From: Hydrotalea sp.
GTDB lineage: Bacteria; Bacteroidota; Bacteroidia; Chitinophagales; Chitinophagaceae
Length of the DNA: 64,000 nt
Direction: 5' to 3'
Assembly (NCBI GenBank): GCA_027364735.1
Contig: DAHXOT010000036.1
Coordinates: forward strand, 1-64,000
Positions within the stretch are counted from its first letter, which is position 1, and the number at the start of each line of letters is the position of its first letter. The position numbers and the translations under genes are program-made. The notes beneath the pieces are model-generated. The model was not told where the DNA came from, made no database searches, and saw nothing but the letters and a program-made list of their open reading frames with translations. Of the stretch, positions 1-64,000 are shown piece by piece.

Positions 1-1
1 G

Positions 2-691
2 GTAGGTGGTGGCGGCGTTCCGCAACCCGGCGAAATTTCTTTGGCACATAATGGAGTATTGTTTTTAGATGAATTACCCGAATTTAAAAGAACTGTTTTA
101 GAAGTAATGCGTCAACCCATGGAAGAAAGAAAAGTAACCATATCACGTGCAAAAGTTGCATTAGATTTTCCTGCAAATTTTATGTTAATCGCATCAATGA
201 ATCCTTGTCCTTGCGGTTATTATAATCATCCCGAAAAAGAATGCACTTGTGCCCCGGGAACTGTTCAAAAATATTTAAATAAAATATCGGGACCGCTATT
301 AGATAGAATTGATTTACATGTAGAAGTTACACCGGTGGCTTTTAGCGAATTAAGCACTACTAAAAAAGCCGAATCTTCTTCGCAAATTAGAGATAGAGTT
401 ATTAAAGCCAGAGAAATACAAGCTAACCGCTATAAAAACCAAGTAGGTATTTATGCCAATGCACAAATAAGCAGCAAACAATTACATGAAATTTGTATGA
501 TTGATAAAGCTGGTGAAGCCTTATTAAAAAAAGCAATGGAACGTTTAAATCTTTCGGCTAGAGCTTATGACAGAATTTTAAAAGTAAGTAGAACCATTGC
601 CGATTTATGTTCTAGCGAGAACATACAACCACAACACTTAGCAGAAGCCATACAATATAGAAGTTTAGACAGAGAAGGTTGGGCAGGATAA
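2..691 (+). CDS. comM: YifB/ComM-family AAA+ ATPase, 3' end (5' cut by window)
   Basis: The reading frame is open at the window edge, so only the C-terminal part is visible; translation from base 2 begins VGGGGVPQPG and ends at TAA 689-691. A Walker B strand (VLFLDELPEF), a sensor segment SMNPCPCGY with a cluster of cysteines, the SGPLLDRIDLHVEV arginine-finger region and the C-terminal ARAYDRILKVSRTIADL segment are typical of the Mg-chelatase-like YifB/ComM family. Family knowledge: ComM is a hexameric helicase promoting branch migration during natural transformation. The Walker A part lies outside the window. A TTG at 41 is internal, not a start. Family is secure; a role in transformation here is inferred. 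Confidence 0.9.
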   Translation, partial: VGGGGVPQPGEISLAHNGVLFLDELPEFKRTVLEVMRQPMEERKVTISRAKVALDFPANFMLIASMNPCPCGYYNHPEKECTCAPGTVQKYLNKISGPLLDRIDLHVEVTPVAFSELSTTKKAESSSQIRDRVIKAREIQANRYKNQVGIYANAQISSKQLHEICMIDKAGEALLKKAMERLNLSARAYDRILKVSRTIADLCSSENIQPQHLAEAIQYRSLDREGWAG

Positions 692-781
692 ACCGCTTAT
701 GATGTTTGATTTTAGAACTTTCCACAGCATAATGGTGCACTATTATTAAAAGTAACACTTTTTATTTTAGTAACACTTTAT

Positions 782-789
782 TATATTTG
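782..789 (+). promoter_or_regulatory. Putative -7 box of the AbrB-PIN operon
   Basis: TATATTTG fits the Bacteroidota -7 consensus TAnnTTTG and sits 17 bases before the ATG of the AbrB-like gene. No convincing -33 TTTG was found at the usual distance, so this is a half-supported promoter. Confidence 0.4.
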
Positions 790-806
790 TATCCAAATTA
801 AAAAAT

Positions 807-1073
807 ATGGAAACTTCTGTATTAACATCAAAAGGACAATTGTTGGTACCCAAGCGGCTAAGGAATAAATACGGAATTAAAAGCGGTGTGAAAATAATTT
901 TTGAAGAAACACCCAACGGGCTTATAATAAAACCCATGGATGAGCAGTATTTTAAATCGTTTATGGGTATTTTGAAAAGCACAGGTAACTTGAAAGAAGA
1001 AATAAAAAAAATGAAGGCAGAAGAAGAAAAATCTGAGACAAAAAGACTGCAATTAAAATCACATAAAAGGTAA
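807..1073 (+). CDS. AbrB/MazE-type antitoxin
   Basis: 88 residues. The N-terminal half (about residues 1-45) has the swapped-hairpin AbrB pattern: TSKGQLLVPKRLRNKYGIKSG, then a hydrophobic strand and GLIIKP. The C-terminal half is highly charged (Lys/Glu) and probably disordered until it wraps the toxin, as in known AbrB-PIN antitoxins. The PIN-domain gene starts 3 bases after its stop codon, the usual antitoxin-first order. Family knowledge: such proteins bind their own promoter as well as the toxin. Inference: DNA-binding antitoxin and autorepressor. Confidence is high for the fold and good for the role. Confidence 0.82.
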   Translation: METSVLTSKGQLLVPKRLRNKYGIKSGVKIIFEETPNGLIIKPMDEQYFKSFMGILKSTGNLKEEIKKMKAEEEKSETKRLQLKSHKR

Positions 1074-1076
1074 ATT

Positions 1077-1481
1077 ATGGCTCATTTCGTTTTAGACAGT
1101 TATGCAATGCTATCTTATTTTAGGCATGAAGACGGTGCAGAAAAAATTGCACAGCTATTAAACGAAACTGCAACAGGTAAGCATGAATTACATATGAGCT
1201 GCATTAATGCAGGCGAAGTGTATTATATGAGTTACAGAAAAGACGGTGCAGAAAAAGCATCTCTTGTTTGGAAGGCTTTGCAAGAATTTCCTATTCATAT
1301 TCATGAAGTGGATTTGCCTTTTACTTTTAAAGCAGCACAAATAAAAGCAAAATACAAACTGAGTTATGCCGATGCTTTTGCAGCGGTGCTAACCATTGCG
1401 AAGAAAGCTACATTAATTACAGGCGATGATGAGTTTGAAAACGTGGTTGGCGAAACAAACTTTAAAGTAAAGTATTTATAA
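1077..1481 (+). CDS. PIN-domain toxin (VapC-like ribonuclease)
   Basis: 134 residues, the usual length for a single PIN domain. The acidic metal-binding residues of the family are visible: D7 in VLDSYA, E47 in NAGEVYY, D99 in SYADAFA and D117/D118 in TGDDEF. These should hold Mg2+/Mn2+ for RNA cleavage. The gene follows the AbrB-like antitoxin by 3 bases, so the two are likely co-translated. The target RNA cannot be told from the sequence. No truncation is seen and the active site looks intact. Confidence 0.85.
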   Translation: MAHFVLDSYAMLSYFRHEDGAEKIAQLLNETATGKHELHMSCINAGEVYYMSYRKDGAEKASLVWKALQEFPIHIHEVDLPFTFKAAQIKAKYKLSYADAFAAVLTIAKKATLITGDDEFENVVGETNFKVKYL

Positions 1482-1684
1482 AGTTTTATCACTCAAAAAA
1501 TGAGAAAGCAAGATGAAAAACTGCAACAAATTGAAGTAGATGAATTCATTTCCTCATGATAAAACCCTATTCAAGTTTTTTGATGTATGAAAACTACCAC
1601 AAACCAAATACGGCTTTTGATAAACACTAATTTTCTTTTCTCATTTTTTCATCAATAGTTGTATCTTCCCTCAAAACAAAATTG

Positions 1685-2977
1685 ATGAAGAAAACTATAT
1701 TGTTTATTGCAGTTTGTTGTTCAGTAATATTTGTCTTCTCCCAAAACAAAAAAATAATAGTTATAAAAGCAGGAAAATTAATTGATATAGAAAATGAAAA
1801 AATTTTAACTAATCAATTTATCTTAATTAAAAATGATACTATCCAAAAAATAAGTGCTCAATTATCAATTCCAAAAGACGCTATCATTATTGATTTATCT
1901 AACACTACCATTTTACCCGGATTAATAGATTGCCACACACACTTAACGGGCCAACCCAGTGGAGATTATTATGGAGATATATTTAGAAAATCACCAGTTG
2001 ATATGGCCGTTGTAGCTCCCGTTTATGCCAAACGCACACTGGATGCCGGTTTTACAACAGTAAGAGATGTGGGTGCAGTGGGCTTGGTAGATGTAGCACT
2101 ACGCAATGCAATTAACAATGGCGATATTCCCGGTCCCAGAATGTTAGTAGCAACAATGTTTATTGGATCTACAGGCAGCCATGGCGATTTGAATGGCTTT
2201 TCTCCTTATCTCAACTTCGATATGCCTAAAGGAATGAGCGGTGTTGCCAATGGTGTAGAAGGCGTAAGAGAGCAAGTTCGCTACAATATTAAATACGGTG
2301 CCGATGTAATAAAATTTGGTGCCAGTGCAGGTGTATTAACCGAAGAAGAAAGTGTAGGCGCACCACAGTTTACACAAGAAGAAATGAATGCCATTGTTAG
2401 TGAAGCTAAAATGTGGGGAAAGAAAACTTGTGCACATGCACATGGTGCAGAAGCTATAAAAATGGCTGTAAAAGCAGGTGTTGCTTCTATTGAACATGGC
2501 AGTTTATTAGATGATGAAGGAATTGCTTTAATGAAAGAACATGGCACTTATTTAGTAAGTGATGTTTATAATGATGAATATATTATGAGTGAGTATGCCA
2601 GATTAGGGTTTCCGGAAAAAATATTAAACAAAGAGAAAATGATTGGAAAAGCACAAAGAGAAAATTTTAAAAAAGCCGCTCAAGCAGGTGTAAAAATTGC
2701 TTTTGGTACCGATGCAGGCGTATATCCTCACGGATGGAATGCTAAACAATTTAAATGGATGGTACAATATGGATTAACCCCCATGCAAGCTATTAAAGCA
2801 GCAACTATTAGTGCAGCCGACTTATTGGGTATTAAGGAAAAAGTTGGTTCAATTACCGAAGGAAAATTAGCCGATATTATTGCTGTTACCAACGACCCAC
2901 TTACAGATATTAGTAGTTTAGAAAATGTTCAATTTGTTATGAAAGCCGGCATAGTATATAAAAATACCCTACAATAG
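1685..2977 (+). CDS. Secreted amidohydrolase (M38 / prolidase-imidazolonepropionase-like), copy 1
   Basis: 430 residues from ATG 1685; a TTG three bases earlier is less likely. A signal peptide (MKKTILFIAVCC...FSQ) predicts export. The amidohydrolase metal site is complete: DCHTHLTG (HxH), Lys in ADVIKFGAS, AHAHG, IEHGS and the late Asp in FGTDAG. The C-terminal KLADIIAV strand closes the small beta sandwich. Family knowledge: related periplasmic enzymes are binuclear-metal dipeptidases or lactonases that act on Xaa-Pro or other C-terminal amino-acid derivatives. The substrate is unknown. A paralogue of the same length follows 27 bases downstream, so both are probably one transcript. Confidence 0.85.
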   Translation: MKKTILFIAVCCSVIFVFSQNKKIIVIKAGKLIDIENEKILTNQFILIKNDTIQKISAQLSIPKDAIIIDLSNTTILPGLIDCHTHLTGQPSGDYYGDIFRKSPVDMAVVAPVYAKRTLDAGFTTVRDVGAVGLVDVALRNAINNGDIPGPRMLVATMFIGSTGSHGDLNGFSPYLNFDMPKGMSGVANGVEGVREQVRYNIKYGADVIKFGASAGVLTEEESVGAPQFTQEEMNAIVSEAKMWGKKTCAHAHGAEAIKMAVKAGVASIEHGSLLDDEGIALMKEHGTYLVSDVYNDEYIMSEYARLGFPEKILNKEKMIGKAQRENFKKAAQAGVKIAFGTDAGVYPHGWNAKQFKWMVQYGLTPMQAIKAATISAADLLGIKEKVGSITEGKLADIIAVTNDPLTDISSLENVQFVMKAGIVYKNTLQ

Positions 2978-3004
2978 CTTTTATCACAACAAAAGATATA
3001 CAAA

Positions 3005-4300
3005 ATGAAAAAGCATTTGTTGTTATTATTTGCGTTGATACAAATTTTATCCATCGCTACATTGGCACAAAAAACTATTGCAGTTAAATGTGGCAAATTG
3101 CTAAACGTAAGAACAGGAGAAATTTTGTCTAATCAAGTAATTGTAATTACTAACAATACTATCGAATCTATTATACCTGCTTCATCATTCAAACAAAAAA
3201 CCGATACGCTTATCAATTTATCGAACTATTTTGTTCTTCCCGGATTAATAGATTGCCATACACATGTTTTATTGCAAGCAGATATTACCGCAGAAGATTA
3301 CAATATGCAATTATTAAAACAATCCATTCCACTTCGCACTATTCGTGCTGTAAGCAGTTGTTATAAAGCATTACAAAACGGATTTACAACCATTAGAGAT
3401 TTAGGTACCGAAGGTGCAGGTTTTGCCGATGTTGATTTACAAAAAGCTATTGAAGAAGGATACATATCCGGACCAAGAATGTTTGTATCAACCCTTGCCA
3501 TAAATAGCACCGGTCATTATCCTATTAAAGCTTCAGAATATTCATGGGAATTAAACTTGCCTAAAGGTTTACAAGAAATAACCGGAGCCGATGAAGCAAG
3601 AAAAGCTGTTCGCCAACAAATAGAACATGGTGCAGATTGGATAAAAATATATGCCGATAGAAACTATTACAAATTAGATGATGGAACATATAAAAGCTTA
3701 CCCAATTTTACTACTGATGAAATAAATGCTATTGGTGATGAAACAATTAAATCGAGAAAAAAATTAGCCGCTCACGCTATGACAAGAGACGGAATTATTG
3801 CAGCCATTAATGCAGGTGCCACTTCTATAGAACATGGCAGTGGAATGGATGAAGAATGTGTACAATTAATGGTAAATAAAAAAATATATTGGTGCCCTAC
3901 CATTTTTGTAAATGAATATGTTGCCGAAGGAAGAGCTAAAGCCGGAAGTAATATTAATATGCAATTTAAAGAATCAATGCCTGCCACATTTAAGCTAGCC
4001 ATCAATGCCGGCATTAAAGTAGCCTATGGAACAGATATTGGTGGTTATGATTGGAATTTACCCCAAGCAAAAGATTTCGAATATATGGTTAAATGGGGAA
4101 TGACCACTACACAAGCTATACAAACCGCAACTATTACCGCCGCAGAATTATTAGGAAAAACAGGATTAATTGGAGAAATAAAAACAGGTGCATTAGCAGA
4201 TTTAATAGCTATAAATGGCGATCCAACAAAAGATATTCAACTATTACAACAAATAAAATGGGTAATGAAAAATGGCATTATCTATAAATCCGATAAATAA
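3005..4300 (+). CDS. Secreted amidohydrolase (M38-like), copy 2
   Basis: 431 residues, same length and architecture as the gene just upstream. Signal peptide ends near LATLAQ. Metal-site motifs are all present: DCHTHVLL, Lys in DWIKIYAD, AAHAMT, IEHGSG and YGTDIGG. Between the two copies the residues around the metal site are kept while the substrate loops differ (for example AHAHG against AHAMT). Inference: duplication followed by divergence toward different peptide-like substrates. The exact reaction cannot be given from the sequence. Confidence 0.83.
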   Translation: MKKHLLLLFALIQILSIATLAQKTIAVKCGKLLNVRTGEILSNQVIVITNNTIESIIPASSFKQKTDTLINLSNYFVLPGLIDCHTHVLLQADITAEDYNMQLLKQSIPLRTIRAVSSCYKALQNGFTTIRDLGTEGAGFADVDLQKAIEEGYISGPRMFVSTLAINSTGHYPIKASEYSWELNLPKGLQEITGADEARKAVRQQIEHGADWIKIYADRNYYKLDDGTYKSLPNFTTDEINAIGDETIKSRKKLAAHAMTRDGIIAAINAGATSIEHGSGMDEECVQLMVNKKIYWCPTIFVNEYVAEGRAKAGSNINMQFKESMPATFKLAINAGIKVAYGTDIGGYDWNLPQAKDFEYMVKWGMTTTQAIQTATITAAELLGKTGLIGEIKTGALADLIAINGDPTKDIQLLQQIKWVMKNGIIYKSDK

Positions 4301-4377
4301 GTTGTAAAAAGATGACTCTTTGGCATTAAAAAACAGTTTGTACCATTTTTGTGTACTACACTACTCAATCTTTACAA

Positions 4378-6186
4378 ATGAAAATTTTATTACAATATAT
4401 AAAGCCTTATCGTTGGCTAATTGTTTTTGCCTTATTACTTGCTTCAATTAATCAGGTATTTTCAATGTTCGACCCGTATTTAATAGGTCGTGTAATAGAT
4501 CTTTTTGCCGGTCATCCACATTCATTCGATAAAGCCGGAAAATTGTTTCGATCAGAATCGCAATTTCTTTTTGGCTATGCAACCGAACATGGCCTTATTT
4601 ATTTCTTAATGCTTTTAGTAGCTACTGCTATGGTAAGCCGTATTGCTAAAGCGTTTCAAGATTATGCTGTAAATGTAATTGTACAAAAGTTTGGAGCTAA
4701 AATTTTTACCGATGGATTACAACATTCTATGCAATTGCCATTTCAAGAATTTGAAGATCAACGTAGCGGCGAAACATTATCTATTTTAACTAAAGTAAGA
4801 ACAGATACAGAAAAATTTATTGGCTATTTTATTAATGTTTTATTTGGCATTTTAGTGGGTGTAATTTTTGTAAGTATTTATGCATTTAGATTACATTGGA
4901 GTATTATGCCTGTATATTTAGGCGGAGCCATATTAATAGCAGTTGTTACTAATTTACTCAGTAAAAAAATAAAAATTATACAAAAAAATATTGTAAAAGA
5001 AACAACTGCCTTGGCAGGATCTACTACCGAAAGCTTACGCAATATTGAAATAGTAAAAAGCTTAGGCTTAACCAATCAGGAAGTAAATAGATTAAATAAA
5101 AATACTTATAAAATATTAGGATTAGAATTAAGAAAAGTAAAAAGCATTCGCTCTTTAAGTTTTATTCAAGGAACAATAGTCAACTTTCTACGCAATGTAA
5201 TTACGTTTACATTATTATGGTTAATATACAAAGATGTATTAACCACAGGACAATTAATTTCACTTCAGTTTTACAGCTTCTTCATATTTGGCCCTATGCA
5301 AGAAATTGGTAATATTATTTTAAGCTATCGCGAAGCAGAAGCTTCACTTAATAATTTTCATATCTTAATGCAAAAAAGTCCCGAACCCAAACCTGCATCA
5401 CCCAAACATATTGGCACTATTAAAAAGTTAGCATTTACCAATGTTACATTTAAACATCAAACTGCACAATTTAATGCTTTAGATGCTATTTCATTTAATG
5501 TTGAAAAAGGAGAAACTATTGCCTTTGTTGGACCAAGCGGTGCGGGAAAAAGTACCTTAGTAAAATTATTGGTAGGCTTATACAGACCGATTGAGGGAAA
5601 AATATTGTATAATGGAATTGATGGCGATGATTTACATTTTGATGAATTAAGAAATCAGATTGGCTTTGTATCGCAGGATACACAACTTTTTGCCGGAACT
5701 ATAAAAGAAAATTTATTATTTGTTAACCCCGATGCAACCGATGCCGATTTACGACTTGCATTAGAAAAAGCAAGTTGCAATAATTTATTGAGCAGAGCAG
5801 AAAAAGGAATTGATACTGTTATTGGTGAAGGTGGTTTAAAATTAAGTGGTGGAGAAAAACAACGTTTAAGCATTGCTCGTGCATTATTACGACATCCGCA
5901 TTTACTTATTTTCGATGAAGCAACATCTGCATTAGATTCTATAACCGAAGAAGAAATTACAAATACCATTAAAACCATATCGCAAGAAAAAGAACAAATA
6001 ACCGTAATGATTGCTCACAGGCTAAGCACCATCATGCATGCAGATAGGATTTATGTTTTGGAAAAGGGAAAAATTATTGAAACGGGTTCTCATTCCGAAC
6101 TGCTTACAGAGAAAGGTTTATATTATGCAATGTGGAGGCAACAAATTGGTGAAAGGAAAATTTTATTTTCGAGCGTAATGAACTAA
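4378..6186 (+). CDS. ABC exporter, fused membrane and ATPase domains
   Basis: About 602 residues from ATG 4378; a GTG 27 bases earlier is possible but less likely. The first ~330 residues carry six hydrophobic helices of a type-I exporter. The ATPase domain has Walker A GPSGAGKST, Q-loop FVSQD, signature LSGGEKQR, Walker B LLIFDEATSALDS and switch His IAHRLS. A half-transporter of this sort works as a homodimer or with a partner; no second half is adjacent, so a homodimer is the simplest reading. An insertion of about 30 residues follows TM1 (near GRVIDLFAGHPHS). The substrate (lipid, drug or peptide) is not evident. Confidence 0.9.
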   Translation: MKILLQYIKPYRWLIVFALLLASINQVFSMFDPYLIGRVIDLFAGHPHSFDKAGKLFRSESQFLFGYATEHGLIYFLMLLVATAMVSRIAKAFQDYAVNVIVQKFGAKIFTDGLQHSMQLPFQEFEDQRSGETLSILTKVRTDTEKFIGYFINVLFGILVGVIFVSIYAFRLHWSIMPVYLGGAILIAVVTNLLSKKIKIIQKNIVKETTALAGSTTESLRNIEIVKSLGLTNQEVNRLNKNTYKILGLELRKVKSIRSLSFIQGTIVNFLRNVITFTLLWLIYKDVLTTGQLISLQFYSFFIFGPMQEIGNIILSYREAEASLNNFHILMQKSPEPKPASPKHIGTIKKLAFTNVTFKHQTAQFNALDAISFNVEKGETIAFVGPSGAGKSTLVKLLVGLYRPIEGKILYNGIDGDDLHFDELRNQIGFVSQDTQLFAGTIKENLLFVNPDATDADLRLALEKASCNNLLSRAEKGIDTVIGEGGLKLSGGEKQRLSIARALLRHPHLLIFDEATSALDSITEEEITNTIKTISQEKEQITVMIAHRLSTIMHADRIYVLEKGKIIETGSHSELLTEKGLYYAMWRQQIGERKILFSSVMN

Positions 6187-6213
6187 TTGCTAACCCTTAG
6201 CATGTAAGTTGTT

Positions 6214-6657
6214 TTATTCTTTATCGAATTTACTTTTAATATACTCTAATACCGTAGGATCTTCTAATCCTTCCATATCACTTAATTCCAATTCCAATGC
6301 TCTATTGCTTAATTGAATTTCCCAAAAAGAAAGTAATAATGAAATAACAAAACTAATTAAACTTAATGCAAAAGTAATATCGGCAAAAATCATTGCATTA
6401 ATATAAATACAATACATGCTAAGTATCGATCCTAAAAATGTAATTACGCCAAAAGCCTGCATATTTTTAATAAGCTTTAGGCGATATCGCAAATTTTTTA
6501 TTTGCCCATGTAGTACATTTTTTTGATCATTATTTTTATATCTATCATGCAAATTTCTAACAACACTCGCCAATGCCAAAAATCTATTAGTATAAGCTAA
6601 CATAACCAAACTAATAGCAGGAAACAATAGTGCAGGTGTATTAATTGTGATATTCAT
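6214..6657 (-). CDS. DUF2721 family membrane protein
   Basis: 147 residues. It opens with NTPALLFPAISLVMLAYTNRF, the hallmark of DUF2721. Three hydrophobic stretches are seen (about residues 8-30, 68-90 and 92-115), separated by a basic loop (RNLHDRYKNNDQK). The C-terminus is acidic. The gene is convergent with the ABC exporter gene and lies just downstream of the TonB receptor on the same strand (33 bases apart), so it may be its co-transcript. Function is unknown for the family. Confidence 0.75.
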   Translation of the reverse strand: MNITINTPALLFPAISLVMLAYTNRFLALASVVRNLHDRYKNNDQKNVLHGQIKNLRYRLKLIKNMQAFGVITFLGSILSMYCIYINAMIFADITFALSLISFVISLLLSFWEIQLSNRALELELSDMEGLEDPTVLEYIKSKFDKE

Positions 6658-6690
6658 TTTTCAAAACTAAAAAATACATCTTATATCAAC

Positions 6691-9183
6691 TTATATTTTC
6701 TTTAAATCATAGTTGAATGGGAAGCTCAATTTCAATGATATATTTCTACCCATATTATAAATACCATGCTCGCGTGGATCGTTTGGATAGGAAGTAAAAT
6801 ATTTTAGCCTGCTTAAATGGTCCCAATACGTAACATCAAATACATTATTAGCCATTAAATAAGCATTTACAATAGGTTTATTTTTTTTACTCATAATATT
6901 TCCACCAATACCTACATTAATTAAAGAATAGGCAGGAGTTGCAGTTTCGGTATTAAAAGCAGTATATACTCTATTTTGCGTTGCATAATATTCTAACCCT
7001 ATTTTAGCAAAAGCATGTTGTATATGCAATTCATTGCAGTTAAACTCTAATTTCAATTCCGATGTTCCATGTAAAGGCGGAATAAATGGCAAATATTTTT
7101 CGGAATCGCTAACGGCTTTACCATTTACACCTTTATTAAGTGCATAAACAGTTGAAATACTATTTTCGAAATGAAGGTTTTTAAAAGGATGAATATCTAT
7201 ACTCAATTCTCCACCATATAAATTAGCACGAGATGATTGGAACTGAAATGTTTGATTGCCGGGAATTATTACCGAATCTTGCCCATTTGATGCTATTAGT
7301 TTTTGATTATAAATATAATTGCTGATGGTATTATTAAATAAGTTAAATTCTATTGCTAAAAATTTTGATGAGTATACAAATCCAATATCTTCTTGCAAAG
7401 AAAATTCTGATTTAAAATTAGGATTACCAATTTGATAAATATTAGTTCCGGGATGCAAGCCATTAGAAGATATTTCGGAAATATTGGGAGAACGAAATCC
7501 TCTGGAAATATTTGCTTTTATTGCAAATTGATTGGTGAAATTATATGTAGCACCAATACTTCCCGAAAAGCCCGAAAATAGCTTATTAACCTGCGAAAAT
7601 ATTTTTTGTGCTCCAATAGTATCAATTCCAAAAGCAGCAGTTTCTAAATTAGTTGACAGATTTTTTTTAGTATATAATGCATTGTTATTAAACGATCGAA
7701 AATCGTAACGCAATCCTCCAGAAATATCTAATTTATTGAAAGTTTTTTTTGCTGTTATAAAAGGACCTATATCGAATTGATGATAGGATGGAATAATAAA
7801 TTCGGTTCCATTAGTAACAATATTGTTTTGATACATTCCATTTAAACCTAAAGTAACATTCCAATCTTTTATATCGGGCAAGCTATATTTTATATCGTAT
7901 GTATAAGAATTAAGCTGTAAATATAATCCCGGAATAGTTGCATAATCCGGATGATTAAATTCTCTTCGAATACTTCTTTGGTATCCAACATTTAACAATA
8001 TTCTTCCACCATTATTTAAAATAAAGTTATTAGAAGAAAAGATTCTATAATGCTGTACATACTGATGTAATTTTTCTATTCGATAACTTTTCAAATCGGC
8101 ATTCGAAACTATTTGGCGAGCTGTATCAATATCAGTTATTTGCCGAGTAAATTTCCATGAACTACTATCTCTACTTCCATCGGGTATTTCTTGCAAATCA
8201 TCGTACATAACAAAATCTATATGAGAATAACCCCATTTTCGATGAATGCCCAGCGAAGCATTTGCATCGGTTTCGTTAAAAGCAGTTCCAAACACTCTTC
8301 CATCAATTTTATTTTGATAATCGGCTGCTTGCTTATGAGAAAATCTTGCCAACCACTCAATCCCATTTTTGGTAGCACTCAGCATTGCCGAAGTTCCTAC
8401 CATATTATTATTGCTTTGGTAATCGGTAATAATATTGCCAATTGCTTTTCCTTCGGGGGCAGGTTGCGTAGGAATTAAGTTAACTACACCCGCCAATGCA
8501 TCGGAACCATAACTTAAGCTGGCCGGTCCTTTAATTACTTCTACGCGGTTTATTGCGTACTGATCTACCTCTACCCCATGCTCATCGCCCCATTGTTGAC
8601 CTTCCTGCCTAATTCCATCGTATAAAGTTAAAATACGGTTATAGCCTAATCCTCTAATAAAAGGTTTAGAAATATTGGGGCCGGTAGTTACTGCACGTAC
8701 TCCGGGTATTTTAGCAATTGCATCAATAGCATTGGTACTTAAATTAGTAATTAAATAATCATGATTTACCAAAACAATTGGTACAGGATTTCTCTTTATT
8801 TGAGTAGCTTTTGTAGTTCCTGTTACTACTACTTCACTAATTTCGGTGGCACTTTCTTCCAATACAAAATTTTCGGTAACGGTTCCTTTAAACAATAAAA
8901 TATTTTTGGTTACTGTTTTGTATCCTTCATATTTTATTTCTATTAAAAATTTTCCTACAGGCAAATTAGTAAGCTCGTATTCACCATTGGTATTGGTAAT
9001 GGTTGTTAATTTAATATCGGGTATAATAATACTAGCCCCTTGCAAGGGTAAATTAGTTTTTGCATCTGTAATTTTTCCCTTTAAAATAGATTTATCGTTG
9101 TTGTAATTTGTAAAAGCAAATGTATTGTTACACAGAGAAAAAAATATCTGACCTGCAATATAAATGAGTAAAAATTTGGGCAT
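6691..9183 (-). CDS. TonB-dependent outer-membrane receptor with carboxypeptidase-like N-terminal domain
   Basis: 830 residues. A signal peptide is followed by a CarboxypepD_reg-like beta domain (about residues 30-110, ITDAKTNLPLQGASIIIPD), a plug (FIRGLGYNRILTLYDGIR, VEVIKGPASLSYGSDALAGVVNLI) and a 22-strand-type barrel to the C-terminus. No SusD partner gene is adjacent, so it is unlikely to be a glycan SusC. The plug segment QQWGDEHGVEVD is rich in potential metal ligands and resembles what I recall of zinc/heavy-metal receptors of the ZnuD type; that is recollection, not a search result. Likely substrate: a metal or metal complex, low certainty. Upstream lies a 200-base divergent spacer shared with an ECF sigma gene. 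Confidence 0.88.
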   Translation of the reverse strand: MPKFLLIYIAGQIFFSLCNNTFAFTNYNNDKSILKGKITDAKTNLPLQGASIIIPDIKLTTITNTNGEYELTNLPVGKFLIEIKYEGYKTVTKNILLFKGTVTENFVLEESATEISEVVVTGTTKATQIKRNPVPIVLVNHDYLITNLSTNAIDAIAKIPGVRAVTTGPNISKPFIRGLGYNRILTLYDGIRQEGQQWGDEHGVEVDQYAINRVEVIKGPASLSYGSDALAGVVNLIPTQPAPEGKAIGNIITDYQSNNNMVGTSAMLSATKNGIEWLARFSHKQAADYQNKIDGRVFGTAFNETDANASLGIHRKWGYSHIDFVMYDDLQEIPDGSRDSSSWKFTRQITDIDTARQIVSNADLKSYRIEKLHQYVQHYRIFSSNNFILNNGGRILLNVGYQRSIRREFNHPDYATIPGLYLQLNSYTYDIKYSLPDIKDWNVTLGLNGMYQNNIVTNGTEFIIPSYHQFDIGPFITAKKTFNKLDISGGLRYDFRSFNNNALYTKKNLSTNLETAAFGIDTIGAQKIFSQVNKLFSGFSGSIGATYNFTNQFAIKANISRGFRSPNISEISSNGLHPGTNIYQIGNPNFKSEFSLQEDIGFVYSSKFLAIEFNLFNNTISNYIYNQKLIASNGQDSVIIPGNQTFQFQSSRANLYGGELSIDIHPFKNLHFENSISTVYALNKGVNGKAVSDSEKYLPFIPPLHGTSELKLEFNCNELHIQHAFAKIGLEYYATQNRVYTAFNTETATPAYSLINVGIGGNIMSKKNKPIVNAYLMANNVFDVTYWDHLSRLKYFTSYPNDPREHGIYNMGRNISLKLSFPFNYDLKKI

Positions 9184-9385
9184 TATATAGAGTTAAATGT
9201 TTAGCGTAAAAATTAAGATTAAGTAATTTGAATTTATTTTCTGCAATAAAAAATAATTCGAACAAAACATATCTGCAAAAATTATTCCAGCAATAGTTAA
9301 TCATTCAATTTTTATTAAATGAAAGATAAATGCAGCATTTCGAATGTATTTATGTCTTATATTTAGGGAGTAAAAATACTCCTGA

Positions 9386-9964
9386 ATGACTGAACAGGTA
9401 ATAATTGCGGGATGTTTACATAATGATCCAACATCGCAGAGAGAGCTATATAGCAGATATAGCCCTAAAATGTTAGTGGTATGTTATCGTTTTGCTCAAT
9501 GCAGAGAAGATGCTGAAGATATGTTACAGGAAGGTTTTATTAAGGTATTTTCTCAAATACATACTTTTCAAAACAAAGGGGCATTTGAAGGTTGGATTAG
9601 AAAAATTATTGTTCATACCTGCATCAATTTTTTGAAGAAAAATAAAAAATTCAATGAAAGTATTGACCTTGCTTATGCGGTAAATTTACAAGTAAAAGAG
9701 GAAAGTGTTGTTTCGATAATGCAAGGAAAACAAGTAATTGAATATATTAGATTATTACCAATTGGCTACAGAACTGTACTTAACCTATACGCTATTGAAG
9801 GATACAGCCATCGTGAAATTGGATTAATGCTTGACATTGAAGAAAGCACAAGCCGCAGCCAATATACAAGGGCTAAAGCAATGCTTGAAGCTATTTTAAT
9901 TAAAAAGCAAATCATTGAAAAGCCAAAAGAAAATTTCAAATGGTTGGCAACTTTTCCTAAATAG
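9386..9964 (+). CDS. ECF-type RNA polymerase sigma factor
   Basis: 192 residues. Region 2 is seen in YRFAQCREDAEDMLQEGFIKVF (-10 recognition helix), followed by GWIRKIIVHTCINFLKK. Region 4 is the helix-turn-helix LPIGYRTVLNLYAIEGYSHREIGLMLDIEESTSRSQ. It belongs to the Bacteroidota ECF group often encoded beside envelope proteins. The partner gene begins 15 bases after its stop and encodes an inner-membrane segment with a periplasmic beta-rich domain, so an anti-sigma relation is plausible. No regulon can be named from the window. Confidence 0.88.
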   Translation: MTEQVIIAGCLHNDPTSQRELYSRYSPKMLVVCYRFAQCREDAEDMLQEGFIKVFSQIHTFQNKGAFEGWIRKIIVHTCINFLKKNKKFNESIDLAYAVNLQVKEESVVSIMQGKQVIEYIRLLPIGYRTVLNLYAIEGYSHREIGLMLDIEESTSRSQYTRAKAMLEAILIKKQIIEKPKENFKWLATFPK

Positions 9965-9979
9965 GTTGCTTGTGTGATT

Positions 9980-11440
9980 ATGGAATACAATTTTAACAAC
10001 GACGAATTTAAACAACTTCTAAAGGATGAGGTAGAAGACCAAACGATGTATCCATCAGAACATGTTTGGGAAAATATTCGTGTTGAGTTACATGGACAAC
10101 CAGCTTGGCCGGCACTTACCCTAAGTGCTGTATTAATTATATTTACTTTAATTATTTTTACAGTATATAATTATCCTCCTACTACTATTGCACTTAAATC
10201 AAACACAATAGTTAAAAAATCTTCTCAAATAATTACTGATAATAATGAAATCAGTTTATCAAATAATAAAGAAAATACTTCAATATCAAAAAGCATCGAC
10301 GAGCATATTAATCCGGCTTATTTAACACAAAATACTTTCGATATTATTCATCAGAATAATTTAGATAATGAACCCGTTATTGCACCAACCAGTCAATTTA
10401 TTCTTTCAAAAAAATTGACTGATGCTTCTCCCATTAAAACTTCTTTAAAATTAACCAGGCTTACTACATCTATTCCAGAAAAAATCACTCAGCATGTTAC
10501 GCCTTACAATATTGATTTAGAAGAAAATAAAGTTACTGCCGATGCAATAAACCAATCATATTCAAATTCTACTGATTCCCCAAAAAGCAAATACGCACAA
10601 TTATTACATGCCACATTAAACAATTCATCAGAATCCGATCCAACTATTGATGCTTATTTAAACGACTTTGCATACAAACCTATTACAAAAGCAAAAAGAA
10701 GAAACAGATTTGAATTTCAGGTATATGCTACACCTTCTATAAGTTATCGCAATTTAAGTGATGATAAAACAAGAGTTTGGTATCAGCCTTACACAACTGC
10801 CAATAATTTAGTGCAAAACCTTTCTACCAACATCAATAATATTGTAAAACATACTCCTGCATTAGGATTTGAATTAGGACTTGGAGTTTGGTATAAACTT
10901 ACCCCAACATTAAAAATTAGAACAGGTTTGCAATTTAATATTCGTCAATATTATATAGATGCCTATCAATCTTTTGGTGTTGCAACAATTGCCATTGTGC
11001 AGAATTACAGATTAGATTCGGTTAAATATTTTTCGATGTTTAGCAATAGTTCTAATAATAGTTCATTATCAACAAAAATTGATAATAAATTATACCAAGT
11101 TTCTATTCCTATTGGTATACAATGGGATTTTATTAATGGCAAGAAATTGGGATTAAGTATGGGTGCATCTATTCAACCAACCTTTACTTTAAATAAAAAT
11201 GTATATGTAATCTCTACCGACTATAAGAACTACACGAATGGTGCTCCATTTTTCCGTAAATGGAATTTAAATACAAGTGCCGAATTAGATGTTACCTATA
11301 AAATAGGAAATGTAAAATGGTATTTTGGTCCACAGATTCGCTATCAACATTTTCCAACATACAACGATGTTTATCCTATCAAAGAATATCGTTTAGATTA
11401 TGGATTAAAATTAGGCTTTACTACACCTCTTTTTAAATAG
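9980..11440 (+). CDS. Sigma-linked membrane protein with C-terminal beta-barrel-like domain
   Basis: 486 residues from ATG 9980 (a GTG six bases earlier is the alternative). Three parts can be seen: a charged N-terminus (residues 1-44) with no signal peptide, one hydrophobic helix (about 45-63, LTLSAVLIIFTLIIFTVYN), a Ser/Thr/Asn-rich linker of about 175 residues, and from about 240 a run of alternating amphipathic strands ending in Phe (FTTPLF) like a PorT-type outer-membrane barrel. It sits directly behind an ECF sigma gene. Inference: anti-sigma or envelope sensor linking the inner membrane to the outer membrane. I do not recognise a named family. Confidence 0.6.
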   Translation: MEYNFNNDEFKQLLKDEVEDQTMYPSEHVWENIRVELHGQPAWPALTLSAVLIIFTLIIFTVYNYPPTTIALKSNTIVKKSSQIITDNNEISLSNNKENTSISKSIDEHINPAYLTQNTFDIIHQNNLDNEPVIAPTSQFILSKKLTDASPIKTSLKLTRLTTSIPEKITQHVTPYNIDLEENKVTADAINQSYSNSTDSPKSKYAQLLHATLNNSSESDPTIDAYLNDFAYKPITKAKRRNRFEFQVYATPSISYRNLSDDKTRVWYQPYTTANNLVQNLSTNINNIVKHTPALGFELGLGVWYKLTPTLKIRTGLQFNIRQYYIDAYQSFGVATIAIVQNYRLDSVKYFSMFSNSSNNSSLSTKIDNKLYQVSIPIGIQWDFINGKKLGLSMGASIQPTFTLNKNVYVISTDYKNYTNGAPFFRKWNLNTSAELDVTYKIGNVKWYFGPQIRYQHFPTYNDVYPIKEYRLDYGLKLGFTTPLFK

Positions 11441-11574
11441 CTTTCTCCTTATAACGTACAAGAACTATTTATCACAATCAATAAGAATATATTGAGAGTT
11501 AAATAATATTTTTGAAAAAACTATACTTACAATACTAACAGCTATTGGATATTTTGAAATAATTAGTTTTACTT

Positions 11575-13380
11575 ATGACAATTGAAAAATTTCAACATAT
11601 TGCCCATACTATTCCTCATCATCCTGGTATATATAAATATTTTAATAAAAAAAATGAATTAATTTATGTAGGCAAAGCAAAAGATTTAAAAAAAAGAATA
11701 AGCTCCTATTTTACAAAAACATTTACAACCTATAAAACGCACGAATTAGTTCAAAGAATTCATTCCATAGAATTTACAATTGTTGACTCGGAACAAGATG
11801 CATTTTTATTAGAAAATTCTTTAATTAAACAATTTCAACCAAAATATAATATCAATTTAAAAGACGATAAAACATATCCATTTGTAGTAATAAAAAAAGA
11901 ACCATTTCCAAGAATTTTTCTTACCAGAAAAAAAATAAATGATGGCTCGGAATACCTTGGACCGTTTGCTTCCGTAGGAAATATCAAAGAACTATTAACC
12001 TTCATTAAACAATATATTCCCCTAAGAACCTGTAAACTCAATCTATCAGAATATAATATTCAAAGAAAAAAATTTAAAGTTTGTTTAGAGTATCATTTAG
12101 GCAATTGTAAGGGGCCATGCGAGTCTCTACAAAAGGCAGAAGAATATGCAGAAGGCATACAACAAGTAAAAAATATTTTAAAAGGAAATATAGCTGAGGT
12201 AATTGATCATTTGCAAAAACAAATGCTATTATTTTCAACTGCACTACAATTTGAGAAAGCCGAATTAATAAAAAGAAAAATAGACAACCTCAAAAATTAT
12301 CAGGCCAAATCGGTTATTGTAAATACACATTTAAAAAATGTTGATGTTTTTTCTATTTGCAAAGATGGCTCATTTGCTTATGTAAATTATTTAATGGTTC
12401 AAAATGGAACCATTATTCAAACACATACTGTTCAATTAGAAACTCAATTAGATGAATCGGAAGAAGAGGTATTAAGTTTTGCTATTTCGCAGTTGAGAAA
12501 TAATTTTAATAGCCTCTCCAAAGAAATAGTTGTTCCTTTTAAAATCAATTATCCACAAAAAAATATTGAAGTTACTATTCCCAAAAGTGGCGATAAAAAA
12601 AAGCTATTATCACTATCTGAAAAAAATGTAAATTATTTTCAATTAGAACTTAAAAAGAGAAAAACTTTGCATTTAGATACAAGCAAAGAAATAGATAGAA
12701 ATAATATTTTGCATGAAATTAAAAGCACTTTATCCCTTTCACAATTACCAACTCATATAGAATGTTTCGATAATTCAAATTTTCAAGGTTCCTATCCCGT
12801 ATCGGCAATGGTATGCTTTAAAAATGGACTGCCAAGTAAACAAGATTATAGGCACTTTAATGTTAAAACGGTACAAGGAATAAATGATTTTGCCACAATG
12901 AAAGAAGTTGTTTATCGCAGATATAAAAGATTGTTACACGAAAAAAAAGAATTGCCTCAATTAATAATTATTGACGGTGGCAAAGGGCAATTAAATGCAG
13001 CTATGGAAAGTATTAAAGCCTTGCAATTAGCTAATACAATAACAGTAATTGGGTTAGCAAAAAATGAAGAAGAAATTTTTTTTCCTGACGATAATGAATC
13101 CATACAACTTGATTGGAATAGCAATGGCTTAAAGCTAATTAGAAGAATTAGGGATGAGGTACACCGATTTGGAATTACATTTCACAGAAGTAAAAGATCG
13201 AAGGGAACATTTAAAAACGAATTGGAAAATATTACAGGTATTGGAATAGCAACGTCTACTATTTTATTACAAAAATTTAAATCGCTAAATAATATTAAGA
13301 TGCAGAAACTAGAGGATATAGCAAATGTTATTGGAGGAAAAAAAGCTGCATTACTTTGGGAATATTTTAATAAAGCTTAA
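11575..13380 (+). CDS. uvrC: Excinuclease ABC subunit C
   Basis: 601 residues, normal length. The GIY-YIG nuclease domain is N-terminal (GIY at 18-20, YVG at 31-33, KAKDLKKRISSYF), making the 3' incision in nucleotide-excision repair. A cysteine group C-x17-C-x7-C-x3-C region (TCKLN...VCLEYHLGNCKGPC) fits the UvrC iron-sulfur site. A UVR motif follows (ALQFEKAELIKRKIDNL), then the RNase H-like 5' nuclease domain (ECFDNSNFQGSYPVSAMV, IIIDGGKGQLNAA) and C-terminal helix-hairpin-helix (LENITGIGIATSTILLQKF). Partners UvrA/UvrB are not in the window. Monocistronic; a terminator follows at once. Confidence 0.97.
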   Translation: MTIEKFQHIAHTIPHHPGIYKYFNKKNELIYVGKAKDLKKRISSYFTKTFTTYKTHELVQRIHSIEFTIVDSEQDAFLLENSLIKQFQPKYNINLKDDKTYPFVVIKKEPFPRIFLTRKKINDGSEYLGPFASVGNIKELLTFIKQYIPLRTCKLNLSEYNIQRKKFKVCLEYHLGNCKGPCESLQKAEEYAEGIQQVKNILKGNIAEVIDHLQKQMLLFSTALQFEKAELIKRKIDNLKNYQAKSVIVNTHLKNVDVFSICKDGSFAYVNYLMVQNGTIIQTHTVQLETQLDESEEEVLSFAISQLRNNFNSLSKEIVVPFKINYPQKNIEVTIPKSGDKKKLLSLSEKNVNYFQLELKKRKTLHLDTSKEIDRNNILHEIKSTLSLSQLPTHIECFDNSNFQGSYPVSAMVCFKNGLPSKQDYRHFNVKTVQGINDFATMKEVVYRRYKRLLHEKKELPQLIIIDGGKGQLNAAMESIKALQLANTITVIGLAKNEEEIFFPDDNESIQLDWNSNGLKLIRRIRDEVHRFGITFHRSKRSKGTFKNELENITGIGIATSTILLQKFKSLNNIKMQKLEDIANVIGGKKAALLWEYFNKA

Positions 13381-13386
13381 TAAAAA

Positions 13387-13416
13387 GGGCCAGGATAAAT
13401 ATCCAGCCCCGTTTTT
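13387..13416 (+). terminator. Terminator of uvrC
   Basis: GGGC and GGATA pair with TATCC and GCCC around an AA loop with small internal mismatches, then GTTTTT. It begins 7 bases after the uvrC stop. Confidence 0.7.
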
Positions 13417-13494
13417 AAAATCCAATATCCTATGAAAAACCATTACGAATGTAGATAATAGTTTACAATATACCAATAGATGTTATTAATTTTT

Positions 13495-13534
13495 TAATAA
13501 AAAATTAAGGGAAGCTTAATATAAACTTCCCTTA
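13495..13534 (-). terminator. Terminator of the gldKLMN operon
   Basis: A perfect 9-bp inverted repeat TAAGGGAAG / CTTCCCTTA (13506-13514 and 13526-13534), followed on the minus strand by ATTTTTTA. It lies 28 bases past the gldN stop. Confidence 0.82.
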
Positions 13535-13561
13535 CACATTTTTACAAAAAAACATTAAGCA

Positions 13562-14698
13562 TTAATACTGCCATAAATCTTGTTCGTAATTAAAGATTTT
13601 TTCTTTAATCTTTTCTCCTTCTAATAACTGAAAAATAGGATCTTTATCCTTAAAATATTCTTTTAAAGTTAAATTTCTATAATTATTAAGGGTACTTTTT
13701 ACAATATAGCTCGAGTACATGTGTGCTTGAAATAAGTCGTCCCAACTCATATTAGCTGCAAAATTTTTGGCATTATATACTCTGTATTTTGCCAAAATAG
13801 GTCTAATATCCGGATAGTAAATCCAAAAGCGAGGATAGGCTTCATTCCCAACCGCTTCTACAATTCTACCTTTAATTAAAGTGGGTGTCATTGGAGCAAT
13901 ACCAATAATTCTTCTAACCAATGTTGAGGATTCTTTATCAAATATTACATCTTCTTTAACCATGAATTTATACACCGAATCTACTGGAAACTCAATACGC
14001 CTAATTTGATATTTTGTAATTTTATCAGGATTTTGAAGATCGCCTCTAAAAGGCAAAGTATCATATCCACCCGCATATTCACTCAAGAATTTTTCCTTCG
14101 AAATTGGCTCTGTAAATCGTTCATCTTTAAAGGCAGTAATTCCTCCTTCTGTTACAGCTCTATAAAGAATAGCAAAAAAAAGTTGGCTGCCATTATCTTC
14201 TACACGGGGGTTTCTAAAAGGCAAGTTGAGTTTTTCACGAGTATCAATTACACTCCAAATTCTTTGTTTAAAAATTGCATCATCTTCTCTAATATTATCG
14301 TAAACCAATGGTGTTTGGTCTTTAATATAACTTTCATCCACTCCATTATCATTGCGTAATGATGGTTTTACAGAATCTGTTAACGGATTTCCACTACTAG
14401 GCTCTACTGCATATTCATAAGGAATAGATTGTTGTTCTTTTTTAATAACAGTATCTTGTTTTGTTAGATTTTGGGTATTGCTTGAAGTGTTATTACCAAA
14501 TGGGTCTGTAGTATTAGTTACATTTTGGGTATTGCCTGTTGTACCACTTGTTCCAAATGGATTGACTACAGTAGTAGTTTTAGCTTTTTTAGTTACGGCT
14601 TTTCTTTTAGTTGTATTTCGCTGTTGCGCATCTGCCAAAGAAAGCAGGCATGCTAATACTATTACAGCAAAAGAAAAACGGAAAAAAATATGATTCAT
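13562..14698 (-). CDS. gldN: GldN, type IX secretion/gliding protein
   Basis: 378 residues from ATG 14698; a GTG six bases upstream is the alternative. Signal peptide (MNHIFFRFSFAVIVLACLLSLADAQ... region) then a Thr/Asn-rich linker (TTVVNPFGTSGTTGNTQN) and a conserved C-terminal domain from about residue 130 (RIWSVIDTREKLNLPF, MTPTLIKGRIVEAVGNE, DDLFQAHMYSSYIVKSTL). Family knowledge: GldN/PorN binds GldK in a periplasmic ring under the outer membrane and is needed for T9SS secretion. It is the last gene of gldK-L-M-N, 18 bases after gldM. The position and domain fit make this call firm. Confidence 0.93.
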   Translation of the reverse strand: MNHIFFRFSFAVIVLACLLSLADAQQRNTTKRKAVTKKAKTTTVVNPFGTSGTTGNTQNVTNTTDPFGNNTSSNTQNLTKQDTVIKKEQQSIPYEYAVEPSSGNPLTDSVKPSLRNDNGVDESYIKDQTPLVYDNIREDDAIFKQRIWSVIDTREKLNLPFRNPRVEDNGSQLFFAILYRAVTEGGITAFKDERFTEPISKEKFLSEYAGGYDTLPFRGDLQNPDKITKYQIRRIEFPVDSVYKFMVKEDVIFDKESSTLVRRIIGIAPMTPTLIKGRIVEAVGNEAYPRFWIYYPDIRPILAKYRVYNAKNFAANMSWDDLFQAHMYSSYIVKSTLNNYRNLTLKEYFKDKDPIFQLLEGEKIKEKIFNYEQDLWQY

Positions 14699-14716
14699 AT
14701 ACACAAAATTTTAATT

Positions 14717-16267
14717 TTATTGTGATAAGTTAAAAGCTAAGGTTCCATCTAATTTTCTACTTCCGCCGGGACCATTTACTGTTATATCTGTAATAATTAC
14801 AGAAGAACCGGGTCGGCATGTTTCTATAATAGATCTTGCTTCAGCATTAAAATAAGCTCCATTTACTTGAGTATATCTTGGACCAGTTGATTCAAATCCT
14901 TTTCCTGTACCTACAATTACATAACTGGTAACATCGTACCGTACTCCTTCAAAAACAAAATCTTTCAATTCGGCTCTTACCCCTGCATTTGATTTGAAGG
15001 CATTTGCAGAAATTCTTCCACCAGAACTATTACCAACCATAGGCATTGGTGGAGGTACATTTTTAACTTTAAACGGAAATGAAGTTGTTTTACCATCTAC
15101 AGTAACGCCAATATTTGCAACTCCGGGTGTTTCAACGTGTGCAATATACCTTCCATTACCTAATGGCTGAAGACTTCCATTATCAATAGTAGCTTTAATT
15201 GCTTCTGCTCCTTTTGAGCCTCCGGATATAGATATTTCATTATCTAACCCTACATATAATACTTTTACCTTATCAGCACTTACAAAAATACCTGTAGGAG
15301 AACCAACTGTATATTTTACATCAACATCTTTTGATTCGGTTTTGCCTGTTGCCTGATTGAAGTATTCTATATGCACTCTTTTAGAATAAGAACCTGGTCC
15401 ACCTGCCACTCCTTTATATTCAGCTACACCTTGTGCATCTATATTTATTCTTGCACCATCAATAGTAATTACAGGATTACTAGATTTATTATAAGCGCCA
15501 ATACCTGCATTAATTTCTATAGGCTGGCCCGGCATTAAATAAGTTGAGTTAGTTCCAACTAATGGCACATACTGATCGAATACGATTTTTACTTCTCCTA
15601 CTTCCTTATGGCAATATTCAATTACTTGAGCTTCACTATTTTTTATATCATTTTGAAATTTGCTTAATATGGTTAATGCAGCTATGGTGGGTGTCATGTG
15701 AAAATAAGAGGTAGCCCAATCTTTATTACTTGCTTCATTACTCGATTTGGGAATGGAAAGATCTATGGGCAAAGTGGTTTCAAAAGCCTTGGCAATATCC
15801 GGATGTAAGGCTAAAAGTTTTGTTTTTACATCGCTCAATCTTTGATATAATTCTTTACCCTTTCCTTTTCCAATTGGTGGTGCTTCAACAAATAATCTGG
15901 TAGCTGCTTCTAAATCATCTTCTCTAAAAATACCTGTTGCGGGATCTAATTTTGCTTCTTGTTTTAATTCAAGTTTTAAATCTTCAATATATTTATAAGC
16001 ATCTTCTGATATTTGTTGTGCTTGTTCGGCTAAAGGTTTCCACAATGCTGCTTTTTCATGCGTTTTTGAATCTTTTTCTAATTCAGAAAGAGAAGCTAAT
16101 AGCTGCTGATTTTTAGTTTCAATTATATCATTAGCAGTACGCAAACTATGGTCTACAGTTTTAAATGCATTCAATATTTCTGATGATACGTTTAATGCCA
16201 GTAAAGCAGTTAAAACGAGATACATCAAATTAATCATCTTCTGCCTGGGCTCTTTCGGTAAAGACAT
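14717..16267 (-). CDS. gldM: GldM, T9SS motor periplasmic shaft
   Basis: 516 residues. A short cytoplasmic N-terminus (SLPKEPRQKMINLMYLVLTALLALNVS) contains the single transmembrane helix that sits within the GldL ring. The periplasmic part starts with a helical domain (about 30-220) and continues as beta domains rich in Gly (GISVSADKVKVLYVG, PMPMVGNSSGGRISANAFKSN). Family knowledge: the GldM dimer, turned by GldL with proton flow, transmits torque to the GldK/N ring. MRQKMIN-type start and gene order between gldL and gldN agree. No damage is seen. Confidence 0.95.
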   Translation of the reverse strand: MSLPKEPRQKMINLMYLVLTALLALNVSSEILNAFKTVDHSLRTANDIIETKNQQLLASLSELEKDSKTHEKAALWKPLAEQAQQISEDAYKYIEDLKLELKQEAKLDPATGIFREDDLEAATRLFVEAPPIGKGKGKELYQRLSDVKTKLLALHPDIAKAFETTLPIDLSIPKSSNEASNKDWATSYFHMTPTIAALTILSKFQNDIKNSEAQVIEYCHKEVGEVKIVFDQYVPLVGTNSTYLMPGQPIEINAGIGAYNKSSNPVITIDGARINIDAQGVAEYKGVAGGPGSYSKRVHIEYFNQATGKTESKDVDVKYTVGSPTGIFVSADKVKVLYVGLDNEISISGGSKGAEAIKATIDNGSLQPLGNGRYIAHVETPGVANIGVTVDGKTTSFPFKVKNVPPPMPMVGNSSGGRISANAFKSNAGVRAELKDFVFEGVRYDVTSYVIVGTGKGFESTGPRYTQVNGAYFNAEARSIIETCRPGSSVIITDITVNGPGGSRKLDGTLAFNLSQ

Positions 16268-16341
16268 TTTTTATTTCGTTTAGAATTGGTTAATTCAAAT
16301 AAGTTTTAATTAAGAGAAAACATATTTCTTTACTCTTTTAA

Positions 16342-17109
16342 TTACCTACCCTGCATAGCAGTAAGCATACTTCCATACACTTGATTTAAACGACCTAAAT
16401 TATTGGCCAAAGCCGAAATTTGTTCTTTTGCTTTTATAGCATCCTCGGCACTTTCATTTAATGTAGAAGATGCTTGTTCTAACTTCCCATAAAACTGATT
16501 GAGTGCTTTTAAATGATTATTACTTTCTTGCAATTCAAGTTCGTAAATGGTATTTAATGATGTTAAATTTTTAGATAATACTTGAATTTGATTATGAAAA
16601 TTTTTAGAACCTTCAGAAGCAATATTAAATGAAGATAAAGAATTAGCCGCTTCGGATACTACTGTAGTAACCGAACCTAAAGCCGTTGCAGCTTCTTTGG
16701 CTTTGAATGAAAAATCGCTGGTAGATTTTACCACATTGCCTATATCACTCAAATCGTTTACTGTTGTATTTAATTTTGAAAAGCTTGCATTTAATTTCGA
16801 TAATGTTTCGGGGGTAATTCCGGCTTCTTCCATCATTTTATCCATTGCTTTTAATGGAGATTCATCTTCTTTTTTTGCAACAATACCCGGAACATGTACT
16901 TCATGGTCATCCATTGCAGGGTAATACAAATACAAAATACCATAAACTAAAAATACGCCCGCTTCGGTAGATAACCCTATTCTTAACCAAAGATCCGCAT
17001 CGGAAGAATGTAATATTTTTCTTAATGCACCCCAAATAACAACTGCTGCTGCAATTGATACAAATACATCTACTATTTTACCTACTTTAGCTGGAATTTT
17101 GGCTGCCAT
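16342..17109 (-). CDS. gldL: GldL, proton-driven T9SS/gliding motor subunit
   Basis: 255 residues. Two transmembrane helices are near the N-terminus (about 10-30, KIVDVFVSIAAAVVIWGALR, and 42-62, with Glu at position 49 in GLSTEAGVFLVYG). A Glu in this second helix is known to be essential for proton coupling in studied GldL proteins. The remaining ~190 residues are cytoplasmic heptad-like helices (LNTTVNDLSDIGNVV, LSKNLTSLNTIYELELQ). It precedes gldM by 74 bases in the operon. Confidence 0.94.
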   Translation of the reverse strand: MAAKIPAKVGKIVDVFVSIAAAVVIWGALRKILHSSDADLWLRIGLSTEAGVFLVYGILYLYYPAMDDHEVHVPGIVAKKEDESPLKAMDKMMEEAGITPETLSKLNASFSKLNTTVNDLSDIGNVVKSTSDFSFKAKEAATALGSVTTVVSEAANSLSSFNIASEGSKNFHNQIQVLSKNLTSLNTIYELELQESNNHLKALNQFYGKLEQASSTLNESAEDAIKAKEQISALANNLGRLNQVYGSMLTAMQGR

Positions 17110-17170
17110 TGGATTAGTTTTTAAATTTTAAAATATGAAGGTTTCTTTGGTTATAGTATAATTTTATTAT

Positions 17171-18472
17171 TTATTTTTTCATTCTTGGAGCTAAATCAAT
17201 TACACAACGAAATCCTATATAAGATTTTGCCGTATCCTGATATTCGAATGCTCTTGTGCTGGTTTGTAAAAAATATCCAACATCTTTCCAACTACCACCA
17301 CGTATTACTTTTCTTTTCATTAATGGAGGATCGGAATCTTTTGCCTCATAACGCACATCCGGACTCATATCAGACATGAAATTGTAGGAACTTTCACTGA
17401 AGTAAGAATTAGTCCATTCAGCAACATTTCCGGCCATATTATATAAACCATAATCATTAGACCAATAGGCATCAACTCTTACTGTATAAAAGCCTCCATC
17501 CTCTGCATAATTGCCTCTACCAGGTTTAAAATTAGCCAGTAAACAACCTTTCTTATTTCTTATATAAGGGCCGCCCCATGGATACGGAGATTCTGTTCTT
17601 CCTCCACGAGCTGCATATTCCCATTCTGCTTCACTTGGTAACCTAAAATCGCTTTCAACAGCAAATTTTTTCTTTTCTAAAAATGTATTTAAATAATGCG
17701 TTCTCCAATGGCAAAAGGCTCTTGCTTGTTTCCAATTTACACCCACTACAGGATAATTGCCAAATGAAGGATGAGAAAAATATCTTTTAGTCATAGGCTC
17801 ATTGTAAGAATAGGAAAAATCTCTCATCCATACTAATGTATCGGGATATACTTTTTGATTGTATCTTCTTATAAAATTACTACGTGCCATTCCTGCATTT
17901 TCTCTTTTGGCTGCTTCAAAAAGGTCAAAATCTTCAACTCTATATATTAATTTTTCAGGATCAATATCGGGCTTTCCATATAACCTATTATCGGGGGCTA
18001 ATATTAATTTATTACCCAATTTTTCTAAGTTAGATGCATCATATTTAATGGTTTTTGCTTTAACCCAATCAATTGCAATGGCAGAATCGCCACCGGTACC
18101 ACTGGACCCCGCAGCAGACTTATAATATCCTAATTCTTTTGCCGCAAGTGAATCTCTTACCCACAAAACAAATTGGCGATATTCGTTATTGGTTATTTCT
18201 GTAGCATCCATCCAAAATCCGGGAATCGATACTTGTTTATTTCTTGCAGTAAAATTAAAATTCATGTCTTCATCGCTAGGCCCCATGTGAAAAGTTCCCG
18301 GCGGTATGTATACCATACCTCGTGGCTTTGCTATGCTGGGCTTAGAGCTGGGTGAAACGCCATGTAATTGACCATCATCGGGCAATCCTTTTACTTTTCC
18401 TTTTTTATTAAAACAGGACATAAGCACCATCATGGAGGCAAATACCCAGAAAAAATATAATCGTTTTTTCAT
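17171..18472 (-). CDS. gldK: GldK, outer-membrane lipoprotein of the T9SS ring
   Basis: 433 residues. The signal peptide ends in a lipobox (MVLMSC, Cys20), so it is lipid-anchored. The body is a formylglycine-generating-enzyme-like (FGE/sulfatase-modifying) fold: GMVYIPPGTFHMGPSDED, WMDATEITNNEYRQFV, VVGVNWKQARAFCHWR, RLPSEAEWEYAARGG, YNMAGNVAEWT, VIRGGSW, IGFRC. Family knowledge: GldK forms the large periplasmic ring with GldN and has no demonstrated FGE activity. First gene of the operon, with a -7 box 25 bases upstream. Confidence 0.95.
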   Translation of the reverse strand: MKKRLYFFWVFASMMVLMSCFNKKGKVKGLPDDGQLHGVSPSSKPSIAKPRGMVYIPPGTFHMGPSDEDMNFNFTARNKQVSIPGFWMDATEITNNEYRQFVLWVRDSLAAKELGYYKSAAGSSGTGGDSAIAIDWVKAKTIKYDASNLEKLGNKLILAPDNRLYGKPDIDPEKLIYRVEDFDLFEAAKRENAGMARSNFIRRYNQKVYPDTLVWMRDFSYSYNEPMTKRYFSHPSFGNYPVVGVNWKQARAFCHWRTHYLNTFLEKKKFAVESDFRLPSEAEWEYAARGGRTESPYPWGGPYIRNKKGCLLANFKPGRGNYAEDGGFYTVRVDAYWSNDYGLYNMAGNVAEWTNSYFSESSYNFMSDMSPDVRYEAKDSDPPLMKRKVIRGGSWKDVGYFLQTSTRAFEYQDTAKSYIGFRCVIDLAPRMKK

Positions 18473-18496
18473 CTTATTAACTGTTAACTATAATGA

Positions 18497-18504
18497 CAAA
18501 TATA
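18497..18504 (-). promoter_or_regulatory. Putative -7 box of gldKLMN
   Basis: On the minus strand the bases read TATATTTG (TAnnTTTG), 25 bases before the gldK ATG; a TTTTG lies 15 bases further upstream, slightly closer than usual for the -33 element. Confidence 0.5.
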
Positions 18505-18654
18505 ATTTAAAAGCACTATCAAAAGCGAATTAAATTTGTTTCACAATATGTTTAGTACAGAGTAGTTATTAGAACGATACGAAATGGTTTTATATTGTTG
18601 GCTCTTGCTCAATTATCATGGCGAGTAGCTAATACTTTAATGCAAAATACATAT

Positions 18655-20691
18655 TTAGCTGTTACATAATTGCAAAAAATTAACTAAATCGTATAATGGT
18701 TCACTACAAACATAATTTTTACAAAAATAAAAGCTGGTAATTCCTACCTTAAATTTTCCTTTAAATATTGGAAATTGCTCTTCTTCCTTTCTACTCGAAA
18801 GTATAATTGCATTAGGCAAATATAACTGTTGTATTTGTTTAACATGTTGCTCTGATTCATTTCCGGCAATTATTATTTCTTTTGTTCCTTCTATTATTTG
18901 CTGAAGAATTAATGCCCACATACCAAATGAAACAGGATAATTTAGTAAAGCTTCATTAACAGAATGAAGTGATTGATATACCAATTGCTTCCATTGAGAT
19001 TTATCAAAAATTATGGAAAGTTGATAAAAATTTAACATCATTATGGCATTGCCCGAAGGGGTTGCTCCATCATAAATTTCTTTTTTTCGTACAATAATAT
19101 CTGTTTGATTTTGATGTGTATAATATAAAAAACCAGATGCTTCTTCTAAAAAGTTAACCTCAACATATTTAGCTATTACTTTTGCTTTTAGCAAATATTG
19201 CAAGTTGCCCGATACTTGTTGCAATTGAATATATGCCTGAATTAAAAAAGCATAGTCATCTAAAAATGCAGGGATTTTTGCAATATTATTTTTATAGGTA
19301 TGCCTCCAACCATCCTCGAATTTAAAATGCTTTTCTAAAAACCGAATATTGTCTATGGCTAATTGTAAATAAGATGCTTGTCCCGTAGCTTGATATGCTT
19401 TACTGCAAGCAATATTGGCCAAAGCATTCCAACCTAATAAAATTTTATCATCGGTTAATGGTCTTACTCTTTTATTTCTAACCTGCAGTAATTTATTTCT
19501 GCAACTTTCTAATTTTTCTCTTACTGCAAGTACATCTAAATTATTCTCTTGAGCAAATTGTTCAACCGATTGTTGAACGAATAAAATATTCGTATTCTCC
19601 CAATTACCCAGTTCGGTTACATTATAAAATTTACAAAATATTGCTGCATCTTCGGCTAAAATATGGGTAATATCGGTTATTGACCATGTATAAAATTTTC
19701 CTTCTACCCCTTCACTATCGGCATCCAATGAACTGTAAAAAGCAAAATCTGTACTCATCAACTCACGCCTAATAAAGGCAATGGTTTGATGAATCACTTC
19801 TTCGTATCTGCTATTATGGGTAATTTGAAAAGCCTCACTTAAAACGGTTATTAATAAGGCATTATCGTATAACATTTTTTCGAAGTGAGGTACCAACCAT
19901 TTTTCATCAGTACTATATCGAGAAAAACCACCGCCAATTTGATCGTAAATGCCACCATCAATCATTTTATCTAAGCTTAATAAAGCCTGCTGCAAAGCAG
20001 ATTCATCTTTTGAAAAATGATACTGCCTTAATAAATACAAAATAGAAAGTGTTTGAGGAAACTTTGGTGCTTTACCAAATCCGCCCCATTCTGTATCGGC
20101 TTGCTGCAATATTTTTTCGGTTATGAGTTGTAGATTTTCGTTTTCCCAATCATCTGATGAATGAGTTTGATTTTTATTATGAAATGAGTTTGATTTTAAA
20201 AGATGTTCTGTTAATTGATTGGCCTGAGAATAAATTTCGCTTTGCTTTTCGGTATATGCTTTACTAATATTTTGCAGCAAATTCTTCCAACTAATTTTAT
20301 TATACATTGGTTTAGGAGGAAAATAGGTTCCACCATAAAATGGCTTTCTATCGGCAGTTAAAAAAACGTGTAAAGGCCACCCTCCACTTCCGGTAATTGC
20401 CTGAACAGCATCCATATAAATATGATCTAAATCGGGGCGTTCTTCTCTATCAATTTTAATATTAATAAAATGATTATTCATTATGCTTGCCGTTTCTTCA
20501 TTCTCAAAACTTTCTTTTTCCATTACATGGCACCAATGGCAAGCAGCATAACCAATGCTTATTAAAATAGGTTTATTTTCTTGATAGGCCATTTCAAATG
20601 CCTCATCGCCCCAAGGATACCAATTAACCGGATTGTGTGCATGTTGCAGTAAGTAAGGACTTGTTTCGTTTATTAATTTATTGGTATGCAT
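18655..20691 (-). CDS. DUF255 thioredoxin-like / YyaL-type protein
   Basis: 678 residues, normal for the YyaL family. The N-terminal thioredoxin-like DUF255 domain is unmistakable: [20 protein letters not shown], then [18 protein letters not shown] with a CxxC site, [16 protein letters not shown] and [10 protein letters not shown]. The rest is an alpha/alpha-barrel related to N-acyl-glucosamine epimerase-type folds ([35 protein letters not shown]). Cytoplasmic, no signal peptide. The biochemical role of the family is poorly known. It is separated from hemD by a strong terminator and thus transcribed alone. Confidence 0.9.
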
Positions 20692-20724
20692 TATAAATAA
20701 ACAATAATGATAGAAATTAGTTGC

Positions 20725-20754
20725 ATTAAAAACCCTTCAACTTATTGAAGGGTT
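20725..20754 (-). terminator. Terminator after hemD
   Basis: A perfect 10-bp stem AACCCTTCAA / TTGAAGGGTT (20731-20740, 20745-20754) with a CTTA loop; on the minus strand the stem is followed by TTT and then AATG. It lies 28 bases past the hemD stop. Confidence 0.82.
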
Positions 20755-20782
20755 ATAACAGTATCTTGTATTTTTTTATAAA

Positions 20783-21586
20783 CTATTTTTTCTTTAACTC
20801 TGCTGCAAGATATTGATCTAAAGCTGCCAACATACTGGGTGCTTGAGGTGCCGGTGCTTTGATATCTAAACGCAAGCCCAACTCCTCAATTGCTTTGCAA
20901 GTATTAATACCAAAAGAACCTACAATTGTACCATTTTGTTTAAACTTTGGAAAATTATCGAATAAACTTTTTACGCCGCTTGGTGTAAAAAAGCATATTA
21001 CATCAAAATAATTTTTTTCAATTATACTTTTAATATCATTACTCACGGTTCTGTACATAAAGCCTAATTGATGCTCGCATTTATTTACTTTTAGCCAATT
21101 AACTATTTCATTATCCTGCTGATTTTCACTGCAAACATATAAGAACTTCTCATTTTCTTTATGTTTATTAATTACATCAAACATGCTTTTATTGCTACCA
21201 TCTGCACCATAAAAAACTTTTCGTTTCCTATATAAAATAAATTTTTGAAGATATAATGCTACCGCTTCTGTAATACAAAAATATTTGGTATCCTGACTAA
21301 TAGTAACTTTCATTTCTTCGCACATGCGAAAGAAATGATCTATAGCATGGCGGCTGGTAAAAATAACAGCACTAAAAGCAACAATATCAATTTTTTGTTT
21401 TCTAAATTCTTTCCCCGAAAGGCCTTCTATTTTAATAAATGGATGAAAAACCAATTCAACTTGATACTTTCTTTCCAAATCGAAATAAGGTGATTTTTCA
21501 CTTTCGGGTCTTGGCTGTGAAATCAAAATTCGTTTTGCCAACTTGGCAGATTTTGAATCTTTGGTTCCGTTTTTTAACATGCTCAT
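20783..21586 (-). CDS. hemD: Uroporphyrinogen-III synthase
   Basis: 267 residues. It has the two-lobed, poorly conserved HemD pattern: RILISQPRPESEKSPYFDLERKY at the N-terminus, FSAVIFTSRHAIDHFF, then the second lobe VICFFTPSGVKSLFDNFP and GSFGINTCKAIEELGLR. Reaction: cyclises hydroxymethylbilane with inversion of ring D to uroporphyrinogen III in haem and sirohaem synthesis. It follows a DUF4271 gene by 23 bases, a pairing common in this phylum. Transcript ends at the terminator just downstream. Identity rests on these motifs and the neighbour. Confidence 0.87.
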   Translation of the reverse strand: MSMLKNGTKDSKSAKLAKRILISQPRPESEKSPYFDLERKYQVELVFHPFIKIEGLSGKEFRKQKIDIVAFSAVIFTSRHAIDHFFRMCEEMKVTISQDTKYFCITEAVALYLQKFILYRKRKVFYGADGSNKSMFDVINKHKENEKFLYVCSENQQDNEIVNWLKVNKCEHQLGFMYRTVSNDIKSIIEKNYFDVICFFTPSGVKSLFDNFPKFKQNGTIVGSFGINTCKAIEELGLRLDIKAPAPQAPSMLAALDQYLAAELKKK

Positions 21587-21609
21587 CTATTCTGTAAAAG
21601 TTCTAAATT

Positions 21610-22674
21610 TTAAAGAAAATAGCCTACATAGTTAATTAATAATTTATATAAAATTAACAATGGCATAATTTCTACTGTGCAAAGGTAAAGGAAAAAATGC
21701 AAGGCACTAACTTTCAAACTACTACGAATTGTTCCCAAGCTCACAATGTATCGGTATAACAACAGCATAATTAATAAAATAAACGAAACGGTAATAGCAA
21801 CGGATCCTATATTAGGAGCAGCAAAAGCAATAAGTAATAAAAATGGCATAAGCATTACTGCCGCAATTTTATTAATTAAAAAAACTATAAAAGCATACGT
21901 ACCGGCAGCATCTTTTACATTAAACATCCAGCCCAATAAACTTAAAAACAAATATTTTCCCGTATAAATTATTCCTAAAAGTAAAGATGCATACAACATC
22001 ATTTTCCAATATGGTATTTCAATTACATTTAATTGCATAGCGACTAAAGTCCAATACATTCCTCCGGTAATAATAAAAAGAAGATTCATGAATAAAGATG
22101 CTAAAGCTTCTTGCGACAATTGATCTCTTGCATGCTTTTGCCTAAATGAAGCCTGAAAAGCTAATCGGAAAATATTTTGAAAGTATTTTGGAAATAATAA
22201 TCGCACTAATGCCATCAAGAAAATTATACTTACAATCGTATAAAATAAATCATCCTTACTTACAAAGTGTTTTTCTTGCATTAACATAAAAATGGGTGGC
22301 TTATAAAAAGGAAGCCCCATTGTTGCAATTACTGCTGCATAAGTAGTAGTAGTATCTTTTATGCTTGCATGTAAAGCTGCTGCCCTATTTAAAGAATCGC
22401 GTTGTACTGAATCTTTTATCTGTATAATGTTAGCAATAGAATCTTTAAAAAAAGTAGAATCCTTCATTGCCACCAAAGAATCGGAAGTACCTATATTCTT
22501 GCCCAAAGTATCCTGTAGTATAGCAGCCGAATTTTTATTAGCCTTAGAAATAACAGATTTAGTAGCAGTATGATTATTAGAACTTTCAGGCTTTTCTCGC
22601 AGGATGCTATCAATTTGTGCCAATACAAAAGATGTATGCAAGCTAAAGAGTATTATGTATAAAAATTGTTTCAA
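21610..22674 (-). CDS. DUF4271 multi-pass membrane protein
   Basis: 354 residues. The only start that keeps the signal peptide (KQFLYIILFSLHTSFVLAQ) is the TTG at 22674; an in-frame stop lies upstream and the next ATG is at residue 70. A polar Ser/Asp/Lys linker (about 20-125) precedes five or six hydrophobic helices (IVSIIFLMALVRLLFP through LLILYKLLINYVGYFL). Family knowledge: DUF4271 proteins usually sit beside hemD in Bacteroidota; function is unknown. Inference: first gene of a DUF4271-hemD operon. Confidence 0.8.
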   Translation of the reverse strand: MKQFLYIILFSLHTSFVLAQIDSILREKPESSNNHTATKSVISKANKNSAAILQDTLGKNIGTSDSLVAMKDSTFFKDSIANIIQIKDSVQRDSLNRAAALHASIKDTTTTYAAVIATMGLPFYKPPIFMLMQEKHFVSKDDLFYTIVSIIFLMALVRLLFPKYFQNIFRLAFQASFRQKHARDQLSQEALASLFMNLLFIITGGMYWTLVAMQLNVIEIPYWKMMLYASLLLGIIYTGKYLFLSLLGWMFNVKDAAGTYAFIVFLINKIAAVMLMPFLLLIAFAAPNIGSVAITVSFILLIMLLLYRYIVSLGTIRSSLKVSALHFFLYLCTVEIMPLLILYKLLINYVGYFL

Positions 22675-22690
22675 ATAAAAAATTTAGGGG

Positions 22691-22698
22691 CAAAAATA
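22691..22698 (-). promoter_or_regulatory. Putative -7 box of DUF4271-hemD
   Basis: Minus strand reads TATTTTTG (TAnnTTTG), 16 bases before the TTG start. It is one of a back-to-back pair with the hemW -7 box. No clear -33 element was found. Confidence 0.45.
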
Positions 22699-22746
22699 AG
22701 CTAACTTATTGGGCAATTCACACAAACATAGCATCATTCAATCGCT

Positions 22747-22754
22747 TATTTTTG
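22747..22754 (+). promoter_or_regulatory. Putative -7 box of hemW
   Basis: TATTTTTG, 16 bases before the hemW ATG. It mirrors the minus-strand box at 22691-22698 in the same 96-base divergent spacer. No clear -33 element. Confidence 0.45.
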
Positions 22755-22770
22755 CAACTTAAATAAAACA

Positions 22771-23895
22771 ATGGCAGGAGTTTATATTCATATCCCTTTT
22801 TGCAAGCAAGCCTGTTATTATTGCAACTTTCATTTTTCTACTTCAACAAAACTAATTCCGGCATTAATTGATGGTATTATAAAAGAAATAGAATGGAGAA
22901 AAAATTATCTTGAAGAAGATCCCGTAGAAACTATTTATTTTGGAGGAGGAACACCCAGTATTATTACTACACCAAATTTGCAACGAATAATTGAAAAAAT
23001 AAAAGATACATTTTCGGTTACAGCTACTGCCGAAATAACGTTAGAAGCTAATCCGGATGATATATGTGAAGACAAATTGATTGAATGGAGAAAAATAGGG
23101 ATTAATCGCCTAAGTATTGGCATCCAATCTTTCGAGGACACCGATTTACGATGGATGAATAGAGCACATACCGCTAACCAATCTATCAATTGCTTACAAT
23201 TGGCCACAAAATATTTTACCAATATTAGTATTGATTTAATTTACGGATCGCCCACTTTAAGCAATGAGCAATGGAAAAAAAATGTTGATTACGCATTAAC
23301 TTTTCAAATTCCGCACCTTTCTTGCTATGCGTTAACTGTTGAATCTAAAACAGCATTGGCCATTTTAATTGATAAACAAAAAAAAGAAAATATAGATAAC
23401 AATCAACAAGCAGTTCAATTTGAATTACTGATGGATTGGCTACATATTGCCGGATTGGAACATTATGAGATTTCTAATTTTGCAAAACCCGGTTTTAGAA
23501 GTAAACATAATAGTAGTTATTGGAATGGAAAATTGTATGCAGGATTTGGTCCATCGGCACATTCTTTTAACAAAAATTCGAGGCAATGGAATGTTGCAAA
23601 CAATGCCCTATACATTCAAAGTATTGAAAAAGGAGAATTGAATTTTGAGAAAGAAATTTTAAGTCACACACAACAGCTTAACGAATATATTATGACGAGG
23701 TTGCGAACAAAAAAAGGTATTAATTTTTTAGATGAACAATGGCTTACTATGGATGATGCTACAAAGAATGAAATTATTCTATCGGCAAAAAAATGGGAAA
23801 CAACAGGCGATATTTTTTTTGATGAAAATTTTTTCTGTTTAACTAACAAAGGAAAATTTTTAGCCGATGGAATTGCAGCCGATTTATTTCGGTAA
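22771..23895 (+). CDS. hemW: HemW-like radical SAM protein
   Basis: 374 residues. The radical-SAM cluster motif C-x3-C-x2-C is at Cys11, Cys15 and Cys18 (PFCKQACYYCNFHF). SAM-binding GGG motif: YFGGGTPSI; further HemW marks are EANPDD, RLSIGIQSF and SIDLIYGSP. A C-terminal HemN-type domain follows (HYEISNFAKPGFRSKHN, WNG...GFGPSAHSF). Family knowledge: HemW proteins, once called oxygen-independent coproporphyrinogen oxidases, bind haem and act as haem chaperones; they lack the fourth Cys of HemN, as here. Divergent from DUF4271-hemD, so two haem-related genes may share control. Confidence 0.92.
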   Translation: MAGVYIHIPFCKQACYYCNFHFSTSTKLIPALIDGIIKEIEWRKNYLEEDPVETIYFGGGTPSIITTPNLQRIIEKIKDTFSVTATAEITLEANPDDICEDKLIEWRKIGINRLSIGIQSFEDTDLRWMNRAHTANQSINCLQLATKYFTNISIDLIYGSPTLSNEQWKKNVDYALTFQIPHLSCYALTVESKTALAILIDKQKKENIDNNQQAVQFELLMDWLHIAGLEHYEISNFAKPGFRSKHNSSYWNGKLYAGFGPSAHSFNKNSRQWNVANNALYIQSIEKGELNFEKEILSHTQQLNEYIMTRLRTKKGINFLDEQWLTMDDATKNEIILSAKKWETTGDIFFDENFFCLTNKGKFLADGIAADLFR

Positions 23896-23900
23896 TTGTA

Positions 23901-24911
23901 TTACACCATTAATTTTTCCATTTTTTTAAACCCCTCTTCTGCAGAAACTTGCTCCCACAATATTTCATAAATAATAGTTGCAATAGGTATTTCGGCATTA
24001 ACAGATTGATTAATTGTATAAATACATTTACTGGCATTATAGCCCTCGGCTACCATATTCATTTCTAATTGTGCCGCTTTAACACTATAACCTTTCCCAA
24101 TCATATTGCCAAAGGTTCTGTTTCTGCTGTATAAAGAATAGCAGGTAACTAATAAATCTCCTAAATAAACCGATGCGGCATAATTAAGATTTTTATAGGA
24201 TTCTTCATTTTCTTTCAACCAAATTAATTTTCTAAAAAATATGCCCATTTCGTGGGCGCAATTGGCAATATATACACTTAAAAAATTATCACCATAATCT
24301 AATCCATGAGCTATTCCTGCACCCAATGCATAAATATTTTTTAAAACAGCAGCATATTGCACACCAATTATATCGTGGTTGGTTACAACATTAATATAAT
24401 CTGATTTAAAAAATGTAGCAATAGATAAAGCTTTAATTTCATCAATGCCCGAAAAAGTAAGGTAGGATAATTTTTCGGCTGCAACTTCTTCGGCATGACA
24501 AGGACCTAATAAGGTAAAATAATTTTCGAGCTGAAAATTAAAATGCTTTTCTAAATAATCATTCAACAATTGATTACTATTGGGAAGAATTCCTTTAATG
24601 GCCGAAACTATTTTTTTATGCTCGAAAATATGTGTAGGTAGTTGCTCTAAAATATTTTCGATATATGCCGATGGAACAGCAATAATAATAATATCGCTAT
24701 TGGTTATTACTTCGGTAACTGTTGTAGTTAAATTTAAAAGAGAGGTGTTAAAATAAATACTGCTTAAGTAATGCGGGTTATGCTTACGTTGCTGTAAATG
24801 CTGTAAAGAATTACTGTTTCTAAAATGCCAATACAAGCTATTATTATTATCGGTTAAAATTTTAGCAATAGCTGTTGCCCAACTTCCACTGCCTATTAAG
24901 CCAATTTGCAT
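23901..24911 (-). CDS. gpsA: Glycerol-3-phosphate dehydrogenase, NAD(P)-dependent
   Basis: 336 residues, normal length. The dinucleotide-binding motif IGLIGSGSWATAIAKIL is at the N-terminus. The catalytic region has LLGPCHAEEVA (usual form SGPSFA), GVQYAAVLKNIYALGAGI with the conserved Lys, and GDLLVTCYSLYSRNRTFG. Reaction: reduces dihydroxyacetone phosphate to sn-glycerol 3-phosphate for phospholipid synthesis. Convergent with hemW, the stops being 5 bases apart. Cytoplasmic. Confidence 0.94.
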   Translation of the reverse strand: MQIGLIGSGSWATAIAKILTDNNNSLYWHFRNSNSLQHLQQRKHNPHYLSSIYFNTSLLNLTTTVTEVITNSDIIIIAVPSAYIENILEQLPTHIFEHKKIVSAIKGILPNSNQLLNDYLEKHFNFQLENYFTLLGPCHAEEVAAEKLSYLTFSGIDEIKALSIATFFKSDYINVVTNHDIIGVQYAAVLKNIYALGAGIAHGLDYGDNFLSVYIANCAHEMGIFFRKLIWLKENEESYKNLNYAASVYLGDLLVTCYSLYSRNRTFGNMIGKGYSVKAAQLEMNMVAEGYNASKCIYTINQSVNAEIPIATIIYEILWEQVSAEEGFKKMEKLMV

Positions 24912-24963
24912 ATTGAATAATTAATTTAAATAACAAACTTACAAAAGCTTAAGGTATATTATG

Positions 24964-24995
24964 AAAACAAAAAAGGAAGCAAAATGCTTCCTTTT
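24964..24995 (-). terminator. Terminator after macA-type gene
   Basis: AAAAGGAAGC / GCTTCCTTTT (24971-24980, 24986-24995) with a 5-base loop; T-run continues on the minus strand. It is 17 bases past the stop of the adaptor gene. Confidence 0.8.
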
Positions 24996-25012
24996 CATCT
25001 TATTACGATATT

Positions 25013-26338
25013 CTATTTTTTTATATCCTCGTATAGTTTGTCTTTAGGTGTAACTACTACCTTAGTTCCATCATTTAAAGTTTTACTTACTGTAGCATAA
25101 GGACCGGTAATTACTTCATCGCTTTCTTTTATACCTTCTATAATTTGAATATTATTTAAATCTTGTACTCCGGTTTTTACTTTAACTTTTTTTACGGTAT
25201 TATTTTTTTGCAAAACAAAAACTACTTCTTCGGGTTCGGGCGTAGTTGTTGATGAGGCAGCATCTTTCTTTTTATCTTTTTTATCGGCCACTTTATCTCT
25301 TGTAGTTACGGCATTTAGCGGAACGCTTAATACATCTTTTTCGGTTCTGGTTTCAATATCGGCGCTGGCACTCATACCCGGGCGAAAAGGAAAACTTCCT
25401 TTTTTAATTAAATCTCTATATCCATCAACAAATAAGCGTATATGCACTTTGTAATTAGTAACATCGGTACTTGAAGTGGTAGTGGTGGTGGTATTAGGAT
25501 TGGCTATTTTAAAAACAATTCCTTTAAATTTTCTATTATTATAAGCATCAATTTCTACTAAAGCAGTATCACCAATTTTAACTTTAGGAATGTCGTTTTC
25601 GCCAACATCTACTTGGGCAACAATACTATTCATATCGGCAATTCGCATAATTTCTGTACCCAAACTAAATTGGTTACCTGCAATACGTTCTCCTTTTTTT
25701 ACATCTAATAAACTTACAACGCCATCCATTGGTGCTACAATAGTTGTTTTTTCTACATTTTTTGCTGCACTGGTTAAATTAGCGGCAGCACTTTTTTCCG
25801 AAGCTTCAGCTGCTTTAATATTTTCTTTGGAAGCATTGTAGTTGGCTAAAGCCGATTTATATGCTTGTTCCGATTGTTCAAATTCAAGTTTAGAAATTAC
25901 CTTATCAGCTAATAATTGTTTTTGACGATTATATTGTTCGGATATTTGATCTAAAATGGCTTTTAAAGATGCGGTAGTAGCAGCAGCATTGGCTACTTGT
26001 GCTTTATTTTGTGCAACAATAGCAGAAGCTTGATCTTGTTGTGAAATATAAATATCGGGATATACTTTGGCAACCATTTGCCCTTTTTTCACAGTATCAC
26101 TTTCCTCTACATTTAATTGTACAATTTCGCCACTAACATCGGAACTTACTTTTACTTCAATTTCAGGATATACTTTTCCGCTGGCAGTAACGGTTTCAAT
26201 AATAGTACGCTTTACTGATTTTTCGGTAGATACTTTTATCCCTTCTTCTTTGCCAATTACTCCAGCAGCTTTTAGTCCAATTAATGCTCCAATAATTACC
26301 ACTAACCCAATTATTACCCAAAGCAGTTTTTTATTCAT
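25013..26338 (-). CDS. MacA/HlyD-type periplasmic adaptor of an efflux pump
   Basis: 441 residues. One N-terminal membrane anchor (LLWVIIGLVVIIGALIGL) is followed by the split lipoyl domain (GKVYPEIEVKVSSDVSGEIVQLNVEESDTVKKGQMVAKV and TTIVAPMDGVVSLLDVKKGERI), a long coiled-coil hairpin of Ala/Gln/Lys helices between them (about 105-190), then beta-barrel and membrane-proximal parts. It is preceded by a TolC-like gene, 36 bases upstream. No MacB-type ABC permease is adjacent, so the inner-membrane partner must be encoded elsewhere. Substrate unknown. Confidence 0.88.
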   Translation of the reverse strand: MNKKLLWVIIGLVVIIGALIGLKAAGVIGKEEGIKVSTEKSVKRTIIETVTASGKVYPEIEVKVSSDVSGEIVQLNVEESDTVKKGQMVAKVYPDIYISQQDQASAIVAQNKAQVANAAATTASLKAILDQISEQYNRQKQLLADKVISKLEFEQSEQAYKSALANYNASKENIKAAEASEKSAAANLTSAAKNVEKTTIVAPMDGVVSLLDVKKGERIAGNQFSLGTEIMRIADMNSIVAQVDVGENDIPKVKIGDTALVEIDAYNNRKFKGIVFKIANPNTTTTTTSSTDVTNYKVHIRLFVDGYRDLIKKGSFPFRPGMSASADIETRTEKDVLSVPLNAVTTRDKVADKKDKKKDAASSTTTPEPEEVVFVLQKNNTVKKVKVKTGVQDLNNIQIIEGIKESDEVITGPYATVSKTLNDGTKVVVTPKDKLYEDIKK

Positions 26339-26374
26339 ATAGTTGAATTTCTAATTAAAAAATAGTATCGCACA

Positions 26375-27829
26375 TTATAATTTTATTCCTAATCCTTTAT
26401 AAAATTCTAACAATTTCATTTTAAAGATATAATCGTATTCGTTTGCAATTACATTTAATTTGGCTGTTGTTAAATTATTTTGATTAGTAATTAAATCCAA
26501 AATTCCTAATAACCCAATTTCATATCTTTTTACAGCTACATCGTATGCTTTTTGCATACTTTCTACATTTTTTTTGCTGGCATTTAATTTTTGAAAAGAA
26601 CCAACAGCATTTGAATAAGCAGTATATACATTTTGTTTTAAAGTAACATCTGCCAAATCGCTTTGCAATTGAATGTTTTGAAGATTTAGTTTAGAATTTT
26701 CGTACGCAATTCTACTTTGACCATTACTAAAAATAGGAACAGTGATGCCAAAAAATAATCGTTGTGTAAAGTTATTGTTTATTTGAGAGCCGTATCCTTT
26801 CCACCAGTTTCCAAAAGATTTTTGAGTATATGAATAATTAACAATTGGCGTCATTACATTATAATTTACTCCTCCAACATTTACAAAATTGCCTGTAGCT
26901 ACATTTCCGACAGTTGTTGCACTGTTGGGGTCTATCCCTTTTAAATAATTCGCAAAGTTGGATACCAACACGTATCCGGCACCAATGCTTGGATATAAAG
27001 CAGCTTTAGAAGCTTTAATATTTTCTATAGCCCCTTTTATTTTTATTTTAAAAGATTTTTGTTGTGGTTGCGTTCCTAATGCCATTCTATATACAACATC
27101 AGGCTGCAAATCGCCAAAACTTTCAACAGGTATTTTTTCTACATTGGGAGATTCTACTTCAAATGGGGTTGCCATATCTAAATTAAGTGTAGCTTTTAAA
27201 GCCAACATATTAATATCATAATTGGCTTGAGCCGTAATTAAATTACTACTATCGGAAGATAGCTTAGCTTCCATTTGAATAACATTTAACTCTGGTATAA
27301 TACCTGCGGCTAATTGTTTGCGGGTAATATCTAATTGTTCCTGCGTTTGTTTAACCTGTACCTGATTTACAACTACTTGAGCTTGAGAAGATAAAACCAA
27401 TAAATACGCATTTACTACATTTAATGAAACATCGTTTGCGGCTTTTTCTATATCAATATAGGCACCTTGGGTATTTAATTTTTGTGATTCAACACTATGC
27501 CTTAATTTTCCCCAATTATATAGGGTTACACTACCTTGCAAAGTATAGTTTTGAGCTAATAATTGAGAAGTAGTATATAAATTGGTGGTGGGATCGATAG
27601 AGCGACCAAACAATGGTGTTAAATTGGTACTAAACCCTACTGTTGGATACAAATTAAGCTGTTGCTGCTTTAACTGCAATGCACTTAATCTGGCCTGAAC
27701 ATCGGTTTGTTTAACCGAAATATTATTTTTTATGGCATAGTCAACGCATCTACGCAAATCCCATTTTTCCTGTGCTGATACCGAAAAAAATATTGTACAA
27801 CTTATAATAGTAAATAAATATTTCCTCAT
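26375..27829 (-). CDS. TolC-family outer-membrane efflux channel
   Basis: 484 residues with signal peptide (MRKYLFTIISCTIFFSVSAQ). Two homologous halves of TolC type are seen, each with long helices (AANDVSLNVVNAYLLVLSSQAQVVVNQ and LADVTLKQNVYTAYSNAVGSFQKL) and barrel strands; the C-terminal pattern AVKRYEIGLLGILDLITNQNNLTTAKL is diagnostic. It is the first gene of a tolC-adaptor pair. Works as the outer-membrane duct of a tripartite pump. Confidence 0.9.
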   Translation of the reverse strand: MRKYLFTIISCTIFFSVSAQEKWDLRRCVDYAIKNNISVKQTDVQARLSALQLKQQQLNLYPTVGFSTNLTPLFGRSIDPTTNLYTTSQLLAQNYTLQGSVTLYNWGKLRHSVESQKLNTQGAYIDIEKAANDVSLNVVNAYLLVLSSQAQVVVNQVQVKQTQEQLDITRKQLAAGIIPELNVIQMEAKLSSDSSNLITAQANYDINMLALKATLNLDMATPFEVESPNVEKIPVESFGDLQPDVVYRMALGTQPQQKSFKIKIKGAIENIKASKAALYPSIGAGYVLVSNFANYLKGIDPNSATTVGNVATGNFVNVGGVNYNVMTPIVNYSYTQKSFGNWWKGYGSQINNNFTQRLFFGITVPIFSNGQSRIAYENSKLNLQNIQLQSDLADVTLKQNVYTAYSNAVGSFQKLNASKKNVESMQKAYDVAVKRYEIGLLGILDLITNQNNLTTAKLNVIANEYDYIFKMKLLEFYKGLGIKL

Positions 27830-27912
27830 TCAACAAAAATAAAGGAATAATGTCTACATATTAAAAATTTAGACAAACGGAAACTTAGCTTTTCAAAAGG
27901 ATTGTATATCCT

Positions 27913-29082
27913 TTAAGAGAATGGAGCTTTTTTTAAAGCCTGTTCTATATCGTTAATAATATAATCGGCATCTTCCAATCCAACATAAAGCCTCATTCTT
28001 CGGTGTTCGGGTATTACTGCATTAAAGAGTTCTCGCTTAAACCCCGAACAAGCAGGTATAATTAAGCTTTCGTACCCGCCCCAACTAACGGCCATTAAAA
28101 TATGTTGCAATTCGTTACAAAATGTTTCAATTGTTTCAACAGCGGTGGCTTTTATGCTAAAGGTTAATAATCCACAACCGCCTGTCATTTGTTGTTTTGC
28201 CAAAGAATATTGCGAGAAAGATTCATCCATTGGAAAAACAACTTCATCTACTGCAGGATGATTCTTTAAAAATGCAATAACCTGTATTGTTGTTTTGGTA
28301 ATACGTTCTAATCTGGCGGGCAAAGTTCTTAATCCGCGTATTAATAACCATGCATTAAAAGGCTGAATGCCCGAACCAATATTTAAATATTCGCTGTTAA
28401 ATATTTTTTGTATCATTTTGCTACTTCCGGTTAATACACCGGCAACAGTATCGCTATGTCCGCTAATATATTTTGTTGCAGATTGTAAGCAAAGATCAAT
28501 TCCTAATTGAATGGGTTTTTGATATAAGGGCGTACAAAAACTATTATCGCAAATGGTAATAATACCATGTTGTTTAGCTAATGTTGCTACTGCTTGTAAA
28601 TCTTGCAATTCAAACGTCCAGCTATTGGGAGATTCAAGGTAAAATAAGGTGGTATTGGGCTGAATGGCCTTCTTAAAATTTTCAATATCTGTTCCGTCAA
28701 TATAGCTATGTGTTACATGAAAGCGAGGCAATATTATTTCAAACATTTTTTTTGCCCATGTATACACTCCTTTTACGCTAACAATATGATCGCCACTTTT
28801 TACATTGGCTAAAACTGCTGCAAATATGGCTGCAGCACCGCTGTTAAATACCAAACAATCTTCGGCTGCATCTAATGCGGCTAATTTTTTTCGAAGAATC
28901 TCTACGGTGGGATTTAAGCCTCTGCTATATAACCATGTTGCATATTCATCTTCAAAACTTTTTCTAAGATCATCCACTTTTTCAAAAGCGAAATTGGATG
29001 TTTGAATAATTGGTGGAGCAACTGCACGAAAATAATTTTCTCTGTCTTCGGCATATTCATTTAAAATATAAGATATATCCAT
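27913..29082 (-). CDS. PLP-dependent trans-sulfuration enzyme (Cys/Met metabolism family)
   Basis: 389 residues, usual length for MetB/MetC/MegL enzymes. PLP-binding Lys204 is in QSATKYISGHSD; the family signature WLYSRGLNPTVEILRKKLAALD and the cofactor-phosphate loop FNSGAAAIFAA are present, as is the Asp in TICDNSFCTPL. The usual VYGGT segment that carries the catalytic Tyr reads GVYTWAKKMF, so substrate handling may differ. Candidates are cystathionine beta- or gamma-lyase or methionine gamma-lyase; the sequence does not decide among them. No clear operon partner. Confidence 0.87.
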   Translation of the reverse strand: MDISYILNEYAEDRENYFRAVAPPIIQTSNFAFEKVDDLRKSFEDEYATWLYSRGLNPTVEILRKKLAALDAAEDCLVFNSGAAAIFAAVLANVKSGDHIVSVKGVYTWAKKMFEIILPRFHVTHSYIDGTDIENFKKAIQPNTTLFYLESPNSWTFELQDLQAVATLAKQHGIITICDNSFCTPLYQKPIQLGIDLCLQSATKYISGHSDTVAGVLTGSSKMIQKIFNSEYLNIGSGIQPFNAWLLIRGLRTLPARLERITKTTIQVIAFLKNHPAVDEVVFPMDESFSQYSLAKQQMTGGCGLLTFSIKATAVETIETFCNELQHILMAVSWGGYESLIIPACSGFKRELFNAVIPEHRRMRLYVGLEDADYIINDIEQALKKAPFS

Positions 29083-29164
29083 AAACTTATTTTAGTAGTA
29101 CGCTGTTCAATTTGTTATGTAAGTTTTAACCTAAATAATTGATTTGATAATTCATAATTGGTTA

Positions 29165-30499
29165 TTAGCTATTCGCCACTTTTTTTTGATGATAAAAAAT
29201 AAAATATACCAATAAAAACAGCAGAAGTAAACTAATACCAATTAAAGCAGCCATTGGCTTATCTATTATCACTGCTGTTGCTACAAATGCATAAGCAATT
29301 ACAAACAACAGCGTAAAAACGGGTACTATTTTTTTAAAAGAGCCTGTTACCAATTCGTTGCCTTGCTTTCGTTTACGCAAAATAAATAATGCTGCAGCAG
29401 AGGTACTCATTCCAATACAATCTAAAAAAATACTGAAGCTTAATACATTATCAACTCCTTTACCAAAAAAAGTTACGGCAATTGTCATTAAAGCATATAC
29501 TGTTAATCCGGGTACCAATGCTTCTGTTTTAGGATGACGGTAGGTAAATATTTTAGGCAACATTCCATCTTCGCTCATTGCATACATTACTCTTGGGTTA
29601 CTTAATAAAATAACATTTACATAAGCCAATACGCTTAATACCATACTTAAATCAAATACCTTAGCACCAGCTTTTCCAAACCATGCTTCGCATAATAAAG
29701 AGCCAATAGCATTGGCATTCTGCATCTTTTCAAATCCTATTACTTTTACGTATGTATAGTTGATGGAAAGATATAAGAAGAGTACAATTAAAATTCCTAT
29801 TACTACTCCCTTTTGCATTGTTGCAGACGATTTAATTTCTCCGCCAAAATTGATTGTTTGCTGATAACCTCCATAAGTAAATGAAACCGCCACTAAACTT
29901 AAAATCAATAATAATCCGGTATTACTGCCATTGTATTTATATATGTTACCTTCATTATACCCGTGCGGCTCAACAATAATTCCGGTATAAATGGTAGAGA
30001 TGAGTAATAGTATTAATGCAATTTTTACAACTGTTAAAAAGTTTTGTGTACGACTGCTGGTTTTTAGTCCTAATAAATTCACCCCATAAAATAATGCTAC
30101 TGCTGTTGCCGAAACTGCCACATTAAAAAATGTTCCGGATGGTTTTCCGTACAATAAATCGCTTACATAATCGGCACCAATTAAAGCAACTACTGCCAAT
30201 GATGCTGCATTGCTAACCAATATCAGCACATTTACCGTAAACCCAATGGCAGGGTGATAACAATGTGCAAATATTTTATAATAGCCTCCCATTACGGGTA
30301 ATCGCTGGCCAATTTCGGCATAGGTTAGTGCTCCGCATAAAGCTACAAATCCACCAATAATCCAAGCTATAAAAAAAATGGTTGGCGTACCCGATTTTGC
30401 AGCAATGGTTGCAGGAGTTTTAAAAATACCCATTCCAATAACTAAGCTTACCACAATCATGGTAAGACTGAAAAGATTTAATTTTTGTTTTGATTGCAT
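29165..30499 (-). CDS. APC-family amino-acid permease
   Basis: 444 residues with about 12 hydrophobic helices. The N-terminal segment (LFSLTMIVVSLVIGMGIFKTPATIA) carries the G-[S/M]-G-I-F substrate-binding break of APC transporters, and PVMGGYYKIF follows in TM3. Overall it resembles the LAT/AdiC-like amino-acid transporters. Which amino acid is moved cannot be told. The neighbour upstream on the same strand is none; a PLP enzyme follows 82 bases downstream, a suggestive but weak link to sulfur amino acids. Confidence 0.87.
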   Translation of the reverse strand: MQSKQKLNLFSLTMIVVSLVIGMGIFKTPATIAAKSGTPTIFFIAWIIGGFVALCGALTYAEIGQRLPVMGGYYKIFAHCYHPAIGFTVNVLILVSNAASLAVVALIGADYVSDLLYGKPSGTFFNVAVSATAVALFYGVNLLGLKTSSRTQNFLTVVKIALILLLISTIYTGIIVEPHGYNEGNIYKYNGSNTGLLLILSLVAVSFTYGGYQQTINFGGEIKSSATMQKGVVIGILIVLFLYLSINYTYVKVIGFEKMQNANAIGSLLCEAWFGKAGAKVFDLSMVLSVLAYVNVILLSNPRVMYAMSEDGMLPKIFTYRHPKTEALVPGLTVYALMTIAVTFFGKGVDNVLSFSIFLDCIGMSTSAAALFILRKRKQGNELVTGSFKKIVPVFTLLFVIAYAFVATAVIIDKPMAALIGISLLLLFLLVYFIFYHQKKVANS

Positions 30500-30603
30500 A
30501 ATGATTTGCGTAAAGATAAATGTAGCAAAAACTGAGTAGATTTATTTTCTGAAATAATTTATAACTACGTATTATATACATTGACTTTTAAAAATACATT
30601 TTT

Positions 30604-31107
30604 ATGCAACAAAGCAAACGAACAAATTATATTAACTGGGATGAATATTTGATGGGAATTGCACTATTATCGGCCAAACGCAGTAAAGACCCCGCTACAC
30701 AAGTAGGTGCATGTATTGTAAACGAAAAAAATAAAATAGTTGGTGCAGGCTATAATGGTATGCCAATTGGTTGCAGCGATGATGAATTTCCTTGGGCTAA
30801 AATGGGAGATATGTTGCAAACCAAATATCCTTATGTATGCCATGCCGAACTAAATGCCATACTTAATAACATTGGTATAGACTTACATGGATGCAGAATT
30901 TATACAGCTTTATTTCCTTGTAATGAATGTGCAAAAGCAATTATACAATCGGGCATTACAGAAATTATTTACTTATCGGATAAATATTATGCAACCGATA
31001 GTTTTATTGCTTCGAAAATGATGTTAGACAAAGCCGGAGTAAAGTATAGAAAAATACAACCTACCCTACAAAAAATTGAATTATCGTTTAATGAAGGAGA
31101 TGTATAA
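30604..31107 (+). CDS. dCMP deaminase (ComEB-like)
   Basis: 167 residues. The cytidine/dCMP deaminase zinc site is complete: His80 and catalytic Glu82 in CHAELNAI, Cys106 and Cys109 in FPCNECAKAII. Allied motifs: GACIVNEKNKIVGAGYNGMPIG and DPATQVG. Reaction: dCMP to dUMP, feeding thymidylate synthesis. Start ATG 30604 chosen because it gives the standard MGIALLSAKRSKDP N-terminus. Monocistronic; no close neighbour on the strand. Confidence 0.9.
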   Translation: MQQSKRTNYINWDEYLMGIALLSAKRSKDPATQVGACIVNEKNKIVGAGYNGMPIGCSDDEFPWAKMGDMLQTKYPYVCHAELNAILNNIGIDLHGCRIYTALFPCNECAKAIIQSGITEIIYLSDKYYATDSFIASKMMLDKAGVKYRKIQPTLQKIELSFNEGDV

Positions 31108-31192
31108 TAACAATCATTGAATGATAGGTTGGGATTATTAGTTAGAGGAATAAATAAGCTATTGAAACAATTTAATAAATAAAAAATCACAA

Positions 31193-31792
31193 CTAAAAAA
31201 TTCTATACCCAAAACCAATTGATCCATTAATAGGAAATAGTTTATTTGTTTTTACACCATACACTAAATTTAAGTACTCTCTATAATAATTAACATCTCT
31301 ATTTTCAAAAGGAAATAGAATAGCAAATGTGGAATGAAATCTTTGCCAAAATTTACTATTATTCATACATCTTAAAAGATTATGAGTAGGCATTATATAA
31401 AAATCTATACCAGTACCAATGCTTAATCCATTAAAAGACCGATTTAAATAGGTAGCATTATTTATATTAACAATAGCATTAGTGCCAAATGTTGCTTCCA
31501 AAAAAGGATTTGCATATTTAAACTTTATAGGCAATAAATATTTACTGCCAATAGAAAATCCTAGTTTATTGGTATTTAAAGAAATATACCCAATACTTGC
31601 AAATAGTTGTAAATGCATATTATTCTTCATTGGAGATATTATACCACTTACTCCTACAATTCCACCATAATTGTATCCTACTCCAACATCTATCAACCCA
31701 TTACGTGTTAAAAAAGAAGTATCACTTTGCGAAAAAACGTTTAAAGAATATACAAGCAATAGAAACATTAGTATCGTCTTATTTATAAGCAT
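31193..31792 (-). CDS. Secreted beta-rich protein of unknown function
   Basis: 199 residues. Signal peptide MLINKTILMFLLLVYSLNVFS is clear. The remainder is made of alternating hydrophobic/polar strands (LIDVGVGYNYGGIVGVSGII, HLQLFASIGYISLNTN, GLSIGTGIDFYIMP) and ends in GSIGFGYRIF with a terminal Phe, as in small outer-membrane barrels. I do not recognise the family. It faces the dCMP deaminase gene convergently. Expected place: outer membrane, moderate certainty. Confidence 0.6.
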   Translation of the reverse strand: MLINKTILMFLLLVYSLNVFSQSDTSFLTRNGLIDVGVGYNYGGIVGVSGIISPMKNNMHLQLFASIGYISLNTNKLGFSIGSKYLLPIKFKYANPFLEATFGTNAIVNINNATYLNRSFNGLSIGTGIDFYIMPTHNLLRCMNNSKFWQRFHSTFAILFPFENRDVNYYREYLNLVYGVKTNKLFPINGSIGFGYRIF

Positions 31793-31946
31793 AAATGAAT
31801 GTACTACTTTCCGCTATTAGTTAAAGCACCTTGCACATCAAAAAATAAATAAACCTCATGTTGCAAAGCGTCAATTAAAACTGCCAACCTACTAAAATCA
31901 TAAGATTCATATAGATAGCCGGATGCACCTCACATTAACCATGGTG

Positions 31947-32567
31947 CTAACCCTTATCTGCTATATATTTTAAAATTGATTTGCGATTTGAAAAATCTTT
32001 ATTTTTAAATGAAGTTCCGTAACGCTCATTGGCAAATTTTATCAGTTTACTTTTTTCCGATAAACTCCATTCAAGAGAAATATCTTTTACAACATTTTTA
32101 TTTTCATTGGATGCTAACTTTATACGTTCGCCAACTTCATCAGTTGCACTTATAGGCTTGCATAAATTATCATATACCGATATTTTATTTCTAAAAACCA
32201 ATCGCCATAGCTTTACCGAATCGCTAAATGTAAACAACAAAGTATATGCAGTAGAATTAATAGGGCAAGTACTATCTTTTAGTTGTGCCAATAATATTTT
32301 CTGAATATTAGATAAAGGAACAAAAGTACTTTTCTCGAAAGAATGTACTTGAAATTTAATACCATGCTTATTTCTCTTTATTTGTTTCGGCTTAATAATG
32401 CCTTTTAAAGAATCGCCATTATTAAGTATTACATAGCCAAAATAAGCATTCTGAACATTATCGCCATGAAATAACAATAATTGTGTTGCTGCAGAACCTC
32501 TTTGTGCTTTTACTGTTGTATAGCTTAAACATACCATTAGCAACATTAGTGTATGTATATTTTTCAT
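31947..32567 (-). CDS. Secreted protein of unknown function
   Basis: 206 residues with signal peptide MKNIHTLMLLMVCLSYTTVKAQ. The central part (YFGYVILNNGDSLKGIIKP, GIKFQVHSFEKSTFVPLSNIQKI) looks like the small beta fold common in uncharacterised Bacteroidota periplasmic proteins. The C-terminus is helical and charged (LSEKSKLIKFANERYG). No catalytic motif is seen. It is divergent from the cobalamin-riboswitch region, with no sign that they share control. Confidence 0.5.
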   Translation of the reverse strand: MKNIHTLMLLMVCLSYTTVKAQRGSAATQLLLFHGDNVQNAYFGYVILNNGDSLKGIIKPKQIKRNKHGIKFQVHSFEKSTFVPLSNIQKILLAQLKDSTCPINSTAYTLLFTFSDSVKLWRLVFRNKISVYDNLCKPISATDEVGERIKLASNENKNVVKDISLEWSLSEKSKLIKFANERYGTSFKNKDFSNRKSILKYIADKG

Positions 32568-32774
32568 AGTTGCTTAATTTACTCGGTAAAGCTAAACAGC
32601 AGCATTTATTACTGTTACTTAAAAACAGTTAATTCTTTTTAAAATAATACTTAGAAAGTTTAGCTGCCGGCCGGTTTATTATAAAATTAATTGCACAAAT
32701 AACCGGTTCTAAACTTTTCACCATCCCGTTAACAAGTAGTTTTTATTTACGCCAATTAAATAATATTTTCGTGT

Positions 32775-32956
32775 TGCATTTGGTTTACGCTTTGCGTAAT
32801 TAAAAGGGAATCCTGTTAAATTCAGGAGCTATCCCCGTAGCTGTAAGTGTATTGTGTATAACAACTATTGTTCATGCACAAGTAATAACAAAAGCCACTG
32901 TTTACCAACGGGAAGGCGTTATTGTACAACACAAGCCAGAAGACCTGCCTAATGCA
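32775..32956 (+). ncRNA. Cobalamin riboswitch
   Basis: Bases read directly: P1 arms TGCATT (32775-32780) and AATGCA (32951-32956); core AAAAGGGAATCCTG with ATTCAGGAGCT and ATCCCCGTAGCTGTAAG; B12 box GCCACTG at 32894-32900; then GGGAAGGCG and CCAGAAGACCTGCC. These are the invariant blocks of the AdoCbl/MeCbl riboswitch family in the right order. A possible expression-platform hairpin (TTCAC...GTGAA) follows at about 32963-32981. The BtuB-like receptor gene starts 124 bases downstream, so cobalamin presumably turns that gene off. The spacer 32568-32774 holds only a weak -7-like TATTTTCG at 32764-32771; nothing else is seen. Confidence 0.95.
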
Positions 32957-33080
32957 GATTTCATTCACGGCTTTCGGGTGAAAAGCATGGAATGTAAAAT
33001 GCCACTGCAGGGCAATTTATATTTCTCCGTTTTTTATTTTTCCTGAAAGCTCATTGTTCAACACAAAAAACATTTTAACA

Positions 33081-35012
33081 ATGAGCAAAAAAATTACGCT
33101 CCTCTCTACAAGCATGTTGCTTTGTATTGCATCTTTTTCTCAAAAGAACACATTACAAAATAACGAATTAGATCCGGTTGTTGTTACTGCCAATAAAATG
33201 GAACAAAAACAAAGTACTACCGGAAAAGTAATTACCATTATTAACAAAGAAACAATTAACAAAAATGCCGGAAAAACAATAGCACAAATACTAAACGATC
33301 AGGCAGGTATTACCATTAACGGTGCATTAAATAATTTAGGAAGTGTGCAAACCGTTTATATGCGTGGCGCCGCCAGCGGAAGAACTTTAATTTTATTAGA
33401 TGGCATACCGGTTAACGATCCTTCAATGATAAATAATGAATTTGATTTGAATTTATTTTCCTTAACCGATGTAGAACGTATTGAAATTTGTAAAGGCGCT
33501 CAAAGCACTTTATATGGCAGTGATGCTATTGCAGGAGTTATTAATATTATTACTGCCAAAAAAAATATTTCGAAACCTGTTAACCTTACTGCAAGCAGTT
33601 CGGGCGGCATCTTTGATACATGGAAAGGGAATATGCAATTATATGGCAAAATTGGAAAATTAACGTATACCACCCGTTATTCTAAAATTATTTCACAGGG
33701 ATTTTCTTCTGCGTATGATAGTACCGGTAAAAATAATTTTGATAAAGATGGTTATAATGGAAACAACTTAAATGCTACTATACAGTATCAAGCAACAGAA
33801 AAATTGTCGGTAAAAACCTATGCTTTATATAGCGATTATACAACAGGAGCAGATGCTGGTCCATTTACCGATAAAACCAATTTCGATATTTTTAATAAAA
33901 ATTTTACCACCGGATTAAGCTTTACACTAAAAGAAAAAAAATACAGCATTACCGGTAATTATCAGTACAATAGCTTAAATAGAAATTATAACGATAATGC
34001 TTCTGTTATTGGCGCAAACGCTTATTCGTTAAACAACTATAATAGCATTGCCCAATTTGCCGAAGTGTATAGCAGCATTAATTTAGGTAAGGGCTTTAGT
34101 TTATTAGCAGGAACAGATTACAGATATGGTTCTATGAACAATCAATACAATTCTGTAAGTACATGGGGACCTTACAAAAGTAGCTTCAACGATACAGGCT
34201 TTTACCAAAACTCGTTATACAGTTCTTTGTATTATACACACCGGCATTTTACACTTGAATTGGGAGGAAGATATAATCATCACTCTCGTTATGGCAACAA
34301 CTATACTTATACTTTCAATCCATCTTATACAATCAATACGCATTTTAGAATATTTGGAAGTATTGCCTCCGGATTTAAAGCTCCTAGTTTATATCAGCTA
34401 TACGATTCATATAGTGGCAACATTCATTTACAGCCCGAAAAATCGGTTAACTACGAGATAGGTGTTGAACACAAAAATCAATTGCTTACACAACGTTTAG
34501 TATTCTTTTACAGAAATATAAATAATGGCATTGATTTTAATTATGTTGCTTACCAATATTTTAATTACATACAAGAAAAAGCTGCGGGTATTGAGTATGA
34601 ACTAAGTATTCATCCTACTAAACAACTAACCATTACCACCAATTATACTTTTCTTACTTCAAAACAAATAACCGAAAGCAGGGTAAGCTTTAATGATACT
34701 ACATACAATTATGCATTACGCCGCCCCAAACACAGCATCAACGTAACGGCCGGCTATCAATTTACTCCTACAATTTATGTAAGTGCCAATGCAAAATATG
34801 TAAGTAGAAGATATGATATTGGCGGATATCAATTACCCGATGTGGCACTTGATAGTTATTTGTTATTGGGAGTTTATGCAGAATATGATACTAAAAAATA
34901 TTTTAAACTATATATTAATTTACAAAATATTACCAATAAGAAATTTTTTGATATAAATGGATATAACAGTATCCCATTTATGTATACAATAGGTGCAGCC
35001 ATTAAATTATAA
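33081..35012 (+). CDS. btuB: BtuB-like TonB-dependent cobalamin receptor
   Basis: About 643 residues from ATG 33081; a TTG at 33054 is the only earlier start and lacks a signal peptide. After a signal peptide (LLSTSMLLCIASFSQ) comes a TonB-box-like LDPVVVTANK, then plug (GSVQTVYMRGAASGRTLILLDGIPV, RIEICKGAQSTLYGSDAIAGVINIIT) and barrel to IGAAIKL. Length and the immediate cobalamin riboswitch fit BtuB. It imports cobalamin or cobinamide across the outer membrane with TonB-ExbBD energy. The inner-membrane BtuCDF is not in the window. Next gene is a CWC-type Cys-rich protein 20 bases on. Confidence 0.9.
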   Translation: MSKKITLLSTSMLLCIASFSQKNTLQNNELDPVVVTANKMEQKQSTTGKVITIINKETINKNAGKTIAQILNDQAGITINGALNNLGSVQTVYMRGAASGRTLILLDGIPVNDPSMINNEFDLNLFSLTDVERIEICKGAQSTLYGSDAIAGVINIITAKKNISKPVNLTASSSGGIFDTWKGNMQLYGKIGKLTYTTRYSKIISQGFSSAYDSTGKNNFDKDGYNGNNLNATIQYQATEKLSVKTYALYSDYTTGADAGPFTDKTNFDIFNKNFTTGLSFTLKEKKYSITGNYQYNSLNRNYNDNASVIGANAYSLNNYNSIAQFAEVYSSINLGKGFSLLAGTDYRYGSMNNQYNSVSTWGPYKSSFNDTGFYQNSLYSSLYYTHRHFTLELGGRYNHHSRYGNNYTYTFNPSYTINTHFRIFGSIASGFKAPSLYQLYDSYSGNIHLQPEKSVNYEIGVEHKNQLLTQRLVFFYRNINNGIDFNYVAYQYFNYIQEKAAGIEYELSIHPTKQLTITTNYTFLTSKQITESRVSFNDTTYNYALRRPKHSINVTAGYQFTPTIYVSANAKYVSRRYDIGGYQLPDVALDSYLLLGVYAEYDTKKYFKLYINLQNITNKKFFDINGYNSIPFMYTIGAAIKL

Positions 35013-35032
35013 AATATCATTTCTACTATTCT

Positions 35033-35248
35033 ATGCCTCATCACGAAATAAAGTACTGCTGTAAATGTTATACAACATTCGAATGCAAGGCAGGTAATAT
35101 TACCGAATGCCAATGTAGCACTATCAAGCTTTCTTTTGAAGAAAAAATATATATAGAAGATAAATACAACGACTGCCTTTGTATTAACTGTTTACAGCAA
35201 TTACAACAAGAATTTCAACTGCTGATAAAAAAGCATTTTCACTTTTAA
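35033..35248 (+). CDS. Small Cys-rich CWC-domain protein
   Basis: 71 residues. Cysteines at 9, 10, 12, 18, 26 and 28 follow the C-x2-C...F-x-C...C-x-C layout of the cysteine-rich CWC family (YCCKCYTTFECKAGNITECQC), with a second C-x-C-x2-C group near the end (CLCINCLQQL). Zinc or other metal binding is likely; role unknown. It lies 20 bases after the btuB stop, so it is probably made from the riboswitch-controlled transcript. A terminator follows. Confidence 0.72.
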   Translation: MPHHEIKYCCKCYTTFECKAGNITECQCSTIKLSFEEKIYIEDKYNDCLCINCLQQLQQEFQLLIKKHFHF

Positions 35249-35278
35249 GCTACTTATTTTCCGCATAACACAAATAAA

Positions 35279-35305
35279 ACATGCTGCCAAGGCAGTATGT
35301 TTTTT
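35279..35305 (+). terminator. Terminator of the btuB operon
   Basis: ACATGCTGCC / GGCAGTATGT stem (one G-T pair) with AA loop, then TTTTT. It ends where the next promoter box begins. Confidence 0.85.
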
Positions 35306-35312
35306 ATTTTTG
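35305..35312 (+). promoter_or_regulatory. Putative -7 box of marC overlapping a terminator
   Basis: TATTTTTG (TAnnTTTG) shares its first base with the end of the terminator T-run and stands 15 bases before the marC ATG. No clear -33 box, because that region is the terminator stem. Confidence 0.45.
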
Positions 35313-35326
35313 GTAAAACAACTTTT

Positions 35327-35905
35327 ATGCACTTTGATATAAACGAACTGATTACCGTATCTTTTACCCTATTTGCGGTAATAGATATTATAGGCTCTAT
35401 TCCGCTACTAATTTCGTTAAAAGAAAAAATGGGCGGCATACGCAGCACTACTGCCACTTTAGTATCGGGAGGGTTAATGGTTGTATTTTTGTATTTTGGA
35501 AAAAGCTTTTTAAATATTTTAGGATTAGATATAAAATCATTTGCAGTTGGGGGTTCTATTGTTATTTTTTTATTAGGATTAGAAATGGTATTAGGTCACG
35601 AAATTTTTAAAAGCGATAAAGATTCTCCTTCCGGAAATGTTGTTCCAATTGCATTTCCGCTAATAGCAGGTTCAGGCACTTTAACCACTGTAATGTCGCT
35701 CAAAGCAAATTTTGAAGAAGTGTATATTCTATCCGGCATATTCATTAACTTAATTGTAATTTATACCGTACTAAAATCTTTAAAATGGATAGAAAAAGGT
35801 TTGGGAAAAGCAGGATTATTGGCTATCAGAAAATTTTTTGGCGTAATACTTATAGCCATTGCCGTTAAAATATTTGGAAGCAACATTGCATCATTCGGAA
35901 AATAA
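35327..35905 (+). CDS. MarC-family integral membrane protein
   Basis: 192 residues from ATG 35327. An ATG at 35297 is rejected because it lies in the terminator loop and adds only FFIFGKTTF. About six hydrophobic helices; family marks are FTLFAVIDIIGSIPLLISL, GGSIVIFLLGLEMVLG and PIAFPLIAGSGTLTTVMS. Family knowledge: MarC was named by map position; role unsettled, not proven in antibiotic resistance. Followed by a purine-enzyme gene after 5 bases, so the two are co-transcribed. Confidence 0.88.
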   Translation: MHFDINELITVSFTLFAVIDIIGSIPLLISLKEKMGGIRSTTATLVSGGLMVVFLYFGKSFLNILGLDIKSFAVGGSIVIFLLGLEMVLGHEIFKSDKDSPSGNVVPIAFPLIAGSGTLTTVMSLKANFEEVYILSGIFINLIVIYTVLKSLKWIEKGLGKAGLLAIRKFFGVILIAIAVKIFGSNIASFGK

Positions 35906-35910
35906 AATGT

Positions 35911-36972
35911 ATGAGAAAGCAAGCATTAACATACGATGATATTCAACTGGTACCTTCATTTTCAACTGTTATATCCAGAAAAAATATTAGTTTGTTTACC
36001 AAAATTTCTACCCACTATTTTTTATGTACCCCATTAGTAGCTTCGTGCATGGATACTGTGTGCGAAAGTAAAATGGCTATTAAAATGGCCGATGCAGGAG
36101 CTGTTGGATGTATTCATCGTTTTTTAACTATACTGGATCAATGTAATGAAGTACTAAAAACTGTTCAATACATTCAAGAAAATGAATTAAAAAGAAAATG
36201 GTTAACCCTATCTGCCGATTGGAAAGAAACATATACCATTCCGGTAATGGCAGCAATAGGTGCCAATGGCGATTTTGCAGAAAGAGCTTTGGCCTTAGTG
36301 CATGCAGGGGCCAACATTATTTTAATTGATGTAGCACATGGCCACCATGTATTGGTAAAACAAGCTATTACTACATTAAAAAAAATATTACCTGCTACCA
36401 CAGATATTATTGCAGGCAATATAGCCAGCGCCCAAGCGGCCAAAGATCTAGAAAGTTGGGGAGCCGATGGGTTACGTGTAGGCGTTGGAGGTGGTTCATT
36501 ATGTACAACTCGTTTAAAAACAGGTTTTGGTGTACCCAATGTTACTTGTATTGAAGAAATTAGACCGGTAACAACTTTACCCATTATGGCCGATGGCGGT
36601 ATTAGAACAAGTGGCGATATTGCTAAAGCTTTGGCATTGGGTTCGCAAACCGTTATGCTTGGTTCTTTAATTGCAGGAACAAAAGAATCGCCCGGACAAA
36701 TAATTGAAAAAAACAATGGATTATTTAAACGTTATCGCGGAGCAGCTTCATTAGAAACAAAAATGGCACACCAACAAGAACAAAGAAATGTTGAAGGCGA
36801 ATCTACCGTTATTCCTTTTAAAGGAGGTGTTAAGTTTGTATTACAAGGATTATTGGATGGACTACGCTCTGCCCTATCCTATGGCGGTGCCAATAATTTA
36901 CAAGCATTTAATCCCGATTATGTAATTGTAACCAATGCAGGATTAACCGAAGCTAAACCACATTTATTGTAG
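35911..36972 (+). CDS. GMP reductase / IMP dehydrogenase family enzyme without CBS domains
   Basis: 353 residues, the GMP-reductase length; canonical IMPDH with CBS pair is near 490. The barrel and Cys loop are intact (GVGGGSLCTTRLKTGFGVP), as is the phosphate-binding IMADGGIRTSGDIAKALALG. The flap reads VEGESTVIPFKGGVKFVLQGLLDG, like the EGKTVEVPFKG of GMP reductases, and the Arg-Tyr pair of the IMPDH flap is not seen. Family knowledge: GuaC turns GMP to IMP with NADPH; GuaB does the reverse-direction oxidation of IMP to XMP. I favour a reductase but cannot exclude a CBS-less IMPDH. Confidence 0.72.
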   Translation: MRKQALTYDDIQLVPSFSTVISRKNISLFTKISTHYFLCTPLVASCMDTVCESKMAIKMADAGAVGCIHRFLTILDQCNEVLKTVQYIQENELKRKWLTLSADWKETYTIPVMAAIGANGDFAERALALVHAGANIILIDVAHGHHVLVKQAITTLKKILPATTDIIAGNIASAQAAKDLESWGADGLRVGVGGGSLCTTRLKTGFGVPNVTCIEEIRPVTTLPIMADGGIRTSGDIAKALALGSQTVMLGSLIAGTKESPGQIIEKNNGLFKRYRGAASLETKMAHQQEQRNVEGESTVIPFKGGVKFVLQGLLDGLRSALSYGGANNLQAFNPDYVIVTNAGLTEAKPHLL

Positions 36973-37090
36973 TTAAGTTGCGATGATGCATTAAAGCATA
37001 AAAGCAATATTTGTAAGTAAATTATTATTCTGTTTTTTATTGCCAATTGATACATTCGGCAGCTTATATCTTAACACAACTTTCATAGCG

Positions 37091-37098
37091 TATATTTG
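37091..37098 (+). promoter_or_regulatory. -7 box of tRNA-Arg
   Basis: TATATTTG, 7 bases before the mature tRNA 5' end, matching TAnnTTTG. The rest of the spacer 36973-37105 shows no gene; a weak hairpin (ATGC/GCAT) after the GMP-reductase stop may aid termination. Confidence 0.55.
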
Positions 37099-37105
37099 CA
37101 CTTTC

Positions 37106-37180
37106 GGTTTCGTAGTACAATGGATAGTATAAGGGTTTCCGAAGCCCCAGATTCAGGTTCGATTCCTGACGAGACCACCA
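37106..37180 (+). tRNA. tRNA-Arg (anticodon CCG), CCA encoded
   Basis: Acceptor GGTTTCG pairs with CGAGACC (one G-T), followed by A and an encoded CCA. T-arm TCAGG-TTCGATT-CCTGA is perfect. Anticodon loop TTCCGAA gives CCG, reading Arg CGG codons. The spacer after it to 37341 holds no recognisable element. Confidence 0.93.
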
Positions 37181-37341
37181 CTATATCCTTCTTTCAATTA
37201 CAACCATCATTTACAAAAATTAAATATCTAACTCACCATTGCTTAAACCTTAACGTGTAAAACCTAACACAAATCATATACTATAAACAAATTTTGCATT
37301 TCTTTGTGTTTTCTTTAAAAGATATTTTACGTTGTTACAAT

Positions 37342-37349
37342 TAACTTTG
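37342..37349 (+). promoter_or_regulatory. Putative -7 box at head of the metal array
   Basis: TAACTTTG (TAnnTTTG), 8 bases before the ATG of the first HYC_CC_PP gene, implying a very short leader. No -33 box at the usual spacing. Confidence 0.4.
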
Positions 37350-37357
37350 CAATTGAA

Positions 37358-37771
37358 ATGAAAAAATTTGTTGTAGCCATAATAGCCATTCTTTACATTG
37401 TCTCTGCTGTGGGAGCTACTGTCCACATACATTATTGTATGGGGAAATTGATTGAAAAAAATGTATGCCAAAGTCATAGCAATAATAATAAATGCAATAA
37501 GTGCAGTAAATGCGGAATGTCTTATTCAAAAAGTATTAAAAAAAGTTGCTGCAAAGACGAACAAAAAGAAATAAAAATAAGTAAAGACCAAAATAACTCA
37601 ACTAATTTTCTTATAAGCATACAACCTTCTTTTCAAGTTATTTGTACAACTTTTAGTGAGTTTTCAATCGCAGAATTTACTAACATCAGCGAAAAAAAAC
37701 CTACTGCCAATTCCCCCCCAAAATACAGTAAAACGGCAGTTTATATTAAAAACTGTACTTTTTTAATTTAG
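37358..37771 (+). CDS. HYC_CC_PP-family small secreted protein, copy 1
   Basis: 137 residues. After an N-terminal hydrophobic helix/signal (MKKFVVAIIAILYIVSAVGATV) comes the name-giving HIHYCMGKL, then a Cys-rich stretch (NKCNKCSKCGMSY), SCCKDEQKE, and a C-terminal PP segment (NSPPKYSKTAVYIKNC). Function unknown; the Cys/His content and place at the start of a metal-efflux array suggest metal binding in the periplasm. A second copy lies at 47580, on the far side of the Cus genes. Confidence 0.78.
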   Translation: MKKFVVAIIAILYIVSAVGATVHIHYCMGKLIEKNVCQSHSNNNKCNKCSKCGMSYSKSIKKSCCKDEQKEIKISKDQNNSTNFLISIQPSFQVICTTFSEFSIAEFTNISEKKPTANSPPKYSKTAVYIKNCTFLI

Positions 37772-37796
37772 ATTTTACCAATAAATAATCAGCCGG

Positions 37797-37812
37797 ACAA
37801 TACGTATTGTCG
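37797..37812. repeat. 16-bp perfect palindrome before the metal-binding proteins
   Basis: GACAATACGTATTGTC is perfectly self-complementary. It lies between the HYC_CC_PP stop and the ATG at 37873. It could be a regulator site or a hairpin ending the first gene; it lacks a direct T-run. Confidence 0.5.
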
Positions 37813-37872
37813 GACATTTTGTATTTATACTTTCAGTATTTTTTATTAATATTGATTATTAAAAATTATATT

Positions 37873-38301
37873 ATGAAAACTTTAAAAAATTTATTTATTG
37901 CAATTATTGCAATTGCTTCTACACAACAAGTGTTTGCACAACACAAAAAAGCCGACAGCACCAACAATAGTAATGCTATTTACCGTTGTTCAATGCATTC
38001 TAACATAGTAAATAATCGGCCCGATCATTGCCCTGTTTGTGGTGCATCATTAAACCTTTCTCCAAAAGAAAAATTAAAATGGTCGCAGTTAAAATTATAT
38101 ACCTGTCCTATGCATCCTGATATAAGGAGCGACAAACCAGGTAAATGCCAAATATGTAACTCAAATTTAACACCTGTTACCGAGAAAACAGAAGAAGCAT
38201 TATATAGCTGCCCTATGCATCCCAACATCAAAAGCAATAAACCGGGTAAATGCTCTATTTGTGGAATGACTCTTACAAAAAAAGAAAAAGAAAAACAATA
38301 A
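37873..38301 (+). CDS. Secreted protein with three heavy-metal-binding repeats
   Basis: 142 residues from ATG 37873; the longer frame from 37807 would bury the signal peptide (MKTLKNLFIAIIAIASTQQVFAQ). Three tandem motifs of the C-x-M-H-P...C-x2-C-[GN] kind: YRCSMHSNI...CPVCG, YTCPMHPDI...CQICN and YSCPMHPNI...CSICG. This is the YHS-like heavy-metal-binding domain found at the N-terminus of Cus adaptors and some P-type ATPases. The first copy has Ser for Pro after the His and an Arg-Pro-Asp-His loop, so it may be degenerate. Role inferred: periplasmic copper/silver chelator delivering to the pump. Confidence 0.82.
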   Translation: MKTLKNLFIAIIAIASTQQVFAQHKKADSTNNSNAIYRCSMHSNIVNNRPDHCPVCGASLNLSPKEKLKWSQLKLYTCPMHPDIRSDKPGKCQICNSNLTPVTEKTEEALYSCPMHPNIKSNKPGKCSICGMTLTKKEKEKQ

Positions 38302-38310
38302 CTTACTACT

Positions 38311-38673
38311 ATGAAAAAAATATTGCTATCATTAATTGCAATACTAACAACTATTATAGGCTTACATGCACAAAATGCATTGGCAAAAGATAGTACTGAA
38401 AAAAAGAATGTACAAATAAAATACACATGCAGTATGCACCCCGAAATCATATCCGACAAACCGGGTAAATGCCCAAAATGCGGAATGGATTTAATTCCGG
38501 TTTCAGCATCTTCTCAAAATACTGTCAGCAATGACAATTCCATGTCAATGATGCCAATGATGATGATGGGAATGAATCATTCGGGTAACAAAAAAAATCG
38601 CATGCTTATTATTTTAGGTGGGGCAGTAATGGTAGCAATAATGTTTTTTATGATTGGCGTAAGAAATAGATAA
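38311..38673 (+). CDS. Metal-binding protein with C-terminal membrane anchor
   Basis: 120 residues. Signal peptide (MKKILLSLIAILTTIIGLHAQ), one metal motif (YTCSMHPEI...CPKCGMDLIPV), a Met-rich stretch (MSMMPMMMMGMNHSG) and a last hydrophobic helix (MLIILGGAVMVAIMFFMIGV). The anchored Met-rich segment suits Cu(I). It starts 9 bases after the previous gene, within one transcript. Confidence 0.8.
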   Translation: MKKILLSLIAILTTIIGLHAQNALAKDSTEKKNVQIKYTCSMHPEIISDKPGKCPKCGMDLIPVSASSQNTVSNDNSMSMMPMMMMGMNHSGNKKNRMLIILGGAVMVAIMFFMIGVRNR

Positions 38674-38713
38674 TTCTTCCAAACATTAAATTAATATTAA
38701 AAAAACAAAAATT

Positions 38714-39349
38714 ATGAAAACAAATCTTTCAATTTTATTAGCGGTTACACTTTTCTTTATGGCAGCATGTAGCAACAAAAGCAATAAAGAAAATAATATG
38801 AGCAATATGAGCATGAGTGAGATGAAAAATATGAATAATCCCGACACAGCTAAATCGGAAAATAAAAATATTACAACCATTTCGGCTACTTTTACAAATA
38901 TTGATCCTACAATTAAATCTTCTCTTTCAAAAATTGTTACCGATTATTTAAATATTAAAAATGCATTAACAAACGATAAAGGCTCTGAAGCAGCATCTGC
39001 TTCAAAATCTATGTTAAAATCAATTAACCAACTCGATGAATCTCTTTTTACTGCCGATCAAAAAAAGGAGTTCGATAAAGTAGTAGGCGATTTACAAGAA
39101 AATGCAGAACATATTGGCGATAATGCCGATAAACTTGATCATCAACGTTTTCATTTTGCAAGTATGAGCGATGATATGTATGTATTGGTAAAAGCATTTG
39201 GAGCAGGTAGACTTGTGTATCATGATCATTGCCCTATGTTCAATGAAAACAAAGGTGCTATATGGATTAGTGAAACAAAAGAAATAAAAAATCCTTACTT
39301 AGGAACAGAAATGCCTACTTGCGGTACAGTTGAAGAAATAATTAATTAA
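38714..39349 (+). CDS. DUF3347 lipoprotein
   Basis: 211 residues. Lipobox FFMAAC with Cys19, then a Met/Asn-rich linker (NNMSNMSMSEMKNMNN). The DUF3347 body is helical (IKSSLSKIVTDYLNIKNALTNDKG) and ends in likely metal ligands: VYHDHCPMFNENKGAIWIS and MPTCGTVEEI. Family knowledge: DUF3347 domains also occur at the C-terminus of CusB-like adaptors. Inference: outer- or inner-membrane-tethered copper chaperone. Confidence 0.83.
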   Translation: MKTNLSILLAVTLFFMAACSNKSNKENNMSNMSMSEMKNMNNPDTAKSENKNITTISATFTNIDPTIKSSLSKIVTDYLNIKNALTNDKGSEAASASKSMLKSINQLDESLFTADQKKEFDKVVGDLQENAEHIGDNADKLDHQRFHFASMSDDMYVLVKAFGAGRLVYHDHCPMFNENKGAIWISETKEIKNPYLGTEMPTCGTVEEIIN

Positions 39350-39382
39350 TTAACTCAAATATCTGATCATTAAATTCATTTT

Positions 39383-39646
39383 ATGAAAAAAATATTAGCA
39401 GCTTTTTTATATGTATTACTGTTTGCCGTAGTCGGCAATGCACAAGAAGCCCCCAAAAAAGACACTTTACAAAAAACACAAGCTATAGTGCAATACACTT
39501 GTACTATGCATCCTGAAGTTATTTCTGATAAACCGGGAAATTGCCCTAAGTGTGGAATGACACTTGTGCCAATTGATACAAATAAAAATAAAAAGAAATC
39601 GAAGAAAAATATGAAGATGGGCTGTATGGGAATGATGAATATGTAA
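39383..39646 (+). CDS. Small secreted heavy-metal-binding protein
   Basis: 87 residues. Signal peptide (MKKILAAFLYVLLFAVVGNAQ) and one metal motif (YTCTMHPEVISDKPGNCPKCGMTLVPID), ending in a Lys/Met-rich tail (KMGCMGMMNM). It is 66 bases ahead of the pump gene. Confidence 0.8.
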   Translation: MKKILAAFLYVLLFAVVGNAQEAPKKDTLQKTQAIVQYTCTMHPEVISDKPGNCPKCGMTLVPIDTNKNKKKSKKNMKMGCMGMMNM

Positions 39647-39712
39647 GAATAAAACTATAGTTTAAAATAAACTCGCTGAGTTATTATATAATAATAAAAT
39701 TCAACCTAAAGA

Positions 39713-40996
39713 ATGGTACAAGGTCTTATTAAATTTGCATTAAGAAACCGATTTCTAGTTTTACTTATAGCTGCTGTGTTTTTTGTATGGGGCTATTACT
39801 CAATACAACAGAACCCAATTGATGCAATACCCGATTTATCAGAAAATCAGGTAATCGTTTTTACTGAATGGATGGGACGCAGCCCACAATTAATGGAAGA
39901 TCAGATTACATACCCTTTAGTATCTAATCTACAAGGTATTCCTCGCATAAAAACTATTCGTGGTACTTCTATGTTTGGAATGAGTTTTGTGTATGTAATT
40001 TTTGAAGATGATGTAGATATTTATTGGGCCAGAACCAGAGTATTAGAGCGATTAAATTATGCACAACGATTATTACCACAAGGAGTTACCCCATCTTTAG
40101 GTCCCGATGGAACAGGTGTTGGTCATATTTTTTGGTATCATTTAGATGCCCCAAAAATGGATTTGGGGGAACAAAGAGCATTACAAGATTGGTATATAAA
40201 ATTTGCATTACAAACCGTTCCCGGCGTTGCCGAAGTAGCTTCTTTTGGAGGCTTCGAAAAACAATACCAAATAATATTAGATCCTGTAAAATTGCAATTC
40301 TACAATGTTACATTAATGGATGTAATGAATAAAGTAAAAGAAAATAATAACGATGTAGGTGGAAGAAAATTTGAAATGAGTGATATGGCCTATGTAATTC
40401 GAGGATTGGGGTATATTAAAAATCCGGAAGATGTTGAAAATATTAATCTGGGTCAGTACAATGGTATTCCGGTACGAGTAAAAGATATAGGACGAGTACA
40501 AATGGGTGGTGATTTACGATTGGGACTTTTAGATGTAAATGGAGAAGGAGAAGTTGTGGGTGGGATTGTAGTAATGCGATATGGGCAAAATGCAGACAAA
40601 GTAATAAATGCAGTTAAAGCTAAAATGAAAGAAGTTGAAAAAGGGTTGCCACCCGGCGTATCGTTTAAAGCATCTTACGACAGAAGCACTTTAATAGAAG
40701 CTGCTATTGAAACAGTAAAAGGAAAACTGATTGAAGAAATTATTACAGTATCCATAGTTGTTTTAATTTTTCTTTTTCACTGGCGTAGTGCTTTAAGTAT
40801 TATCATTCAGATTCCTTTAACCATTTCCATTAGCTTTATTTTACTTGATATGTTTAACTTATCATCTAACCTTATGTCTTTAACAGGTATTGCACTGGCA
40901 ATTGGGGTTATTGTAGATAATGGAATTATTATGTCTGAAAACAGTTATCGTCAACTTTCCGAATGGCAAAATAGCAATCACCCCGATAAAAATTAA
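39713..40996 (+). CDS. cusA: CusA-like RND metal pump, N-terminal part (TM1-TM4)
   Basis: 427 residues. TM1 (FLVLLIAAVFFVWGYYSIQQ), the first porter/docking half (PVKLQFYNVTLMDVMNKVKENN, FKASYDRSTLIEAAIETV) and TM2-TM4 are present. Asp402 in AIGVIVDNGIIM matches the TM4 proton-relay Asp. A TAA at 40994-40996 then stops it after a charged tail (SEWQNSNHPDKN). The rest is in the +1 frame from ATG 41001. The break falls in the cytoplasmic TM4-TM5 loop, so two-piece assembly is topologically possible. A single-base change in the A5 run at 40988-40992 would restore one frame. Confidence 0.88.
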   Translation: MVQGLIKFALRNRFLVLLIAAVFFVWGYYSIQQNPIDAIPDLSENQVIVFTEWMGRSPQLMEDQITYPLVSNLQGIPRIKTIRGTSMFGMSFVYVIFEDDVDIYWARTRVLERLNYAQRLLPQGVTPSLGPDGTGVGHIFWYHLDAPKMDLGEQRALQDWYIKFALQTVPGVAEVASFGGFEKQYQIILDPVKLQFYNVTLMDVMNKVKENNNDVGGRKFEMSDMAYVIRGLGYIKNPEDVENINLGQYNGIPVRVKDIGRVQMGGDLRLGLLDVNGEGEVVGGIVVMRYGQNADKVINAVKAKMKEVEKGLPPGVSFKASYDRSTLIEAAIETVKGKLIEEIITVSIVVLIFLFHWRSALSIIIQIPLTISISFILLDMFNLSSNLMSLTGIALAIGVIVDNGIIMSENSYRQLSEWQNSNHPDKN

Positions 40997-41000
40997 CAAC

Positions 41001-42959
41001 ATGAACATATTAAAAAAAATAAAAGAATCATCTTTAGGTAAGCGAATAAAGCCTTCGTATAAAAAAATACCAGAAGATATAAGAATGTCAATTATTGAGC
41101 GTGCCTGCATGCAAGTATCAAGAGGTGTATTTTTTTCTACTATAATAATTGTTGCTTCCTTTTTACCGGTATTTCTTTTAACCGGACAAGAAGGAAAACT
41201 TTTTCATCCTTTGGCATATACCAAAACATTCATCCTTGCAATAGATGCTATTTTGGTATTAACCCTTGCACCGGTACTCATTTCCTTTTTTATGAAAGGA
41301 AGATTTTTACCGGATAATGCCAACCCCGTAAATAGAATACTTGAAAGAATATACGAACCCATTATTAGAGCATGCATTAAAAGAAGATGGATAACCCTTG
41401 GAGTTAACTTGGTTGCATTAATAATAAGTATTCCATTAATTATGGGACTCGGCCGCGAATTTATGCCCCCCCTCGATGAAGGTTCACTTTTATTTATGCC
41501 CGTAATGATGCCCGATGTTTCTAATTCGGAAGCAAAACGCTTATTACAAGTACAAGATAAAATTATTACTACCGTACCCGAAGTAGAGCATGTACTTGGA
41601 AAAGCAGGAAGGGCATATAGCGCAACAGATAATTCTCCAATTAGCATGGTAGAAACAATTATTCTACTAAAACCAAGAAAACAATGGAGAAAAGGTTTTA
41701 CAAAAGATAGTATCATCAATGACTTAAATAGAAAACTACAAATACCAGGTGTTATAAATGGTTGGACTCAGCCCATCATTAATCGAATAAACATGCTTTC
41801 TACCGGAATTCGTACTGACGTGGGAATTAAAATATTTGGTCAAGATTTAGATACCATTTATGCTTTTGCCCAGCAAGTTGAAAAAGCATTAAGAGGAACA
41901 CCTGGCGTGAAAGATTTATACGTTGAACCTATAAGTGGTGGAAAATATATAGATATAAAAGTTAAAAGAGAAGAAATTGGGCGTTATGGATTGAGTGTAG
42001 AAGATGTAAATAATGTTGTGGAAAGTTCTATAGGTGGTGTAAGGCTTAGTACAACCATTGAAGGAAGAAGAAGATTCTCGGTAAATGCCCGATTTGCTCA
42101 AGATTATCGCAATAACATTCAGGCACTGAAAAGATTACAAGTTAAAACCAGTAATTATGGTCCAATACCTTTAGAAACAGTAGCAGATATAAAAGTAACA
42201 GAAGGTCCTCCTATGATTAATTCTGAAAATGCCATGCTAAGGGGTACTGTTTTATTTAATGTGCGAGAGCGAGATTTAGCCAGCACCGTAGAAGAAGCTC
42301 AAAAGAAGCTTAATTCCATGATTACAAAAATGCCAAAAGGGTATTTCCTCAATTGGAGTGGCAATTACGAAAATTTAATAAGGGGCGAGAAAACATTAAA
42401 ATTAATATTGCCGGTTGTATTTATTATCATATTCCTCTGTATGTATTTTGCTTTTCATTCTGCTCGAGAAGCCTTTTTTAATCTCATTTCCATTCCCTTT
42501 GCCTTAATTGGAGGTGCTTATTTTATATATTTCTGGGGAGTAAATCTTTCTGTAGCTGTATCAGTAGGTTTTATTGCACTATTTGGCTTAGCGGTAGAAA
42601 CAGGTATTGTAATGGTAATTTATTTGAATGATGCAATGCAGCAATTAGTTGCCAAAAAAGGGAATTCAAGAGAAACCATAACCAAAGATGATTTAAAAGA
42701 ATACGTAATAGCCGGTGCAGCTAAAAGATTAAGACCAAAATTAATGACGGTAAGTGTATCTCTATTTGGTTTAGTACCCATCCTTTGGAGTACGGGTGTA
42801 GGTAGTGATGTAATGATACCCATTGTATTACCGATGATTGGCGGCGTATTAACATCATCAACACATATCCTTTTAGTAACACCAGTAATATTTTTAATGC
42901 AAAAAGAATATGAACTGAAAAAACATGGCAAAATAGATATTTTAGAAGCAAAACATTAA
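41001..42959 (+). CDS. cusA: CusA-like RND metal pump, C-terminal part (TM5-TM12)
   Basis: 652 residues from ATG 41001, four bases after the stop of the first part. The frame is open upstream to 40920, overlapping the first part. It begins with a basic loop (NILKKIKESSLGKRIKPSYKKI), then TM5 (GVFFSTIIIVASFLPVFLLTGQEGKLFHPLAYTKTF). The second porter half and TM7-TM12 follow. Glu in LAVETGIVM and Lys in KRLRPKLMTV match the other relay residues of CusA. So the proton path uses residues from both reading frames. Metal range (Cu/Ag versus Co/Zn/Cd) is not certain. Confidence 0.88.
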   Translation: MNILKKIKESSLGKRIKPSYKKIPEDIRMSIIERACMQVSRGVFFSTIIIVASFLPVFLLTGQEGKLFHPLAYTKTFILAIDAILVLTLAPVLISFFMKGRFLPDNANPVNRILERIYEPIIRACIKRRWITLGVNLVALIISIPLIMGLGREFMPPLDEGSLLFMPVMMPDVSNSEAKRLLQVQDKIITTVPEVEHVLGKAGRAYSATDNSPISMVETIILLKPRKQWRKGFTKDSIINDLNRKLQIPGVINGWTQPIINRINMLSTGIRTDVGIKIFGQDLDTIYAFAQQVEKALRGTPGVKDLYVEPISGGKYIDIKVKREEIGRYGLSVEDVNNVVESSIGGVRLSTTIEGRRRFSVNARFAQDYRNNIQALKRLQVKTSNYGPIPLETVADIKVTEGPPMINSENAMLRGTVLFNVRERDLASTVEEAQKKLNSMITKMPKGYFLNWSGNYENLIRGEKTLKLILPVVFIIIFLCMYFAFHSAREAFFNLISIPFALIGGAYFIYFWGVNLSVAVSVGFIALFGLAVETGIVMVIYLNDAMQQLVAKKGNSRETITKDDLKEYVIAGAAKRLRPKLMTVSVSLFGLVPILWSTGVGSDVMIPIVLPMIGGVLTSSTHILLVTPVIFLMQKEYELKKHGKIDILEAKH

Positions 42960-42970
42960 AATTTAAATAA

Positions 42971-43408
42971 ATGAAACAACTATCAATAATTCTATTTGTG
43001 TTTATTGTAACACCTTTAGTATACCTACATGCAAGTAATAATCACTTAGCAAATAAAAAAACATATATCGATACCGCTATTTTAAAAATATCAGATACCT
43101 CTACTATAAAAATTCCTAATAGTTATGTGTGTATGGTTAATAACAAGGTAATGCATGCTGCACAAATTGCTGTTCCTGTTAATGATAAAATTTATTACGG
43201 ATGTTGCCAAGGATGTGTAAAAAAATTAACAGAAGATCCCAGTTCGCGTTTTGCAACCGATCCACTATCTGGAGAGAAAGTTGATAAAGCGACAGCTTTC
43301 ATCACCCTTCTGCCAGGATCAAAGCAGGATGTTTTATACTTTAAAACAGAGATTAATGCAAAAAATTATTTAGCAAAAAGTGCTCAAGAAAAAGAAAAAA
43401 ATAATTAG
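42971..43408 (+). CDS. Secreted TRASH/YHS-like Cys-Met protein
   Basis: 145 residues. Signal peptide, then SYVCMVNNKVM, a YYGCCQGCVKKL segment and RFATDPLSGEKVDKATAF. The Cys spacing and the SGE.V.KA ending recall TRASH/YHS metal-binding domains, but I cannot name the family securely. It follows the pump by 11 bases and precedes the outer-membrane channel, so it is probably a metallochaperone of the array. Confidence 0.6.
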   Translation: MKQLSIILFVFIVTPLVYLHASNNHLANKKTYIDTAILKISDTSTIKIPNSYVCMVNNKVMHAAQIAVPVNDKIYYGCCQGCVKKLTEDPSSRFATDPLSGEKVDKATAFITLLPGSKQDVLYFKTEINAKNYLAKSAQEKEKNN

Positions 43409-43439
43409 TGAAAATTTTTCAAAACAGCAATGACCAATT

Positions 43440-44744
43440 ATGAATTACAATATATATATAAAAAATAACATTAAAATTGGTTTAATAAAAAGAACACTGG
43501 CTATTTTTTATGCACTAACATTATTATTACCGGCTTCTATAGTTAATGCCCAAAATCGATTATATATACAGGCTATTTTAGATTCTATTCAAATAAAAAA
43601 TCCATCATTAAAAATGTATGATGCCGAAATACGTTCTTTAGATGAAGCAGCCAAAGGTGCTACAAGTTGGATGGCACCTACTATTTCATCAGGATTTTTT
43701 ATGGTGCCTTATGCACCTCGATATTGGAAAGCATCGGGAGGGCAGCCAGGAAATGGGCAATATGTTATAGGGGCAGAACAAGTGATACCCAATCCAAAAC
43801 GGTTAAATGCAGATTCGAAATACATGTCATCCATGTCTTCTGTTGAAAAAGAAAAAAAAGGTTATACACTTAATCAATTATACGCCGAAGCAAAAAAGAA
43901 TTATTACGAATGGATAATACTTAAAAAACAATTACTGATTTTGGATGATAATGAGAAGCGTTTAAATTATATGATTGAAAGTGCTGAAATACGATATAGA
44001 AATAACCTGGAAAAAGTGAATGCATACTACAAAGCTAAAGCAGCACTTGCTAATGTGCAAAACATGAGAGTTGTTTTGGAGAATGAAATAAAACAAAAAA
44101 AATATGCTATTAATACTTTAATGTACCGAGATAAAACAGTTGATTTTGATATTGATACAGCTTACACACTAAAAAATTATCAGACTGTTATATTCGATAC
44201 TGCACTTTTTGTAGCAAACAGAAGTGATATTAAAGCAATTGAAAAAGAAATAACTGTAAACGTATTAAAGCAAGAAACAGAAAGAACCAGATTATTACCC
44301 GAATTTGGTGTTCGCTTTGAAAATGCCTATGGATGGGGACAACAACCACTTCAATTTTCTGCAATGGCTTCTGTTCGTTTACCAATGGCACGTTGGTCGG
44401 CTAAAATGAATAAGGCAAATATTGAAAGCCTGAAATGGAAAAACGAATCATTGCAACAACAAAAACAAATGATTTTAAATGAATCAACAGGCTCAGCGTA
44501 TGGAATACGAACTGATATTTTGAATAAACAAAAACAGATTCAATTGTATGAAGAAAAAATTATTCCATCCTTACGCAAAAACTACGAAAGCTATCAACTA
44601 TCGTATGAACAAAACACAGAAGACCTATTTCAATTATTTGATTCGTGGGAAACACTTAATATGACAGAGTTAGAATACTTAAAACAATTGCAAGAACTAT
44701 TGGCAATGCAAGTTGAATTAGAAAGAACATTGCAAATAAAATAA
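43440..44744 (+). CDS. cusC: CusC/TolC-family outer-membrane factor
   Basis: 434 residues. Signal region (IFYALTLLLPASIVNAQ) and two TolC-like halves: IQIKNPSLKMYDAEIRSLDEAAKGA, NQLYAEAKKNYYEWIILKKQLLILDDNEKRL, and the late KQIQLYEEKIIPSLRKNYESYQLSYEQNTEDLFQLFDSWETLNMTELEYL. It forms the outer-membrane duct for the CusA pump. No Cys lipobox is apparent. Confidence 0.87.
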   Translation: MNYNIYIKNNIKIGLIKRTLAIFYALTLLLPASIVNAQNRLYIQAILDSIQIKNPSLKMYDAEIRSLDEAAKGATSWMAPTISSGFFMVPYAPRYWKASGGQPGNGQYVIGAEQVIPNPKRLNADSKYMSSMSSVEKEKKGYTLNQLYAEAKKNYYEWIILKKQLLILDDNEKRLNYMIESAEIRYRNNLEKVNAYYKAKAALANVQNMRVVLENEIKQKKYAINTLMYRDKTVDFDIDTAYTLKNYQTVIFDTALFVANRSDIKAIEKEITVNVLKQETERTRLLPEFGVRFENAYGWGQQPLQFSAMASVRLPMARWSAKMNKANIESLKWKNESLQQQKQMILNESTGSAYGIRTDILNKQKQIQLYEEKIIPSLRKNYESYQLSYEQNTEDLFQLFDSWETLNMTELEYLKQLQELLAMQVELERTLQIK

Positions 44745-44823
44745 ATAATTTTAAAATGATACATGAAATGCACTATTGTGGATTATCATAGAATATCAAT
44801 TGATTTAAAAGCTCATTTTAATT

Positions 44824-46188
44824 ATGAAAAAAAAGAAAATATTGCTCATTATATCCTCTATAGCAGCATTATTGGCTATATCTACATGGATATACTTCAA
44901 AGTATGGGTTCCAAAATATCGTGCACATGTTGAGCATTCAAAGATGACTGATATGAGTAATATGGACATGGGTAACATGCAAGATTCTTATACAAAAAAG
45001 AATACATCTGATTTGTATATCTGTCCTATGCATCCTAAACTTATTCATAATAAACCAGGTAACTGCCCAATTTGTGGAATGCACTTAGTAAAAATGGAAA
45101 GTGTAGCCAAAGAAATACAAGATACTACCGCATTAGCCAGTTTACTATTACCTACCAATCGTTTTGCAATTTCTGCCATACCTGCTACAGCTCTTCAAAA
45201 GAATAATGAAAAAATAGAGATTAATGCACTTGGCTATACTGCTTACAATACAACCGAAGTTGGATCAATAGCATCTTGGATAAATGGCAGAATTGAGAAA
45301 TTATATATACGTTATCGCTATCAGTTAGTAAAAAAAGGGCAAAAGATTATGGATATATACAGCCCCGACTTGCTTACAGCTCAACAAAATCTTATCTTTT
45401 TACTAAAAACTGATCCTACTAACTACAATTTAATAAATGCAGCGAAAGAAAGGTTATTGCTACTTGGTTTCCCCGAACAACAATTACAACAAGTAATTAC
45501 TACTAAAACTGCACTGCTTACTGTTTCTGTTTATAGTCGTTATTCGGGTCATATTCACGAAGCATTTAATATGGATAACAACAATGCCATACCAGTACCG
45601 GAAGCTCCTGCAATGAATGAGGCAAATTCATTAACCACACAAGAATTAAGCATAAAAGAAGGCATGTATGTACAAAGAGGACAAACTATTTTTAAAGTGT
45701 ATAATCCAAATAAAATATGGGCCTTATTAAATATTTATCCTTCAGATCAACCTTTCATTCAAGTAGGTAATAAAGTAAGAATTGTACCCGAATCTAAATC
45801 CAATAAAGATTTTCGCGGATCTATCTATTTTATAGAACCATTCTTCAGACCTGGAAGTAAAACCATAACTGCAAGGGTAAATGTTGATAACAGCACATTG
45901 CAATTACCTATTGGTAGCCAATTACGAGCTACTATTTTCAGCAATTCAGTAGAAGCAGAATGGTTGCCTAAAGAAGCTGTGTTATCGCTTGGACTTAGTA
46001 AAGTAGTGTTTGTGAAAAAAAATAATGGATATAAAGCAAAAAAAGTAAGTACAGGAGTTAGTTATAAAAATCTGATTCAAATTACAGGAGGCATAACAGC
46101 TAAAGATTCTGTTGCTGCTAATGCACAATTTTTAATGGATAGTGAGAGTTTCATTAAAACAAGAAACAATAATAGTGATAAAAAATAA
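44824..46188 (+). CDS. cusB: CusB-like adaptor 1 with N-terminal metal motif
   Basis: 454 residues. Anchor helix (ILLIISSIAALLAISTWIYFKV), a His/Met-rich stretch (MTDMSNMDMGNMQ), one motif YICPMHPKLIHNKPGNCPICGMHLVKM, then adaptor domains: lipoyl-like (GSIASWINGRIEKLYIRYRYQLVKKGQKI, LSIKEGMYVQRGQTIFKV), a short helical hairpin and beta-barrel (GNKVRIVPESKSNKDFRGSIYFIEP). It delivers periplasmic metal to CusA. A second adaptor gene follows 14 bases on. Confidence 0.88.
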   Translation: MKKKKILLIISSIAALLAISTWIYFKVWVPKYRAHVEHSKMTDMSNMDMGNMQDSYTKKNTSDLYICPMHPKLIHNKPGNCPICGMHLVKMESVAKEIQDTTALASLLLPTNRFAISAIPATALQKNNEKIEINALGYTAYNTTEVGSIASWINGRIEKLYIRYRYQLVKKGQKIMDIYSPDLLTAQQNLIFLLKTDPTNYNLINAAKERLLLLGFPEQQLQQVITTKTALLTVSVYSRYSGHIHEAFNMDNNNAIPVPEAPAMNEANSLTTQELSIKEGMYVQRGQTIFKVYNPNKIWALLNIYPSDQPFIQVGNKVRIVPESKSNKDFRGSIYFIEPFFRPGSKTITARVNVDNSTLQLPIGSQLRATIFSNSVEAEWLPKEAVLSLGLSKVVFVKKNNGYKAKKVSTGVSYKNLIQITGGITAKDSVAANAQFLMDSESFIKTRNNNSDKK

Positions 46189-46202
46189 TATACAATTTAG
46201 AA

Positions 46203-47417
46203 ATGAAAAAGTTATTTATCGCAATAGGGCTAATGCTTGTATTAATAGCCTGTAAAAACAATAATACTAAAAATACAGATCATGCAGCACACAATATGGT
46301 GATGAATGATATATATTATACTTGCTCAATGCACCCACAAGTGATGTTAGACAAACCAGGTAATTGCCCTATTTGCGGAATGAAATTGATAGAAGTAAAA
46401 AAAGGAGCAGAAGATAATAGTGAAGTAAAACTAACTGATGAACAAATAAAATTAGGCAATATAACAACCGACACCATAAGAAATGAAGCTATTGGCGACC
46501 AAATAGTACTTACTGCAGCACTCAACATTGATCAACGTAAAATCAATGCAGTAAGTGCCAGAGTAATGGGAAGAATTGAGCGGTTATATTTTAAAAACTT
46601 AGGTGATTATGTAAAAAAAGGAGATAAATTATTCGATATATATAGCGAGGAACTGAATGATGCAAAGCAAGAATATTTATTAGCACTATATAAACAAAAA
46701 ACAATTGATACTTCACTTATTAATTTTAGTACAATTATAAAATCTGCAAAAAACAAACTTCTATTATGGGGATTATCCGAAAATCAAATAAAAGAAATAG
46801 CTGTCCAAAAAAGCACAACACGTATTACAACTTTTTATAGCCCTACATCAGGTTATATTACAACTTTAGATATAAAAGAAGGAGAATATGTTCAAGAAGG
46901 AGGCACCATAGTTCGTTTATCAGATTTATCAACACTTTGGGCAGAAGCACAAGTATATTCCTCACAATTATCGCAAATAGCAATGAATGCTACTGCCAAC
47001 ATTCAATTCCCCGATTTACCGGGGAAAGAAGTAAATGGAACCATTGAGTTTGTAAATCCTGAAATTAATCCGCAAACACGTATTACTTTATTACGTGTTA
47101 CTATACCTAATACACAAAATTTATTAAAACCGGGGATGCCTGCTTATGTTATTTTAAAAGAGAAAAAAGTATCTACGCTAACATTACCCTCAGATGCAGT
47201 ACTCCGCTCTAAAACAGGAACATCTGTTTGGATACAAACACCCAATCATGCCTTTAAAAATCGCATGGTTGAAGTAGGTGTGCAAGATGGTGAAAGAATT
47301 CAAATAAAATCTGGACTTCATGCAGGAGATGTTGTAGTTATTACAGGTGCATACTTAATAAATAGTGAGTTTATTTTTAAGAAAGGAGCTAATCCAATGG
47401 CTGGTATGAAAATGTAA
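46203..47417 (+). CDS. cusB: CusB-like adaptor 2, lipoprotein
   Basis: 404 residues. Lipobox LMLVLIAC (Cys17), one metal motif YTCSMHPQVMLDKPGNCPICGMKL, then lipoyl-like halves (VMGRIERLYFKNLGDYVKKGDKL, TSGYITTLDIKEGEYVQEGGTI), hairpin and barrel (ANIQFPDLPGKEVNGTIEFVNP), ending MAGMKM. Canonical Cus pumps use one adaptor type; here two different adaptors are encoded side by side, differing in anchoring (helix against lipid). Confidence 0.88.
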   Translation: MKKLFIAIGLMLVLIACKNNNTKNTDHAAHNMVMNDIYYTCSMHPQVMLDKPGNCPICGMKLIEVKKGAEDNSEVKLTDEQIKLGNITTDTIRNEAIGDQIVLTAALNIDQRKINAVSARVMGRIERLYFKNLGDYVKKGDKLFDIYSEELNDAKQEYLLALYKQKTIDTSLINFSTIIKSAKNKLLLWGLSENQIKEIAVQKSTTRITTFYSPTSGYITTLDIKEGEYVQEGGTIVRLSDLSTLWAEAQVYSSQLSQIAMNATANIQFPDLPGKEVNGTIEFVNPEINPQTRITLLRVTIPNTQNLLKPGMPAYVILKEKKVSTLTLPSDAVLRSKTGTSVWIQTPNHAFKNRMVEVGVQDGERIQIKSGLHAGDVVVITGAYLINSEFIFKKGANPMAGMKM

Positions 47418-47579
47418 CTTTATAATTTTTTTTATGTAAAAAAAGGTTGTTTTTGAAAGATTAACAATATACATTCAATGGAAATGACGAATATCATTTT
47501 TCAGGTATTAATTGGCGATTAGTTTTGTTTTGTTGTTGTGATAACATTAAGTTATTGCTCCTTTTGAAGTTATTCACAA

Positions 47580-47987
47580 ATGAAAAACATTTTAATTACC
47601 ATAATAGCATTATTACACATTACCTATTCAATAGGTATCAATGTACATAAGCATTATTGCATGGGTAAACTTGTGAAGTACGAATTATTTACCAATAGCT
47701 CAATTACATGCAGTATTTGTGGCATGAAGCAAGAAACTACTAAACCTTCTAAAAAAGGTTGCTGCAAAGATGAACAAACACTAGTTAAATTACAGAATGA
47801 CCAGAGAACTCCCGATAAACTATCTATAGCCAAAATAAATTTTTCTTCAGTAGATTTTTTGACAATATTCGAAACTAAAAATAATATTTCACTTGTTTCA
47901 AAAAGAATAGGTTCTCATTATTACACGCATCACTTTCGAGATTCCAGAATCCCTGTATATCTCTCTAATTGCGTTTTCCGCATTTAA
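47580..47987 (+). CDS. HYC_CC_PP-family small secreted protein, copy 2
   Basis: 135 residues. Same plan as the gene at 37358: MKNILITIIALLHITYSIGINV, HKHYCMGKLV, ITCSICGMKQ, GCCKDEQTL and RIPVYLSNCVF. The Pro-Pro is not kept. It lies 162 bases after the second adaptor, apart from the operon, and is followed by a stem-loop. Metal handling is likely but unproven. Confidence 0.75.
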   Translation: MKNILITIIALLHITYSIGINVHKHYCMGKLVKYELFTNSSITCSICGMKQETTKPSKKGCCKDEQTLVKLQNDQRTPDKLSIAKINFSSVDFLTIFETKNNISLVSKRIGSHYYTHHFRDSRIPVYLSNCVFRI

Positions 47988-48015
47988 ATCTCTATAATAC
48001 TTTTTTACTTGTGTA

Positions 48016-48037
48016 GTGTAGCAATTTGTTGCTACAC
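48016..48037 (+). terminator. Stem-loop after HYC_CC_PP copy 2
   Basis: GTGTAGCAA-TTTG-TTGCTACAC, perfect 9-bp stem, 29 bases past the stop. Outer bases TGTAGTG and CACTACA can also pair. T-rich sequence follows only after about 10 bases, so termination is probable, not certain. Confidence 0.55.
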
Positions 48038-48168
48038 ACCCACTACAATTTTATTTATTGCCAGCCAATACGCAAGCTTTAAATAAAATAATACAATACT
48101 TATCACTTGGTTTTTTAAAAGAGCACTTCATAATAAGGTTGGTTGCACATAAAGCAATAACAGTTCTA

Positions 48169-48200
48169 TTATGCATAGTAATATTTTGTCATTTGCATAA
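48169..48200. promoter_or_regulatory. Inverted repeat upstream of the ferredoxin-NrfD operon
   Basis: TTATGCA (48169-48175) and TGCATAA (48194-48200), 18 bases apart, 16-47 bases before the ATG at 48216. Possibly a dimeric regulator site. The spacer 47988-48215 is otherwise without genes. Confidence 0.35.
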
Positions 48201-48215
48201 CATAAAATAAAACTT

Positions 48216-49133
48216 ATGACCACTCAGAATAAGGACAACAATCGAAGGAATTTTCTTAAATCTTCGGCTACTGCTATTGCCACCGGATTAGTTGGTGGCT
48301 CAATTATTAATTCATTTGTTTCTTGTAAAGACAAGAATAAGACGGAAGGAGAGAAAATGAATGTATTAACACATGACGGCAAATTAGTAGCAATTGATAA
48401 ATCGCAAATGGCCAACTTCAAACCTCATATATCTGATGAGGATGTGCGTAAAGGCATTCCGGGTAAAAAATTTGTGATGGTTATTGATCTTGCCAAATGT
48501 GATGGTTGCGGAAAGTGTACCAAAGCTTGTAACAAAATGCATTATTTACCAACTAATAAAGCATGGTTATCGGTTGTTGATATGCAAGATTCTTCAGAAA
48601 CAGCCCCTTACTATTTTCCAAAACCTTGTATGCATTGCGATAATCCACCTTGTACAAAAGTTTGTCCTGTAGGTGCCACATTTAAACGTGAAGATGGCAT
48701 TGTTGCAATTGATAATACTCGATGTGTTGGCTGCAGATTTTGTATGGCAGCTTGCCCTTATTCTGTTCGCTTATTTAATTGGTTAGAGCCCGAGAAACCT
48801 AATATCGTAGAAACAACTCCAGCAGCAGAACATGTATTTCAAAGTAAAAAAGGCTGTGTAGAAAAATGCGATTTCTGTCCACACATGGCAAGAGAAGGAA
48901 AATTACCTGCTTGTGTAACAGGATGCCCAATGAATGCAATTTGGTTTGGTGATGCCAACGAAGATGCAGTTACCTGTTACGATGGAACAACTACCAAACT
49001 ATCACAATTATTACAAGATGGTGCAGCCTATCGGTTTATGGAAGAATTAGGTACAGAGCCAAGTGTATATTATTTGCCGCCAACTAACCGTAGTTACGAT
49101 GCAAAAGAAATTAAAATAGAAAATGCCGAATAA
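48216..49133 (+). CDS. Tat-exported four-cluster ferredoxin subunit (HybA/NrfC/DsrO-like)
   Basis: 305 residues. The twin-arginine signal NNRRNFLKSSATAIA predicts folded export; Cys37 (NSFVSC) may also be a lipid site. Sixteen cluster ligands are seen: Cys95/98/101/105, 138/141/146/150, 170/173/176/180 and 214 or 218/221/233/237, giving four [4Fe-4S] clusters. It is the electron-transfer subunit that usually links a periplasmic catalytic protein to an NrfD quinol/quinone subunit. NrfD follows at 20 bases. No molybdopterin, hydrogenase or sulfite-reductase catalytic gene is in the window. Confidence 0.9.
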   Translation: MTTQNKDNNRRNFLKSSATAIATGLVGGSIINSFVSCKDKNKTEGEKMNVLTHDGKLVAIDKSQMANFKPHISDEDVRKGIPGKKFVMVIDLAKCDGCGKCTKACNKMHYLPTNKAWLSVVDMQDSSETAPYYFPKPCMHCDNPPCTKVCPVGATFKREDGIVAIDNTRCVGCRFCMAACPYSVRLFNWLEPEKPNIVETTPAAEHVFQSKKGCVEKCDFCPHMAREGKLPACVTGCPMNAIWFGDANEDAVTCYDGTTTKLSQLLQDGAAYRFMEELGTEPSVYYLPPTNRSYDAKEIKIENAE

Positions 49134-49153
49134 AAAAACTAAAGAAATTCATT

Positions 49154-50533
49154 ATGGAAAAGATAGATCAAGAAATAAAAAATAAAATTCAGGATGAATT
49201 ATTAGCTACTGTTGGCAAACGCTATCGCCAAGAAACATTTTGGGTAATATTTCTTTCAATTATTTGTATTGGCGGTACAGTTGCATGGATTTTTCAGCTT
49301 AAAAAAGGATTGGGAGTTACAGCCATGAGAGATTATGTTTCTTGGGGTTTGTACATTTCATTATTATTCTTTTTTGTTGGAATTAGCTTAATTGGTGCAT
49401 TAGTATCCTGTGTGTTACGTTTATCTGGTGCAAAATGGCGTTATCCACTTATCCGTATTGCAGAAGCTGTAACACTTTCGGCAATATTTTTTGCAGGATT
49501 TATGCCTGTTTTAGATATGGGTCGCCCAGAACGTTTGTACTACTTAATTACACATGGCCGAATTCAATCACCCATATTGTGGGATGTAATGGCAATTGCA
49601 ACCTACTTTTTTGGTAGCGTAATTTATTTCTACTTACCGCTTATTCCCGATTTGGCAACTATGCGTGATAAACTTACCGATGCTCCTAAATGGAGAAGAA
49701 CTCTATGGAAATGGTTAGCCATGAATTGGACGGATTCTCTTATACAAAGAAAACTTTTAAAAAAGGGGATGTTTATTTTGTGTATAGTTATTTTACCGGT
49801 AGCCATATCGGTTCATACGATAAGTGCATGGCTAATTGCTTTTACGCTACGCCCGGGCTGGAACTCCACCATCATGGGGCCTTACTTTGTTTTTGGTGCT
49901 CTAATGGCAGGTGCTGCTATTATGATATTAATAATAGCAAAACTACGTATTGGATATAGATTAGAAAAATATCTTACTGCTGTACATTTTAATCATTTAG
50001 GTAAAATATTATTGGCATTAACTGCTTTTTATTTATACCTAAATATTAATAAATATGGTGTACCTGCTTATAAAATGGCGAAGGATGAAAAGCCGGTATT
50101 AGAAGACTTATTTTTTGGAAATAATTCAATTCTTTTCTGGTTTACACAAATTGTAGGGATAGTTATTCCAATTATTATACTTTCTATTAAAAAACTAAGA
50201 AATACTATACGTTGGGTGGTAACATCTTCCATATTGGTATTACTGGGTGCATTAATTAATAGGTATTTAATAGTTGTGCCCAGCATGTTGCATCCATTTG
50301 TACCTATTAGGCATGCACAGCCCGGTTTCGCTACTTATTATCCTACACTAACAGAATGGACAATCACTGCATCGTCATTAGCAGGTTTTCTATTACTTAC
50401 TATTCTTCTATTTAAACCATTTCCGGTAATAACTATATGGGAAGTAACAGAAGAATTAGAAAAACAAGGTGAAAAACCAATTGGAGTTGAAAATATTTTA
50501 ACCACTCAAAATTCAGCTTATCATGCGAGTTAA
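49154..50533 (+). CDS. NrfD/PsrC-family quinone-binding membrane subunit
   Basis: 459 residues, about ten hydrophobic helices. It begins with a polar stretch (EKIDQEIKNKIQDELLATVGKRYRQETF) and the NrfD marks GLYISLLFFFVGIS, FAGFMPVLDMGRPERLYYLITHGRIQSPILWD and ISVHTISAWLIAFTLRPGWNSTI. Family knowledge: NrfD-type proteins oxidise or reduce quinol with a soluble ferredoxin subunit and, in alternative complex III, with cytochromes. The stop overlaps the next gene by 11 bases, showing tight coupling. Confidence 0.9.
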   Translation: MEKIDQEIKNKIQDELLATVGKRYRQETFWVIFLSIICIGGTVAWIFQLKKGLGVTAMRDYVSWGLYISLLFFFVGISLIGALVSCVLRLSGAKWRYPLIRIAEAVTLSAIFFAGFMPVLDMGRPERLYYLITHGRIQSPILWDVMAIATYFFGSVIYFYLPLIPDLATMRDKLTDAPKWRRTLWKWLAMNWTDSLIQRKLLKKGMFILCIVILPVAISVHTISAWLIAFTLRPGWNSTIMGPYFVFGALMAGAAIMILIIAKLRIGYRLEKYLTAVHFNHLGKILLALTAFYLYLNINKYGVPAYKMAKDEKPVLEDLFFGNNSILFWFTQIVGIVIPIIILSIKKLRNTIRWVVTSSILVLLGALINRYLIVVPSMLHPFVPIRHAQPGFATYYPTLTEWTITASSLAGFLLLTILLFKPFPVITIWEVTEELEKQGEKPIGVENILTTQNSAYHAS

Positions 50534-51080
50534 TCAAAAACATACCATCATTCTATTTCTTTTCTTTTTGGCAAATACTACACTGTTTGCTCAAGACGAA
50601 AAAATAAGCGGAAATATTGTTTTGCAAATGGGAGCAAATGACACTATGCACGTTGTAACAGCTACGCTAACCAATATTGCAACAAAACAACCGGTTAAAG
50701 CAGTTCAACTTACATTTTATGTTCAACGAACATTTGGGTTAATGAAAGTAGCAGATGGAACTACCGATACTACAGGTATTACATCGGCAGAATTTCCTTT
50801 AACAATACCACCGGGAGACCCATCAGGTAAAATAACCGTTGTTGCAAAAGTAGAAAATAGTGATGTAGTGAATGATACATCATTTAGTACACTCGCAACA
50901 TCAAAAATTCCTTACCAACAGTCAAAAAAAATAGCGGCTTCAATAGCGGGTAGTAATGCTCCTTTATGGTTAATCATTGCATTTACTTTAACTGTAGGTA
51001 CAGTGTGGCTATTTTTTGCATACGTATTGTATTTAGTTTATCTCATTAAAAAAAGTGCTGTAAAATCTATTCACAACTAA
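50523..51080 (+). CDS. Periplasmic beta-sandwich protein with C-terminal membrane anchor
   Basis: 185 residues overlapping the NrfD stop. Signal peptide (HTIILFLFFLANTTLFAQ), an Ig/CARDB-like domain (IVLQMGANDTMHVVTATLTNIATKQPVKAVQLTFYV, GITSAEFPLTIPPGDPSGKITVVAKVE) and one late helix (APLWLIIAFTLTVGTVWLFFAYVLYLVYLI). Unknown family. Tight coupling to nrfD suggests a structural subunit of the same complex. Confidence 0.65.
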   Translation: MRVNQKHTIILFLFFLANTTLFAQDEKISGNIVLQMGANDTMHVVTATLTNIATKQPVKAVQLTFYVQRTFGLMKVADGTTDTTGITSAEFPLTIPPGDPSGKITVVAKVENSDVVNDTSFSTLATSKIPYQQSKKIAASIAGSNAPLWLIIAFTLTVGTVWLFFAYVLYLVYLIKKSAVKSIHN

Positions 51081-51092
51081 AAAATAAAAAAA

Positions 51093-51500
51093 ATGGAACA
51101 GTTAAAACTCAACAAAAAAGCATTTACAATAGTATTTGCTGTATTCTCGATTCTCACCCTTTCTTCGTTTTTAATTCAGCAACCATGGAAAGCACCTGCT
51201 TCGGCCGATAGTAAAAAAAGTGCAGTAGCTTCTGATGCTTCTACCATTGCAGCAGGTAAAGAATTATATATTAAACATTGCCAATCTTGTCATGGTAAAA
51301 AAGGGAAAGGTGATGGTCCTTCTTCAAAAGATTTAGATATACCTGCAGGAGATTTTACAAAAGCATCCACTCAAAGCCAAAGTGATGGTGCACTTAATTG
51401 GAAAATAACCGAAGGAAGAAAACCAATGCCATCTTTTAAAAAGAAATTAAATGAAACTCAAGTATGGCAAGTAATTGCATTTATGAGAACGCTTAAATAA
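51093..51500 (+). CDS. Membrane-anchored cytochrome c, class I
   Basis: 135 residues. An uncleaved-type N-terminal helix (FTIVFAVFSILTLSSFLI) and one haem site CQSCH at 63-67, with Met112 (RKPMPSF) as likely sixth ligand. The order GKELYIKHCQSCHGKKGKGDGP...WQVIAFMRTLK is typical of class I domains. It can take electrons from the NrfD-ferredoxin unit. Starts 12 bases after the previous gene. Confidence 0.88.
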   Translation: MEQLKLNKKAFTIVFAVFSILTLSSFLIQQPWKAPASADSKKSAVASDASTIAAGKELYIKHCQSCHGKKGKGDGPSSKDLDIPAGDFTKASTQSQSDGALNWKITEGRKPMPSFKKKLNETQVWQVIAFMRTLK

Positions 51501-51507
51501 ACTATTT

Positions 51508-52671
51508 ATGAAAAAGAAATTGATACTTTTTTCTGCAATAACACTATTGCTTCAACTATCGCTTTTTGCGCAACAGTATAACGAACAATTTATAGATAGC
51601 TTGGTGCAAAGTATTTCTCAAGCACAAGTAGCCAAGGGCACTAAATTCCTTTTAACAGGATATGTAACATCAACCGCAGAATTTACAAAAACAAAATCTT
51701 CACTTTCTGCAGTAGGATTTACGCCAATCTTATTATGGAAACCACATGACAGAATACTGGTAGAAACAGAGTTTGAGACAGGCTTTACAGGAAATTCAAC
51801 CAACATTGAATTAGGTTATGCCGATGTTTCATTTTATGTGAATAAGTATTTAAGTATAAGAGCAGGTAAGTTCTTATCACCGTTTGGAATTTTCCAAGAT
51901 AGATTACATCCTTCATGGATTAATAAACTTCCAACATCCCCATTAGGTACAGGAGAAGATCAATATGGAGTTGGCCCAGTTTCCGAAACCGGACTAAATT
52001 TTAAAGGTGGTGCTCAACTTGGTGAATCTAAAATTAATTATAGCTTTTATGTAAGTAATAATGCACAACTAATTACCGATCCATCTAATGCAATTGCAGA
52101 GGGAACATTAAGCTATGGTAATGTAGATGTACAAAGTAAAAAATTAACTGTTGGTGGTCGTTTAGGATTTTTACCATTTTCTAACTCAACATTAGAATTG
52201 GGCGTTTCATATAGAAATGGTTATGTTGGCGATACAAGTGCTGCTTATCAAAACGTTAATGCAAAACTATATGCCTTCGATTTGTCGTACGATAACCAGT
52301 TAGATTTTTTAAAGGGAGATGTTGATATAAAAGCTCAATACAATAAATCCGATGTTAGCAATGCTTGGTATATTGATCCAAGTAATCCTACAAGTGGTAA
52401 TTTATATACCTATAACAATTCACGTAGCTCCTATTTTTTACAAGCAGCATATACCCCTTCTATGTTTCCTGGCAAATTTCTTAAAAAAACCCAATTGATT
52501 TTTCGATATGCTGGCTTTACGCCACCTACCAATGCAATTGGCTTAACCCAAATAAAACAATATACGTATGGTATAGATTATTGGTTTAACTGGCGTACTG
52601 CATTAAAATTTGCTTATCAAAGCCAGAAAGATAATAATGTATTTTTTGTTCAACTTGCCGTAGGCTTTTAA
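51508..52671 (+). CDS. Outer-membrane porin-like barrel
   Basis: 387 residues with signal peptide (LFSAITLLLQLSLFAQ). Alternating strands such as RILVETEFETGFTGNSTNIELGYADVSFYVNKYLSIRAGKF, SPFGIFQDRLHPSWINKLPTSPLG and a terminal FVQLAVGF with Phe end mark a porin of the phosphate-selective/OprP-like group. No haem motif. In the cytochrome operon it might admit the substrate or anion. Confidence 0.78.
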   Translation: MKKKLILFSAITLLLQLSLFAQQYNEQFIDSLVQSISQAQVAKGTKFLLTGYVTSTAEFTKTKSSLSAVGFTPILLWKPHDRILVETEFETGFTGNSTNIELGYADVSFYVNKYLSIRAGKFLSPFGIFQDRLHPSWINKLPTSPLGTGEDQYGVGPVSETGLNFKGGAQLGESKINYSFYVSNNAQLITDPSNAIAEGTLSYGNVDVQSKKLTVGGRLGFLPFSNSTLELGVSYRNGYVGDTSAAYQNVNAKLYAFDLSYDNQLDFLKGDVDIKAQYNKSDVSNAWYIDPSNPTSGNLYTYNNSRSSYFLQAAYTPSMFPGKFLKKTQLIFRYAGFTPPTNAIGLTQIKQYTYGIDYWFNWRTALKFAYQSQKDNNVFFVQLAVGF

Positions 52672-52681
52672 AACTATTTAT

Positions 52682-52945
52682 ATGAAACGAAATAAAATTA
52701 TAGTTACACTATCTATATTAATCACTATTGGAGTGGTTGTAACCAGTTGTGTTTCTGCAAAAATTAATGATAAAACCGGATCACAACTATGGACTGAAAA
52801 TTGCCGCAGATGCCATAATTCTCCGCCCAGCTCTGCCTTTACTAATATTCAATGGGAAGTAATAAATACACACATGAGAGAACGAGGATTACTTACAGAT
52901 GTAGAGTATAAAAAAATTCTCGACTTTATGCAACAAGGAGATTAA
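52682..52945 (+). CDS. Small lipoprotein cytochrome c-like protein
   Basis: 87 residues. Lipobox VVVTSC (Cys23), haem site CRRCH at 41-45, Met65 (NTHMRERG) as possible ligand, helix VEYKKILDFMQ at the end. It starts 10 bases after the porin gene and is the last of the close-packed run. Outer-membrane tethering of a haem next to a porin is suggestive. Confidence 0.82.
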   Translation: MKRNKIIVTLSILITIGVVVTSCVSAKINDKTGSQLWTENCRRCHNSPPSSAFTNIQWEVINTHMRERGLLTDVEYKKILDFMQQGD

Positions 52946-53064
52946 TCAACTTATATACATGCAATAAGTACAAAAGAATATTATATCGCTATTATAAAAG
53001 AAAAGTATTTACATAGGCAACATAAATTTTTCGCAGAGTATCTTATAAAAAGAAACAGAATTTT

Positions 53065-53952
53065 ATGAAACATACCACGCTTTATTTTTATTTATTACTG
53101 CTATTGTGTTTGCCAATATGGTCAGTTGCTCAACAACTAAGTTTAAAAACAGATTCATTGATAAATAAAAGTTCAAAAGAAACATCTTATGGCTCTGTAA
53201 GTACTTATTATAATAGTGATATAGTATTCTTAGGTAGAAAAAGTTCAATACAAGCTCCTTACTTTTCAACAATGGTTGGTTATTATCACAAATCGGGTGT
53301 GTATGCCAACTTTGGGGTATCATATTTAGCCTCATCGGCACAAAAAAGAATTGATTTATCTGCTTTTACTATAGGATACAATCATTCAGCAAATTCTTTT
53401 AGTGCCGGTGTAAGTGCTACTAAATATTTTTTTAATAAAAATAGTTACACCATTGAATCGGCATTATCAACAACCATTAATGGCTATATTGATTATGATT
53501 TTGACATACTTGATGCACGAATTGATGCCAATGGATATTTTGGTACAACCACAGATTTTATTTCATCCATTTCACTAAATAAAACCTTCTATATTAACAA
53601 TTTTACAATTTTACCATCTGTTACCATGAATATTGGTACGCAGAACTATTTTGGTAATTATAGTAATAATTATAAGTTTATGGGAGGCACCTCGGGCGGC
53701 ATGGGAGGTGGTGGTATGGGAGGCGGCAACCCAACTTCATCAATGATGGGTGGCAGTGGCATTCCTTTAAAAACGTTGGATTATGAAGCAAGCATTACAT
53801 GCAGCTATTCATTCAATAACTTTCGTTTATATTTTATTCCATCGTATGCCATTCCTTTAAATGCAGCATTAATTACTAATGGAACAACTACCTATACAGA
53901 AAATATCTCTAACAGCTTTTACTGGTCGGTAGGTATTAATTATATTTTTTAA
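53065..53952 (+). CDS. Outer-membrane beta-barrel protein with Gly-Met loop
   Basis: 295 residues. Signal peptide (LYFYLLLLLCLPIWSVAQ), about ten amphipathic strands (SKETSYGSVSTYYNSDIVFLGRK, AFTIGYNHSANSFSAGVSA) and the terminal Phe (WSVGINYIF). One loop (about 210-232) is GGMGGGGMGGGNP-like with several Met, perhaps a Cu(I) site. Unknown family. Confidence 0.65.
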   Translation: MKHTTLYFYLLLLLCLPIWSVAQQLSLKTDSLINKSSKETSYGSVSTYYNSDIVFLGRKSSIQAPYFSTMVGYYHKSGVYANFGVSYLASSAQKRIDLSAFTIGYNHSANSFSAGVSATKYFFNKNSYTIESALSTTINGYIDYDFDILDARIDANGYFGTTTDFISSISLNKTFYINNFTILPSVTMNIGTQNYFGNYSNNYKFMGGTSGGMGGGGMGGGNPTSSMMGGSGIPLKTLDYEASITCSYSFNNFRLYFIPSYAIPLNAALITNGTTTYTENISNSFYWSVGINYIF

Positions 53953-53970
53953 CAATTAAATAAAATCAAC

Positions 53971-54402
53971 ATGAAAAGGTTATTCTTAGTATCAACTTTC
54001 ATTGTAGCATCAATTTGCTCATTAACAGCTCAGCAAAAACAAAATGCAACTACAGATTTGCAAAATAGTTCTAATAGCCAAAAAGAATATTTGCAAATGA
54101 AAAAAGGTAAAATGGTTGTTGTATCGGGAGATAAAACAATGCCAATGGAATCTGCAATGACTCTTAAAAACGGAACCATGATGAATCCGGATGGTTCTTA
54201 CCAACTTGCCAATGGAGGTAAGCAAATGAAATTGCACAACAATCAATGTATGGATATGAATGGCAAAAAATATACTTCCGTAAATAATTTGCAAAAAGGA
54301 AAAGGTATTGATCCTGCTGCTCATGATATGAAAAATATGGGTAGTGGAAATATGAGTTCACAAATGGGAAATCAAAATATGAGTGGAATGGGGCATCATT
54401 AA
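53971..54402 (+). CDS. DUF6799-type secreted protein with Met/His-rich tail
   Basis: 143 residues. Signal peptide (LFLVSTFIVASICSLTAQ), two DUF6799-like repeats (YLQMKKGKMVVVSGDKTMPM and LKNGTMMNPDGSYQLANGGKQMKL) and a Met/Asn/His tail (HDMKNMGSGNMSSQMGN...GMGHH). The tail suits Cu(I)/Ag(I) binding. It follows the barrel gene by 18 bases. Confidence 0.72.
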   Translation: MKRLFLVSTFIVASICSLTAQQKQNATTDLQNSSNSQKEYLQMKKGKMVVVSGDKTMPMESAMTLKNGTMMNPDGSYQLANGGKQMKLHNNQCMDMNGKKYTSVNNLQKGKGIDPAAHDMKNMGSGNMSSQMGNQNMSGMGHH

Positions 54403-54486
54403 AATTTTTCTGACAGCTGGGAGAAAATTTATTATTCATCATAGTTTCTTTTCTTCCATTTGTTAGTAATTTTAAAGTAAAGTTGT

Positions 54487-54517
54487 AGTACGCTTTCAAT
54501 AATATTGAAGGCGTACT
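54487..54517. terminator. Inverted repeat between metal array and tRNA-Thr
   Basis: AGTACGCTTTCAAT / ATTGAAGGCGTACT (14-bp arms, one G-T pair, loop AAT), 85 bases past the last metal-array gene. It is terminator-like for the plus array, though the T-run is short (TTATTTA). Confidence 0.65.
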
Positions 54518-54538
54518 TATTTAAAGAGGTTAATACCA

Positions 54539-54611
54539 GCCACCTTAGCTCAGTTGGTAGAGCAACGCTTTCGTAAAGCGTGGGTCGCAGGTTCAATTCC
54601 TGTAGGTGGCT
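54539..54611 (+). tRNA. tRNA-Thr (anticodon CGT), CCA not encoded
   Basis: Acceptor GCCACCT pairs with AGGTGGC. D-arm TTAGCTCAGTTGGTAGAGCA, anticodon arm ACGCT-TTCGTAA-AGCGT, T-arm GCAGG-TTCAATT-CCTGT. Anticodon CGT reads Thr ACG. Discriminator T at 54611, no CCA. Confidence 0.95.
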
Positions 54612-55541
54612 CTAAGAATTTTTTAGTGCAGCAAATATTTTTTCAACATCTTCTTTTTTGCATAATGCTGTTCCTTCATTCATTGTAGCCGAAGTGCCAC
54701 AAGCAATTCCATACCGAAGTGTATCTGTTAAATTATATTCGTGTATTAAAGCATACAAAATACCTGCAACCATACTATCTCCTGCTCCAACGGTACTTTT
54801 TACTTTTACTTCCGGAGCAACTATATGTATGGTTTCATTTTTAGTTACTAAAATGGCTCCCTCTTTTCCTATAGAAACAACCATTATTTCACATCCCCCT
54901 ACTTTAATAATAGATTTAGCCGCCGAAACAATTTCATCTCCTTTCAACTCTTCTTTTCCATATAAATAACTCAACTCTGTTATGTTTGGCTTTAGCATAA
55001 ATACGCCTTCTTGCACTGCATGTTTTAATGCTTCGCCAGAAGTATCAACAATTAATTTTGCATGTTTCTTTTTTACAATTGCCGCTACACGCCCAAAAAA
55101 ATCTAATGGCACTCCATTTGGTAAACTTCCACTTGCAACTACATATTCGTATCCATTTTGTTTTTCTAATTCACTTAAAAAATGTTTCCAATTTTTTTCT
55201 TCAACGGGCGGACTTTCCATACCGAAACGATATTGTAATTGGCTCGACTTATCGAATACAATTATATTAGTTCTTGTGTTTCCATGTATAGGAACTACCA
55301 AAGATTGAATATCTTCCTCATCTAACATTTTAAGCAAATGAGAACCGCTAAATCCGCCGGCAAAATACATGGCCAAACTTTTACAGCCTAAATGTTGTAA
55401 TGCTCTCGATATATTAATACCTCCGCCGCCGGGTTCGTATGTGGGATGCGAGCAACTGAGTTTTTTTTCCGGAACAACAGTATTGGTTGTAGTAGTTTTA
55501 TCAATAGCAGGATTTAAGGTAATGGTAATTACTTTGCTCAT
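54612..55541 (-). CDS. pfkB: 6-phosphofructokinase, PfkB (ribokinase family)
   Basis: 309 residues, the length of E. coli Pfk-2. Diagnostic segments: LTLNPAIDKTT, YEPGGGGINISRALQHLG, VASGSLPNGVP, VDTSGEALKHA, KPNITELS and the catalytic STVGAGDSMVAG, ending ATMNEGTALC. Reaction: phosphorylates fructose 6-phosphate (or a related sugar phosphate such as tagatose 6-phosphate) with ATP. It is the last gene of the carotenoid run, 24 bases after crtY. Its stop codon abuts the 3' end of tRNA-Thr. Confidence 0.85.
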   Translation of the reverse strand: MSKVITITLNPAIDKTTTTNTVVPEKKLSCSHPTYEPGGGGINISRALQHLGCKSLAMYFAGGFSGSHLLKMLDEEDIQSLVVPIHGNTRTNIIVFDKSSQLQYRFGMESPPVEEKNWKHFLSELEKQNGYEYVVASGSLPNGVPLDFFGRVAAIVKKKHAKLIVDTSGEALKHAVQEGVFMLKPNITELSYLYGKEELKGDEIVSAAKSIIKVGGCEIMVVSIGKEGAILVTKNETIHIVAPEVKVKSTVGAGDSMVAGILYALIHEYNLTDTLRYGIACGTSATMNEGTALCKKEDVEKIFAALKNS

Positions 55542-55565
55542 AAAGATTCTTTTTGTTTCGGAAAC

Positions 55566-56705
55566 TTAATGAAAAATTTCTTTCAACGCAGAAATGAATG
55601 ATAGTTTAGATGGCAATGACGAAATTATTCTAATATCATTAACAATATCAGTTTCATTATCCAAAAACTGCAATATTTTTTGTGGCTTATTTTTCTTAAA
55701 TAGTTGAGAAAATATTTTTGCAGCAATTAGTTTATTGTGGTGCAATACACTTAATAAAACAGTATCGTAAAAAGCAAATTTCCTTTGCTGCCATCCCCTT
55801 CCGGAAGAAGGATATTTATTTTGAATTAATAGCTCAACAATTTCATTAGTTCTTTTTTGAATAAACTGAAAAGTATATCCACTGCTTGCTTTAGTATCTC
55901 CTCCTGCAGTTCCGATATTAATTATTGCACCATCGTGCTTTTTAAAATTATATGTAGTCATGGGAATAATTCCAAACTCTGTATGCGATACGGAAAAATC
56001 AGTAATTCCTAATTTATCTTGTATGTATTTATACAACTCTGCATCGTAGTCATTTTGCTCAAGTACCGCATCTGTAAACATAGTAAATTCAACCAAAGCC
56101 TCGTTTGCAGAAAATGGCAATACATACATAAATGCTGTACCGTTGTGTTGACTAACTGTAAAATCCATAAAAGTAGCAACAGTGTTATCAAAAACATTTT
56201 TTTCTGTTTTAATAATCCATCCTTTGAAGTGTTGCTTTAATTTAAACGTATCTTCAATAGAATGAAAGAGTATTGAATTAAAAACAAATGTTGATTGATA
56301 AATAGTTGTTGCAGTAAAAACCAGTGCCTTATTATTAACAGAATGAATGGAAAGAACTTTATTAGTTACGAAATGAACATTAGGAAATGCTGCAGCATAC
56401 TCCATTACATACTTATAAAAATCAATCCCTTTAATTAGCTTATACGTATATGGAAGTATTGAAAAAGAAGAATGATACTGCTGAGATTGAAAAGATAATT
56501 GTTGCCATTGATGGTAAACAATATCTTCAAAAAGGCCTTTCCCTTTTTCCCAAAAACACCATGTTCTATCGTTTTTTGTTTTAGCAGAATTGTCAATTAC
56601 TAAAATTTTTTTATACTGCAAAGATGGCTGTTGCAATAATCGCATTAATAAACTTAATCCGGCGCACCCGGCACCGGTAATAATATAATCGTACTCATTA
56701 TTCAA
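55566..56705 (-). CDS. crtY: Lycopene beta-cyclase, CrtY family
   Basis: 379 residues from TTG 56705; no in-frame ATG fits and the FAD motif YDYIITGAGCAGLSLL starts at once. Further marks are DRTWCFWEKG and GAIINIGTAGGDTKASSGYTF. Reaction: cyclises both ends of lycopene to beta-carotene. Neighbours crtZ and crtI/crtB supply the rest of the pathway. A weak start may make CrtY levels low. Confidence 0.88.
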   Translation of the reverse strand: MNNEYDYIITGAGCAGLSLLMRLLQQPSLQYKKILVIDNSAKTKNDRTWCFWEKGKGLFEDIVYHQWQQLSFQSQQYHSSFSILPYTYKLIKGIDFYKYVMEYAAAFPNVHFVTNKVLSIHSVNNKALVFTATTIYQSTFVFNSILFHSIEDTFKLKQHFKGWIIKTEKNVFDNTVATFMDFTVSQHNGTAFMYVLPFSANEALVEFTMFTDAVLEQNDYDAELYKYIQDKLGITDFSVSHTEFGIIPMTTYNFKKHDGAIINIGTAGGDTKASSGYTFQFIQKRTNEIVELLIQNKYPSSGRGWQQRKFAFYDTVLLSVLHHNKLIAAKIFSQLFKKNKPQKILQFLDNETDIVNDIRIISSLPSKLSFISALKEIFH

Positions 56706-56716
56706 GTAAAAAATAT

Positions 56717-57187
56717 TTACTGTTGTTGAATTGCTTCATCTCTTCTAATCTTATTCCAGTATTTTCCGGCAACAATCAGCATACCAAAACTTTCTCCTTG
56801 TTCTTTACCAATATGTTTATGATGCATTTTATGTGCCCAACGTATTGCCTTTATGTAACGACTATTTGTTTTAGAAAACCATTTTATACGCTGATGTATT
56901 ATTATTTCGTGTACCAAAAAATAGGCAAATCCATAAAGTGCAATCCCGAACCCAATTGCTGCTGTGTAATAATACTGATTTGTAACACCCAACAGAATAC
57001 ATAGAAAACTGGGTATTGCAAAAATTAAGAAAAATGCATCATTCTTCTCTACTTTATTCCCCTTAGGGTTATGATGATCTTCATGCAAATACCATAAAAA
57101 TCCATGCATTATATATTTATGTGTTAGCCAAGTAACAGGCTCCATAAGTATAAAAGTTGCCAACATTGTAAGTATGTATAGTATCAT
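56717..57187 (-). CDS. crtZ: Beta-carotene hydroxylase, CrtZ
   Basis: 156 residues, usual for CrtZ. Di-iron His boxes are all visible: HKYIMH (23-28), HEDHH (35-39), HEIIIH and HKMHHKH. Several membrane helices. Reaction: hydroxylates beta-carotene at 3 and 3' to zeaxanthin. It lies between idi and crtY with 8- and 11-base gaps. Confidence 0.92.
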   Translation of the reverse strand: MILYILTMLATFILMEPVTWLTHKYIMHGFLWYLHEDHHNPKGNKVEKNDAFFLIFAIPSFLCILLGVTNQYYYTAAIGFGIALYGFAYFLVHEIIIHQRIKWFSKTNSRYIKAIRWAHKMHHKHIGKEQGESFGMLIVAGKYWNKIRRDEAIQQQ

Positions 57188-57195
57188 AAAAAATA

Positions 57196-57759
57196 TTAAC
57201 TATTAAATGAAAAACTGGTTTGCAGTAAACTATTGTTTGCCAATCTATTTTCTATCCACCAATCAAATATTTTAGGAAATGCAATATAAAACCATGCTGT
57301 ATAATGTTTGGTATCACTATGCAAAGTTTCATTTATATGGTACATTGATTTGTATTCAACCGCATGTACTTCATTTTTATTGGCCATAACTTCACCATTG
57401 TAATTACCAACCAATACATGATCATACTCATGTTCAATTAATCCATTATCTAAACTTGCTTTATAGGTAAACTGAAATACGTTTTGCAAATAAGTATGAA
57501 ATCCCATTTCTTCTTTCAACCTTCTTTTGGCAGCAGATAAAATTGTTTCGTTATATCGGGGATGGCTACAACAAGCATTTGACCATAATCCTCCACTATG
57601 ATACTTTGAAAACGCTCTTTGCTGCAATAACATTTCTCCTTTATCATTAAAAATAAAAATACTAAATGCCCTATGCAATAAAGCCTTCTCATGTGCTTCT
57701 ATTTTTTCCATCAATCCTTTTTCATTATCGTATTCATCTACCAAAATTACTTGTTCCAT
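57196..57759 (-). CDS. idi: Isopentenyl-diphosphate isomerase, type I
   Basis: 187 residues from ATG 57759. A longer frame to 58005 would overlap crtB and is a shadow. Nudix-like fold: HRAFSIFIFNDKGEMLLQQRA, GGLWSNACCSHPRYNE (active Cys) and AAKRRLKEEMGF with the metal/acid Glu. Reaction: isopentenyl to dimethylallyl diphosphate, feeding GGPP for crtB. No GGPP synthase in this window. Confidence 0.9.
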   Translation of the reverse strand: MEQVILVDEYDNEKGLMEKIEAHEKALLHRAFSIFIFNDKGEMLLQQRAFSKYHSGGLWSNACCSHPRYNETILSAAKRRLKEEMGFHTYLQNVFQFTYKASLDNGLIEHEYDHVLVGNYNGEVMANKNEVHAVEYKSMYHINETLHSDTKHYTAWFYIAFPKIFDWWIENRLANNSLLQTSFSFNS

Positions 57760-57772
57760 GCTGTAGCTTTTA

Positions 57773-58609
57773 TTACAATAAATTAAGTTGACTACGAAAA
57801 CTTGCTTTTGCCCAAATAAACATTTTATGATAATCGGGTATTCTAATACGCTGTTGCAATATTTTCTGTGGCTGTACTTTTTTAATTTTAGTAAATAAAG
57901 AATAATAATATTTATAAGCAACATAAACCCCAAATCGGGCTTTAATAGGAAGTTGTACAACACCTTTGTATGCTTGCTGAAAATCATTTTCAATATCTGC
58001 TTCAATTAATTGTTTATCGCTGTATGTAAATCGCTCAAAATTGCAATTAGGAAAATATATTCTTTTTAATCCTTCATAATCGGCTTTCACATCACGTAAA
58101 AAATTAATTTTTTGAAATGCAGCTCCCAAGCTTTTGGCAGCAGGTTCTAACTTTTTATATTTTACCGAATTACCTTCGCAAAAAACATATAAACACATTA
58201 ATCCTACCACTTCGGCACTACCATAAATATATTCTTTATAATCATTTTCTTCGTAAGCTATTCTATATAAATCCATTTCCATGCTCTTAAAAAAAGATTC
58301 AATTAAATTATGATCAATATTATATTGATTAACGGTTAACTGAAAACTATGTAAAATAGGGTTTAAACTTATTTTACTATTGATTGCCTCGTAAGTAGCT
58401 TCTTTAAATTGCTGTAATAAAAATGCTTTATCGTATGCATGAAATGTATCTACAATTTCATCGGCAAAACGAACAAACCCATAAATATTACAAATTGGAA
58501 CTCGTAAACTTTTGTGCAACAAGTTAATTGCACTGGAGAATGAAGTACTGTATTGCTTTGTTGTAATACGGCTACACTCTTGGCTTACTTGATGAAACAA
58601 TTGCATCAT
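57773..58609 (-). CDS. crtB: Phytoene synthase, CrtB
   Basis: 278 residues. Aspartate-rich site one FVRFADEIVDTFHAYD; site two LGAAFQKINFLRDVKADY, then GLKRIYFPNC. The pair fixes the squalene/phytoene synthase family. Reaction: joins two GGPP to phytoene. It follows crtI by 38 bases in the crt run. Confidence 0.92.
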   Translation of the reverse strand: MMQLFHQVSQECSRITTKQYSTSFSSAINLLHKSLRVPICNIYGFVRFADEIVDTFHAYDKAFLLQQFKEATYEAINSKISLNPILHSFQLTVNQYNIDHNLIESFFKSMEMDLYRIAYEENDYKEYIYGSAEVVGLMCLYVFCEGNSVKYKKLEPAAKSLGAAFQKINFLRDVKADYEGLKRIYFPNCNFERFTYSDKQLIEADIENDFQQAYKGVVQLPIKARFGVYVAYKYYYSLFTKIKKVQPQKILQQRIRIPDYHKMFIWAKASFRSQLNLL

Positions 58610-58647
58610 AAAGATTGATTGATTTTGATATTACCAGCTATTGATTG

Positions 58648-60177
58648 TTATGAATTGAACTCTGCACTATACGCATTAACCTCACTGTATTTAACTACTT
58701 CTTTTGCTACTACTTCTCCACTAATTAAACTCGGCGGAACACCCGGCCCGGGAACCGTAAGTTGCCCGGCATAAAAAAGATTATTTACTTTTTTACTTTT
58801 ACAACTTGGCTTTAAAATAGCCGTTTGCCATAATGTATTTGCTAATCCGTAAGCATTGCCTTTAAACGAATGATATTCCGTAACAAAATCACTATTGGCA
58901 AAAGAACTTTTGTATATAATATTATTTTTAATTGGTTCTCCTAATAATTTTTCCATTCTTTCAATAACCAATTCAAAATAATGCTCACGTATTGCATCGG
59001 TATCATTGTTTAATTCGGTTGCAACCGGAATTAAAATCATTAAATTCTCGCAACCTTCCGGTGCTACCGTATTATCTGTTGCCGATGCTACATTTACATA
59101 AAACAATGGATTGGTAGGCCATTCTTTTGTTTCATAAATCTCTTTTCCATGCACTTCAAAAGAAGTATCGAAAAATAAATTATGATGTAAAATATTTTTT
59201 AGTTTTTTATTTAATCCTATATAAAATAAAATACAACTTGGAGCCATTACTCTCGTATTCCAATATTTTTCTGAATAGCTGCGCCATTGTTGTTGCAATA
59301 ACTTCGATTCAACATGATGATAGTCTGCTCCGCTTACTATAACATCTGCATCTAAAAAAAGTTCTTTATTTGATTGGGTATTAATAGATTTAATGGACCG
59401 AGCAATCGCATTTTCTACAATAATTTCTTGCACATCTTCATTAAAATAAAATTCTACGCCCAATTCCTTGGCTACACTGTACATAGCTTCTACAATACTA
59501 TACATGCCTTTTTCCGGATACCAGGTTCCACCAATGATATCGGCATAATTCATTAAACTATATAATGCAGGGGTTTTTTTAGGCAATGCTCCTAAAAACA
59601 ATACCGGAAACTCCATTAACTCTTTTAACTTAGTATGCTTAAAATATTTGGCTACATGGCGGGTAATAGAATTAAATACATCTAACTTAAATATTCCTTT
59701 TAATAATTTAATATCTAAGAATTCTCGGAGAGATTGCCCTGGTTTATGAACCAGTTGATGAATACCTACTTTGTATTTATATTCTGCTTCGGCTAAAAAT
59801 TTTTGTAATTTATTACCGCTTTCGGGTTCAATAGAATTAAAAGTGTTTTTCAATTCGTTATAATCTGCCGGTATATCTAAGGTTGAATCGGAATAATATA
59901 TTCGGTAAGAAGGGTTGAGTCTTTTAAGTTGATAATAATCTGAAACTTTTTTTCCAAAAAGGCCAAAATAACGTTCAAATACATCTGGCATCCAATACCA
60001 GCTTGGTCCCATATCAAAAACAAAACCATCTTTCTTTAATTGTTTTGCTCTTCCACCCGGTACCGAATTTTTTTCAAGTACACTTACTTTATATCCGGCT
60101 TTAGCCAAAAATGTAGCAGCAGATAAACCTGCAAATCCCGAACCAATAACAATTACTTTTTGCTGCACAGGTATCAT
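58648..60177 (-). CDS. crtI: Phytoene desaturase, CrtI
   Basis: 509 residues. FAD-binding KVIVIGSGFAGLSAATFLAKAGYKVSVLEK and the C-terminal LFYAGQLTVPGPGVPPSLISGEVVA are classic for CrtI. Reaction: introduces double bonds to turn phytoene into lycopene. Its ATG starts one base after the stop of the sigma gene, so translation is coupled. Confidence 0.94.
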   Translation of the reverse strand: MIPVQQKVIVIGSGFAGLSAATFLAKAGYKVSVLEKNSVPGGRAKQLKKDGFVFDMGPSWYWMPDVFERYFGLFGKKVSDYYQLKRLNPSYRIYYSDSTLDIPADYNELKNTFNSIEPESGNKLQKFLAEAEYKYKVGIHQLVHKPGQSLREFLDIKLLKGIFKLDVFNSITRHVAKYFKHTKLKELMEFPVLFLGALPKKTPALYSLMNYADIIGGTWYPEKGMYSIVEAMYSVAKELGVEFYFNEDVQEIIVENAIARSIKSINTQSNKELFLDADVIVSGADYHHVESKLLQQQWRSYSEKYWNTRVMAPSCILFYIGLNKKLKNILHHNLFFDTSFEVHGKEIYETKEWPTNPLFYVNVASATDNTVAPEGCENLMILIPVATELNNDTDAIREHYFELVIERMEKLLGEPIKNNIIYKSSFANSDFVTEYHSFKGNAYGLANTLWQTAILKPSCKSKKVNNLFYAGQLTVPGPGVPPSLISGEVVAKEVVKYSEVNAYSAEFNS

Positions 60178-60178
60178 T

Positions 60179-60679
60179 TTAGTTACGTTCTAATTGGCTT
60201 TTCAAGAGTTTACGGGCAAAGTGAATTCTGCTTTTAATGGTACCTAAAGGTTCTTGAAGCATGTCGGCAATTTCATGATATTTAAATCCATCGAAATATA
60301 GCAGAAAAGGAGTTTTAAATATTTCGGGCAACTCGTAAATAGCTGCCTGCACCTCTTTAATGTTTAAATTAACCAGCGCTTCGTTGGCAACTGCACCCTG
60401 ATTAAGGTTTAACAGAAAATCGTTGGGGGTGGCATCGAAAATAGTTTGCTGCTTCGATTTTCTGCGATAATTATTGATAAAAATATTTCGCATGATTGTA
60501 TATAACCATGCTTTAATATTTGTTCCTGCCAAATATTTTTCTCGGTTAGCTAATGCTCTGTACATTGTTTCTTGAACAAGATCTTTGGCCTGTTCCTGAT
60601 CTCGCGTTAATGTTATTGCAAAAGGTTTTAGGTATTCGGTGCTATTGATTAACACTCTATTAAATTCTACTGCCACCAT
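60179..60679 (-). CDS. ECF sigma factor of the carotenoid cluster
   Basis: 166 residues from ATG 60679; an upstream TTG (60718) would put the -7 box inside the coding region, so it is rejected. Region 2: AITLTRDQEQAKDLVQETMYRALA and GTNIKAWLYTIMRNIFINNYRR. Region 4: LPEIFKTPFLLYFDGFKYHEIADMLQEPLGTIKSRIHFARKLL. It is coupled to crtI and sits below a B12-type regulator gene. In Streptomyces a LitR-LitS pair has like roles. Inference: light-induced sigma that widens the response. Confidence 0.87.
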   Translation of the reverse strand: MVAVEFNRVLINSTEYLKPFAITLTRDQEQAKDLVQETMYRALANREKYLAGTNIKAWLYTIMRNIFINNYRRKSKQQTIFDATPNDFLLNLNQGAVANEALVNLNIKEVQAAIYELPEIFKTPFLLYFDGFKYHEIADMLQEPLGTIKSRIHFARKLLKSQLERN

Positions 60680-60684
60680 ATAAT

Positions 60685-60776
60685 TTTGTTTAACTATTGA
60701 ATAACCAAAGTTAAACAAATAATTTTTAGACCGCCAAATTTTTGTTTAATTTTTTTTATAAAAAGAATAAACAAAA
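60685..60776. promoter_or_regulatory. Twin dyad operator: two copies of TGTTTA-N19-TAAACA
   Basis: Dyad A: TGTTTA 60687-60692 and TAAACA 60712-60717, inside an 11-bp perfect inverted repeat (TTTGTTTAACT / AGTTAAACAAA). Dyad B: TGTTTA 60743-60748 and TAAACA 60768-60773. Both spacers are exactly 19 bases and the centres are 56 bases apart. Dyad A covers the -7 box of the sigma-crt promoter; dyad B lies upstream of the -33 box. Likely sites for the adjacent B12-type MerR protein. Confidence 0.75.
60706..60738 (-). promoter_or_regulatory. Promoter of the sigma-crt operon
   Basis: On the minus strand TTTG (60738-60735), 21 bases, then TAACTTTG (60713-60706), a full Bacteroidota -33/-7 pair. The ATG of the sigma gene is 26 bases below the -7 box. 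It is overlapped by an inverted repeat, see the twin dyad. Confidence 0.7.
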
Positions 60777-60814
60777 TTCTATGAAGAAATATTTCTTACT
60801 TAATACAACCTATT

Positions 60815-61693
60815 TTACATGCTGCCAATAAAATGCATTACTTCGGAGAGAGATTTACACAAACTAATGTTCTCAGGAATTTTTTTCTTATAGTTTATTG
60901 TATGATAACCAGAAATGATAATTGAAAAGTTAGCCAATTGCTGATGCAACTGATTTAAAAAATGATCGAACCTAAAGTTTCCCATTACCGATGTAATATG
61001 CGTATAAATAAAATGCGGCTGCTTCAGCTTAGCTAAGTATTCAATATCTCTTAACGGAACATTAGCACCTACATATATTATTTTAAACCCTCTTTCTTTC
61101 AAAATAAAATTAATAAATAACAACCCCAACTCATGGTATTCACCTTCGGGTAAAAATAATAAGGCCACTTTATTTCGCTGAATAGGGCTTGCCACATTAT
61201 CAATACCTACAATAATTTTTTGCCTAATAATATTGGTTACTAAATGCTCTTGTGCAGGAATAATATGATTGGTTTGCCATAAAATGCCAATACGTTCTAA
61301 AAACGGAAATATAATTTGTATAATTGCTTTTTCTACTCCTTTGGCAGCAATATAATTTTCCAACTCTGCCTCTAATTTCTCTAACGAAAATTCAACCAAA
61401 TACTTTATCAATTCATTTATTACTCGTTCTTGTTGTGCTTGTTGGTTATTTAATCCTAATACTTTTTGCTTAATCTCTTGTTCGCTCAGCTTATCAATAT
61501 GCGAAATCTTAAAGCCATATTTATTTAATAAAGAAATGTTCAATAAAGTTTGCAATTCGGCATTACTATAGTGCCTAATATTTGTTTCGGTACGTTGTGG
61601 TTTTAAGAACGAATAGCGTTGCTCCCATATTCGTATTGTATGAGCTTTAATGCCCGATAAATTTTCTAAATCTTTAATACTAAAAACATTCAT
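60815..61693 (-). CDS. CarH/LitR-like MerR regulator with cobalamin-binding domain
   Basis: 292 residues. N-terminal MerR helix-turn-helix (about 1-70; FSIKDLENLSGIKAHTIRIWEQRY). A four-helix B12-cap region has Trp139 and, nine residues on, Glu149-His150 (W-x9-EH). The Rossmann domain has E185-x-H187-x-x-G190 (EYHELG), the base-off cobalamin motif. Family knowledge: W-x9-EH plus ExHxxG marks AdoCbl-dependent photoreceptors such as CarH, which hold operators in the dark and leave in light. Inference: light control of the sigma-crt operon beside it. It is transcribed in the same direction but the crt promoter lies after it. Confidence 0.88.
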   Translation of the reverse strand: MNVFSIKDLENLSGIKAHTIRIWEQRYSFLKPQRTETNIRHYSNAELQTLLNISLLNKYGFKISHIDKLSEQEIKQKVLGLNNQQAQQERVINELIKYLVEFSLEKLEAELENYIAAKGVEKAIIQIIFPFLERIGILWQTNHIIPAQEHLVTNIIRQKIIVGIDNVASPIQRNKVALLFLPEGEYHELGLLFINFILKERGFKIIYVGANVPLRDIEYLAKLKQPHFIYTHITSVMGNFRFDHFLNQLHQQLANFSIIISGYHTINYKKKIPENISLCKSLSEVMHFIGSM

Positions 61694-61865
61694 GTGTTAT
61701 AGCCAATTAATTAAAACGCTTAAAAAAATGAAATAACAAAAAACTTTATAAAAAAGTTGTGTTAGGTATCAGTTTTTTTTCAACCTCCATTATTATTCAT
61801 TCTTCTAACGCTCAACAGAAAGATTGATTTGTGCAATCATTTCATTTCTTATATTCGTTATTACG

Positions 61866-64000
61866 ATGAGCGAGCAAGAAATTTTATTCGAATCTACACA
61901 ACCGCAATACACTTTAACCGCAGAACAAGAGAAAAAAGAAATTGTGCGTCAATATCGTGCATTATTGCGAAGTCTTCGCCCTAAATTAAAAAGAGGCGAT
62001 AAAGAATTGGTACGTCATGCTTTTGAAATGGCTGCCGAATCGCATAAAACCATGCGGCGAAAAAGTGGCGAACCATATATTTTACATCCACTGGCTGTGG
62101 CACAAATTTGTATTGAAGAAATAGGACTGGGCGTACGCAGTACTATTTGTGCATTATTACACGATACCGTTGAAGATACCGATTTAACCTTAGAAGATGT
62201 TGAAACAGAATTTGGAACCGAAATTGCCAAAATTGTTGATGGACTTACCAAAATATCGAATGTTATTGATACCAACTCTTCGCAACAAGCCGAAAATTTT
62301 AAAAAAATTCTTTTAACACTTACCGATGACCCAAGAGTTATTTTAATTAAACTGGCCGATCGTTTACACAACATGCGAACATTAGATAGCATGAAACGAG
62401 AAAAGCAACTTAAAATTTCTTCCGAAACCGTTTGGGTATATGCACCATTGGCACATCGCATGGGCTTATATAATATTAAAACCGAAATGGAAGACCTTTC
62501 CATGAAATACATGGAACCCGAAGCCTATAAAGAAATTGCACAAAAGTTGGCCGAAACAAAAAGAGAAAGATCGAGGTATATTAATGAATTTATTAAACCC
62601 TTAAAAGATAAACTTACTGCTGGCGGTTTTGATTTTGAAATTTATGGTCGCCCAAAAAGCATTCATTCTATTTGGAACAAAATAAAAAAGAAAGCCGTTT
62701 CTTTTGAAGAAGTGTACGATTTGTTTGCTATTAGAATTATTTTAAACTCGCCACAAGAAAAAGAAAAAGAAGATTGCTGGAAAGTATATTCGCTAATAAC
62801 CGACGAATACAACCCTTCGCCAGAAAGATTAAGAGATTGGTTAAGTAATCCAAAAAATAATGGTTACGAAGCCTTACATACCACAGTAATGGGGCCGCAA
62901 GGTAAATGGGTAGAAGTACAAATTAGAACCAACCGCATGAACGAAATTGCCGAACGTGGTTTGGCAGCTCATTATAAATATAAAGAAGGTGCCAACGATG
63001 AAGACCGCTTCGATAAATGGTTTGGCCAAATACGGGAAGTACTTGCTACTGAAGATTCGGATACAGTAAACTTTTTGCAAGATTTTAAAACTTCTTTTCT
63101 TGCCGAAGAAATTTATGTATACACACCAAAAGGCGAAGTAAAAATGTTGCCCACCGGAAGTACAGCTTTAGACTTTGCTTTTGCCATTCACTCTGCTATT
63201 GGCACCAAATGTATTGGTGCTAAAGTGCATCATAAATTAGTGCCTATTAGCCACAAATTACGCAGTGGCGATCAAATTGAAATTATTACCAGCAATAAAC
63301 AAAAACCTTCGGAAGATTGGCTGAATATTGTAGTTACTGCTAAAGCAAAAAATAAAATTAAAGATGCACTTCGGGAAGAAAAAAGAAAAGTAGCCGATGA
63401 TGGCAAATATATTTTGCAAAGAAAAATTGAGGGAATAGGTGCTGCTTTTAGTTCGGGTAATATTGATGAGTTAGTTCATTTCTATAAACTTCCTTCACAA
63501 TTAGATCTTTTATATAAAATAGCTACCAAAAATATTGATTTAAAAGAGCTAAAAGATTTTCATGTTCTCGGCGATAGGTTAGAACCACCAAAACCCAAAC
63601 CTGTTATTAGTGAGTTGCATACCGATCATGCGCATCAAAAACATTTCAATAAAAAAGATAGTGAGCTGATAATTTTTGGAGAAAGCAGCGATAAAATTCA
63701 ATATACTTTAGCTAAGTGCTGTAACCCTATTCCCGGAGATGATGTATTTGGTTTTGTAAGCATTGGTAAAGGATTAATTATACACCGTACCAATTGCCCT
63801 AATGCAGCTCAATTATTTGCTAATTACAGCCACAGAATTGTTAAAACCAAATGGGCAAAGAATAAAGAAATTTCTTTTTTAACCGGATTAAAAATTATTG
63901 GACTGGATGATGTAGGTGTAATTCATAAAATAACCAATATTATTAGCGGCGAAATGAAAATTAATATTGCTGCATTAACCATTGAATCGGACAGTGGTAT
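61866..64000 (+). CDS. rel: Bifunctional (p)ppGpp synthetase/hydrolase, RelA/SpoT family (3' cut by window)
   Basis: At least 711 residues; the frame is open at the end of the window. HD hydrolase domain with HD at 99-100 (CALLHDTVEDTDL) and its EDT triad, suggesting active hydrolysis. Synthetase: FEIYGRPKSIHSIWNKIKKK, YDLFAIRIIL, NPKNNGYEALHTTV and GLAAHYKYKEG. TGS: EIYVYTPKGEVKMLPTGSTALDFAFAIH. A C-terminal zinc/ACT part begins (YTLAKCCNPIPGDDVFGF, then LDDVGVIHKITNIIS). It makes and removes (p)ppGpp in the stringent response. Divergent from the carotenoid regulator gene, 172 bases apart. Confidence 0.96.
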   Translation, partial: MSEQEILFESTQPQYTLTAEQEKKEIVRQYRALLRSLRPKLKRGDKELVRHAFEMAAESHKTMRRKSGEPYILHPLAVAQICIEEIGLGVRSTICALLHDTVEDTDLTLEDVETEFGTEIAKIVDGLTKISNVIDTNSSQQAENFKKILLTLTDDPRVILIKLADRLHNMRTLDSMKREKQLKISSETVWVYAPLAHRMGLYNIKTEMEDLSMKYMEPEAYKEIAQKLAETKRERSRYINEFIKPLKDKLTAGGFDFEIYGRPKSIHSIWNKIKKKAVSFEEVYDLFAIRIILNSPQEKEKEDCWKVYSLITDEYNPSPERLRDWLSNPKNNGYEALHTTVMGPQGKWVEVQIRTNRMNEIAERGLAAHYKYKEGANDEDRFDKWFGQIREVLATEDSDTVNFLQDFKTSFLAEEIYVYTPKGEVKMLPTGSTALDFAFAIHSAIGTKCIGAKVHHKLVPISHKLRSGDQIEIITSNKQKPSEDWLNIVVTAKAKNKIKDALREEKRKVADDGKYILQRKIEGIGAAFSSGNIDELVHFYKLPSQLDLLYKIATKNIDLKELKDFHVLGDRLEPPKPKPVISELHTDHAHQKHFNKKDSELIIFGESSDKIQYTLAKCCNPIPGDDVFGFVSIGKGLIIHRTNCPNAAQLFANYSHRIVKTKWAKNKEISFLTGLKIIGLDDVGVIHKITNIISGEMKINIAALTIESDSG

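Follow-up and report, generated by a model that had tools for sequence, protein, structure and literature searches.

We found two copies of a spaced inverted dyad, A and B, between the 3' end of a CarH-like gene and an ECF sigma factor gene in Hydrotalea sp. (Chitinophagaceae, Bacteroidota), and these dyads probably serve as operator for the CarH-type protein encoded next to them, with dark repression by AdoCbl-bound CarH and release in the light. This reading is based on sequence comparison, which shows the dyad to be a conserved, roughly two-fold symmetric DNA element that follows this carH more closely than it follows the operon or the position of carH. CarH is the best-known case of B12 acting as a light sensor. 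A conserved inverted operator in another phylum would mean that the same sensor can be wired to DNA in a different geometry, and the present analysis offers exact candidate sites and a predicted light switch for Bacteroidota. The window hereafter denotes the whole analysed stretch of 64,000 nucleotides.

The dyads, their promoter and the neighbouring genes

The original prediction had described two TGTTTA-N19-TAAACA dyads with 11-bp perfect arms in dyad A. Both dyads were recovered exactly (Table 1), with centres 56 bp apart in the Hydrotalea window, and dyad A has its perfect arms at 60685-60695 (TTTGTTTAACT) and 60709-60719 (AGTTAAACAAA). The TGTTTA/TAAACA motif is not rare by itself, since with spacers of 15-23 nt it occurs at 11 places across the 2.77 Mb genome versus 13 for the reversed control; the window holds two such matches, with a shuffle mean of 0.36 and two or more reached in 3/100 shuffles. 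Exact N19 copies in the genome were limited to dyads A and B, and the whole-genome motif scan found no exact dyad before carH itself.

Table 1. Positions of the dyads, promoter elements and genes in the window
Feature	Position	Strand	Remarks
CarH/LitR-type regulator	60815-61693	-	MerR DNA-binding domain, four-helix B12-binding_2, Rossmann B12-binding
Dyad B	60743-60773	.	TGTTTA-N19-TAAACA; upstream of the -33 element
-33 element TTTG	60735-60738	-	21 nt from the -7 element; between the dyads
Dyad A	60687-60717	.	TGTTTA-N19-TAAACA; conserved operator (predicted) over the -7 element and predicted start site
-7 element TAACTTTG	60706-60713	-	inside one half-site of dyad A
ECF-type sigma factor	60179-60679	-	first gene of the operon; ATG 60679
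crtI-type desaturase	58648-60177	-	NCBIfam CrtID above cut-off
crtB, phytoene/squalene synthase family	57773-58609	-	family search
idi, isopentenyl-diphosphate isomerase	57196-57759	-	start at MEQVILV read by eye
crtZ (name from the original prediction)	56717-57187	-	no Pfam or NCBIfam match
crtY, lycopene cyclase	55566-56705	-	family search

A promoter of the Bacteroidota sigma-A type fits the minus strand, in line with the -33/-7 promoter that had been proposed. The transcription start is predicted at ~60701, the centre of dyad A and 22 nt ahead of the sigma ATG, because the Bacteroidota -7 consensus TAnnTTTG is located at -12 to -5 (PMC9723704, excerpt); dyad A would then extend from about -16 to +15 and dyad B from about -72 to -42. 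The claim that the binder is a repressor is thereby supported indirectly, because dyad A covers both the -7 element and the predicted start. A light-activated activator, working as Streptomyces LitR does on the litS promoter, would share the same logic of a B12-type MerR regulator and an ECF sigma factor, LitR promoting litS after light (PMC12705666, excerpt), but it is improbable here: dyad A lies neither upstream of nor between the promoter elements, and the upstream dyad B (up to one mismatch) was not found in 31/74 family loci. A dyad between the -35/-33 and -10/-7 elements, as for MerR-type activator sites, is not seen at this promoter, whose start site is a predicted one.

Behind the sigma gene, the operon continues with crtI, crtB, idi, crtZ and crtY. 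Two starts in the mechanical ORF list were replaced: for sigma, TTG 60718 gave way to ATG 60679 as most likely, and for idi, the listed start at 58005 falls far inside crtB, the likely one being ~57759. The supply of AdoCbl appears plausible, because the genome contains a Cob_adeno_trans (adenosyltransferase) gene and one cobalamin riboswitch before a TonB-receptor-like ORF. This riboswitch (Rfam RF00174, 103 bits) lies on the plus strand at window 32764-32966. The ORF behind it (33054-35012), ~28 kb from carH, reads like a BtuB-type TonB-dependent receptor, and together they are probably a B12 uptake locus.

The regulator has the MerR, four-helix and Rossmann B12 domains of class I CarH/LitR proteins, stands next to carotenoid genes as these do, and is the only CarH homologue in the window genome at E<=0.001. 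Its nearest solved structures by sequence are those of T. thermophilus CarH/LitR, and an AlphaFold model (pLDDT 90) gave CarH 5c8e and 5c8d as best PDB matches; full-length superposition on CarH structures is loose (TM ~0.5, rmsd 9-15), probably due to differently placed domains. Residues W139, E149, H150, E185 and H187 align with Thermus W131, E141, H142, E175 and H177, so that W-x9-EH and the cobalt-ligand histidine of class I are retained. The NCBIfam CarH equivalog model was not passed, the best NCBIfam hit reaching 108.7 bits versus a cut-off of 400, which we judge to be narrow.

There is a smaller possibility, to be kept in mind, that CarH binds and represses without AdoCbl chemistry, in a CarA-like manner or with another chromophore, and that the light step differs. 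A B12-independent CarA is known (PMC9304148, excerpt), the Pfam searches matched MerR_1 and B12-binding_2 while the Rossmann B12-binding match stayed below its cut-off (28.5 vs 32.1), and plain [DE]xHxxG was present in 136/154 relatives, not in all. However, W-x9-EH occurs in 152/154 relatives, and the B12-ligand histidine is found at the aligned position in 99% of rows.

Distribution and anatomy of the dyad among relatives

The family survey covered 147 genomes, with a CarH hit in 92 and a close sigma relative in 101. Upstream DNA was taken for all 102 sigma matches (102-row table), and 11 of the 92 genomes with a CarH hit had no sigma match and fall outside this table. By our own reading, one genome without sigma match (G081) has an N19 dyad directly before crtI. 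A dyad was counted within 100 bp of the sigma start, with at most one mismatch and a gap of 16-22; the 215-bit threshold for carH was chosen once the table had been viewed, between scores of 220.6 and 214.

The dyad was found at sigma in 73/74 family loci from genomes with carH at 215 bits or more, 67 of them exact, versus 3/28 loci from genomes without it, which divide into 2/7 with only a weak paralogue and 1/21 with no carH. In both weak-paralogue genomes with a dyad, sigma lies at a contig end and carH1 was possibly cut off. Shuffled upstream DNA gave chance rates of 3.6% (up to one mismatch) and 0.14% (exact), and reversed reading of the 74 sequences gave 13/74 and 1/74, respectively. Chance had been thought unlikely from the arrangement in a single genome, and these counts bear this out for a putative regulator-binding site (Fisher p ~2e-19 for dyad versus carH, a value that ignores kinship).

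Kinship was taken into account with an rpoB tree of 95/101 sigma genomes, six having no usable rpoB (G040, G043, G074, G086, G095, G136). Fourteen independent pairs on supported branches differed in carH; the dyad changed in the same way in 10.7 of these on average, in the opposite way in 0 and not at all in 3.3 (median p 0.001). With a 200-bit threshold, 9.8 of 13 pairs changed the same way and 0 opposed (median p ~0.002), and without the three draft-genome exceptions, 10.8 of 11 pairs did so. The rpoB tree replaced a sigma-protein tree that was too weakly resolved, where four supported pairs (median p 0.25) put significance out of reach. As the dyad tracks carH in this manner, the adjacent CarH-like protein, already named as the regulator in the original prediction, is very likely the protein that binds these sites.

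Loci that keep the synteny of regulator and crt genes without the dyad were looked for specifically. Where carH (at least 215 bits) lies upstream of sigma in the same direction, the dyad was kept in 64/65 family loci. A named set, made of the best 80 of 174 hits, mostly from records under the name Chitinophagaceae or its genera, and not independent because it overlaps the family set, had dyad A (gap of 17-20) in 66/66 loci with sigma downstream of carH, 62 of them exact; the 14/80 without a downstream sigma were not counted. Where carH is unlinked to sigma, an exact dyad was present at sigma in 7/7 genomes (G010, G145, G047, G134, G055, G106, G062). Conversely, sigma lies beside crtI, with carH not found and the dyad absent, in G015, G059 and G141, the latter two belonging to one genus and G141 being 60% complete.

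The exceptions are few. In G085, carH adjoins sigma and the right half-site has decayed, and in G111, a weak carH (214 bits) is linked to sigma and the dyad is absent. Three genomes have a dyad with no carH1 found, G023 and G122 with the locus at contig ends and G112 being 69% complete.

The association could also arise if the sites were bound by a different regulator that travels with carH, such as an unlinked repressor or one of the carH paralogues, given that a second CarH-like gene is common among relatives and that dyads of the same form precede paralogue loci. We consider this distinctly unlikely, since the window genome carries both dyads yet a single CarH homologue, and the weak paralogue alone was accompanied by a dyad only in the two contig-end cases described above.

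Across the 73 A sites, the core reads TGTTTAA ... TTAAACA. Further inward, TTT at +8 to +10 of the left half coincides with the -7 box, and A is found at -6, -5 and -3 of the right half. Dyad B, which contains no -7 box, has a T-run at +9 to +11 and, as its mirror image, an A-run at -6 to -4. The best dyads had spacers of 18 or 19 when gaps of either 16-22 or 17-20 were permitted; the site-profile counts, including those of dyad B and the core letters, used gaps 18 and 19 only. A TAnnTT[TC][GA] box stands at the same offset within one half of A in 66/73 A sites, with TTG 18-23 nt from it in 44/73 and absent in 29.

The position of the -7 element within one half-site raises the question of whether the dyad belongs to the promoter itself or serves the ECF sigma factor for autoregulation. 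This explanation is highly improbable, as loci with sigma and without carH1 lack the dyad but keep a box resembling the -7 element (at least 5 of its 6 letters in 24/28, a weak argument because it is the best of ~45 positions), dyads also occur at loci without a sigma match, and in some other families the -7-like box, as we read these sequences, sits in the opposite half of the dyad.

Similarly, the arms can fold as RNA (-11.7 kcal/mol, z -2.65), as they would in a 5'-leader hairpin or attenuator. This reading has very little to recommend it: with the start predicted at the midpoint of dyad A, the transcript would be without one arm, and arm position +7 pairs in 18/73 sites versus 19.2 expected, meaning that the letters are conserved and not the pairing. 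Flanking position -1 pairs above chance in A (46 vs 35.6) and not in B.

Dyad B (up to one mismatch) was present in 43/74 family and 44/66 named loci. The centre distance between A and B was 55-57.5 bp in 44/44 named and 55-57 bp in 41/43 family pairs. This constant spacing need not imply contact between bound units, because the -7 box is part of dyad A and the -33 box is located between A and B. Distances between dyads range from ~44 to 63 in other families, and a general helical-phase rule was therefore dropped. Of the assembly across 90 bases that had been envisaged, the constant dyad A remains, whereas the full span is not required everywhere because of the limited occurrence of dyad B.

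Paralogues, divergent loci and further targets

At six of nine loci examined (L041, L044, L045, L050, L023, L033), sigma has idi as its neighbour, crtI being absent or located elsewhere, and carH and the dyad persist. This suggests that the sigma factor, rather than crtI, is the more constant target.

Many relatives encode a second CarH-like gene. At L116-L127, crtI is immediately preceded by a carH-like paralogue and no sigma hit separates the two, and loci of this type have mostly N18 dyads before crtI and/or the paralogue, some with changed but matching halves; we read them as a parallel, shorter version of the circuit. Altogether, 41 divergent loci were compared, comprising 20 family paralogue loci, 19 loci from other families and two Persicobacter plasmids. 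A symmetric TGTnnA-N18/19-TnnACA dyad (up to one mismatch between halves, anywhere in the locus) was found in 33/41, versus 2.9 expected in sum. These loci contain 50 dyads, 31 with perfectly matching halves and 19 with one mismatch. The perfectly matching ones include two of TGTCTA/TAGACA and one of TGTATA/TATACA, in which the halves co-vary, and three of TGTTCA/TGAACA. The eight loci without a symmetric dyad include five unlinked paralogues. Among L129-L135, where carH-like paralogues lie away from crt genes, 5/7 loci had no symmetric dyad. Two records titled Sphingomonadales (L202, L208) carry a Chitinophagaceae-type CarH of 56-57% identity and are probably mislabelled metagenome bins.

Exact N18-19 dyads occurred at 68 places in 20 chosen genomes versus 49 in the reversed control, 34 at the crt/carH locus and 34 elsewhere by hand tally, and gave no sign of further exact-match regulon targets in these genomes. 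An additional dyad just before carH in 3/20 of them (G058, G070, G140) and in 10/66 named loci makes autoregulation of carH possible in some relatives.

Proposed light switch and comparison with known systems

In the mechanism that we favour, AdoCbl-loaded CarH would, in the dark, sit on the TnnACA half-sites of dyad A, which face outward, and would mask the -7 element and start site, thereby excluding RNA polymerase from the sigma-crtI-crtB-idi-crtZ-crtY operon. Where dyad B is present, a second CarH unit would bind there, upstream of -33. Light would break the Co-C bond, CarH would release the DNA, and the sigma factor and carotenoid enzymes would be made. Given that CarH binds here, we are largely confident in dark repression and find control by AdoCbl and light likely.

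The half-sites, inverted and 24-25 bp apart from centre to centre, could be held by a single dimer whose domains are splayed or by two of the four domains of a tetramer. The tetramer of the original prediction does not carry over by analogy, because the layout differs from the tandem direct repeats of characterised CarH tetramers. The idea of one photoreceptor family with two operator grammars seems to us evenly balanced: Bacteroidota CarH would have given up tandem direct repeats for widely spaced inverted half-sites and a two-fold symmetric assembly, and at promoters with dyad B two such units would clamp the stretch from about -72 to +15. If it is true, the AdoCbl-bound DNA-binding domains would be arranged otherwise than in the Thermus tetramer. 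In this respect, the wing of the DNA-binding domain (residues 37-42) reads TNIRxY in nearly all aligned relatives versus GGHRLY in Thermus, and is a candidate for an altered DNA mode.

The kind of system is known, and the operator layout is new as far as the literature search reached. No description of a Bacteroidota CarH operator was found in titles and abstracts of the open-access literature, nor in the open-access literature one of an inverted operator conserved across a family and beyond for full B12-type CarH; for Chryseobacterium lacus, light-induced carotenoids are described, with no report of car/lit genes in the excerpt of the source (PMC7064467). Inverted layouts as such have precedent in M. 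xanthus CarA and class II LitR.

With Thermus CarH, the regulator shares the protein architecture, W-x9-EH and the B12 histidine. Characterised CarH operators consist of tandem 11-bp direct repeats nnnnTnnACAn with the half-site core TnnACA, Thermus having three copies and Bacillus four (PMC9304148; PMC8156234, excerpt), and the direct-repeat binding is explained by tetramer geometry (PMC8156234, excerpt). The operators of Thermus thermophilus and Bacillus megaterium overlap the promoter, according to the excerpted sources, as the dyad does here; in contrast to the tandem repeats of Thermus, Bacillus and myxobacterial CarH, the half-sites here form spaced inverted pairs. As a positive control, our scan gave exactly three tandem TnnACA and no dyad before Thermus carH (L263:2443), whereas not even one tandem 11-bp pair was found in window 60601-60850, and a tandem-repeat reading of the dyads was rejected. 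Likewise, in the family site profile, TnnACA is not conserved at 11 bp further in from the right half-site. The half-site looks inherited, because the TAAACA of all four half-sites in dyads A and B fits TnnACA, and the arrangement looks changed.

Class II LitR proteins of Pseudomonas (PmlR2, PplR1) also bind symmetric half-sites with a spacer, T(G/A)TACA-N12-TGTA(C/T)A, of which one copy is located at -35 and the other past the start (PMC9758184, excerpt). However, their half-sites are nearer (N12) with ACA inward, unlike the outward-facing TnnACA here, and the proteins have no full B12 domain, PmlR2 working with a LOV protein.

In the Streptomyces litR-litS-crt system, a B12-type MerR regulator and the gene of a sigma factor, which we take to be of the ECF type, control carotenoid genes as they would here; by the excerpted account, light makes LitR promote litS, whereas here the geometry of the promoter speaks for repression.

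In M. xanthus, the CarA operator, which is bound by two CarA dimers, was originally described as two inverted repeats upstream of and overlapping the promoter over ~55 bp (PMC9304148). The Myxococcus xanthus CarA/CarH operator thus resembles ours in having one inverted repeat upstream and one on the promoter, but its repeats are degenerate in relatives and an 11-bp direct-repeat reading of the site is also possible. In our case, the inverted layout persists throughout the family and beyond, spans ~87 bp with both dyads, and has its inner dyad on -7/+1, in contrast to -35 in M. xanthus.
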